From Victivallales bacterium (GTDB taxonomy: Bacteria > Verrucomicrobiota > Lentisphaeria > Victivallales > Victivallaceae): 40,200 nt of DNA. A program made the translations under genes and the position numbers. This document shows positions 1 to 40,200 of this stretch, one piece after another. The stretch lies in NCBI GenBank assembly GCA_031261965.1, contig JAISIP010000193.1:1-40200 (forward strand). The letters are read 5' to 3'. The notes under the pieces are model-generated. The model had not been told where the DNA came from. It worked only from the letters and a program-made list of their open reading frames with translations, and made no database searches. Positions within the stretch are counted from its first letter, which is position 1. Each line of letters begins with the position of its first letter.

Positions 1-895
1 CATCTACATTGACTCTCTCGGTTCCGCCGACCCGTTCAAATGAACGGTTTTCCAAAACCCGAAGCAGTTTTACCTGAGTTGCGGCATCGATTTCACCAAT
101 TTCATCGAGGAAAATCGTCCCCCCGTTGGCGGCCTCAAATCGACCGATATGACGCTCCTGCGCCCCGGTAAACGCCCCCTTTTCGTAGCCGAACAGCTCG
201 CTTTCAAGCAGAGTCGAAGTCAACGCCGCACAGTGAACCGCGACAAACTCGCCCCGGCGACCGCTTTGCTCATGCAGCAACCGGGCAACGACCTCTTTGC
301 CGGTTCCGCTCTCCCCGGTAAGCAACACGGTTGAACGGGTTGGTCCGACCTTATCAATTAAGTGCATGACTTGCGCCATCGGGCTGTTTGGGTCGGAGGG
401 GTCGGGTAAAACAAAATCGACCGACAGCTCCGCCGGACGTTGCAAATTCGACAGCGACGGAAGATTTTTCAGACTGCGTGAATCCTTTATTTCCTCATTG
501 GAAACGTTTTTATCGCGCTGTTTTTTACGCTCTCTTAACGCCGAGGTGATCACCTCCTCAAGTTTGTCAAGTTTGACCGGCTTGGTCACAAAATCGAACG
601 CCCCCTGCTTGACTGCGGCAACCGCATCTTCGATCGAGCCGTAAGCCGTCAGGAGTATACACGAGGGTGGAATGCTTTGCGCTAAAGCCGCTTCAAGCAC
701 CTTCATGCCGTCATGCTTGGGCATTCGCAAATCGGTCAAGACCAAATCAAATTGTGCCCGGGACAGTTCGTCAAGCGCGTCAGCACCATCGGCGGCGGTA
801 GTAACCTCAAAACGCCGACCGAGATAGCGAGCCATCGCTTCACGCGTATTGTGTTCATCATCGACAATCAGTAGCTTTGGGCGTTCTTCTGCCAT
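1..895 (-). CDS. Sigma-54-dependent response regulator, NtrC family (C-terminus off the window)
   Basis: The frame is open from an ATG at 895 to the window edge, giving 298 residues. An N-terminal receiver domain (about 1-120) has acidic residues D12/D13, phospho-acceptor D55 in LTDLRMP, T83 and K105. A linker of roughly 50 residues follows, then a sigma-54 AAA+ domain with Walker A GESGTGKE (194-201), the sigma-54 contact motif GAFTGA and Walker [12 protein letters not shown]. The C-terminal DNA-binding helix-turn-helix lies beyond the window. The family activates RNA polymerase-sigma54 after phosphorylation by a partner histidine kinase; none is visible here. It is the last visible gene of a minus-strand run, 17 nt downstream of the RNase E/G gene. 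The regulon cannot be told from sequence. Confidence 0.95.
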
Positions 896-912
896 AATTG
901 CAAACCTTGATT

Positions 913-2541
913 TTACCTGAGTTCTGCCCCGGTATCGGGGTCAAGCAACCGAAATTCTTCGTAATGAAGCGCCGGATCGGCGCGGAAACTTAAAGCGTGA
1001 TGGTACTTTTCTTCTATGTCTGTGAGCAATTGGGCATCTTCGTTGCGCAACCGCGCCAAAACTTCGGGATGCATAATCACGCGAACCGGGACATCTTTGT
1101 AACGCCTGTCGCGCAAAATCGAATTCAATCGGCGTTGAATTTCCACACTCATAGTGACCGGTGACTTCACCCGTCCCGTCCCCGAACAGTAGGGACAGGG
1201 ATTGTAGACCTGGTCGAGAATGCTCTCATGTTCACGCTGTCGGGTCATTTCCATTAAACCGAGCTTGGAAATCGGCAACACCTTGGTTTTGGCGCGGTCG
1301 TCTTTGACCAGTTTTTTCATGGTACGCATAACTTCGTCACGATCTTTGGAACCGCGCATATCGATAAAATCCAACACGACCAAGCCGCCGATATTGCGCA
1401 ATCGCAATTGGCGGGCGATCTCGGCGGCGGCCTCAAGGTTGGTTTGCAAAATGAATTCAGGCTGATCGGTTCCTTTGCGACCTCGCCCGGAATTCACGTC
1501 AATGGCGATCAGTGCCTCGGTTTCGTCGATGCAAATGTAGCCGCCACCGGGCAATCGAACTTCACGCTGATAAACTTCTCGCAATTGTTCATTGACCCGA
1601 TACTGGTCAAATATCGGGCGCGGCGAATTGTACAGCGTGACTTTTTCCGCCATTTTTGCTCCGCCGAATTTTCGTAAGGTGTCAGCTATCTTTTTGCACG
1701 TCTCCTTGTCATCAACGATAATTCCGCCAATTTCTGCGGTCATAAAATCGCGAATTGTTCGTGCAATTAAATTAGGTTCGGCGAACACTTCAACCGGTGC
1801 TTTTTTTGTCTCCATTGCCTGTTCGATTTTGTGCCAATAATCAAGCAGCAGCTCAAGGTCACGTTTGAAAAACGCCGCTTTTTGACCCTCGCCCACGGTA
1901 CGGCAAATCAGCCCCATACCCTCAGGCAGCTCCAGGGCGGATAGGATTTTGCGCAACCGGTCACGCTCCTGATTGCCTTCGATTCGAGTTGATAAGCCGA
2001 TGTGTTCGCTGTACGGCATCAGCACCAGATACCGACCGGGAATCGACATATTGGTTGTGACCCGCGCCCCTTTTGTGCCGATCGGTGACTTGACTACTTG
2101 CACCAACAACTCCATGCCGGGTTTGAAAAATTCAGGAATATCTTCCACTGTCAATTTCTTTTTGCGCCGCAACTCCTCGGAAAGTGCCTTACTGCCGAGC
2201 TTTTTTTCCTGACGCTTTTTGCGTTTGGCGGAGATCGGAGCATCGAGAAGTTTGTTCGCCCGGACTTCCTCCTCGTGAATCTGCTTTTCGAGCAACTCGT
2301 CGCCTCCGGGGAGCATTTCATGATAGTGCAAAAAGGCGTTTTTATCTGCTCCGATGTCGATAAAAGCGGCTTGAAGCGCGGGTTCAAGGTTGATGATTTT
2401 TCCCAAATAAATGTTTCCGACCTTTGGCGCGGAATCATCCCGTTCGATCTGATACTCTTCGAGGCGACCGTCGTTTAGCATGGCAAAACGGCGTTCAAGC
2501 ATCTCGCAATTCAAGATCATTTGTTTGACGTTTTTTTTCAT
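913..2541 (-). CDS. rng: Ribonuclease E/G family endoribonuclease
   Basis: This is a single-strand RNA endonuclease of the RNase E/G family (rRNA 5' end maturation, mRNA decay). I take the ATG at 2541, giving 542 aa; an upstream extension to 2622 runs into fmt and lacks family-like sequence. The N-terminal S1 domain begins at about residue 38 (VGNIYLGKI) and carries a Lys/Glu-rich insertion at about 85-135. Catalytic Mg-binding aspartates are D348 in AIDVNSG and D391 in VLDFIDM. A zinc-link type motif [10 protein letters not shown] (C449, C452) is followed by a short C-terminal domain. There is no long RNase E-type scaffold tail, so RNase G-like is the better label. It lies 40 nt after fmt and 17 nt before the response regulator, so co-transcription is likely. 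Confidence 0.94.
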
Positions 2542-2581
2542 AATTGTTCTCATATAAAAATTTTGTTCAGCCGCAACAAGT

Positions 2582-3538
2582 TTATCGCGGCAGGAATTCT
2601 GGAATTTCACCGCGCAACCCATTTAGGTAGGCGGTGGCAGGCATACTGCGCCTGCCCGGGGGCGCTATCTCAAAAATCTCGATCGCGCCGCGCCCGCACC
2701 CGACTAAAAGACCGTATTTATCGGCCTGCAACACCTCACCGGGGCGGCCCGATAAATCGCGTCGTGCCGCCACCCGAGAGAGAGTGACAAACTCTTCGCC
2801 CTTTGAGCTGCGAATCGCGCTGAACGCCCCCGGCCACGGACAATATGCCCGTACCATGGCCTCAATCTCCATTTCACTTTCCGTCCAGCGAATCAACCCG
2901 TCGGTTTTTCTGATCTTGGTGCATACCGTGGCTTTGAGACCGTCTTGCGGAATCGGCTCAAGGTCACCCCGGAAAATATCGCAAAGAATCCCCGGCGCGA
3001 CTTCGGCGGAAATCGCACCGAGCTTGAACTCCAACTCTCCGGCATATTCACTATGATCCAAGGGAATCGCGACCGTCCGATAAACCGCCCCGGTGTCAAG
3101 ACCTCGCTCCATCGCCATAAAACTTACTCCGGTCTCCGTATCTTGATTTAAAATACACTGCACAATCGGCGAAGCTCCGCGATAACGCGGCAACAACGAC
3201 GCATGAATATTCACACACCCTTTTGACGGCAACTCCAACAGCTCCCGGCGTAAAATCTGACCGAACGAAACGACTAAGACGATATCCGGGCGTTTGCGCC
3301 GCAATCGCTCGATAAAATCCGGCGCATTAACCGACGGCACCTGTTCCGGCTCAATTCCGATTTCGAGCGCCGCCGCTCCGACCGGGGTCGGGGTCGGTTT
3401 ACGATTGCGTCCGGCGGGACGGCTCAACTGAGTTCCGACCCCGATAAGCTCAAGTTCTTTCGCTGTGGCGACGGCTCTTAATATCGGTATGGCGATAACG
3501 CCGGAACCCAAAAAATAAATTTTCGGTCTATTTGTCAT
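2582..3538 (-). CDS. fmt: Methionyl-tRNA formyltransferase
   Basis: Transfers a formyl group from 10-formyl-THF to initiator Met-tRNA. The ATG at 3538 gives 318 aa, the usual length, and has an AAAGAGA Shine-Dalgarno about 7 nt upstream. A longer frame to 3685 overlaps the divergent folK and adds sequence unlike the family, so I reject it. The Rossmann-type N-domain starts KIYFLGSGVIAIPIL. The family signature LLPRYRGASPI follows catalytic N110 and H112, with D148 in GLDTG. The C-terminal OB-like domain spans about 205-318. It is the first gene of the fmt-rng-response regulator run and is divergent from folK across 76 bp, which probably holds both promoters. Confidence 0.96.
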   Translation of the reverse strand: MTNRPKIYFLGSGVIAIPILRAVATAKELELIGVGTQLSRPAGRNRKPTPTPVGAAALEIGIEPEQVPSVNAPDFIERLRRKRPDIVLVVSFGQILRRELLELPSKGCVNIHASLLPRYRGASPIVQCILNQDTETGVSFMAMERGLDTGAVYRTVAIPLDHSEYAGELEFKLGAISAEVAPGILCDIFRGDLEPIPQDGLKATVCTKIRKTDGLIRWTESEMEIEAMVRAYCPWPGAFSAIRSSKGEEFVTLSRVAARRDLSGRPGEVLQADKYGLLVGCGRGAIEIFEIAPPGRRSMPATAYLNGLRGEIPEFLPR

Positions 3539-3614
3539 AAAATCTCTTTGCAAAAACCCAATTTCTGTGCAATTATAAATATAAGTGCAATATCCATAAA
3601 AGGCTACTGTTAAA

Positions 3615-4094
3615 ATGTTAAAATCCACAAAAATTGCGATCGCACTGGGCGGAAACCTCGGTAATCCCGAAGAAAACTTCCGCATTGCCGCGCAAAAACT
3701 GATCGACGGCGGCTGTGAAGAGCTTCAAACGAGCCGCATTTACCGCAGCGCGGCAGTAGACTGTGTCGCAAATACTCCCGACTTTTGCAATGCGGCGCTA
3801 TGCGGCAAATGGAAAGGATCCGCCCTTGAACTTTTGCATCTTTGCCAACGAATTGAACGCGAGGCAGGTCGCCCGGCCGAACATTCGCAACGCGAGGCGC
3901 GGACACTCGATCTTGATATAATTCTCTTCGGCGATGAAGTTTGCGATACGCCGGAACTCACGCTGCCCCACCCCAGGGCGCAGAACCGGCGTTTTGTCCT
4001 TGAGCCCTTGTCGGAACTTATTCCCGATGACCGCTTTCCCGACACCGGGATGAAAATTGCGGAATGTTTGAGAAAATCTTCGCCGAAAATTTGA
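3615..4094 (+). CDS. folK: 2-amino-4-hydroxy-6-hydroxymethyldihydropteridine pyrophosphokinase
   Basis: HPPK transfers pyrophosphate from ATP to 6-hydroxymethyl-7,8-dihydropterin in folate synthesis. The 159-aa protein has the normal length. It begins with IALGGNLGNPEENF (family: lGSNlGd), has a YRSAA strand, and carries the diagnostic RTLDLDIILFGD with the two magnesium aspartates, then LPHPRAQNRRFVLEPLSEL. No strong Shine-Dalgarno is seen; AAAGG lies about 15 nt before the ATG. It stands alone, divergent from fmt; a short palindromic element (PE2 type) lies about 65 nt downstream. folP and folB are not in the window. Confidence 0.95.
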   Translation: MLKSTKIAIALGGNLGNPEENFRIAAQKLIDGGCEELQTSRIYRSAAVDCVANTPDFCNAALCGKWKGSALELLHLCQRIEREAGRPAEHSQREARTLDLDIILFGDEVCDTPELTLPHPRAQNRRFVLEPLSELIPDDRFPDTGMKIAECLRKSSPKI

Positions 4095-4161
4095 CAGCGG
4101 AACGATTTGCAATATATTATACCTTGTACAGGTTTCTTTAGGACTTTTTGCAATAACGACA

Positions 4162-4203
4162 GAGTTAATTGCAAAGCTGACAAAATAGTTTTGCAATTAG
4201 CTC
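4162..4203. repeat. Short PE2 element (internally deleted), 42 bp
   Basis: Inverted ends GAGTTAATTGCAAAGCT and AGTTTTGCAATTAGCTC match the two ends of the full PE2 element at 36104-36272, with the middle missing. The tetranucleotide GACA is repeated exactly on both sides (4158-4161 and 4204-4207), as expected of a target duplication. It lies in the folK/4232 intergenic region. It could fold as an RNA hairpin, but it has no T-tract, so a classical terminator is less likely than a mobile repeat. Confidence 0.75.
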
Positions 4204-4231
4204 GACAATTAAAGAAAAGAGTAACACAATC

Positions 4232-4609
4232 ATGAAATTCGAGACGGTGATGTATGGAGTTTTCGCCGGGTTGTCTTGGCTGATTGTAATTTTAGTGCTT
4301 GTCCAGTTGTCGCGCTTTCTCAAAAAATTCGACAAAGGCAGTCACGATCTTGAAGCAAATATCATCAGTATGGCCGAGCAACTGAGAAAAATGCAGACCA
4401 CGCTGGCGGAGCTTTTAATAGAACAACGACGGGTCACCCGGCTCACGGTTGAGGGGCTTGACCTCAAAAAAGCGGAGATGACGGGGGAATTTGAGATCGT
4501 CGAAGAGCCATTGCCGGGAACTCCCGGCGGACCTCAGATCCCGGAGCATCCATCGATCTCCGAGCTTAAGCAACAAAACGGTCCACATTTTCCTGAATTG
4601 ATGAAATAG
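4232..4609 (+). CDS. Small single-pass membrane protein, unknown function
   Basis: 125 aa. The N-terminal membrane segment covers about residues 9-28 (VFAGLSWLIVILVLVQL). A charged, Gln/Leu-rich stretch at about 38-75 may form a coiled coil, and the Pro/Gly-rich tail is acidic. I recognise no family. It lies 27 nt before the next secreted-protein gene in the same direction, so the pair is probably co-transcribed. The layout (one N-terminal anchor plus a helical region) suits a small envelope or scaffold protein; that is inference. Confidence 0.75.
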   Translation: MKFETVMYGVFAGLSWLIVILVLVQLSRFLKKFDKGSHDLEANIISMAEQLRKMQTTLAELLIEQRRVTRLTVEGLDLKKAEMTGEFEIVEEPLPGTPGGPQIPEHPSISELKQQNGPHFPELMK

Positions 4610-4636
4610 TAAACCCCTTTAGGAGGATTATACAAG

Positions 4637-5197
4637 ATGAAAAAATTGCTGATGACCATCGGGATTGCGGGTTTTATGTTTGTCGGAGTTAATGCCAAAG
4701 CGGACGCAAATCGCGTTTTGGAAAAAATCGTGCTTTACCCGGCGAATCTGGTGTTGGACGCACTCGACACTTTTACCGTGAATCTCGGTTTCGGCCCGGT
4801 GCTTGAAGCGAGAATGCAGGCGACGGCGGCAATTTGGGGCGGCGGTCGAGTTGGCATGTGCTGGAAGGCTTTCAAAGCTTACAACCGCCAGTATGGATTC
4901 GGAACGGAAGACGGCTGGTATTGGGAGTTCGTCTCGGTTGGCGAGGAGAATCTCGGAGTTCTTCAAAGCACCTCTCTGGTCAACAAGTATACCGAAACCC
5001 GCGCCGGATTTCCCGAGCCGTTTAACCCGGTCTATCGCAACGGCAGCCGCGACTACTGGGCGATCGGCGGTTCGCTCGGCGGGCTGATTATCGGTGATGT
5101 GCTTATTCACCCCATAGATATTGCCGATTTCATCACCGGGATATTCTTTTACGACTTAAAGGGCGACGACCTGATTTTTGACGATTTCGCATGGTAA
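4637..5197 (+). CDS. Exported protein of unknown function
   Basis: 186 aa, with a strong AGGAGG site about 10 nt before the ATG. A signal peptide is evident (MKKLLMTIGIAGFMFVGVNA, cleavage near AKA). The mature part is rich in aromatic residues and Gly, with segments such as AAIWGGGRVGMCWKAF and GGSLGGLIIGDVLIHPIDI that could associate with the membrane. No recognised domain or catalytic motif. Its stop overlaps the start of the YkgJ-like gene (ATGGTAA), so translational coupling is likely. Confidence 0.8.
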   Translation: MKKLLMTIGIAGFMFVGVNAKADANRVLEKIVLYPANLVLDALDTFTVNLGFGPVLEARMQATAAIWGGGRVGMCWKAFKAYNRQYGFGTEDGWYWEFVSVGEENLGVLQSTSLVNKYTETRAGFPEPFNPVYRNGSRDYWAIGGSLGGLIIGDVLIHPIDIADFITGIFFYDLKGDDLIFDDFAW

Positions 5198-5694
5198 TTA
5201 CAAAAACTCGAATTATAAAAATATTTCCTGATTCCGTGAAGAAATTTATGGCAATCGGCATTATCCATTGGTCGTCATGTATTTGCAAAAAATCCTTTCT
5301 TCACCTGACTGGTGAAGCTACGTTTTTTTACAAGCACCTGACGCGACAACACCGCTTATCTAAAATTTCTTCACGGAATCAGGTATTTGAGTGTGTTTGT
5401 TGCGGCAATTGTTGCCGTTGGTCGGGGTGCGTCAAGTTAGAAGACTCCAAAATAGATGCAATCGCCGATTTCCTTGCGATGAAAGTAGAAGAATTTATCG
5501 ACCAATTTACAGAGCTGATGCCGGATCGTCAGGGGTTAACGCTCGCCGAAAAACCCGACGGCAGTTGCATTTTTCTCACCAATGAGAATACCTGTCAAAT
5601 CAACCCGGTCAAACCGCGCCAGTGTGGCGATTTCCCGCAAAGATGGAACTTTCCCGGCTGGGAAAAAGAGTGCGGCGGAGCAAAAAAGAGCTAA
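5191..5694 (+). CDS. YkgJ-type cysteine-cluster (CxxCxxCC) protein carrying an in-frame palindromic insert
   Basis: 167 aa. The metal-chelating cluster CVCCGNCCRWSGC at about 69-81, plus later cysteines (GSCIF, NTCQINPVKPRQCGDFP, ECGG), identifies the YkgJ/UPF0153 family, thought to bind zinc or Fe-S. In this family the cluster usually sits right at the N-terminus. Here 54 codons intervene, and they are exactly a 157-bp inverted-repeat element (PE3, 5227-5383) plus a 5-bp duplication TATTT. Removing 162 bp restores MVITKTRIIKIFECVCCGNCC, a normal family start. No stop or frameshift was introduced. The ATG at 5191 has no good Shine-Dalgarno and overlaps the previous stop; the stop overlaps gmk (TAATG). 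An ATG inside the element could serve as an alternative start. Confidence 0.85.
   Translation: MVITKTRIIKIFPDSVKKFMAIGIIHWSSCICKKSFLHLTGEATFFYKHLTRQHRLSKISSRNQVFECVCCGNCCRWSGCVKLEDSKIDAIADFLAMKVEEFIDQFTELMPDRQGLTLAEKPDGSCIFLTNENTCQINPVKPRQCGDFPQRWNFPGWEKECGGAKKS
5227..5383. repeat. PE3: 157-bp palindromic element inserted in frame in the YkgJ gene
   Basis: The left end starts CCTGATTCCGTGAAGAAATT and the right end is its exact reverse complement, AATTTCTTCACGGAATCAGG. Direct repeats TATTT flank it (5222-5226 and 5384-5388). Inside is a perfect hairpin CTTCACC-TGACT-GGTGAAG (5299-5317). Element plus duplication is 162 bp, a multiple of three, and the reading frame crosses it without stops. 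No transposase is encoded. It is the only copy of this family in the window. Confidence 0.88.
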
Positions 5695-6317
5695 TGGAAA
5701 AACTCGGAACAATCATTGTGCTGTCCGGACCCTCCGGAGTCGGCAAATCGACGCTGATTAAACAAATCTGCGCCGTGATGCCGGAGTTGCAATTCTCCAT
5801 ATCCTGCACCACCAGACCGCCGCGTCCCGGCGAACGGCACGGCATTCATTATTACTTTCTCTCGCCGGAAGAGTTTGCCTGCCGCGCCGACCGGGGCGAA
5901 TTTGTCGAGCACGCGCAGGTTTTCGCCAACCGTTACGGCACGTTAAAGAGCGAAGTTATAGAGCGGATTCACCAAGGCAATTCGGTTATTCTTGATATTG
6001 ACGTGCAAGGGGCTTTGCAGATTCGCCAAACTATCGAGGAAGATCCCGAACTGAAAAATTCTACTGTCTTTGTCTTTATCGCTCCCCCGTCGATCAAGGC
6101 ACTTGAAACGAGGTTGCGAAGCCGAGCATCCGATTCCGAGGAGCAGATCGCACTTCGCTTAAAAAATGCCCGCCGGGAACTTTCTTTTTGGCGCAGTTAC
6201 GACTATTTGGTAATCAATGACGATCTGACCAAAGCGACGACTCAAATGACCGAGCTGTTTCACAGTTTCGCATTGCGGACAATCCTATTACCCGAGGATC
6301 TCTTTTATGAAGCATAA
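5694..6317 (+). CDS. gmk: Guanylate kinase
   Basis: Phosphorylates GMP to GDP with ATP. Start ATG 5694 overlaps the previous stop (TAATG), giving 207 aa, the normal length; the longer frame from 5622 lies inside the upstream gene. P-loop SGPSGVGKST begins at about residue 11. The GMP-binding segment SCTTRPPRPGERHGIHYYF is typical, as is ILDIDVQGALQIR (Walker B-like). The lid region holds TRLRSRASDSEEQIALRL. It overlaps the CoaC gene by 11 nt. gmk next to a CoaBC-type gene is a common bacterial arrangement, often with rpoZ between; rpoZ is absent here. Confidence 0.97.
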   Translation: MEKLGTIIVLSGPSGVGKSTLIKQICAVMPELQFSISCTTRPPRPGERHGIHYYFLSPEEFACRADRGEFVEHAQVFANRYGTLKSEVIERIHQGNSVILDIDVQGALQIRQTIEEDPELKNSTVFVFIAPPSIKALETRLRSRASDSEEQIALRLKNARRELSFWRSYDYLVINDDLTKATTQMTELFHSFALRTILLPEDLFYEA

Positions 6318-6858
6318 ATCACAATTGATCGCGCTTGGCGTATGTGGCGGAATCGCGGCTTATAAGACCGCCGAATTATGCGGACTTCTGTGCAAAAACG
6401 GCTATGAAGTTCAAGTGCTGATGACCGAAAACGCGACTCGGTTTGTCGGGGAACTCACCTTTCGCACCCTTTCGCGACGAGCGGTAATTACCTCGCTTTG
6501 GGACGCTCCCGACTGGAAGCCGGAGCATGTGGCGTTGTCCGACGAGGCGACACTGCTGGTCGTTGCCCCCGCCACGGCGAATTTTATCGCCAAATACGCT
6601 AACGGGATTGCGGACGACGCATTGACCACATTTGCCGCGACGTTCAATGGCCCGGTTCTGCTCGCCCCTGCGATGAATCCGAAAATGTGGCAACACCCGG
6701 CATGTCAGGCAAATATCGCCGCTCTTGCCGGGCGGGGCGTGGGGTTAATCGGTCCGGAATCCGGGCGGGTCGCCTGCGGGGCGGACGGGATCGGACGCAT
6801 GTCGGAACCGTCGGAGATTTTCAAAAAGGTATCCAAGCAATTGTTGAGCAACCGATAG
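6307..6858 (+). CDS. coaC: Phosphopantothenoylcysteine decarboxylase (CoaC-type flavoprotein, standalone)
   Basis: 183 aa HFCD-family flavoprotein, decarboxylating 4'-phosphopantothenoylcysteine in coenzyme A synthesis. GVCGGIAAYK at about 11-20 binds FMN phosphate, H74 in PEHVALS is the catalytic histidine, and PAMNPKMW (N124) is the signature active-site motif. C157 in the GRVACGADGIGRM clamp matches the substrate-recognition loop. Most bacteria fuse this to a CoaB synthetase domain; here the frame stops after the clamp and the next gene is unrelated, so CoaB must be elsewhere. Overlaps gmk by 11 nt. Confidence 0.92.
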   Translation: MKHKSQLIALGVCGGIAAYKTAELCGLLCKNGYEVQVLMTENATRFVGELTFRTLSRRAVITSLWDAPDWKPEHVALSDEATLLVVAPATANFIAKYANGIADDALTTFAATFNGPVLLAPAMNPKMWQHPACQANIAALAGRGVGLIGPESGRVACGADGIGRMSEPSEIFKKVSKQLLSNR

Positions 6859-6874
6859 ATTTGTAGGATTGCCG

Positions 6875-9800
6875 ATGCTTAAAAAGGAAAGTCAAAGTAC
6901 AACCGCCTCCGAGTCCGATAATCCGTCTATTTCCGTAAAAGGTGCGGTTTCGGGCGATGCTTTCGTTTCGAGCCAAATGCCGGAGGCGGAATATATGTAC
7001 GGTTGCGCGCCGACCGCAATCGGAATGATCCTCGGCTACTATGATTTGTACGGATACGCCGGGAAAGATTATTCTGCTTTAATTGAAGGTATCGTTGACC
7101 TGAACTCCCGCGGCAGCGATGGAAATATCTACAATATGAACGAGTTCAACGTTCTTGGCAGTTTCATCGCGTCGCGTGAACATGTGGAGCGTTTTTACTC
7201 AAGAAACGGAAGCTCCGCGACTACCCCGGAGCAGGAGTTGCCGTATTCGTTTGTGGGCGGCGGCTATAATTCCGGGGTTTCCCAAATCGATATTTCGCTT
7301 TGGGACTGTCTGTCGGACTATCTCGGCACCAACCAATACTGGCGCGGGAATGGGGATTTCTCGACAACCTACCACTATGATATGACGTTGCAACAGATTA
7401 TAAATCGCAACAGCACCGTCACTTTTCGATCGGGATCCGAGATTAGATCGATTGATTGGCGTTATACTACTATGCTCTACGGCTTGAATTTGTATATCGA
7501 GTCGTGCGGTTATTCGTTTAATGCTCAAGAAACCGGCAGCTTCAGAGTGGATTCTTACGGCGGGAGTTTTACCTTTGAAGATTATATGCGGGAAATCGAT
7601 GCCGACCGACCGGTTTTAATCAGCATAGAAGGTCATGCCATGACCGGATACGGCTACAACGAAGCGACCCGCGAAATCATTTTTGACGACACCTATAACA
7701 GCGGTCAGCGTATGACCTGGGGAGGCTCTTACTATTATTCCGGCGAGTATCGGGAGCTTTTGTCAATCACCGTGTTGAGTCTGGAGGGGGGTGGCGTTAT
7801 CCCTGAGTTGGACTCCGAGTCGCCGCAACTCAACGGCACGCCCACTGTTTTAATCAGAGGGGAAACTGTCACAATCCGTTGGTCGCCCGCCACCGACAAT
7901 GTCGGAGTGGAGGGTTATATCCTGAGAATTGGGCAAAATGAATATACATTAAAAGAAACTTCGTATACGCTTAGACTTAGCACCGGAGTTTATAATTTTA
8001 CCGTTCTTGCTTATGATGCCAAAGGCAACCGCAGCAATTGGTCCGAAGAGCAAAGCTTTACTATTTCCGACCTGCAAACTCCGCAATTCAACTCCGCACC
8101 GAAAGCCAATGTCAGCGGTCGCGGCTTTACCATTTACTGGCAACCCGCCGACGACAACATCGGAATAGCCGGGTATGTTGTAAAGCTAAACGGCGAAGAG
8201 TACGAGGTAAAAGAGGGCAACTCACTGGCGTTTAAAAACCAGAAGTTAGGAACGTATGTCTATCAAGTCAAGGCATACGATTATGCGGGAAATTACGTCT
8301 GGAGCGTAAGCCGCAGTTTTAAGCTTGAAGAAAAGGACATCGGAGTTTATTTCGAGCTGCTTGCAGGCATGGTGTATGGCACTCAAAGCGTGGTTTTGGG
8401 CGACGTTGCACTAAAACCGGGTAAGTATCAGCTCGGTGGGGATTTCGACAACTTCAGCGGGAAAATCACCGTTGTAAACCTCGCTAACAACAAAAAATCC
8501 GGCAGTGCCACCGTGAAAAACGGCGTATTGAATTTCAAAAAACCTCTGTTGCTTGACGGCAATTATAGAGTTCTGGCGACGGGGAATAAAAATGCCGCCG
8601 GGAGTTTTTCGGTCGAACTCTCCGGCGAAATTTTCTACCGCAACGATAACAGCGATGACTCTATTGCCCATTTAAAAAGCGGACAAAGAATCGAGGTCAA
8701 CACCGCGCCGATGACTTTGATCACAAATGAATGGGTTGGTTTCGGCGATGAGTTTGACTACCGGGCAATCACCCTTGACTATGCCGGGAAATACAGCTTT
8801 GACCTCAGCTCAAGTGACGCGACCAAACTGACGATCTGGTCAATGCAACCCAACGGCAAGCTGAAATCGGTCAAAAAAGTATCGGCAAAAGCCGGGCAAA
8901 GTGTGAGTATCGCCAATCGCTTGCTCAGTGCCGGAACGTACTATATAAGCGTGCAATCCTCCAATGCCAAAAAAGGCGGCAACGCGAGTTACAGCGTAAG
9001 ACTGAATAATTCGACTGCGTTCTTTACCCGCGGCGATAACAGCGATGACTCCATTGGTCAATTAAAAAGCAACCGATGGATCGCGGTCAGCGCTTCACCG
9101 ATAAGTTTAATCGCAGATGAATGGGTCGGTTTCAGCGATGAGTTCGACTACCGGGCGATCACCCTTGACTATGCCGGGAAATACAGCTTTGACCTCAGCT
9201 CAAGTGACGCGACCAAACTGACAATCTGGTCAATGCAACCCAGCGGCAAGCTGAAATCGGTCAAAAAAATATCGGCAAAAGCCGGACAAAGTGTGAGCAT
9301 CGCCAATCTCTTGCTCAGTGCCGGAACGTACTATATAAGCGTGCAATCCTCCAATGCAAAAAAAGGCGGCAACGCGAGTTACAGTGTAAGGCTGAATAAT
9401 TCGACTGTTTTCTTTACCCGCGGCGATAACAGCGATGACAATCCGATGTCGCTTGGCGAAGCTTATCACCAAGAGATCGATGAGGACAGCTGGCATCTAA
9501 TTGCAAATAACTGGGTTGGCTACGGCGATGCGATAGATTATCGCGAGCTGGCGATTAAACGGTCGGGATTATACACTTTTTCGCTATCCGGCGTAACCGA
9601 TACGGTAAAACTCACATTGTTCACCGATGGCACTAACGGAAAATTGAAAAAACTCAAATCGGTGTCGGTCAAATCCGGCGGCGGTTCGCTTGTTGCACAA
9701 GCTTTAGACACGCATCAACGCTATTTCGTTGCAATAGAATCGACCAAGGCGAAAAAAGGGGGATATTCCGCTTACAATCTCGATGTGTCCTTTGAGTTAC

Positions 9801-9976
9801 CCCCGCCCACGGCAAACGCGATAGCTCTCAATGGGTGGCAAGACGACACTGCCACAACGGCATTCGAGCTTGAATATGAAAAAATTCAACTTGACGGATT
9901 GGAATCATCAACGGCAACTGCGGAAAAGTTCTCACTCTTTGATGCGAGCCGAAGAAACTTCGAACAATTAGCTTAG
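6875..9976 (+). CDS. Large C39-like cysteine protease domain protein with FN3-like and tandem PPC-like repeats
   Basis: 1033 aa from ATG 6875 (AGGA about 7 nt upstream; a TTG at 6869 would add two residues). Residues about 30-310 form a papain-fold peptidase-like domain: C44 in YGCAPTAIGMILGYYD, H in IEGHAMTGYGYN, D in IIFDDTYNSG. Two FN3-like repeats follow (about 320-490), each with WSPATDNVGVEGY or WQPADDNIGIAGY. Residues about 586-845 are two nearly identical 130-aa units (FTRGDNSDDSI...YISVQSSNAKKGGNASYSV), like prepeptidase C-terminal (PPC) domains, with a third diverged unit to about 975. There is no obvious signal peptide. Substrate unknown; family-level knowledge suggests a secreted or surface role, which the missing signal does not support. 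Confidence 0.85.
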   Translation: MLKKESQSTTASESDNPSISVKGAVSGDAFVSSQMPEAEYMYGCAPTAIGMILGYYDLYGYAGKDYSALIEGIVDLNSRGSDGNIYNMNEFNVLGSFIASREHVERFYSRNGSSATTPEQELPYSFVGGGYNSGVSQIDISLWDCLSDYLGTNQYWRGNGDFSTTYHYDMTLQQIINRNSTVTFRSGSEIRSIDWRYTTMLYGLNLYIESCGYSFNAQETGSFRVDSYGGSFTFEDYMREIDADRPVLISIEGHAMTGYGYNEATREIIFDDTYNSGQRMTWGGSYYYSGEYRELLSITVLSLEGGGVIPELDSESPQLNGTPTVLIRGETVTIRWSPATDNVGVEGYILRIGQNEYTLKETSYTLRLSTGVYNFTVLAYDAKGNRSNWSEEQSFTISDLQTPQFNSAPKANVSGRGFTIYWQPADDNIGIAGYVVKLNGEEYEVKEGNSLAFKNQKLGTYVYQVKAYDYAGNYVWSVSRSFKLEEKDIGVYFELLAGMVYGTQSVVLGDVALKPGKYQLGGDFDNFSGKITVVNLANNKKSGSATVKNGVLNFKKPLLLDGNYRVLATGNKNAAGSFSVELSGEIFYRNDNSDDSIAHLKSGQRIEVNTAPMTLITNEWVGFGDEFDYRAITLDYAGKYSFDLSSSDATKLTIWSMQPNGKLKSVKKVSAKAGQSVSIANRLLSAGTYYISVQSSNAKKGGNASYSVRLNNSTAFFTRGDNSDDSIGQLKSNRWIAVSASPISLIADEWVGFSDEFDYRAITLDYAGKYSFDLSSSDATKLTIWSMQPSGKLKSVKKISAKAGQSVSIANLLLSAGTYYISVQSSNAKKGGNASYSVRLNNSTVFFTRGDNSDDNPMSLGEAYHQEIDEDSWHLIANNWVGYGDAIDYRELAIKRSGLYTFSLSGVTDTVKLTLFTDGTNGKLKKLKSVSVKSGGGSLVAQALDTHQRYFVAIESTKAKKGGYSAYNLDVSFELPPPTANAIALNGWQDDTATTAFELEYEKIQLDGLESSTATAEKFSLFDASRRNFEQLA
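8631..9410 (+). repeat. Two near-identical 390-bp tandem units inside the protease-like gene
   Basis: Unit 1 is about 8631-9020 and unit 2 about 9021-9410, with an exact 390-bp offset; for example CGATAACAGCGATGAC recurs at the same place in each. Identity is very high over the last three quarters of the unit. A third, diverged unit starts at about 9411. The period is 130 codons, so unit gain or loss by recombination would keep the frame. The high identity suggests a recent duplication or gene conversion. Confidence 0.88.
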
Positions 9977-10000
9977 AGATACCATAAAGCGTAAAACGGT

Positions 10001-10822
10001 TCAATGTTTGCGGTATTTCCCGGGAGTACAGCCGAAACGGCGTTTGAATTGTTCCGAAAAATACGAAGTATCGGAAAAACTCAGCATAAAGGCGATTTCA
10101 GTAATACTGATATTTGAGCGAAGCAATCGGCAAGCTTCGTGCATACGCAAATCCATTAAATACTCACCGGGAGTACAAGAGAACTCCTCCTGCCAATACC
10201 GATAAAAGGTTCGCCGGGAAATTCCGTATTCATGAACCAGCTTGTCGAAGTTGATCCGCTCGGCGTAATTGCGGCGCAAATACGAGGCAATTTTTTGGAG
10301 TTTTTCGGTATAAAATGTGTCGGATTTTTGCTCATGAGCCGAGCTTGGATTCTGAAGACTCAATTCACGCAAAAGGCATATGACGTAAGAATCAATTCGG
10401 TCGGCATAGCCGGGTGAAACCGTATGTTCGCAAAGTTGATTGATTTTTTCGATCAAAGCGCGAATCTCATCGGAAATGTCAATCGGCCAGCCTGCCGCGT
10501 TGGTCGATATGCCGTATTCGGCGAAACGCTCCAACAGCGAACCGTTATAGAGCATCGCAAACGACTTCCGTGGCGCAAACAACCCGGAATAATAGTCGCT
10601 TTGAGGATACTTGATGTATATATGCGGAAATGGCAGTTTAACCCGTTCCCCGTTTTGCAAGTCGCAGGCATACGAATCCGAGCTGCTGAATCTAATGACG
10701 AACTCTATAACGTTGCCGCGTTTCCCGCTATATCCTTCCGTACTGCCGTCGTTGGCAACTATAGCAGAAAGCGGCAAAGTCGCACCGAGTTGTCTTTTTA
10801 GGTCTTCCAATTGAATATGCAT
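10001..10822 (-). CDS. AraC-family transcriptional regulator
   Basis: 273 aa. The C-terminal pair of helix-turn-helix motifs covers about 170-270: INFDKLVHEYGISRRTFYRYWQEEF, then ITEIAFMLSFSDTSYFSEQFKRRFGCTPGKYR, which matches the AraC/XylS signature. The N-terminal 150 residues look like a cupin-type sensing domain but are too diverged to assign a ligand. It is transcribed away from the SDR/dehydratase pair across a 326-bp region that contains a PE1 copy, so control of that pair is a reasonable inference. No strong Shine-Dalgarno is seen before the ATG. Confidence 0.92.
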   Translation of the reverse strand: MHIQLEDLKRQLGATLPLSAIVANDGSTEGYSGKRGNVIEFVIRFSSSDSYACDLQNGERVKLPFPHIYIKYPQSDYYSGLFAPRKSFAMLYNGSLLERFAEYGISTNAAGWPIDISDEIRALIEKINQLCEHTVSPGYADRIDSYVICLLRELSLQNPSSAHEQKSDTFYTEKLQKIASYLRRNYAERINFDKLVHEYGISRRTFYRYWQEEFSCTPGEYLMDLRMHEACRLLRSNISITEIAFMLSFSDTSYFSEQFKRRFGCTPGKYRKH

Positions 10823-10861
10823 AGTGTTGCATTACTATATCGCGACTTTTTACTTTTTCAA

Positions 10862-11028
10862 GGGTATCTCTAAAAACTATCTTGAGGTAAAAAATCGACA
10901 TATTCGCAATCTGACGGTGCGATTTTGTAAGTATCGGACTAACATAAAGTTAATCAGATACGAGCAAGGTCGCGCATACAAATGCGAGATGCGATTTTTA
11001 GCCAAGTTTCCAGTTTTTAGAGGTATCC
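10862..11028 (+). repeat. PE1 palindromic element, copy A (167 bp)
   Basis: The left end GGGTATCTCTAAAAACT and the right end CAGTTTTTAGAGGTATCC are inverted. Direct repeats TCAA flank it (10858-10861 and 11029-11032). The middle holds the family's internal palindrome (TCGGACTAACA...GTTAATCAGAT). One frame is stop-free across the whole copy (peptide KGISKNYLEVKNRHIRNL...). It lies between the divergent AraC regulator and the SDR operon. The rest of 10823-11148 is AT-rich, with no further gene visible. Confidence 0.92.
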
Positions 11029-11120
11029 TCAATGTAATTTGGCACAATAACCATATTTTTTGGCAAAAACAAACTGGTAAAAAAATAAATGTCAGGTATT
11101 ATAGAAGAGTGTATTCCTAA

Positions 11121-11140
11121 GGGCATTTCTAAAAATCAGG
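11121..11140. repeat. Possible degenerate PE1 terminus in the SDR leader
   Basis: GGGCATTTCTAAAAATCAGG resembles the PE1 terminal repeat GGGTATCTCTAAAAACTGG with a few changes. It ends at the AGGAGA ribosome-binding site of the SDR gene, so a PE1 remnant may form part of that leader. Short, so chance similarity is possible. Confidence 0.35.
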
Positions 11141-11148
11141 AGAAAAAG

Positions 11149-11901
11149 ATGAATGATTTAACTGGAAAAGTCGCGCTGGTTACCGGTTCTTCTCGGGGGC
11201 TGGGCCGGGGCGTAGCTCTGGTATTGGCGGAATTAGGTGCCGATGTAGTGGTAAACTATCACGGCAATGAGCTTGAAGCAAAAGCCGTTTGCGCCGAAAT
11301 TGAGAAATTCGGCCGCAAAACCCTTTGCCTCAAAGCCGACGTCGGTTCCGCCGATGACGTGGAAAAGATGTTTGCCGCAATCATGCAAAAATTCGGCAAG
11401 CTCGATATTTTGGTCAACAACGCCGGAACGACCAAATCGCAAGATATTTTTGAAACCTCCGAGGCGGAATGGGATTTTATCATCAAAACCAACTTAAAAA
11501 GCATGTTTTTGTGCAGCAAAGCCGCGATGAAGATCATGAAAGAGCAACATTTTGGACGCATTATCAATATGAGTTCAATCGTGGCGCATCGCGGCGCGTT
11601 ATTCGGTCATGTTCACTATGCGGCGACCAAGAGCGGAATTTTAGGGTTCACCAAAACTCTTGCCCGTACCGGCGCTCCGTTGGGCGTTACCGTCAACGCC
11701 ATCGCTCCGGGGATCATCGAAACCGAACTCTTGTTTAAGACCCACGGCGAAGAAGGTGTCGCCGAGTTAGCATCGGGAGTTCCGCTCGGCTTGGGCAAAG
11801 CGCGGGACATCGGATTGGCGGCGGCTTACTTGGCCGGTGAGGGTGGTCGCTATATCACAGGAGCGACCATAGACGTCAATGGCGGAATGTATCTGAGGTA
11901 A
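11149..11901 (+). CDS. SDR-family NAD(P)-dependent oxidoreductase (FabG-like)
   Basis: 250 aa from ATG 11149, preceded by AGGAGA at a 5-nt spacing; a longer frame to 11089 is not needed. Cofactor motif TGSSRGLG at 12-19, NNAG at 90-93, catalytic S142/S143, Y157 and K161 in HYAATKSG, and a C-terminal YITGATIDVNGGMYLR typical of classical SDRs. Only 6 nt separate it from the enolase-superfamily dehydratase. The pairing suggests a sugar or sugar-acid dehydrogenase of a non-phosphorylative pathway rather than fatty-acid FabG; the substrate is inferred only. Probably controlled by the divergent AraC gene. Confidence 0.92.
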   Translation: MNDLTGKVALVTGSSRGLGRGVALVLAELGADVVVNYHGNELEAKAVCAEIEKFGRKTLCLKADVGSADDVEKMFAAIMQKFGKLDILVNNAGTTKSQDIFETSEAEWDFIIKTNLKSMFLCSKAAMKIMKEQHFGRIINMSSIVAHRGALFGHVHYAATKSGILGFTKTLARTGAPLGVTVNAIAPGIIETELLFKTHGEEGVAELASGVPLGLGKARDIGLAAAYLAGEGGRYITGATIDVNGGMYLR

Positions 11902-11907
11902 AAGAAG

Positions 11908-13083
11908 ATGAAAATTTCAGCGGTAAAAACCTTTATCTGTCACTGCTACCGTACCAACTGGGTTTTTTGCAAAATCGAAACCGACTCAGGAATCCACGGG
12001 TGGGGCGAATCCACCTTGGAATACAAAGAACATACCGTCGCCCAGGCCATTCACGAGCTGGAACGCTACTTAATCGGCAAAGACCCGCACAACATCGAAG
12101 CCTTTCGCCACGACTGTTATCGCGATGCTTACTGGCGCGGCGGCCCGGTCTTGATGAGTGCCTTAGCCGGAGTTGAGATGGCGTTGTGGGACATCAAGGG
12201 CAAAGACCTCGGGGTGCCGGTTTATCAACTTTTGGGCGGCAAAGTTCGCGACAGTATCGATTGTTACGCCAACGGTTGGTTCGCCCCGGCGAAAAGCCCG
12301 GATGAATTCGCCGCCAAAGCCGTTACGGTCAAAAAACACGGATTTAAAGGGTTAAAGTGGGATCCTTTCGGCAAAGCCTGGTTGACCATAGCCAAGACCG
12401 ACTTGGCAAAGGCAATCGAATGCATCGAAAAAGTCGCCGCCTCGGTTGGGAACGAGGTGGAGTTGCTGATCGAAGGACATGGTCGCTTCGATATTCCCAC
12501 GGCAATTCGCATTTGCCGTGAGCTTGAACCGTTTAATGTTCTTTGGTTTGAAGAACCGATTCCGCCGGATGATCTGGAAGGCTTGGCAGAGGTCAAACGC
12601 CACAGCCGAGTGGCGATCGCCGCCGGGGAACGGCTTTACAGCCGCTATGATTACCGAAAATTCTTCGATTTGAATTGCGCCGACTTCGCTCAACCCGATG
12701 TTTCTCATGCCGGGGGAATATTAGAAATGCGAATGATTGCGGCAACCGCCGAGGCTCGTCACATTCAATTTTGTCCTCACAATCCCTCCGGACCGGTGGC
12801 AAACGCCGCTTCGCTTCAATTGGCGGCGTGCGTACCCAATTGCATGTTCCTTGAGACCATGCTGCTGGATGTGCCGTGGAGACAAGAGATCTGCGATGAA
12901 GACTTGACCGTAAAAGACGGTCAAATGCTGATCTCCGACCGACCGGGATTGGGCATTGAACTCAACGAAAAAGAGTTAGGCAAACATCCTTATGAAGCGC
13001 GGGATTTACGCCATTATCGCGGAGATTTGACCGATATTCGCCCGGTCAACGCGGTGCCGTTTTTCAAAAATCAAATGAGCTGA
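11908..13083 (+). CDS. Mandelate racemase/enolase-superfamily sugar-acid dehydratase (galactonate dehydratase-like)
   Basis: 391 aa. The N-terminal capping domain spans about 1-120 and is followed by the TIM barrel. Metal ligands are E189 (LIEGHG, with H191), E215 (LWFEEPIPPDD) and E241 (AAGERLYSRYDY). H291 in CPHNPSGPVA is the second acid/base histidine. The E-G-H, PDVSHAGGI and PHNPSGPV pattern is that of the D-galactonate dehydratase (GalD/DgoD) subgroup, which removes water from acid sugars to give 2-keto-3-deoxy acids. I do not assign dgoD because several acid-sugar dehydratases share these motifs. The SDR upstream could make the acid substrate. Confidence 0.9.
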   Translation: MKISAVKTFICHCYRTNWVFCKIETDSGIHGWGESTLEYKEHTVAQAIHELERYLIGKDPHNIEAFRHDCYRDAYWRGGPVLMSALAGVEMALWDIKGKDLGVPVYQLLGGKVRDSIDCYANGWFAPAKSPDEFAAKAVTVKKHGFKGLKWDPFGKAWLTIAKTDLAKAIECIEKVAASVGNEVELLIEGHGRFDIPTAIRICRELEPFNVLWFEEPIPPDDLEGLAEVKRHSRVAIAAGERLYSRYDYRKFFDLNCADFAQPDVSHAGGILEMRMIAATAEARHIQFCPHNPSGPVANAASLQLAACVPNCMFLETMLLDVPWRQEICDEDLTVKDGQMLISDRPGLGIELNEKELGKHPYEARDLRHYRGDLTDIRPVNAVPFFKNQMS

Positions 13084-13096
13084 TTGTAAAAAGATA

Positions 13097-13163
13097 GAGC
13101 TAATTGCAAAATTACCTTTTTGGCATGATTTTGACGGTACTATTGAGAATTTTTTGTTCTTTG
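13097..13163. repeat. Partial PE2 element overlapping the end of the Sel1-like gene
   Basis: From GAGCTAATTGCAAAATTACC through GAGAATTTTTTGTTCTTTG, this stretch is almost identical to the reverse complement of 36206-36272 in the full PE2 copy. The other half is missing. It supplies the last codons and TAG stop of the minus-strand gene ending at 13140, so the protein's C-terminal RTKNSQ is repeat-derived. Confidence 0.85.
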
Positions 13164-15089
13164 ATAAGCTCTAAGTCTTCTTATTGCATCGCTTTGCAAG
13201 GCTTGAATCGCATCTTCGTCGCCGCGTTCGGCGGCGCGTTGCAACCAAAATTTTGCCTTAGATGGGTTATAACGCAAAAAAGCGTTTGGATCGGTCGCGG
13301 AATGCAAATACAACATGCCCAGAGCGCATTGCGCCACCGTGTTGTATGCTTGAATCCCCGCCTTGACCGACGCCAAATTTTTGTCGCGGTCACGTGGTAG
13401 TTTTAAGTTTCGATTCATTCCTGCTAAAGCACCGACAAATGCGTTGGTCTCCAAATTATCGGTCGGCAACGCTTTCAGTAATTCCAGTGGATTCTTATCC
13501 GAGGAATGTCTCAAATAGTATTGCGAATAATAGTACGCCGGACGATACCCCTGCTCGATGGCTTTTTGGAAAAATTCGGCGGCGCGTTTTCTCCAGAGGA
13601 CGGTTTCATCCCAATTCTTCGGAATGTATTCGCTGCTTGCCCGACCGGCCAGGCAAATATCTTCCGGTTTGGCTTCTTTGCCTTGCGCATTAACTGTTGA
13701 AACGATTTTGGCGAACAACTCGTTTGCTCTTACTTTGTTTGCCGTGACTCCCGGACGACCGTGCCTGAGAAAACGACCGAGTTCAAATCGCGCTTCCAAT
13801 CCCGGTGCTTTTTCCAGCGTGATCAATGTTTCCTGGTATTTGCCGAACCAGTCATAAGTTCGCGCCAGTTTCAATTGATCGGTGATTTTCGCATAATCCG
13901 GCTCGGTGAAAAGGTCTTTTAACTCCAATGCAGAGAACAACTCTTCCCGAGGTTGCGCCGCGAGAAATTCCCGCTTCCGACGCTCCATCTCCGCCGGCGG
14001 CAACGGATCAAGCATACCGCGCCGGGACATCACTGGCGGGGGATGATGTTCTTCGCGTCCGTTAGATTGTTGAGTCGCAGGTTGGCGAGAGTCGTATCTT
14101 TTTAGCAAATTGTTGTTGTTTAAATAATTGCTGATATTATTTAACGCATCTTCCATATTCGACAAATTTGATGCATCATCGTAACAAAGCAGGATATAGT
14201 CGGAGTCTTCATTTGACAAAATAATTTTAGGTAATTTTAAACAATCTTTCATCGCCAAGCGCATCACCTTATTTGAGTGAAACACCCGTAATTCTTTTGG
14301 CTTATTCTGTCGATCGATGCCCCAAATTAGCCAATTTACGTTTTCTGATGTGATAATGTTACCATTGTCGGAAATAATTTTTTTCCCTTGGATTTTGATT
14401 GCTGTTAATGGAGTAAAATCATTGTGCTGTATATCTTCGGCAACAATAGAATACTTGTTTACAATGGAGTAGATTACCCATCTGTAAAGCATTGGCGAAA
14501 CGGATGGAATCCACTCGTTTTGATTCGCGTTTTGTAAAGGAATACGAGCAAGAATATCTTCACCGTCAACTTCATACCAAAGGTGATTGGTTGCATTGGT
14601 TATTGAGGTTGTTGAAAAAGGAACCGAGTTCATAAATAAAATTGGTTGACCATGCCAATAGCCTTTATAGCGCATAGTTTGATCTTCATCGACAAACCCT
14701 TTGATTGTTTGCTGTGTTTGTAGATCAAAAATATTATCCTCCGACCATATTCGAAAAGAAATTCTTCCCATTGCGTCAGATAATAAATTGGGAAATATAA
14801 TTCGAAAATTCCCTTTATTCACAGACCAGGCAAGGGGAAATTTCACAGGTATGGAAGACGTCTTTCGTATACCGGATGGAACAAAAATACTACCTGGCAA
14901 ATAATGCTGTCGCACTTCGTTTGAATTTAAATCCATGACATATAGCTTTACTGCTGCTTCCAACTCCTCGGGAGCTTGACAATAACTCAATATTCCGTCA
15001 TTGATATAGTATTTTGCTATGTCGTTTTCAGCAAGACAGACAGTAAATAAAAATACACACATTACCCCGTATAAAATATAGTATTTCAT
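13140..15089 (-). CDS. Secreted Sel1-repeat protein
   Basis: About 649 aa from ATG 15089; a TTG at 15101 overlaps the previous stop and would add four residues. Signal peptide: MKYYILYGVMCVFLFTVCLA. The first 330 residues are an unrecognised, Trp/Tyr-rich mainly beta region. From about 420 onward are TPR/Sel1-type helical repeats (YDWFGKYQETLITLEKAPGLEARFELGRF, KAKFWLQRAAERGDEDAIQAL). Sel1 repeats usually mediate protein contacts in the periplasm or envelope. The C-terminal few residues and stop come from a PE2 fragment, so the native C-terminus was probably replaced. It directly follows the phase-shifted secreted gene and is likely co-transcribed with it. Confidence 0.82.
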   Translation of the reverse strand: MKYYILYGVMCVFLFTVCLAENDIAKYYINDGILSYCQAPEELEAAVKLYVMDLNSNEVRQHYLPGSIFVPSGIRKTSSIPVKFPLAWSVNKGNFRIIFPNLLSDAMGRISFRIWSEDNIFDLQTQQTIKGFVDEDQTMRYKGYWHGQPILFMNSVPFSTTSITNATNHLWYEVDGEDILARIPLQNANQNEWIPSVSPMLYRWVIYSIVNKYSIVAEDIQHNDFTPLTAIKIQGKKIISDNGNIITSENVNWLIWGIDRQNKPKELRVFHSNKVMRLAMKDCLKLPKIILSNEDSDYILLCYDDASNLSNMEDALNNISNYLNNNNLLKRYDSRQPATQQSNGREEHHPPPVMSRRGMLDPLPPAEMERRKREFLAAQPREELFSALELKDLFTEPDYAKITDQLKLARTYDWFGKYQETLITLEKAPGLEARFELGRFLRHGRPGVTANKVRANELFAKIVSTVNAQGKEAKPEDICLAGRASSEYIPKNWDETVLWRKRAAEFFQKAIEQGYRPAYYYSQYYLRHSSDKNPLELLKALPTDNLETNAFVGALAGMNRNLKLPRDRDKNLASVKAGIQAYNTVAQCALGMLYLHSATDPNAFLRYNPSKAKFWLQRAAERGDEDAIQALQSDAIRRLRAYQRTKNSQ

Positions 15090-15097
15090 TTTGTAAC

Positions 15098-17316
15098 TCA
15101 AAAAACACTCGTGGTAATTTGTGTTCCTACTGGATTCTTCTTAAAAAGAAGAGCCGCAGATCCCAACATATAAAAACCTGATAGAGAGTCATCTATCGAC
15201 TGCAAGGAATTGTGTTGGATTCCATAGCTTGGGTCGTAATATACGCCTCCATATCGTATAATCTGATGATTATTAAAAAGTGATGCTGGTTTGGAATTAT
15301 TTTGTCCGGCAGTTCCTGAGGTATAAGAAACTTCCTCAGGTGTTCCCCAGTTATATTGAGATGAACCAAGAATAATACCATTGGCTGGAATTGCATTCAT
15401 GTATGGGAAATCCGTATTCCCAGAAGTTCCAGAGCCGGAAAAACTCCATGTTTTTACAATAAAACCTTGACCTGCAAAAGGTAAAGGAGTAAATAAAATA
15501 TAATCACTATCGATACCGTGGATACTCAATGCTGTTTGAAAGAAATCAGCCCACGAACCACATTGACCATCTGTTCCGGCAAGCAATCCTCCCACGCTGG
15601 TAACATTTGTCAAATAAGAATGATAATAAGTTAGAGTAACTCCGCCTTTTCGTTTGACGTTTATATCGCTGAACTCGCTCCATATACTGCTCACAATCTG
15701 GTTTGCATTGGTGTCTCCGTCTGCGTTGGTGCAGCTGATATGAAAAACGGTTTCATAGGAAGAAATGGCGGCATTATACGTCAAATACAGCTCATGTTCG
15801 GAGTAGCTGCGTTCCCATGAAAGATTGGCATCGGCGGTTCCGGCTTCGCCGAATCCGACTTCCCATGCCAGCTCGAAGCCGTCGTCATATCCGACTTCCG
15901 CAGCTGACTTGAAAGCACTTGCGGCGGTAACCGAAGTGTTGCCCATATTCAATGCCACCGGAGTACTCCAATTATTGGAACTCCAAAAAGAATATGGCGT
16001 AAATCGAACTTTTTTTACCGCCGCTTCCACATCATAAGCGGAGATGAAATCAGTATCCGCGCTATTGCGGCAATCGGGTCTAAAGACGGCGGAAGCGTCC
16101 ATAATTGCGGTACTTTGATAGGCAACCGGCTGGAATTTTTTGCCGGTGTCGGCGTTGGCGTTGCTCAGATCGGAATCGCCGTCCAAATCGTCGTCTTGCC
16201 ATGCCGCGCCGGAATAGCTACCCCCGGCATCTTTGTTAATGGTGATATCGCCGCTAAATGTAACACTGTGAATTTTGGGTGCGGAAACTTTCACCCGAAT
16301 CAGTTTTTGCGAAGTGCCGCAGGATGCCGTCACCACATAATCCCCCACGCTTCCCGGCTTAAAGGTAGCTTCCAATTTGTTCGATTGCTTGGGCGTAATT
16401 GAGGTTCCCCAACCGCTTACCGCCCAGTTGATGGAATTTTTCAAGGCATCGTCAAGTGTGACATTGGGGGTCAGCACCATAGTCAACTCAATGACGGATT
16501 GCGGTTGCGCATAAATCGTTTCCAAATCAGACCATTTATCTGTTCCGCTTGGTGTTGCTTTCCGCGTTGATGTTTTCCCGTGACCGCTTACGCTGACCAC
16601 ACCGACTACTTTCATTTCCCCGGAATCGGATTTACCGGCGTTATCGGTCGGGCTGGCACTGATATTGTATATACCGGGATCTGGAGTTCCCATAGAAGCC
16701 GAAAACCATCCCGGCACATTCCACCAATTACGGTTGAAAATGATGCTTGATTCGTTATTCTTCAACTGACTGTTTACCGTCCAATTGCTTGTTTTGCTGC
16801 TGTTATCTTCGTAAGCGGTATAGGTCACGCTCGTTCCGGCCGAAACCGTAATTTCCTTTGCCCCGTTATTCTGGTTGGATTTGATATAAAACGGGGCTTT
16901 GGCATTGCCGCTGGCACTCCAGGTCGGTTGACTGCCGTCGCCGCCGGCGGGCGAAATAAGTTTGCCGTTCATGGAGATCGTGAAGTTCGAGGTCGGAATG
17001 GAATCAAGAGCGTAAGTTACAACCCCGGTGGCTCCGCCGGAGCTTACAGAAATGTCAATTCCGGTCGGTCCGCCGGAGGTGACACCATCAGCCGTATCAA
17101 AATCGTAAGAGGTATTGAGGTTGCCTTTGGATACATTCAAGGTGTAAGTTATTCCGCTTGATGTTTTATCACCCTCGATATCACCGGCGTCATAATTAAA
17201 GTCCGCAGCATAAGAGCTTGTAGTAAAAAGTGTTAAGACTATCAGCAATCCGGCAAGCAGCCCAATCCAATCACCTGCGGAACGATTCTCTGCTCTGCTC
17301 TGCTCCTAATAAACAT
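15098..17316 (-). CDS. Secreted protein with transglutaminase-like Cys-His-Asp domain; start out of frame (possible phase variation)
   Basis: The uninterrupted frame (TTG 17248 to 15098, 716 aa) begins in the middle of a signal peptide (LIVLTLFTTSSYA). The only well-placed start is ATG 17316, 6 nt after AGGAGGAGA, but translation from it stops at 17242 because a GAGCA tandem tract puts it out of frame. Losing one 5-bp unit joins ATG to the full signal peptide (WIGLLAGLLIVLTLFTTSSY-A). The mature protein has Ig/bacterial-surface-like beta domains over about 30-330. The C-terminal domain has C563 in GQCGSWADFF, H661 in NNHQIIRYGG and D672 in YYDPSYG, a transglutaminase/papain-like triad. Substrate unknown. 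Alternatives are a simple frameshift pseudogene or a sequencing error. Confidence 0.8.
17288..17305. repeat. Pentanucleotide tandem tract in a signal-peptide coding region
   Basis: On the plus strand CTC is followed by three TGCTC units (minus strand GAGCA x3 then GAG). It begins four codons after ATG 17316. Two or five units would put ATG in frame with the signal peptide; the three present do not. Neisseria opa genes use pentamers in the same position as on/off switches. Confidence 0.75.
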
Positions 17317-17502
17317 GATTTTTCTCCTCCTAAATGTTGTTTAAAGAAACGAACTCTAAAAGTACAATAATCCCCCTTCTTGAAGAATGCAATCCCGTTT
17401 TAAGAAAAATTTAATAATTTTTTGACGGGTAAATTATAGAGGAATTCTTTTCGCGGTTATTATACGGGAACGGGACGATGTGGACAAAAGTCCCCTACTG
17501 CC

Positions 17503-17573
17503 CACTACCCACTAATCACTACCCACTAATCACTACCCACTTAAAAATCCCGCATTCCGCATTCCGAATTTAT
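17503..17573. repeat. Imperfect short tandem repeats (CACTACCCACTAAT and GCATTCC units)
   Basis: A 14-base unit ACTACCCACTAATC is repeated about two and a half times, and GCATTCC occurs twice just after. It lies between the end of nadE and the start of the secreted-protein gene at 17316. The rest of 17317-17601 shows no gene; an AT-rich imperfect inverted repeat with CCCGT/ACGGG ends lies around 17394-17437. Confidence 0.7.
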
Positions 17574-17601
17574 CCGCCCGTCGTACGGACAAAAGGGGTT
17601 T

Positions 17602-19506
17602 TTAGTGCCAGAGTGCGTCGCAACCGTCGCTGGGCATACGCCAGTCGCCGCGGGGCGAGAGGGCAATCGTCCCGACTTTAGGTCCGTCGGGAATGCAGCT
17701 ACGCTTGAACTGCTGTTGAAAGAATCGGCGAATAAACGTTTGCAAAGTCTTTGCAATCGTATCGGAGTCAAAACTGCCAGCAAATGCATTTTCGGCGAGA
17801 AATTGAATTTTCTCCGGCGATAAACCGTATTTGATAAAGTAATAGAGGAAGAAATCGTGCAGCTCGTAAGCTCCGATAAGCTCCTCGGTTTTTTGGCTGA
17901 TCGCCCCGTTATCGCACGCCGGGAGCAACTCCGGGCTGACCGGGGTGGCGATTACGTCACGCAACACATTTGCGAGTTCCGATTCGGCGCGTTCGGCGAC
18001 ATTATCGATTAAAAAGCGAATCAAAGTCTTTGGAATCGAACAATTTACCGCGTACATCGACATATGGTCGCCATTGTAAGTGCTCCAACCCAACGCGATT
18101 TCCGAGAGATCGCCGGTGCCGATGACCATGCCGCCTGACTGATTCGCCACGTCCATTAAAATCTGTGTACGCTCCCGCGCCTGCACATTTTCATACGCCG
18201 TATCCAACACCTTCGGGTCATGCTCAATATCCTTAAAATGTTGCAGACAAGCCGCTTTTATATCGACTTCCCGCAAGGTCACACCGAGAAGTCCGCATAA
18301 TTTCAAAGCATTATTGTAGGTTCGGTCGGTAGTTCCAAAACCCGGCATGGTGTAAGCGATAATATCCGATGCAGGTCGATTGAGCATACGGCAACACTCC
18401 GCCGCGACCAGCAGCGCCAAAGTCGAATCCAGCCCGCCGGAAACCCCGATTACCAAGGTTTTCGCCCCAATATGTGCAATCCTTTTGGCCAACCCGGCAC
18501 ATTGTATATCAAAGATTTCACGGCAACGTTCATCACGGTCGGAAACGTTAGTCGGAACAAATGGGTGACGCGGAATATTTATACAATGCAAATCCGGCGA
18601 CTCGGCTACTTCCGGCAGTTGGACTGTCCTGAATAGCTTATCCTTTGGCAAAGCGTTGTCGTTAAAAGAGCTTTCCGAACGGCGGGTCGCACCGAGACGC
18701 TCCAGATCGACATCGGCATAGACCGTTTCCGAAACGCGGGCGAATCGTTTGTTTTCCGCCACTAAGTGACCGTTTTCGGCAATAATGGCGTGACCGGCAA
18801 AAACCACGTCGGTGGTGGACTCATGCACCCCCGCCCCGGCAAGCACATACGCCGCAACACAACGGGCACTCTCTTGTTTAACCAATTCGCGCCGATAGGC
18901 GGCTTTGCCCGCAAGCTCGTTGCCGGCGGAAAGATTGAAAATCGCCCGCGCCCCGGCGAGCGACAAGTATAATGAGGGTGGCAATACGCACCATAGGTCT
19001 TCGCAAATTTCCACGCCAAAACGGAACGAACCGCCGCCGTCAAACAGGAGATCCACCCCAAACGGTATCTCTTCTTCGCCGATTCGCACCGTCTGCCCGA
19101 CGCAATCGCGCCCGGAGACAAAGTGGCGTTTCTCGTAAAATTCCCGATAATTGGGCAACACACTTTTGGGGACAATGCCCAGGATTTTACCGTCCGCCGC
19201 AACTGCTGCAACATTGTACAGTGCTTCGCCGACCCGGAGCGGCAACCCGATTACCGCAACGGTGCGACAATTTGCCGTACATTGGGCAAAACGGACGGCA
19301 GCTTGCTCGGAACATTGCAAGAGTTTTTCCTGAAAGAACAAGTCTCCGCAAGTGTAGCCGGTAAGGCAAAGCTCGGGGAACACGACCGCGCTTGTGCCTT
19401 GTCCCACCGCCCGGGCGTAACAGTTTTGCAACTCTCCGAGGTTAAACTCAATGTCGGCAACCTTCAATTCCGGCACTGATGCCGCAAGCCGATAAAATCC
19501 AAACAT
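17602..19506 (-). CDS. nadE: Glutamine-dependent NAD+ synthetase
   Basis: 634 aa, normal for the two-domain form. The N-terminal nitrilase-type glutaminase has the Glu-Lys-Cys triad: E45 (VFPELCLTGY), K114 (VPKSVLPNY) and C168 (GVEICEDLW). The C-terminal ATP-pyrophosphatase domain has the P-loop VIGVSGGLDST at about 352-362 and the segment GTGDLSEIALGWSTYNGDHMSMY. It amidates deamido-NAD+ using ammonia channelled from glutamine. It stands alone. A PE1 copy lies 32 nt upstream of its start, within the likely promoter/leader region. Confidence 0.96.
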   Translation of the reverse strand: MFGFYRLAASVPELKVADIEFNLGELQNCYARAVGQGTSAVVFPELCLTGYTCGDLFFQEKLLQCSEQAAVRFAQCTANCRTVAVIGLPLRVGEALYNVAAVAADGKILGIVPKSVLPNYREFYEKRHFVSGRDCVGQTVRIGEEEIPFGVDLLFDGGGSFRFGVEICEDLWCVLPPSLYLSLAGARAIFNLSAGNELAGKAAYRRELVKQESARCVAAYVLAGAGVHESTTDVVFAGHAIIAENGHLVAENKRFARVSETVYADVDLERLGATRRSESSFNDNALPKDKLFRTVQLPEVAESPDLHCINIPRHPFVPTNVSDRDERCREIFDIQCAGLAKRIAHIGAKTLVIGVSGGLDSTLALLVAAECCRMLNRPASDIIAYTMPGFGTTDRTYNNALKLCGLLGVTLREVDIKAACLQHFKDIEHDPKVLDTAYENVQARERTQILMDVANQSGGMVIGTGDLSEIALGWSTYNGDHMSMYAVNCSIPKTLIRFLIDNVAERAESELANVLRDVIATPVSPELLPACDNGAISQKTEELIGAYELHDFFLYYFIKYGLSPEKIQFLAENAFAGSFDSDTIAKTLQTFIRRFFQQQFKRSCIPDGPKVGTIALSPRGDWRMPSDGCDALWH

Positions 19507-19538
19507 GTGCGTGTCCTTATTTACAGGTCAATGTTTTA

Positions 19539-19706
19539 GGCTACCTCTAAAAACAGGAAACTTGGCTAAAAATCGCATCTCGCATTTGTATGTGTGCTGC
19601 TTGCGCGTATCCGGTTAACTTCATGTTAGCCGGATACTTACAAAATCGCACCTTCAAATTGCGAATATGCCAATTTTTTACCTCAAGCCAGTTTTTAGAG
19701 ATACCC
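19539..19706 (-). repeat. PE1 palindromic element, copy B (168 bp)
   Basis: Starts GGCTACCTCTAAAAACAGG and ends CCAGTTTTTAGAGATACCC, inverted relative to copy A. Direct repeats TTTA flank it (19535-19538 and 19707-19710). The internal palindrome ATCCGGTTAACTTCATGTTAGCCGGAT is well kept with a compensated base pair (C-G where other copies have T-A). It sits just upstream of nadE. Confidence 0.92.
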
Positions 19707-19761
19707 TTTAAGATACCACGCACATGACAAGGTTTCAAACTGAATCCGAGAATAATTTTGA

Positions 19762-20826
19762 TCAGAATTTGATCGGGCTTCCGCTACGCGCCGACTCATA
19801 AATGGCATCGAGCAACCGCATAACGGTCACACCTTCTTCGGGTTGAACCAAAAACGGAGTATTGTCGCGTACGGCATCGGCAAAAAGCCAAAACGCATCG
19901 CGTACGTCATGTGACGAATGCAATTTGCTGTCGAACTGCTTACCGCCTATCTCCTGATAATACTCGATGTCATATGTATAACCCTCATTGAGATTATACT
20001 GATACAATCCACCCTTGTCGCCCAATAAGCGCGTTGACATTTGCTCGTTCTCTTTGATGTTCGCCGCCCAGGCGGCATCCAACTCAAGCGTCGCGCCGTT
20101 TTTGAACTTGATCATCGCGCAGGCGAGATCTTCGACTGTGTACTTTAAATCGCATTTGGCGGCAAGCTTGCCCGCCAGGGCACAATAGGTGCTGCCCATA
20201 ACCCACGCCGGTTCGGGATAGCCCATAAGCCACAACGCCAAATCGAGGCGATGAACTCCGAGGTCGATCAACGGACCGCCGCCGGATTCGCATTTGTTGA
20301 AAAACCAGCTGCCGTTACCGCCCTGAGTGTTGAACCCGGAAGCCAGTCCGGGGACTCCCCGACGGCGCAACCAGACGCTTCGCCCGTAATAGATCTCTCC
20401 GAGTGCCCCGGAGTCCACCAGTTCTTTCATCGCCAGAGATTGCGGAGCAAACCGATAGCTGAAATCAATACCCAACTTCAAGCCGAGTTTTTTAGCACGT
20501 TCGAGCATCTCTTGCGCTTCGGCGGTGTTCATCGCCATGGGTTTTTCGCAAAGCACGTTAGCTCCGGCTTCCAACCCGGCGATGGTCAAATCGCGGTGCT
20601 GATTATTCGGAACTGCGACCGATAAAATATCTAACTTTTCGTTTTTAATCAGATCAATACCCTCGGCATAGACCTTGGGCAAAGAAAACTCTTTTTTCAC
20701 CTTTTCGCGCTTTGACTCAATACGGTCGGCGACGGCGACGACTTCGACATCAGGGTGCTTCATATACCCGGCAAGATGATTGTAACCCATCCCAAGCCCG
20801 ATAACCCCGGCTTTAAGTTTTTTCAT
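19762..20826 (-). CDS. Gfo/Idh/MocA-family oxidoreductase
   Basis: 354 aa. The N-terminal Rossmann fold starts KAGVIGLGMGYNHLAGYMKHPDVEVVAVAD, and VLCEKPMAMNTAEAQEML carries the family's EKP motif with the conserved lysine. The C-terminal alpha/beta domain has GGGPLIDLGVHRLDLALWLMG with the conserved D and H. Members oxidise or reduce sugars and cyclitols with NAD(P). A good AAAGG lies about 9 nt before the ATG. It is 21 nt downstream of the ThuA gene, a common pairing in sugar catabolism clusters. Exact substrate not deducible. Confidence 0.94.
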   Translation of the reverse strand: MKKLKAGVIGLGMGYNHLAGYMKHPDVEVVAVADRIESKREKVKKEFSLPKVYAEGIDLIKNEKLDILSVAVPNNQHRDLTIAGLEAGANVLCEKPMAMNTAEAQEMLERAKKLGLKLGIDFSYRFAPQSLAMKELVDSGALGEIYYGRSVWLRRRGVPGLASGFNTQGGNGSWFFNKCESGGGPLIDLGVHRLDLALWLMGYPEPAWVMGSTYCALAGKLAAKCDLKYTVEDLACAMIKFKNGATLELDAAWAANIKENEQMSTRLLGDKGGLYQYNLNEGYTYDIEYYQEIGGKQFDSKLHSSHDVRDAFWLFADAVRDNTPFLVQPEEGVTVMRLLDAIYESARSGSPIKF

Positions 20827-20847
20827 TTTTAACCTTTCTGGCTACCT

Positions 20848-21630
20848 TTATTTATTGCTGCCATCGATATTTTGAATAATTCCGGCTTTGGGAGCACCGA
20901 ACCCGGTCGAACGAATTTCCTCCAGCGCGGGAACCATCGGGAACGCCATTTCGCGGAGAAACACCGGCTTTGCCCAACGCACCGCGTTGCCGATCACTTT
21001 TAGCACATTTTTGTCGTAAAAGTTGCGGTAGGTTTCGTGACCGGGCTGAAAGTAAAAGAATTTACCGTAACCCCGCTCAAGCGTGAATCCGCTGCGAAAG
21101 ACGTTGCCACCCTCAAACCAGGAGATGAAAATCGTTTCCGCCGTCTTGGGAATATCGAATCTTTCGCCGTACATCTCCTCGTGAGGGAGTTCAAAGTATT
21201 CGTCGATCCCCTGAGTAATGGGGTGGGTCGGGGCGATATTCCAGAGGCGTTCTTTTTCTTCCGCCTCGCGCCACTTTAACGCGCCGGAGCAGCCGGTGAC
21301 TGCTTTGAAGATTTTCGACGCATGCCCGGAGTGAAGCACGATCAGCCCCATGCCTTCCTGGACGCGTTTCAGCACTTTTGCGACCAACTCATCGCGAACT
21401 TCGCCGTGGGCGCAATGTCCCCACCAAATCAACACGTCAGTCGAGGCGATAACCTCGTCGGGCAACCCCTGTTCCGGGTCGTCAAGTGCGGCAAGCCGAA
21501 TCTCAAGATCGTCGGCGGCGATACCTTGGGCGATAGCCCCGTGAATTCCCTCCGGATAAATCTTTCTGACCTCTTCCATCTGCTTTTCGTGACGAAATTC
21601 ATTCCAAATCGTGACTTTAATTTTATTCAT
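20848..21630 (-). CDS. ThuA-domain protein (trehalose-utilisation type)
   Basis: 260 aa. The class I glutamine-amidotransferase-like fold of ThuA proteins is recognisable: VTIWNEFRHEKQ at the start, VLIWWGHCAHGEV, GLIVLHSGHASKIFKAVTG, then THPITQGIDEYFELPHEEMYGE and FYFQPGHETYRNF near the end. ThuA proteins act with Gfo/Idh enzymes in disaccharide oxidation in rhizobia; biochemical detail is limited. First gene of a two-gene operon with the oxidoreductase and divergent from an AraC regulator across 196 bp. Confidence 0.93.
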   Translation of the reverse strand: MNKIKVTIWNEFRHEKQMEEVRKIYPEGIHGAIAQGIAADDLEIRLAALDDPEQGLPDEVIASTDVLIWWGHCAHGEVRDELVAKVLKRVQEGMGLIVLHSGHASKIFKAVTGCSGALKWREAEEKERLWNIAPTHPITQGIDEYFELPHEEMYGERFDIPKTAETIFISWFEGGNVFRSGFTLERGYGKFFYFQPGHETYRNFYDKNVLKVIGNAVRWAKPVFLREMAFPMVPALEEIRSTGFGAPKAGIIQNIDGSNK

Positions 21631-21652
21631 CGCACATTGCCTTTTGTTGGGT

Positions 21653-21688
21653 TATACTTAGAGGATACAGTTAATTACAATAAGTATA
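21653..21688. promoter_or_regulatory. Candidate operator/promoter between thuA-type operon and AraC gene
   Basis: The inverted pair TATACTTA (21653-21660) and TAAGTATA (21681-21688) is separated by 20 bp. On the minus strand TTGTAA and TATAAC lie about 18 bp apart, upstream of the ThuA start, resembling a sigma70 promoter. The divergent AraC regulator is the obvious candidate ligand. Based on pattern only. Confidence 0.35.
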
Positions 21689-21826
21689 GCGATTTTTTCT
21701 CTAAAAGCAAGCCTCTTATACATTGCATTTTGTGATTTTAGAAACCTATTTGTGAGATTAGCTTGAAAATTCGGCAAACAGCAGTAAATTTCTGTAGGAA
21801 TTCAGGTAATTTTCAGGAGCAAAGCC

Positions 21827-22726
21827 ATGAAAAAAGAGATCGATTGGGAAAAAGTCCGCAAGTGGCAGGTGCGGTTTGAAGTGCATCGCCCTTTTGCCGC
21901 TTTGCCGCGACCGGATGTCATAGTCGAAGAAGTGCAAAACTCCCCTTTGTACCGTTTGGATGGGCGTGGACGCGATTATGGCGGCGGACAAATTTCCATT
22001 ACCCTCAAAGGACGCGGAGCGATCCGAATTGCGGGAATCAATTATGAGCTTACCCCCGGAATGGCGTTTCTTCACGTCCACAACAACCCGGATATTTGCT
22101 ACTATTACCCCCCTGACGGCACGGAGGAGTGGCATTTTCTCTGGATTTCATTTGAGGGAGGCACGTCCACCGAGTTGATTTCCGAAGTCAACCAGAGATA
22201 CGGATACTTATTTGATGTCTCGCTAAACTCGCCGCTTGTCGCTAAGCTTATGGCGTTTAAGAATTATCCCAACGAAATTCAGGTACTTTCCCCGCTCGAA
22301 GCCGGGCTGTTCTCGCTGGATATGCTTAATTTGCTTTGCTCCTCCAAAGAAAGCGAACGGCTCGAATCGGCACACAGCTCGCTGATTCGCGATGTGCAAA
22401 GTGTGATTATCGCCGAAATCGCCAATCATCTCAGCACCGAGTCGCTGTCGAAACGGTTTCACATCTCCCGAGAACATCTGTCACGCACCTTTAAAAAAGT
22501 AACCGGCGAAACATTGCAAGAGTACATCGCCCGAACGCGGTTGCGCATGGCTATTGATCTACTCTTGCAAACCCGGCTGACCGCCAAGGAGATCGCCGCA
22601 TCGTGCGGATACACCGAGTATTCGATTTTTTACCGAACTTTTTGCAAACGACTGGGGTTATCCCCCGAAGAGTTGCGCAAGCGCGGATTTCGCCCCGGCC
22701 TCCAATTAGAAGGTCTCTCAAACTGA
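21827..22726 (+). CDS. AraC-family transcriptional regulator
   Basis: 299 aa. The N-terminal cupin-like sensing domain (about 30-120, with GMAFLHVHNNPDICYYYPPDGTEEWHFLWISFEG) resembles AraC_binding. The C-terminal double helix-turn-helix covers about 195-290: ESLSKRFHISREHLSRTFKKVTGETLQEYI, then TAKEIAASCGYTEYSIFYRTFCKRLGLSPEELR. An AGGAGC site lies 7 nt before the ATG. Divergent from the ThuA/Gfo operon, which it probably controls. Its stop TGA forms part of the target duplication of a short PE1 element. Confidence 0.94.
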   Translation: MKKEIDWEKVRKWQVRFEVHRPFAALPRPDVIVEEVQNSPLYRLDGRGRDYGGGQISITLKGRGAIRIAGINYELTPGMAFLHVHNNPDICYYYPPDGTEEWHFLWISFEGGTSTELISEVNQRYGYLFDVSLNSPLVAKLMAFKNYPNEIQVLSPLEAGLFSLDMLNLLCSSKESERLESAHSSLIRDVQSVIIAEIANHLSTESLSKRFHISREHLSRTFKKVTGETLQEYIARTRLRMAIDLLLQTRLTAKEIAASCGYTEYSIFYRTFCKRLGLSPEELRKRGFRPGLQLEGLSN

Positions 22727-22727
22727 G

Positions 22728-22754
22728 GGGTATTTCCAGTTTTTAGAGATACCC
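22728..22754. repeat. Short PE1 element (27 bp, both ends joined)
   Basis: GGGTATTT is fused directly to CCAGTTTTTAGAGATACCC, so nearly all of the interior is gone. TGAG repeats flank it exactly (22724-22727 and 22755-22758); the left one includes the AraC stop codon. It can form a small hairpin between the convergent AraC and rhodanese genes. Confidence 0.82.
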
Positions 22755-22758
22755 TGAG

Positions 22759-23112
22759 TTAATTGTGGTCAAAATTCAGTTTTTTGGCCGCGTCTTCCAT
22801 TCCTCCGAGGTTTTCCACAGCAGAGTAGTTCATCTTCTCAAGCGTGGCTTTGGCACTCCCGGCGCGTCTGCCGCTTCGGCAGTAAAGTCCGATTTTTGTG
22901 GCGCGATCCGGCGCGTATTTGCCGATTCTTTCGCCAATTTGGTCGTACGGAATCAGGATTGCTCCGGGTAAATGACCCTGGGCGTATTCTTGCTCGGAAC
23001 GAACGTCAATGATCAACGCGGGAGGTTCTTCTGTTTTTGTCGGATCATCGGCGAGGCGCGAACATGCCGCACCGCCGAGCAACAGCGATAGTGCAAACAG
23101 AAGTCGCCTCAT
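22759..23112 (-). CDS. Rhodanese-domain (putative lipo)protein
   Basis: 117 aa. The N-terminal signal LLFALSLLLGGAAC could be a lipoprotein signal with C17, although GAAC is a weak lipobox. The rhodanese fold is clear: ALIIDVRSEQEYAQGHLPGAILIPY, and the catalytic loop YCRSGRRA with C78. Transfers or carries sulfane sulfur in the family; periplasmic here. It overlaps the thioredoxin gene by 4 nt (ATGA), so the two probably act in the same thiol/sulfur redox role. Confidence 0.9.
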   Translation of the reverse strand: MRRLLFALSLLLGGAACSRLADDPTKTEEPPALIIDVRSEQEYAQGHLPGAILIPYDQIGERIGKYAPDRATKIGLYCRSGRRAGSAKATLEKMNYSAVENLGGMEDAAKKLNFDHN

Positions 23113-23639
23113 TTAGCAGATCCCTTTTGCTTGCAAATCTTATTGAGATATTTTATATAGGGAGTGACTCCTCCGCGTTGGTAGCCGGTTCTGGCAATTT
23201 CTTTGCCATCGGCATTGGTGATAACTACAGTCGGGAAACCCTTGATATTATACCGGCTGGCAAGTTGCTTATTTTGGCTGCTAAGTTCCGCACTCTGTTT
23301 GATTTTATTCGGAAAATCCGCCTTGAGCAACACAACGTTTTTATTTGCCCAGCCGGTGAACTTCGAGCTGGAAAATACTTCGCTGTTCAGCTTCTTGCAC
23401 CAGCCACACCAGTCCGAACCGGTAAAGAGGATAAAAAGCAATTTATTCTCTTTTTTTGCCAATGCGGTAGCGGCTTTGAGATCCTCCGACCATGTTCCGC
23501 TTCCCGATTGTTCGGATTTTGCCGGAGCGACGGTTTTTTCTTCGGAGATTCCCGGGGTTGCAGCAAAGAAGCATAGGCAGATCAAAAGTACGCCGAGTCC
23601 AGATAGAGTGCTGCTAAAATTATGCGGCTTTTTGTTCAT
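23109..23639 (-). CDS. Exported thioredoxin-like protein
   Basis: 176 aa, with AGGAGG before the ATG. The signal or anchor segment covers about 10-30 (LSGLGVLLICLCFFAATPG). The thioredoxin-fold active site is DWCGWCKKL (C78, C81), and the cis-proline segment is IKGFPTVVITNADG. WCGWCKKL is typical of thiol-disulfide proteins of the DUF255/thioredoxin_7 type. Likely an envelope disulfide reductase or chaperone partner of the rhodanese gene that overlaps its stop. Confidence 0.92.
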   Translation of the reverse strand: MNKKPHNFSSTLSGLGVLLICLCFFAATPGISEEKTVAPAKSEQSGSGTWSEDLKAATALAKKENKLLFILFTGSDWCGWCKKLNSEVFSSSKFTGWANKNVVLLKADFPNKIKQSAELSSQNKQLASRYNIKGFPTVVITNADGKEIARTGYQRGGVTPYIKYLNKICKQKGSAK

Positions 23640-23714
23640 AATATTACCTCCTTATTGTTAAGAGCTTATCAACTAAAGGCCACCTCCAAACTATATTTCG
23701 GTTTTTATCGTATG

Positions 23715-25871
23715 TCAAGTGCCGGAGAGACTTTTCTCGTGAATTTCAACCATGTGAATGGAGCAGTTATCGTCGTACGCCACAAAACCGAAGTGCTGGC
23801 GCATGGCTGGACTTTGTACCTCGAATTCTCCCGAAGCAACCCCGGAATCATCGATATTAAGTTCAAGCGGAATTTCTCCAAAGCGCAAACGCAACTGTTT
23901 TAGATTCTCCCCGCGAATGATAATTTTATAACTCCCCTCCTGAAAATTGACAAAAGGCGAAAACGTGGTTTGCCCCCACTTAAGCGTCAATTTAGTTCGC
24001 GAACGGACCGGCGTGAGTCGTTCAGCCGGAATAAAGATGCTTTTGGCATCCTTCGCCGCAGGCAGTGGCGTAAAGCCCGGAATCGGGACGGTGCTGCCGG
24101 CGATCATGCCATTATCTATTTCATAACAGTATAGTCCGCTTCTGCCAACGAGCTTTCTCATTCGGAAAAGATAGAGCGTGTGATCGGCAAGTGGACGGTT
24201 TTCGTCGATCATTATGCGCAGTTTATGCCGGAGATTCGCGGTTCGTTTTTCCGGACGCGAAAAATAAAAATCGCTTAGAGCGATCTTATTCTTTAGCGCA
24301 AAGTAGCCAAAACCAATCATATCGTACTCCGAGCCTTGAACCAGTGCGAGCAATCGAACTTGTTCCGGCGATGCATGTACCAACTGCGACAGTTTTGAAT
24401 CGGCGATAGGGGCGGCAACCGGATTCTTGAATTTTTCAAACGAATTGCGTATCATCGGCAAAAGTCCGTAAAGTTGCACCAACAGCAAACAAAGCAAAAT
24501 CCATCCGCAACGTTTAGGCGGGGTGTGGCGGATTACCATGGCGACGGCAAACAACATCAGCGCGTACATCGGCACCCACATAAATCTGCCGGAAGCGCGA
24601 AAGACATTGCAAAACCATAGCAGGCTCTCCGGCAACGGGATCGTATAAAGAACATATTGATTCCACGTGACCTTTATCGAGAGTGCATAACAAAAAAATA
24701 TAGCACAAATCAGAAAAAACGGCAACGCCAATCCCTGAGGCAAGAGTCGCCGAAAACCGGAGCAATTTCGGCATATTCGCAAATATCCGGCAAGCAACAC
24801 CATACCGATCATGCCCGCACCGATAAAGGCTTGCCCCTCGTACTGCCCTGCATGGATGAATTGGGTTTTGATTAGATTGTCCGGCTGTACCGGGTTGTAA
24901 AGTGCATTTAAATTTGCCCCGAAAGAGCCGAACTTACCGGCACCTTCGGCGACTCCGCAAAAGCCACCGATCAGATAGAAAAACAGCGTAACAACAACAA
25001 AGTATGAGAGCAGACCAAACCACGGTTTAAGGCTTTTGGGTATCTCTAAAAACTGGCTTGAGTTACAAAATTGGCAGATTCGCAATTTGGAGGCGCGATT
25101 TTGCAAGCATCTGGCTAACACTGAGTTAACCAGATTCGCGCAAGGTCGCGCATACACCTGTGATCTGCAATTTTTAGCCAAGTTTCCGGTTTTTAGAGAT
25201 ACCCCGTTGCATTGCAAACTCAAATACAGCATTTGCCCGAAGAAAATTCCGCTGACCATGGCGGCGAGAAACGGATGAATCGCAATAGTTACACAGCCGA
25301 GTAAAAGCCATTTTGAGAGTATTCGACATAGTGCGGTATCCGGTTTGGTATAGAGCCAGATGGCGAACCCGGCGAGAATTGTCCACTGCGCCGCGAGCGA
25401 AGTATGGTAAAACATGCGAAAGAACATCGCCGGAACAAAGAGAAAAAATAGAGTGCCAAGCAAACACGGCAAGAGCCGATTGGTAAATCGCCGCAGTAAT
25501 AATGCCGCAAAACCGCCTTGCAGCATAAACGAACATAGTCCGAAAATCCCGAAATATTGAAACTGCTCCGGCAAAAATCCGCGAAACAACTTGAAGATCA
25601 AAGCAAAAAGTGGAATCGAGTCGGTAAAGACGATCGACGAATCATGTGGATACGAGAGTAAATCAGTCAACGTGAGCGGAAATGTCCACGGGGAGTTGCG
25701 AAACGCCGTCCAACCCAAAAAGTGCTGAGTCGGGTCGCCGCCGTCCATGAGTATCCAGCCGATCTTTTGCGGGTCGAGAACTTTGTAGTTGAAACTCACG
25801 GCAAAAGCGATCAAACCCAACAATACGCCATAGATAAAAACGCAAAAAAACGAGTTGTGCTTTTCTTTCAT
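23715..25871 (-). CDS. DUF6311-like polytopic membrane protein carrying an in-frame PE1 insert
   Basis: 718 aa from ATG 25871; the frame extends upstream to 25946 only inside a PE1 copy, so I reject that extension. About 11-12 membrane segments in the first 500 residues are followed by a soluble C-terminal domain. The N-terminal MDGGDPTQHFLGWTAFRNSPW and FTDSIPLFALIFKLF resemble the DUF6311 family, related to GT-C glycosyltransferase-like proteins. Residues about 223-279 are wholly encoded by PE1 copy D read in reverse (peptide GVSLKTGNLAKNCRSQ... to ...NSSQFLEIP). The insert lies in a loop between two membrane segments, without stops or frame change. The gene may still be functional, with a 57-residue loop. 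Repeat E lies 5 nt upstream of the ATG and no good Shine-Dalgarno remains. Confidence 0.85.
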   Translation of the reverse strand: MKEKHNSFFCVFIYGVLLGLIAFAVSFNYKVLDPQKIGWILMDGGDPTQHFLGWTAFRNSPWTFPLTLTDLLSYPHDSSIVFTDSIPLFALIFKLFRGFLPEQFQYFGIFGLCSFMLQGGFAALLLRRFTNRLLPCLLGTLFFLFVPAMFFRMFYHTSLAAQWTILAGFAIWLYTKPDTALCRILSKWLLLGCVTIAIHPFLAAMVSGIFFGQMLYLSLQCNGVSLKTGNLAKNCRSQVYARPCANLVNSVLARCLQNRASKLRICQFCNSSQFLEIPKSLKPWFGLLSYFVVVTLFFYLIGGFCGVAEGAGKFGSFGANLNALYNPVQPDNLIKTQFIHAGQYEGQAFIGAGMIGMVLLAGYLRICRNCSGFRRLLPQGLALPFFLICAIFFCYALSIKVTWNQYVLYTIPLPESLLWFCNVFRASGRFMWVPMYALMLFAVAMVIRHTPPKRCGWILLCLLLVQLYGLLPMIRNSFEKFKNPVAAPIADSKLSQLVHASPEQVRLLALVQGSEYDMIGFGYFALKNKIALSDFYFSRPEKRTANLRHKLRIMIDENRPLADHTLYLFRMRKLVGRSGLYCYEIDNGMIAGSTVPIPGFTPLPAAKDAKSIFIPAERLTPVRSRTKLTLKWGQTTFSPFVNFQEGSYKIIIRGENLKQLRLRFGEIPLELNIDDSGVASGEFEVQSPAMRQHFGFVAYDDNCSIHMVEIHEKSLSGT
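25038..25204 (+). repeat. PE1 palindromic element, copy D (167 bp), inside a coding sequence
   Basis: Complete copy with ends GGGTATCTCTAAAAACTGG and CCGGTTTTTAGAGATACCC. No matching 4-bp duplication is visible (TTTT on the left, CGTT on the right), so the insertion may be older or the flanks have changed. It is read in frame by the minus-strand membrane protein gene. The opposite-strand frame open in the other intact copies is also open here. Confidence 0.93.
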
Positions 25872-25876
25872 CTTCA

Positions 25877-26044
25877 GGGTATTCCTAAAAACTGGAAACT
25901 TGGCTAAAATTCGCATCTCGCATTCGTATGCACACTGCTTGCACACATCTGGTTAACTCCATGTTGGCCGAACGCTTGCAAAATCGCGCCTCCAAATTGC
26001 GAATCTGCCAATTTTGTAACTCAAGATAGTTTTTAGAGATACCC
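25877..26044 (-). repeat. PE1 palindromic element, copy E (168 bp), abutting a start codon
   Basis: Starts GGGTATTCCTAAAAACTGG and ends AGTTTTTAGAGATACCC. TTCA repeats flank it (25873-25876 and 26045-26048). It ends 5 nt from the ATG at 25871, so it has displaced the ribosome-binding region of the membrane protein gene; the nearest AGGAA on the minus strand is inside the element. Confidence 0.92.
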
Positions 26045-26164
26045 TTCATGTAAAAAGATAAACGTTCTAACGGTAAAATACAAACTTGCAAAACAGAAAA
26101 ATTCAATTATGTTATTTGCCTGAATTCAGTAGAGATAACCGATATATTAACGAAAGGTGATGTC

Positions 26165-27565
26165 ATGTCGTGGATTTTGCAACGTTCGATGCCCGAAGCG
26201 GAGGGAATCTCCTCAGTTGCGGTTCGCCGTTTTGCCCGGGAACTTCGCAAGCTTGATTCGGTCCACAGTTTTATGATCATGCGTCACGGCAAGGTGATCG
26301 CAAAGGGGTGGAAGAAACCGTACGGACCGGACATTCCTCATATGCTTTTCTCGCTCAGCAAAAGTTTTACCTCATGCGCGGTCGGGTTCGCCGTTGCCGA
26401 GGGTAAACTTTCGCTCGACTCGCGGCTGGTGGATCTGTTCAAAGACAAATTGCCCAAAGAGGTTGACCCGAAATTTGAATCTATGCGGATTAGGCATTTG
26501 CTTTCGATGTCTTCCGGGCATGATCACTGTACCATGGACGATATGGTTGGCAAACCGGACTGGGAAAAAGCTTTTTTTGCGACGAAACTCGCCTATGAGC
26601 CGGGAACGCGTTTTTGTTACAATTCCGGCGCGACTTATATGCTCGCCGCCACCGTGGTACACGCGACCGGGGAATCGCTGAAAAAGTATTTACGCCCGCG
26701 CCTCTTGGATCCGCTCGGGATCGCTCCGCGCTATTGGGAGCTTTCACCGCAGGGAATTGAAGTCGGCGGCTGGGGTTTCAATCTAACGACCGAAGAGATC
26801 GCCTCATTTGCGCAATGTCTGCTTGACGGCGGCAAGCGTGAAGAGCAACAACTCATTCCGCCTGAATATCTTGCCTTGGCGAGTAGCGTACAGACCGATA
26901 ATTCGATGAACGAGTTTCCTGATTGGAATATCGGATACGGTTTCCAATTTTGGCGTGGTCGGCACAATACGTTTCGCGGTGACGGGGCGTTTGGGCAGTG
27001 TGCGGTGGTGATGCCCGATCAGGATATGGCGATTGCGATCACCGCCGGATTGAGCAATATGCAGCAGGAATTTGATTTGATCTGGGATATTCTGCTCCCA
27101 GCCGCAGGTGACACGCCGTTGCCACCTGCCACCACCGCAGACAGCGATGCGTTTCGGCTGGAACTCAACGCTTGGGCGATGCCGATTCTTAGCTCTGCCG
27201 GTGCGTGGTTGCCGCGCCGAAGCTTTACCCTAAAAGAAAACGCTTTGGGGTTTAAAACGCTGGAATTCGCTTCATTTGACGATCGCCTGGAGCTCACTCT
27301 CGACGGGGAGACGCTCAAAGCCGGGTACGGCAAGCAAATGGAAAATACACTGAATTGGCGCGAGCCGGTGCCGCGGCTTATGGTAGCGAGTGCCAAACGG
27401 ATTTCCAACCAAGAGTATGAATTGCTCGTTTGTTGTTGTGAAACCCCGTTTCAATGGCATTTTGCGCTAAAGGTGAACGACAATGGCGCGGAACTCACCC
27501 GCAAAGCGAATCTGCTTTTCCGTACACAGGAGTGGCCGACTCTTATCGGGAAATCATCGCGTTAA
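26165..27565 (+). CDS. Serine hydrolase, class C beta-lactamase/penicillin-binding-like
   Basis: 466 aa, with GAAAGGTG about 6 nt before the ATG and no signal peptide. The Beta-lactamase (PF00144) fold is shown by S63-L-S-K66 (SxxK, nucleophile and base) and Y152-N-S (YxN) in FCYNSGATYML. RIRHLLSMSSGHD is typical of the family, and the third motif region is around GAFGQCAVVMPDQDMAIAI. A C-terminal domain of about 120 residues follows the catalytic part. Family members are esterases, D-Ala-D-Ala peptidases or beta-lactamases; the substrate cannot be assigned. Monocistronic, followed by repeat debris. Confidence 0.92.
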   Translation: MSWILQRSMPEAEGISSVAVRRFARELRKLDSVHSFMIMRHGKVIAKGWKKPYGPDIPHMLFSLSKSFTSCAVGFAVAEGKLSLDSRLVDLFKDKLPKEVDPKFESMRIRHLLSMSSGHDHCTMDDMVGKPDWEKAFFATKLAYEPGTRFCYNSGATYMLAATVVHATGESLKKYLRPRLLDPLGIAPRYWELSPQGIEVGGWGFNLTTEEIASFAQCLLDGGKREEQQLIPPEYLALASSVQTDNSMNEFPDWNIGYGFQFWRGRHNTFRGDGAFGQCAVVMPDQDMAIAITAGLSNMQQEFDLIWDILLPAAGDTPLPPATTADSDAFRLELNAWAMPILSSAGAWLPRRSFTLKENALGFKTLEFASFDDRLELTLDGETLKAGYGKQMENTLNWREPVPRLMVASAKRISNQEYELLVCCCETPFQWHFALKVNDNGAELTRKANLLFRTQEWPTLIGKSSR

Positions 27566-27576
27566 CCCGATAACTG

Positions 27577-27630
27577 GTATCTCTAAAGGGTATATCTGAA
27601 TTCGAAAATAGTTTTGCCCGCTTTTGTGTA
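27577..27630. repeat. Repeat debris: PE1 terminus scraps and a PE2-like fragment
   Basis: GGTATCTCTAAA and GGGTATAT resemble PE1 ends, and AAAATAGTTTTGCCCGCTTTT resembles PE2 interior (the full copy has TTTTGCCCGTTTTTGAG next to its left end). This suggests nested or successive insertions and deletions downstream of the hydrolase gene. Confidence 0.45.
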
Positions 27631-27636
27631 TCTTTA

Positions 27637-27798
27637 GGATACCTCTAAAAACTGGAAATTTGGCTGAAAATTGCAGCTCATATTCGTATGCTCGGTCTTG
27701 CAAGCAGCTGGTTAACTCTATATTAGTCAGCTACTTGCAAAATCGCACCTCCAAATCATAAATCTGCTAATTTTCAACACAACGTGAGTTTTTAAGCC
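27637..27798 (-). repeat. PE1 palindromic element, copy F (degenerate)
   Basis: Starts GGATACCTCTAAAAACTGG and runs through the family interior (CAGCTGGTTAACTCTATATTAGTCAGCTAC, palindromic in part) to GAGTTTTTAAGCCTC. It has more mismatches than the other copies and no clear target duplication. It lies between the convergent hydrolase gene and sialidase remnant. Confidence 0.82.
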
Positions 27799-27817
27799 TC
27801 TTTACCAGAATTCCCTT

Positions 27818-28422
27818 TTATATCGTGCATCTGATCTCTCTGCACAAAACCGTCTTTCGCTTTACCCCGTCGTTGTCCGGGTAATAGAAATCGCTGTAAA
27901 ATATCAGTGCCGTATCAAAACCAGTCGCAAGCAAGCAATCGTTATAGCAGATTCCTTCCCATTCGAAAAATGTTGGCATATCTATTTTGACGTTTGCGAG
28001 ATGTTGTCTTCCCTTCGGCTTCAGTAATGTGATGGGGGCTTCCCATTTTTTTCCGCTTGGATCCGTTGTTGCGCAAAGGTATGCGCCTGGTCTCCCAAAA
28101 TACAAAAGAACCGCTCCGCAATCAAGACGACAAAGCTTCGGTGATACACCTATCTCTGAAAATTTAACCGGCTTCGTCCAGGTGATTCCCGCATCCTCCG
28201 AGCGCGAATAATACATCGGACCCCATTCAATTCCGATCATGCTTGCATGTGTCGATCTCAAAAACATCACCATTGAGCCGTCCGGCATAAACTCAAAACC
28301 GCCTTCGGAATACCCGCCGCTCATAAAAGGATAATCCTTGCCGTCCGGTTCATATTCAAAATGCGCCCTTAGCTTGAGGCTACCTCTAAAATAACATGTT
28401 CTTCGCCCAACTCTATTTTCAT
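27818..28422 (-). pseudogene. Truncated sialidase/BNR-repeat exoglycosidase gene
   Basis: A normal-looking start lies at ATG 28422 (MKIELGEEHVILE...), but after 12-13 codons it runs into a PE1 terminal scrap (28378-28391) and stops. A second frame continues downstream (RAHFEYEPDGKDYPFMSGGYSEGGFEFMPDGSMVMF...) to 27818, with sialidase features: YYSRSEDAGITWTKP is an Asp-box-like SxDxGxTW motif. Only about 190 codons remain of a family usually over 330, so the first half is largely lost. The final part (ALIFYSDFYYPDNDGVKRKTVLCREI) looks like a true C-terminus. The repeat scrap at the break suggests an element-associated deletion. Position suggests it once followed the GH13-like gene in the same operon. 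Confidence 0.75.
28378..28391. repeat. PE1 terminal scrap at the sialidase break
   Basis: GGCTACCTCTAAAA matches the first 14 bases of PE1 copy B. It lies exactly where the sialidase reading frame is broken. Confidence 0.55.
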
Positions 28423-28447
28423 CTTCTTTTCTTCTTTCTAATTTTTA

Positions 28448-28496
28448 GTTATTGTCCCAAATTATAAGTGTTTTTCACAAAATTTGGGACAATAAC
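28448..28496. repeat. 49-bp perfect palindrome (PE4), GTTATTGTCCCAAATT ends
   Basis: GTTATTGTCCCAAATT (28448-28463) and AATTTGGGACAATAAC (28481-28496) are exact inverted repeats around a 17-nt loop. It lies between the GH13-like gene and the sialidase remnant. The strong stem could stop or stabilise the transcript, but there is no T-tract. A related string ATTTGGCACAATAACC at 11038-11053 hints at another mobile repeat family. Confidence 0.7.
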
Positions 28497-28524
28497 AAAG
28501 ATTCACGACAATCAAAGATATACT

Positions 28525-31500
28525 TTATTTTTGCTTTTCAAGTTTCAGGTCGTCGATATAAATATCCCCGGTTCCGTCATTCGGTGCGGTAAAGACCAGT
28601 TGTGGAAAGTACCCGGGTCTCGTGACGGTAAAATTAGTGCCAAATTCACGCCAATTGTAAGTGCCTTGAGATTCGGAGGAGGCGAGTTTTGATTCCTGGC
28701 GCGAACCGTCCTCGCCAATCCAGGTGGCTTTTAGCGTCATCGGACTTGAACCGCCCCGGCGCGGCTCCGGACGGAAATTTTCGGCACGCACTTTAAGCGA
28801 TAGCCGATAATTGCCCGGCTCGATAGTCTTTTCCATGATTTGCCTATACTTTGCTCCTAAATTTTGCAGACGCAACGACACGTTACCGTCGGCGGCGTTG
28901 CCAAAGACAGGTTGTGCATTAGTATTCTCATTACTCCAGTAGAAACCCGGAATTTCCTCCGGCAGTACAAAAAAGAGTGCTTTGCCGGTGAGGGCGGAGT
29001 AGAAGGTCATACGGCGCTCGAAAGAGAGATCGTAATCCGGCTTCGGATGCTCTCCGAAAATAGCCGGAGCAATCTGCGACGGCTTCTGTCCGGTCGGAGT
29101 GAGGACAAGTTCGCCACTTTGCCAACTTCCGATCGCGGGAGTTTTGTCGAAGAGTGCAATGGAGTTACTCGGCAAACCGAGTGCTTCGGGAACGCATTTT
29201 GCCTGATAGAAGAGTGCGGGGGTTTTCGGCAACGGTGAGGCGACTTGTATGCGCCACGCGGTGCGGAAACTCGGCGTGTTGTCGAATACATACTCAACAT
29301 CGATGTAAATCGGGTTCTCCGGGTTCTTGCTACCCGGATGCCGCTTGACGAGCTGACCCTGGAAACCGATGCGAAGCGTCTTATCCTCCCAGCGTAATTT
29401 GGGTGTCGTCTCAGGATCCATGGAAAGCATGAAATCAGTACCCTTCACAATTCTGTCGCGGCTGAAGAAGTCCTGATCTTCAAGCACGACCCGACCGCCG
29501 ACGACAACGGAGCGAATTGTGCCTGAATTGCGAAGGCGTACTTTGTAAAAACGGTTTTCCACCACCCAGTCGAAACTTTCATTGCGCAGAGTGAGTCCAC
29601 CGAGGTCGAGCTTTTGGTTAGATTCAATTTTGCGAGAAGGATTGCAATCGATTTTGAGCGTGTAAGTATTTCCCGGATTTCCGAACAGAGCGGCATGGGT
29701 CGAGGAATTTCCGTTCCAACCTGCCGCAAGAAGCGTTAGCGCGTCCGACGGCGGCAGCTCGAGATTCAGCTTTGCTCCATTTGCAAATCCAAAGCCGATC
29801 AGCGGAGAGGTCATGTCCAGTACGTTGCGGGAGGAAGACCACAAAATTGCACTGTTGTACGGCAAACGGGTACTGCTGCGATTACGGTTGAAGGCAATAT
29901 CACCGCAATTCCAGCTAATATCTTCAAGCTTCCCCTCGGCGGTATTCACAAACCAGCGTTCCGCGCCGGGGAACGGTAGCAAAAGACCAATCCGTTCACG
30001 CTCGGGAGTAAAATTCAGCGTTAAAGCTTCTGGAGTACAGCGGTATTCAAGACGGAACACGCCGGACGCATCGGCAGTGATCACGACCGTCCCGGCGGAT
30101 TCGACGGAAATCACTTTTGCCTGAAGCTCATGAGTACGTGGCAAGGCAAGGTCAGCTTTGCCGATCTTTGCATCGTTGCTTTGGAAAGAATACAGCAGTC
30201 CGTTTTTGCGATCCACGGTAAGGGTGTAATCGGAATTGCCGACGATCAGAAAATCTCCATTCTCACGAAGCTGTAAGGAGTCGCGTTTCCGTGTATCCGC
30301 CCGAAGTTTTTCCGGCGGGGCAACCGGGGGCTGTTTCTCTTTACGATAAGTAACGACCGCGCAACCGAATGGTTCGAGATCCACTTCTATTTCATCGCCG
30401 TTTTTCCGAAGCGTTTTTCCCCACAGCGATTCAAACGGAACGCCAGACGCGGCGTGACGAAATGCCGAAGTTACCGGAACGCCGCTGAAGTTGACAAGTG
30501 TAACCGATTCGGCATTGTCTAATTTTCGCAACACGGTAAATACAGCCGGATTACGGTTCTTAATCGCGGTGTAATCAGGCTTGCCGTGTCGAAGCTCAGG
30601 CAACGTTGCGCGGAGGCGGTTAAGTGCCATAAAATGTATTCCATACCCTATATCCCCCGGATACTCAGCACCGAGCGGCACGCCGTGGATGAAATATGCG
30701 GTGGCGATATACGCTTTCAGTGCCGAGACCCCGATCGGTGGTGTTGCAGTGTCGTGACAGTCAACAATACGCATAAGGAGCGTTCCTTCCGGCTCTGCGT
30801 AATACTGTCCTTCGAGCCATTCCGCCAGCCGGGCGGTGAAAACTTCGGGGGTAAAACGCAGTAGCTTGGGAACGATGTGACTGAACTGGCGATCGTGAAT
30901 CAAGTCGGCCGCCGAGATCAGGGTCGGTCCGCCGCCTTCTGCTAAGACCACAACTTCGTTGGAACGGCTTCTCGCACCGGCGCGGATCGCTTCGATCATC
31001 TTTGTACCACCCTCGCGCAACGTGTTGCTTGCACGCTCGTAGGGGATTGGCGGAACTTCGCCGCCCGCCGCAGCGACTCCGTCGCGCCAATATTTTTCAT
31101 TGATTTTGCGGTATATTAATTTGCGATTCCACGGATTTGCGTTACCGGGCAATGAATCCGGGGCAGGGAAATTTTTTCGCCGCCAGTTCGGCTTATAGCT
31201 GCCGATGGCGTAGTCGATGCGAAGCCCGGCACTTCCAAGCGTATTGACATAATGTTCTGCAACTTGCTTCATATAAGCCTGCCATGAAGGGGCATTGTAG
31301 TCAAAAGCCTGATTGTTGATGAAATTTCCGTCTTCATTGATAATGCAGTCAAACGGGGAGTTTCCGCGCAACATACCAGAGTCGTCGGGGGAACCACCGT
31401 GCGGCACAATATCCATCCAGAGGTTGATTCCGAGACGGCGGGCAGCGGCGTTCAGCGATTTCTGCTCTTCGGTTGTACCGAGGCGAGGGTCGTTTTTGAA

Positions 31501-33033
31501 GTAGTCGGCAGGAAAGTATTTTACTCCGAAAAATGACTGAGTCGGCATCTGCCAGATGGTGTTAAAGCCGAGTGCGGCGATGCGTGGAAGAAGCCGTTTC
31601 TCCGTATCGCGGAATCCACCGAGATCGCAATCGTTCTGTCTGCCTTCCCCTCCGGGATACATCTCGTAGATACGGGCGTTCCACACCGATTCCGGGCGGT
31701 CAGCGGGAGGAGTTAACCCCATATCGCGATACCAGCGGAAGATTTCGTTTTTGAACACCGGCTCGAACGCGGAGTCAAATACTTCCAAATATGCGCCGTC
31801 GATCTTTTGTGGCGTACCGGACTCAACCCAACCTTGTGAATCAAACCGGGTACGCAACAAAACAGCGTCAGCGCCGCCGAGCAAAGAGAGACGACCTTCG
31901 TCCCGCCGAAAGTCAGCTATGGCGAGCAACGTCCGTCCCGGCGCTGGGGTGAGCAACAGTGGCCAAGTACGGAAATAGCCACTCAACTCCTTGCCCGCCG
32001 GAATCTCCGCGAGTCGCCCCTTGGGCAACGGAGCTGTCGGTTCCGGCGGACCGGGCCAGCGATTTATATCGCGATTGTCGGTGGTATCGCCGAAAAAAGT
32101 CGATGGAAAGAAATACCCGCCGCTTTTCGGCAAGTAGGCAAGAAAATCCGTTGCATAAAACTTGCGCGGTTCTTTTCCGAGATTCTCCAGCATGCCGGAG
32201 CGGACAATGCCGCGTGGCGTAAATTCTATTTTCTCAGTAAATGCCCAGTTGGAGTTGGCGAGTTCCAGCGTAAGCTTCTCTTTTTTGTCCCACGTGTACT
32301 TGCGTAACGTGAGGTTGTTGTTGTCGAGAGTTTCATTATCTTCGAGCAAAATACGCAAAGTCGGCGATCCGGCGGGATTGAGTAAAATCGTTTCCCCTTT
32401 CCTCTCGTATCGCAGCAACGTTCCGTTCCGGGCATCGAAGGTCAGAGAGTTTTCTCCTTGTTTTACCGTGGTCGGTTTCGGCGGTTCTTCCGGCGTGATT
32501 TCGTCCGCCGAAGCGGCGCGGTATTCGCCGCGAACCGTCACGGTGACTCCCGCTTTCGCATAGATGCGCTGTTTTCCGGGCGAAGAATATGAAACGACAA
32601 GAAAGCCCTCTTTGGAAAGTTGAGATTTTTTTACATCCCAGCTGGTGATTCCTGATTTAAAATCGCCGTTTTTAAGATGGACGTTTTTGCCCTGAAGCTT
32701 GCGGTATGCGCCGAACTGTTCCGGATTGCCTTGACCGGCATTCCCCCACATAAGTTCCAGCGTGACAACGGAGTCTTGAGAGGCGGTGAAGCTGAATTCA
32801 AACGGTCGCCATAGGCGATCCTTTACGACCGGACCGGTAATCCAGAGATAGCGCGGTTTCTGCTTTTCGTCTTTGATCCACCACGGGTGTTCGTTGATCA
32901 GCCCTTCCGATGCGCCACCGGGGGTGAGCGTCACGGCGGAAGAGGAACTTATCAGTTGGATGCGCAGCGATGGTTCTGCCGCCGATGCCACAAAGGCGCA
33001 GAAAAACAGGAGTGCAAGAAGAGATGATTTCAT
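28525..33033 (-). CDS. Very large secreted GH13-like (alpha-amylase superfamily) protein
   Basis: 1502 aa from ATG 33033 (AAAGGA about 9 nt upstream); the frame continues to 33234 but that part lies in the upstream gene. Signal peptide [18 protein letters not shown]. Residues about 20-440 are beta-rich carbohydrate-binding-like domains. About 450-900 is a TIM barrel with the GH13 conserved regions: GLRIDYA (nucleophile D607), VVLAEGG (acid/base E699) and VDCHDTATPP (H760, D761). Two or more beta-sandwich domains follow, ending in a CBM-like domain (about 1385-1502, NYRLSLKVRAENF ... GDIYIDDLKLEKQ). Likely hydrolyses or rearranges an alpha-glucan outside the cytoplasm. Its start overlaps the stop of the CBM9-like gene (ATGA). 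Far longer than usual GH13 enzymes, so the specificity is uncertain. Confidence 0.88.
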   Translation of the reverse strand: MKSSLLALLFFCAFVASAAEPSLRIQLISSSSAVTLTPGGASEGLINEHPWWIKDEKQKPRYLWITGPVVKDRLWRPFEFSFTASQDSVVTLELMWGNAGQGNPEQFGAYRKLQGKNVHLKNGDFKSGITSWDVKKSQLSKEGFLVVSYSSPGKQRIYAKAGVTVTVRGEYRAASADEITPEEPPKPTTVKQGENSLTFDARNGTLLRYERKGETILLNPAGSPTLRILLEDNETLDNNNLTLRKYTWDKKEKLTLELANSNWAFTEKIEFTPRGIVRSGMLENLGKEPRKFYATDFLAYLPKSGGYFFPSTFFGDTTDNRDINRWPGPPEPTAPLPKGRLAEIPAGKELSGYFRTWPLLLTPAPGRTLLAIADFRRDEGRLSLLGGADAVLLRTRFDSQGWVESGTPQKIDGAYLEVFDSAFEPVFKNEIFRWYRDMGLTPPADRPESVWNARIYEMYPGGEGRQNDCDLGGFRDTEKRLLPRIAALGFNTIWQMPTQSFFGVKYFPADYFKNDPRLGTTEEQKSLNAAARRLGINLWMDIVPHGGSPDDSGMLRGNSPFDCIINEDGNFINNQAFDYNAPSWQAYMKQVAEHYVNTLGSAGLRIDYAIGSYKPNWRRKNFPAPDSLPGNANPWNRKLIYRKINEKYWRDGVAAAGGEVPPIPYERASNTLREGGTKMIEAIRAGARSRSNEVVVLAEGGGPTLISAADLIHDRQFSHIVPKLLRFTPEVFTARLAEWLEGQYYAEPEGTLLMRIVDCHDTATPPIGVSALKAYIATAYFIHGVPLGAEYPGDIGYGIHFMALNRLRATLPELRHGKPDYTAIKNRNPAVFTVLRKLDNAESVTLVNFSGVPVTSAFRHAASGVPFESLWGKTLRKNGDEIEVDLEPFGCAVVTYRKEKQPPVAPPEKLRADTRKRDSLQLRENGDFLIVGNSDYTLTVDRKNGLLYSFQSNDAKIGKADLALPRTHELQAKVISVESAGTVVITADASGVFRLEYRCTPEALTLNFTPERERIGLLLPFPGAERWFVNTAEGKLEDISWNCGDIAFNRNRSSTRLPYNSAILWSSSRNVLDMTSPLIGFGFANGAKLNLELPPSDALTLLAAGWNGNSSTHAALFGNPGNTYTLKIDCNPSRKIESNQKLDLGGLTLRNESFDWVVENRFYKVRLRNSGTIRSVVVGGRVVLEDQDFFSRDRIVKGTDFMLSMDPETTPKLRWEDKTLRIGFQGQLVKRHPGSKNPENPIYIDVEYVFDNTPSFRTAWRIQVASPLPKTPALFYQAKCVPEALGLPSNSIALFDKTPAIGSWQSGELVLTPTGQKPSQIAPAIFGEHPKPDYDLSFERRMTFYSALTGKALFFVLPEEIPGFYWSNENTNAQPVFGNAADGNVSLRLQNLGAKYRQIMEKTIEPGNYRLSLKVRAENFRPEPRRGGSSPMTLKATWIGEDGSRQESKLASSESQGTYNWREFGTNFTVTRPGYFPQLVFTAPNDGTGDIYIDDLKLEKQK

Positions 33034-33905
33034 TTTGATTCCTTTCCTAATGTCATGGTCATATGACCGTAAATATTGTGTCCGTCGTATGGAAACGGAA
33101 TCGGCGTTGCGGCGGTTTTTCCGCCGTAACGAGTCCGAAGTGCCATTAGTACAACGGTTGCTCCTTGAGATGCTTCCGCTCCCGGCAAGTAGCCGGGAAT
33201 CTCGCCCCACGGTACGGATGCTTCTACAATCCACCCGTCAGGTGCGGGCAAAACGCGAAATTTGAAACCGTCGCATGGACCGATGTAATTGTCATACGTG
33301 CCGTACAATTTTGTCACATTCCACGCTGTGTGCGTGTTGCCCGCGCAATCGACCACAAGTTCGCGGTATTCTCGCAACCGCGGATCGCCCCGCACGAAGA
33401 GTTCGAGGGCATCGCCCTCGTACGGTTTCTCCGGCACGGAACGTGGTGTCGGGTCGTAAAACCGGGCACTCCAATAGAGATGCTTTCGGTCGTAGCAAAA
33501 TTTCCAGACGGTGCGAGTATCGCCGATCTTTTGCGAGTTGACAGGATATTCCCCCTCAAATGTTAGCGTGTTTGTCTGATTCTTTGCCGACCATCCGCCA
33601 TCGACATATGGAATTACGTATTGCTTGGGCTTCGGCCAGTCAAGACCAAGGCGGATTTCATCACGTAATTTCAGGAGTTTTTGTCTGATTACAACAGGAT
33701 CTCCGTGTCGTTTTTCCAACAAAGTTGAACGCATCAGTTGCACATATGCGGCGGAAACTCTATTACCCATAAATTCCGCCTGAGTCCCGGCGGCACGCAA
33801 TTTGAGGTTCAATAGCTGCGACTCTAATTCGCGATCTTCCTGAAGCGGAGCTGCCGTTGCCGTCAAACAGAAGAAGAACAACAGCAGCAATCGACAAAAC
33901 TTCAT
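33030..33905 (-). CDS. Secreted CBM9-like carbohydrate-binding protein
   Basis: 291 aa with a signal peptide ([20 protein letters not shown]). After an alpha-helical stretch (25-95) comes a beta-sandwich resembling carbohydrate-binding family 9-like domains: [49 protein letters not shown], then [17 protein letters not shown]. The family binds sugar chain ends. It has no catalytic motif. ATGA overlaps with both neighbours (33902-33905 and 33030-33033) indicate tight translational coupling with the prepilin-like and GH13-like genes, so it may present substrate to the latter. Confidence 0.87.
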
Positions 33906-34720
33906 TGCAATTTTCTCTCAAAATGATTTGCATCGCGATAGTGGCGAATTCCAGATTGCTTCAGTTTGCCGCTTGTCGCATTGGCGGCATGTCCGTCAAG
34001 ATAGGCTACCGTTACTCCGTCCGCTCCGTGCATGGAAGTCGGTAGATGTCTTGTCGCGGTCGGAACTGCCGAGTCTACCATTTTGTCATATGAGGTGTAG
34101 GGTTTGAGATCCCCCGCCGCACTGACTCTGTGCATTATATCGCCGATTAGGATGCGCAACGAGGGTTTTTTGTCTTGCGAGTAATTAGTCCACTTACTTA
34201 TAGAGCTTGTGCCGTCATATTTGATAGGTTTAATGTCCCAGAGTTGGGTCAACCAGTTGTTCCAGGTTTTGGAATCTAAAGCAGCGCAACCCCACTCGAA
34301 CACTCCGTATGTGTTGAATGCTACTACTCCTTCTTGTCCGGTGTTTGCCTCAATGTTTCTGGGGATGGAGTCGGTTGTTGCACGAACCGTCGGGCAAATC
34401 ACTGCACCCGCGCTTTTGAGATAGTCACCATAATATAAAAATGTAAACGGATTAAGGTGGTCAACTGTAGTACTACTGTTGATTTTGTAAGTGGTATCAA
34501 GGACACCGATAGGCATCCAGCCGCTATAATCGGTGGAATATGCTTGCATGGCGGACATAAATTGTTTTTGATTGCTGAGACAGTTGCTCGCCCTTGCCCG
34601 CTCACGCGCCTGATTTAGTGCAGGCAAGAGCATGGAAGCCAAAATCGCGATAATCGCGATTACAACCAAGAGTTCAATCAAGGTAAAGTTCCAGCGTTTG
34701 TTATACTGTTGTGCTGTCAT
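33902..34720 (-). CDS. Prepilin-like protein with type IV N-methylation signal and H-X9-DG C-terminus
   Basis: 272 aa, with AGGAATAGGATC before the ATG. The N-terminal [24 protein letters not shown] is a type IV pilin/pseudopilin cleavage and methylation signal with the hydrophobic helix. The C-terminus has [15 protein letters not shown], the H-X9-DG motif of DUF1559-like proteins, which are abundant in Lentisphaerae and Planctomycetes. In these phyla the genes commonly precede glycan-degrading genes, as here. Its role (surface display or substrate capture) is inference. Overlaps the CBM9-like gene by 4 nt. Confidence 0.92.
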
Positions 34721-34784
34721 GATCCTATTCCTTTCGTTTTGTGGTTCATTTTAGAAACGGAACAACATAGGTAAACTTATTTTT

Positions 34785-36083
34785 TCAGAGGTTCGCACCG
34801 AACTTTCGCAGTGCTTCGCGAATTTGTTTCCCGTCAAGTTCCGACGGGGTGCAACCGTTCTTTACAGCCATAGTCGCCGCCATTCCGGCTGCCTGACCTA
34901 TGGAGCAGACCGGCGGCATAATGCGCATACTGCTGTGAAGTTCATGATCCACCGAAATCGCCCGGCAACCGATCAGGAGATTTTCTGTCTTGACCGGCAC
35001 AATACAGCCGTACGGAATCTCATAAAACTGATTTTCTTTTAGGTGGCGCAAATCAGTGCCGCTTCCGCCGGGGTTGTGAATGTCCACCGGGTAATTAACC
35101 CGCGCAATCGCGTCTTCAAACTTGGCGCAGCCGGCAAAGGCATCGATGGTAAGATACGCTATACCGCGAATCCGACGCGATTCACGCACCCCGATTTGTG
35201 AGGCGACCGAGAGAATCTCCGCCTTCTCGTATCCCGGCACCGACTCGCGCAAAAAGGCGAGATATTCCCGCATTTGCCGTCTGGCGATAATCTCAGCGTC
35301 CGACAACGACTCCGCGTTGGTCGCGTCGTGTTTTATAACTCTTGTGGTGTTAAAATGAATCACATCATTTTCAAATGTTCTGAAATACAGCACATCTTCT
35401 CTCGGGCAGGAGATTTTTCCCTCCGCTTTCGCCCGGTTGTAAAGTTCCGAAAGCGTGGCGCGATCCGGCAGACGGGAGTGATCGACATGCGAGAGCTTAA
35501 AGCAGAGCGTCATGGGTTGGCAATATCCCTCGGCGTTGCCAAGTTCGGATTCACAACCCGCGGCGGCGGCGACATCTCCGTCCCCGGTCGAGTCAATTAC
35601 CATCTTTGCCTTGATCGCCGAAAGCCCCGATTTGCCACTGAAAATCACCGCCGAAATTTTGCCGCCCTCTTTAATTACATCAAAAAATGTATGATGATAA
35701 AAAAGCTTCACCCCGGCATTGAGCAACAAATCTTCGGCAGCAAGCATGGCGTAATAACGCGGAATTCTCTTCTCGTCGGAAAATTTCCCCTGCGCCTTGG
35801 CCGGTGACGCGGATAGATAGCTGTGCATCTGATTGAGCCATTCAATATAAAGGGGGCGATCCAACGATTCGCCCGAGCAATGATTTGCCATAAACGGAGT
35901 TATCTCCCCGATGTTCGCCATGCCGCCGGGGCTGCCGTAATGCTCGGTCGCCGCAACAGTCATGCCTTGACGCGCCGCCGTGACCGCAGCGCAGAGTCCT
36001 CCCGGCCCGGTTCCGACAATCAGCACATCGACATTTGCAATAATCGGAATTTCGCGTTCCAAACCATATTTAATTGTGTCCAT
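34785..36083 (-). CDS. FAD-dependent oxidoreductase (FAD_oxidored family)
   Basis: 432 aa. The N-terminal dinucleotide-binding motif is DVLIVGTGPGGLCAAVTAARQGM. GSPGGMANIGEITPFM and MVIDSTGDGDVAAAAGCESELGNAEG are typical of PF12831 proteins, and the C-terminal SSMRIMPPVCSIGQAAGMAATMAVKNGC closes the FAD domain. The family occurs widely in PVC and Bacteroidetes sugar clusters; reactions are mostly unproven. Probably the first gene of the operon that continues with the prepilin-like, CBM9-like and GH13-like genes (64-nt gap). A full PE2 element lies 20 nt upstream of its start. Confidence 0.9.
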   Translation of the reverse strand: MDTIKYGLEREIPIIANVDVLIVGTGPGGLCAAVTAARQGMTVAATEHYGSPGGMANIGEITPFMANHCSGESLDRPLYIEWLNQMHSYLSASPAKAQGKFSDEKRIPRYYAMLAAEDLLLNAGVKLFYHHTFFDVIKEGGKISAVIFSGKSGLSAIKAKMVIDSTGDGDVAAAAGCESELGNAEGYCQPMTLCFKLSHVDHSRLPDRATLSELYNRAKAEGKISCPREDVLYFRTFENDVIHFNTTRVIKHDATNAESLSDAEIIARRQMREYLAFLRESVPGYEKAEILSVASQIGVRESRRIRGIAYLTIDAFAGCAKFEDAIARVNYPVDIHNPGGSGTDLRHLKENQFYEIPYGCIVPVKTENLLIGCRAISVDHELHSSMRIMPPVCSIGQAAGMAATMAVKNGCTPSELDGKQIREALRKFGANL

Positions 36084-36103
36084 TTATCAAATCCCTTTCC
36101 ATG

Positions 36104-36272
36104 GAGCTAATTGCAAAACTATTTTGCCCGTTTTTGAGTCCTATTGATTTTTTTGCTCCTTTGACGCGCTTTTTTTGCGTAGTGCTACTACGCTTTGAAG
36201 CTTGGCAAAGAATAAAAAATTCTCAATAGTATCGTCAAAATCATGTCAAAAAGGTAGTTTTGCAATTAGCTC
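36104..36272. repeat. PE2 palindromic element, full copy (169 bp)
   Basis: Ends GAGCTAATTGCAAAACTA and TAGTTTTGCAATTAGCTC are exact inverted repeats. Inside is a hairpin GCGTAGTGCTACTACGC. No clear target duplication. It lies in the 289-bp region between the divergent FAD oxidoreductase and PocR-AraC genes, so it separates or shifts their promoters. The remaining intergenic DNA is very AT-rich. Confidence 0.9.
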
Positions 36273-36299
36273 TTTTATCCAAATTATACCACAAAAAAT

Positions 36300-36329
36300 T
36301 TGATTTTCATATTGTAGATGTGCTATATT
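36300..36329 (+). promoter_or_regulatory. Candidate sigma70-type promoter of the PocR-AraC gene
   Basis: TTGATT (36300-36305) and TATATT (36324-36329) are 18 bp apart, 44 bp before the ATG. A 12-bp palindrome GCTATATATAGC lies between the promoter and the gene and could be an operator. No Shine-Dalgarno is visible before the start codon. Confidence 0.4.
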
Positions 36330-36372
36330 TTATAATAAAATAGCTATATATAGCATATATATCAAATATTAA

Positions 36373-37233
36373 ATGACAAAATACGAAGAAAACATACATG
36401 ATTTGCAGCAAAAGCTCATGGCTTTTGCCGCCCTGTCCGGCACGGGATGCATCTGGAAGATCACCAAATACCTCTTACCGGATCAGAAGCTGTCGCGTTG
36501 TTGTACCTATCATCTGCGCGAATTCTGCTCCGCCGTAAAAAAATGCGACAACAACGAGGGTAACGAGCGTTGCATGCATCATGACAGTATGGTTATTCAC
36601 GGGCAATTGCAGCAGGAATTGACACCTTTTGTGAGCGTTTGCCATGCCGGAGCTGCCGAAATAATCATCCCGTTGCCCGTCGGGACACCGGAATACAGCG
36701 GAGCGATTATGCTTGGTCCGTTTCGACCCAAAGACGGAAAGTGCAAATATCGCGAATGTGAAGAGCAGTTTCAAAAATTGCCGAAATTGAACGACGAATT
36801 TGTTGCGCAATACATTGCAATCCTCACCGGGACGTTTGAGGAAATCATAAACCTCGCTTATTTGAACAACGAAACTTTGCTGCCGCGTCGTCCGTATGAT
36901 CAGCGCGTTATTGATGTGCTTAAGTTTTTGCGGGAAAATTTTCATCAAAAATTGACCGCGACAGACGCGGCAAAGCATGTTTTTTTGAGTACTTCGCGCA
37001 TGTTGCACCTTTTTAGATCGGAGTGCGGCATAAACTTTGCCGACTATCTTTTAAAACTCCGTCTGCGTCAGGCAAGGCAGTTTTTGCTCTCGACCGAATG
37101 GTCTATCTACAAGATCGCCACAATCAGCGGATTTGCGGATCAAAGCCATTTTACCGCGCTGTTCCGGCGTGAATTCGGCATTCCGCCATTGCGATACCGC
37201 AAAAAATTCAGCAATATCACAGACGGTGTTTAG
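36373..37233 (+). CDS. AraC-family regulator with PocR-type sensory domain
   Basis: 286 aa. The N-terminal part (about 10-165) matches the PocR sensory domain pattern: KLMAFAALSGTGCIWKITKY, then REFCSAVKKCDNNEGNERCMHHD and PFVSVCHAGAAEIIIPL, with several conserved cysteines. Such domains sense small organic compounds. The C-terminal AraC double helix-turn-helix is at about 180-280 (TATDAAKHVFLSTSRMLHLFRSECG; IYKIATISGFADQSHFTALFRREFGIPPLRYR). Divergent from the FAD-oxidoreductase/GH13 operon, its likely target. Its 5' region is unusually AT-rich. Confidence 0.92.
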   Translation: MTKYEENIHDLQQKLMAFAALSGTGCIWKITKYLLPDQKLSRCCTYHLREFCSAVKKCDNNEGNERCMHHDSMVIHGQLQQELTPFVSVCHAGAAEIIIPLPVGTPEYSGAIMLGPFRPKDGKCKYRECEEQFQKLPKLNDEFVAQYIAILTGTFEEIINLAYLNNETLLPRRPYDQRVIDVLKFLRENFHQKLTATDAAKHVFLSTSRMLHLFRSECGINFADYLLKLRLRQARQFLLSTEWSIYKIATISGFADQSHFTALFRREFGIPPLRYRKKFSNITDGV

Positions 37234-37242
37234 AGGCGGTCC

Positions 37243-38454
37243 TTAGCGGTAGCCTTTGGGTTTCGGCAAGGTGATCGCGTACGCGGTGTTCGCCAACGCC
37301 ATAACCGCGGCGAAAATAAACAAATAACCGACTCCGAACCGCTGCCAGAGCCACCCTCCGAAAAACGCGGCAAGCACACTGATCAGGTGGTTGACCGAAA
37401 TGCCGGTGGTCATAGTCGCCGTGACCTCTTCCTGTGTATCGGAGATCTCACGCACATATATGCAAGATGCCGCCGACGCCGTCGAAATGATCGCATCGAG
37501 AATATAGGTGATCACCACCGCCCAAAGCGCGATGTTCATAGGAAAGAGCTTATCCGCAAAACCGTAAACCAGGCAGACGAAAAAGAGTATTACCGTATCG
37601 TAAATCATAATATTGCGATAGCCGAGGTGGTCGATCAGTTTTCCGATCAACGTTCCGGCGAAAATATTGATTCCGGCACAGATTCCGACCAAAAGCGCCA
37701 TCGCCGCCGTATCGATGCCGTAAATTAAAATCAGCACAAACGGCGCGAAAGTTAAAAATATTTGCTTGCGTGCCCCGTAAAAAACTTCCAAAAAATAATA
37801 TTTCACGCATTTGCGCTTAAAGTAGAGCCGGGGGCGTTTGACTGTTTCATTGCCGACATTTTTGGGAAAACTTGCCAAAATCATAAATCCGAGCAAAATG
37901 ATAATCACAATCCAGACAAAATTATAGAGAGCAGACTTGGCTATTTGCGGGAAGTATCTCTCGGAAAAAAAGAAAACCCCCGCCACAAACAATCCGCCGA
38001 CGACTTGCCCTAAAAACCCTGTTCCAGAAGTAAGTCCGAGCGATCTGCCCGCCTTGCCCGGGTGGGCGATATGCATGGCGATTGCGCTGCGTGCCGGCAT
38101 AATAATATGTTCCCCGGCACTGTAAATAGCAATAAGTGCGATAAGCACCGCATGATTGACATCGACAAAGAGCAACCCGGCAATCCCGCAAATCGAAACC
38201 AACGCGCCGATTCGCAAAATTTTCCATTCGCTTGCCCGGTGCAGCAACGCGAGAATCCCGATCAGCAAAAGCCCCGGCAACTCGCGAAAAAATTCCAAGA
38301 CACCTCGCTGATACTCGGTGAAGTGCTGAATATCCACCAAGTAATTATTCAACACTCCATAAAGACAGTTATGGGCGATGCCGTAAATCAATACGCCAAT
38401 GAAAAAATTCCGGGTACCCCGCCCCGGTAAAAACATATCGCGATAATGTAACAT
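37243..38454 (-). CDS. MFS transporter
   Basis: 403 aa from ATG 38454, with AAGGAAAG about 4 nt upstream; a start at 38493 is less well placed. Twelve predicted membrane segments in two halves. Between segments 6 and 7 lies the loop NVGNETVKRPRLYFKRKCV. An MFS-like loop with IGKLIDHLGYRN follows segment 8. The substrate is unknown; position beside a sugar operon and its regulator suggests a glycan breakdown product. It converges on the PocR-AraC gene with only 9 nt between stops. Confidence 0.9.
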   Translation of the reverse strand: MLHYRDMFLPGRGTRNFFIGVLIYGIAHNCLYGVLNNYLVDIQHFTEYQRGVLEFFRELPGLLLIGILALLHRASEWKILRIGALVSICGIAGLLFVDVNHAVLIALIAIYSAGEHIIMPARSAIAMHIAHPGKAGRSLGLTSGTGFLGQVVGGLFVAGVFFFSERYFPQIAKSALYNFVWIVIIILLGFMILASFPKNVGNETVKRPRLYFKRKCVKYYFLEVFYGARKQIFLTFAPFVLILIYGIDTAAMALLVGICAGINIFAGTLIGKLIDHLGYRNIMIYDTVILFFVCLVYGFADKLFPMNIALWAVVITYILDAIISTASAASCIYVREISDTQEEVTATMTTGISVNHLISVLAAFFGGWLWQRFGVGYLFIFAAVMALANTAYAITLPKPKGYR

Positions 38455-38555
38455 GGACTTTCCTTTTGGTTCAACGATATAATCTACATTCAACCTTGCA
38501 AAATTGCACCCTGTAATAAATAGAATTTTACGAAGAAAGTCGATTGTTAAAAACC

Positions 38556-38583
38556 TTGACTTTCACATAAGATGTGATACTTT
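38556..38583 (+). promoter_or_regulatory. Candidate sigma70-type promoter for the lipoprotein gene
   Basis: TTGACT (38556-38561) and TACTTT (38578-38583) are 16 bp apart. The PE1 copy H lies just downstream, so any transcript from here would carry the element in its 5' leader. Confidence 0.45.
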
Positions 38584-38600
38584 AACGAAAACCTGATTCA

Positions 38601-38767
38601 GGGTATCTCTAAAAACTGGAGACTTGGCTAAAAATTGCATCTCGCATTCGTATGCGCGACCTTGCGCACATCTGGTTAACTTCATGTTAGCCAGATGTTT
38701 GCAAAATCGCGCCTCCAAATCGCGAATCTGGTAATTGTGTAACTCAAGCCAGTTTTTAGAGATACCC
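38601..38767 (-). repeat. PE1 palindromic element, copy H (167 bp), in a 5' leader
   Basis: Complete copy with ends GGGTATCTCTAAAAACTGG and CCAGTTTTTAGAGATACCC. TTCA repeats flank it (38597-38600 and 38768-38771). The internal palindrome ATCTGGTTAACTTCATGTTAGCCAGAT is present. It sits between a good promoter match and the lipoprotein gene. The rest of 38455-38804 has no gene. Confidence 0.93.
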
Positions 38768-38804
38768 TTCAGTGAAAGAAAATTCATCACAAAGGAGCTC
38801 CAAG

Positions 38805-39188
38805 ATGAAATTACCGCGCTTTTTGATTGGTTGTTTTGCGTTGATCACCCTTGCCGTACTTGCCGGTTGCACTATTCCGCGGTTGCCGGACGGGAAATAC
38901 TCCTCCACCGCCCGGGAAGATTTCATTCTCGTGAGCAATGATTTGATCTTTTTGCACATCACCACGCCGCAAGAGAATCCCGACCCGTACGCGTATTGGA
39001 ACTGGGCGGGCAAATATTCTTTGTCCAAAGACGGGCATATCGTCCCGGATATGGAGACCGAGTTGCTGAAGAACTGGAATTTCTACTACAGGTTCTTTTA
39101 CGAAAAAGGGGTGATCAAGGTCATCGACACGAGAGAATCCAAGTCGCTTATGAGTCTGATTTTAGAGCATCCGCTCCGCCGGAAATAG
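38805..39188 (+). CDS. Small lipoprotein of unknown function
   Basis: 127 aa from ATG 38805, with AGGAG about 9 nt upstream; a start at 38772 is less likely. A clear lipoprotein signal ends LAVLAGC with lipidated C22. The mature part (about 105 residues) has Trp/Tyr-rich beta-like stretches (DPYAYWNWAGKYSLSKDGHIV; WNFYYRFFYEKGVIKVID) and no recognised domain. A terminator about 75 nt downstream ends the unit. Its leader contains PE1 copy H. Confidence 0.85.
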   Translation: MKLPRFLIGCFALITLAVLAGCTIPRLPDGKYSSTAREDFILVSNDLIFLHITTPQENPDPYAYWNWAGKYSLSKDGHIVPDMETELLKNWNFYYRFFYEKGVIKVIDTRESKSLMSLILEHPLRRK

Positions 39189-39232
39189 CCGGACTTTTTG
39201 CGCCTGCGATCGCACGAACCTGATCGACGGGA

Positions 39233-39249
39233 AGTTTTTAGAGGTAGCC
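39233..39249. repeat. PE1 terminal scrap
   Basis: AGTTTTTAGAGGTAGCC matches a PE1 end (right end of copy A type with the GGC variant of copy B). Only one end is present. Confidence 0.5.
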
Positions 39250-39261
39250 TATACTTGATTC

Positions 39262-39293
39262 CGCCCTTGCAGCTTGTAAGGGCGTTTTTTTTT
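39262..39293 (+). terminator. Rho-independent terminator
   Basis: Stem CGCCCTT (39262-39268) and AAGGGCG (39278-39284) with a 9-nt loop, followed by a run of nine T. It ends the lipoprotein transcript just before tRNA-Glu. Confidence 0.88.
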
Positions 39294-39362
39294 GATTTCT
39301 TTTGCTATTGTGCTTGAAAACCGCAGAAAAAGCAGTATATTTAGCAAATCACAACGTTGCTT

Positions 39363-39438
<76 letters not shown>

Positions 39439-39450
39439 CTGTTTTATTCA

Positions 39451-39482
39451 GACTACCTCCAAGCCAGTTTTTAGAGTTTCCC
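39451..39482. repeat. Short PE1 element (32 bp) overlapping the RloB stop codon
   Basis: GACTACCTC is joined to AAGCCAGTTTTTAGAGTTTCCC, a heavily deleted PE1. TTCA repeats flank it exactly (39447-39450 and 39483-39486). It starts 12 nt after tRNA-Glu and encodes the last residues and TAA stop of the RloB-like gene. Confidence 0.82.
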
Positions 39483-40031
39483 TTCAGACTTAAAAAACGA
39501 GCTCAAAATCTCAAATACATTGCCGACCGATTTCGGTGTTTTCTGGAATTTTTCCGCCTTGTCAATGGCAACCCTTACTCGATTTTTGTTTACAAAGTCA
39601 TCGGGAACATGTTTATTGCCACCGCATAAGAATTCGCGATATTTGCCGTTTGCGTCTATGGTACTTACATGAAGTTTTAAAAAATCTTCAAATTTACGAA
39701 TGCTGATAGCGTAATGACAGTTGCGATTGTTCTTTGCCCAGTTTTCTATGCTCGCTAATTGTTTATCAGTCCATTTGTCTCGGTCAATGACAATCCAGGC
39801 TTCGTCATTCTTATTTAATGGATTTTCTCTTAAATATTTTTCCATTCGAGTTAATACATGTCCTGGATCGCTTCCACCTCCTAAGTTTGGAACTATAAAA
39901 AAAGCAGTGGTTTCGCTCATGCTATTTAATAGTGTAAAATATTCCGGCTCGGTACTCGTTCCCTCGGCAGCAATGACGATAATGCGCTTAGGGCAACGTG
40001 GAGTTTTCCTTTTTGCAAAATTATAACTCAT
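39471..40031 (-). CDS. RloB-domain protein (AbiL-type defence, second component)
   Basis: 186 aa. It has the RloB family start ([19 protein letters not shown]23), the acidic motif WIVIDRDKW (D83, D85) and [15 protein letters not shown], a Toprim-like arrangement thought to be nucleolytic. RloB proteins pair with AAA ATPases in AbiL and similar abortive-infection systems. Here its ATG overlaps the stop of the upstream ATPase gene (ATGA). The last codons (GKL) and stop are supplied by a short PE1 element, so the C-terminus may be slightly altered, but the core is complete. Confidence 0.87.
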
Positions 40032-40200
40032 AGCCGAGACCCTTCAGAATCGGCAAGTGACCCAAAACGTGTAAGTCGTGGAATTCCCCCCAGTGCTCCT
40101 TGTAGATATAATTTACGAATAGTTTTATCGTAACGAATGTCGCACTCACCAAGAGAAAATAAGCTTGATACGCCATCGTCGTTGCGTTCAGTAATCCACA
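40028..40200 (-). CDS. AAA-family ATPase, C-terminal fragment (AbiL/RloA-like partner of RloB)
   Basis: The minus-strand frame is open from the window edge to a TGA at 40028-40030 and gives 56 residues: [42 protein letters not shown] in pieces, ending LADSEGSRL. The layout (W-x-T-E beta strand, SLGE, then K-x-Y-L-x-G-x-x-G-G-I-P) matches the C-termini of AAA_15/AAA_21 ATPases of anti-phage systems. It overlaps RloB by 4 nt. Walker motifs lie outside the window, so the assignment rests on the C-terminus and the partner. Confidence 0.7.

Follow-up and report, generated by a model that had tools for sequence, protein, structure and literature searches.

The best-known cases of mobile palindromes inserted in frame into protein-coding genes come from Rickettsia and Wolbachia, which are reduced intracellular bacteria. 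Three papers (PMC2229807, PMC3767692, PMC10969869) summarize the Rickettsia palindromic elements RPE-1 to RPE-3, described also in Wolbachia, as palindromes of about 100–150 bp with terminal inverted repeats (TIRs) and a long predicted stem-loop, which have entered various conserved, mutually unrelated genes in frame and there encode a recurring peptide. According to the first of these, the R. conorii gmk gene carrying an RPE is translated and yields an active enzyme, while the target duplication of RPEs is given there as unknown (PMC2229807). The enterobacterial ERIC/RU-1, RU-2 and RU-3 elements are small mobile repeats, mostly intergenic, some of which contribute their open frame to in-frame gene fusions (PMC2759123, PMC2229807). 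Correia/NEMIS elements possess TIRs and target duplications, and a shorter form of 107 bp was found in frame inside ORFs (PMC2229807). Finally, QMITE1 and QMITE2 of Coxiella burnetii are MITEs that encode basic peptides, sometimes in frame within ORFs, and overlap with functional genes at 3′ ends (PMC5896051). In-frame mobile palindromes are known already as a kind; what appears to be new is the PE1 family described here and its presence in this phylum, as a literature search returned no relevant paper, an absence that is no proof.

The analyzed window, a stretch of 40,200 nt, is the whole of one contig (C66) of the draft genome of a Victivallis (G000; 2.38 Mb, 209 contigs, 89% completeness). 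We read 1.59 Mb of this genome, about two thirds, and counts of full copies as well as the transposase search refer to these letters. PE1 is a palindrome of 167 bp with 19-bp TIRs and is present in roughly 240 copies: genome-wide, TIR-like ends occurred 239 and 242 times on the two strands, versus 1 and 1 for a reversed control pattern. The 1.59 Mb contained 234 non-overlapping matches. Full copies numbered 118, of which 63 had a length of exactly 167 bp. A perfect 4-bp target duplication with the consensus TNNA flanked 82 of the 109 full copies with clean ends. Length and TIRs agree with those of MITEs (about 100–400 bp), as do the duplications, the many copies and the lack of a long ORF of its own. 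The RNA is predicted to fold into a single hairpin (−75 kcal/mol, z = −10.3), and of the six frames of the subfamily consensus, two are open. PE1 was absent from eight congeners, and its TIR was absent from the other 387 genomes sampled from the phylum but for one single-site match with one mismatch; no relatives were found in phages and plasmids. As far as the 388 genomes sampled from the phylum tell, PE1 is a lineage-restricted expansion confined to the source genome. The search of the 1.59 Mb found neither a transposase between PE1 TIR pairs nor an insertion sequence with PE1 ends. From the TIRs, duplications, copy number and restricted range, and with no transposase with such ends found, we therefore term PE1 a non-autonomous, MITE-like palindromic insertion element. 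The DDE_Tnp_1 genes of the genome have ends unrelated to PE1 or are remnants: as partners of PE1 we rejected the transposase on C196, which has its own ends (TACTAGTGATGCACTAAA), and those on C35 and C166, which are remnants. A candidate element of 1557 bp on C153 was discarded as well, being a glycyl-tRNA-synthetase-like gene flanked by two PE1 copies. Shorter elements of 80–94 bp (L032 2943–3024, L033 5224–5317, L034 2748–2839 and L036 404–483) share the TIRs of PE1 and are flanked by perfect 4-bp duplications; they constitute a smaller form of PE1 besides the full-length one.

Like the RPEs, PE1 is a palindrome with a long stem-loop that lies in frame in unrelated protein genes whose homologues show a gap. 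It differs from them in its length of 167 bp and its clear 4-bp TNNA duplications, and it resides in another phylum, its host being a Victivallis and not a member of the Rickettsiales. Furthermore, a peptide search revealed no relationship, and the share of PE1 copies that lie inside genes is no more than a few per cent. In neither sequence nor lineage is PE1 an RPE. With ERIC/RU it shares small size, mobility, a mostly intergenic location and occasional in-frame fusion, but sequence, host and target differ, and PE1 has clean empty sites in congeners. TIRs, target duplications and in-frame presence in ORFs are common to PE1 and Correia/NEMIS elements; no related sequence was found, however, and in PE1 it is the full copies themselves that hold open frames. 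The QMITEs resemble the copy described below in encoding a basic peptide in frame within an ORF, whereas PE1 is found mid-gene in conserved genes such as murD.

The copy at the center of this study, copy D, lies in a DUF6311 membrane-protein gene on the minus strand (positions 23715–25871; 718 aa, ATG at 25871) that matches PF19830 and has orthologues in four congeners (G001, G002, G003 and G005). As stated in the original prediction, the element is a complete 167-bp PE1 (25038–25204, minus strand), and the reading frame traverses it without stop or frameshift. Copy D is 88–93% identical to many other PE1 copies across its full length and departs from the subfamily consensus at 12 positions, with no stop and no indel. 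Six of these 12 differences lie in the stem, where each of them creates a base pair, a count that is biased by having been judged on copy D's own fold; palindrome-templated correction is a possible cause. The inverted ends read GGGTATCTCTAAAAAC(C/T)GG: the TIR at the downstream end in gene sense (25038–25056, plus strand) matches GGGTATCTCTAAAAACTGG exactly, and that at the upstream end (25186–25204, minus strand) carries one mismatch, T to C. The adjoining 4-bp flanks, TTTT (25034–25037) and CGTT (25205–25208), which in gene sense read AAAA and AACG, respectively, agree at two of four positions, so that copy D, in contrast to the family, lacks a recognizable target duplication. The expectation that element plus duplication (167 + 4 bp) make a multiple of three therefore holds as arithmetic and for the duplications of the family, but cannot be read off the flanks of copy D itself. 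Later mutation is a more likely cause of this absence than the joining of two loci, because both flanks belong to one orthologous gene.

Comparison with homologues bore out the view that the peptide is not native to the DUF6311 family. The orthologues of the four congeners align on both sides of the insert and skip it, and the multiple alignment shows a clean 56-column gap in four of four same-genus sequences, demonstrating that the frame is intact relative to them despite the missing duplication. The gap covers residues 223–278, where about 223–279 had been predicted; the insert thus comprises 56 residues instead of about 57. Its position between membrane segments agrees with the prediction, as the hydrophobic segments predicted on either side span residues 193–211 and 287–305. 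The PF19830 score rose from 108.5 bits with the insert to 123.7 without it (cut-off 27); the profile match ends at residue 216 in the former case and spans profile positions 8–301 of 303 in the latter. No homologue with the same inserted peptide was found, nor was a relative of the peptide detected among 84,980 species (one genome each; the source genome's own records may be omitted) or in viral contigs. A search by sequence found no solved relative of DUF6311, and an AlphaFold model built from three sequences (mean pLDDT 41) was not used. The G001 orthologue (L190 2779–4967) is split by a frameshift into frames of 540 and 283 aa and represents either a pseudogene or an assembly error.

Copy D is not unique, since at least three other PE1 copies lie in frame inside genes elsewhere in the genome. 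Coding flanks were called with a phase-aware Markov model (292 of 300 validation cases correct), which replaced a simple codon model that did not discriminate. Among the 118 full copies, 69 had no coding flank, 38 had one, two lay between genes on different strands, four were too near a contig end and five had coding flanks on one strand. One of these five, at larE, is flanked by coding sequence in two different frames and probably sits at a gene boundary. The remaining four, clearly intragenic, are all in frame and open, and lie within the genes for the DUF6311 protein, MurD, a GT4 glycosyltransferase and a membrane protein. The murD copy (L147 5121–5287, on C134) lies mid-gene with a TTAG duplication; seven congeners lack the insert, with alignments breaking at 235/289, and the protein scores 299.2 bits, insert included, against the NCBIfam equivalog TIGR01087 (cut-off 211.95). 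MurD is normally essential, acting in peptidoglycan synthesis, and we saw only one murD copy in the genome; if this gene is used, the insert must therefore be tolerated, which strengthens the finding. The glycosyltransferase copy on C198 shows a TTTA duplication and a break in seven homologues near 186/241, and the membrane-protein copy on C57 uses the other open frame, with one congener breaking at 174/241. Such copies are rare: counting only ORFs of 250 aa or more, about two thirds of the sequence is covered, and since random insertion would place most copies in genes, nearly all intragenic insertions must have been purged or avoided. Five further copies are open and in frame at the N-terminal end, or close to it, of a pseudopilin-like protein (L100 3613–3779), CobB (L040 12289–12455), a 5′-nucleotidase-like protein (L157 12959–13125), a PALP enzyme (L089 9554–9720) and LarE (L132 4143–4309). 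These may be start-site changes or N-terminal extensions and, as translation might begin downstream of the element, we did not count them as proven. Another copy (C126 1910–2086) lies within an open frame of 668 aa.

We consider it very probable that copy D goes back to a chance insertion into an open frame, with the host gene kept by selection and the peptide drifting neutrally. An unseen transposase would have inserted PE1 at AT-rich TNNA targets, duplicating 4 bp, and copy D would have entered the DUF6311 gene once this one Victivallis species had split from the sequenced congeners. Element and duplication together would add 171 bp and keep the reading frame; with two of six frames stop-free, the right orientation and phase would give one added peptide and no truncation. 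Once the gene is transcribed, ribosomes would read through the element, so that the peptide would be present in the DUF6311 protein, in a loop between two membrane segments that may be a permissive place. Selection would retain the host gene and remove other intragenic insertions, while the peptide drifts. That Victivallis harbors a second system, unrelated to the known one and with one of its inserts mid-protein in MurD, indicates independent origins of this route. Moreover, four genes with one element and with empty sites in relatives offer a clean natural set in which the tolerance or adoption of new peptides by proteins can be studied.

A further idea, compatible with these data, is that PE1 itself has been selected to be translatable, a stop-free frame being kept so that the element persists inside essential genes such as murD. 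An open frame was found in 40 of the 63 exact-length copies versus 30.5 expected, a slight excess among copies that are not independent, and we regard the idea as improbable; if true, it would describe a selfish palindrome adapted to living in the proteome, outside the Rickettsiales.

The substitutions within the insert bear on whether the peptide has been adopted and gives the DUF6311 protein a selected function. In copy D alone, 6 of 12 changes are synonymous versus about 3 expected, and its basic character (8 K/R versus 1 D/E) would suit such a role. When three intragenic copies are pooled, however, the inserted peptides show 21 nonsynonymous and 13 synonymous changes and no stop (expected 22.7, 9.0 and 1.8), not clearly different from neutral, and the intergenic copies are alike (196, 79 and 11 stops; expected 194, 74 and 15). 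Changes within the inserted peptides are thus close to neutral, and we hold adoption to be quite unlikely.

The flanking sequence speaks to a further alternative, namely that the DUF6311 gene is a decaying pseudogene whose frame is intact by luck after a very recent insertion. The vanished duplication and a second PE1 copy 5 nt upstream of the start codon could be taken as traces of decay. Against recency stand the 12 changes that copy D carries. For a gene that has been neutral since the insertion, the 1,986 flanking bases would have remained stop-free with a probability of 0.007 if all 12 changes followed it and of 0.11 if only 5 did (indels ignored); because stop-free flanks are so improbable under neutrality, selection has probably acted on the host gene ever since PE1 entered it. 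The DUF6311 protein of the source genome is also about as far from outgroup G005 (56%) as those of the congeners (57–60%), and an insert of the same kind occurs in murD. The gene sequence shows no sign of the decay that the original prediction had named, together with silence, as a refuting observation, and we give a pseudogene slim odds, slightly below those of adoption.

Even less credence is due to the assumption that PE1 is transcribed within the gene and its peptide is nevertheless absent from the protein, either through ribosomes bypassing the hairpin or through removal of the RNA segment. The −75 kcal/mol hairpin that the RNA can form would lend itself to bypass. Neither process would depend on an open frame, whereas the four intragenic copies all lie in an open orientation and phase, for which the chance is about (1/3)^4 = 0.012, and no Rfam family, self-splicing introns included, matches PE1. 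The least probable reading, a repeat-driven misjoin in a draft assembly in which many contigs terminate in PE1 copies and copy D lacks a target duplication, is hardly credible, since a misjoin between different copies would link different loci, whereas both flanks here are one gene, contiguous in four congeners, with the frame exact.

No full copy in the window other than copy D has both of its flanks coding on the same strand, in keeping with the prediction that the others are noncoding. Noncoding copies lie at 10862–11028 (TCAA duplication), 19539–19706 (TTTA) and 38601–38767 (TTCA). A diverged copy (75–77% to the others) is found at 27633–27794. The copy next to the DUF6311 gene (25877–26044, TTCA duplication) is full; its outer end reads TTTTTAGGAATACCC in place of the consensus TTTTTAGAGATACCC, which creates AGGA 11 nt upstream of the DUF6311 ATG. 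This motif occurs in 2 of 236 PE1 element ends, and the copy may supply the putative ribosome-binding site of the gene. Two repeats of other kinds were also observed: a pair of 300-bp direct repeats of 89% identity at 8638–9327, within the gene for a 1035-aa protein, and a non-PE1 inverted pair of 75 nt (13096–13170 and 36199–36273; complementarity 92%), which represents a separate repeat family.
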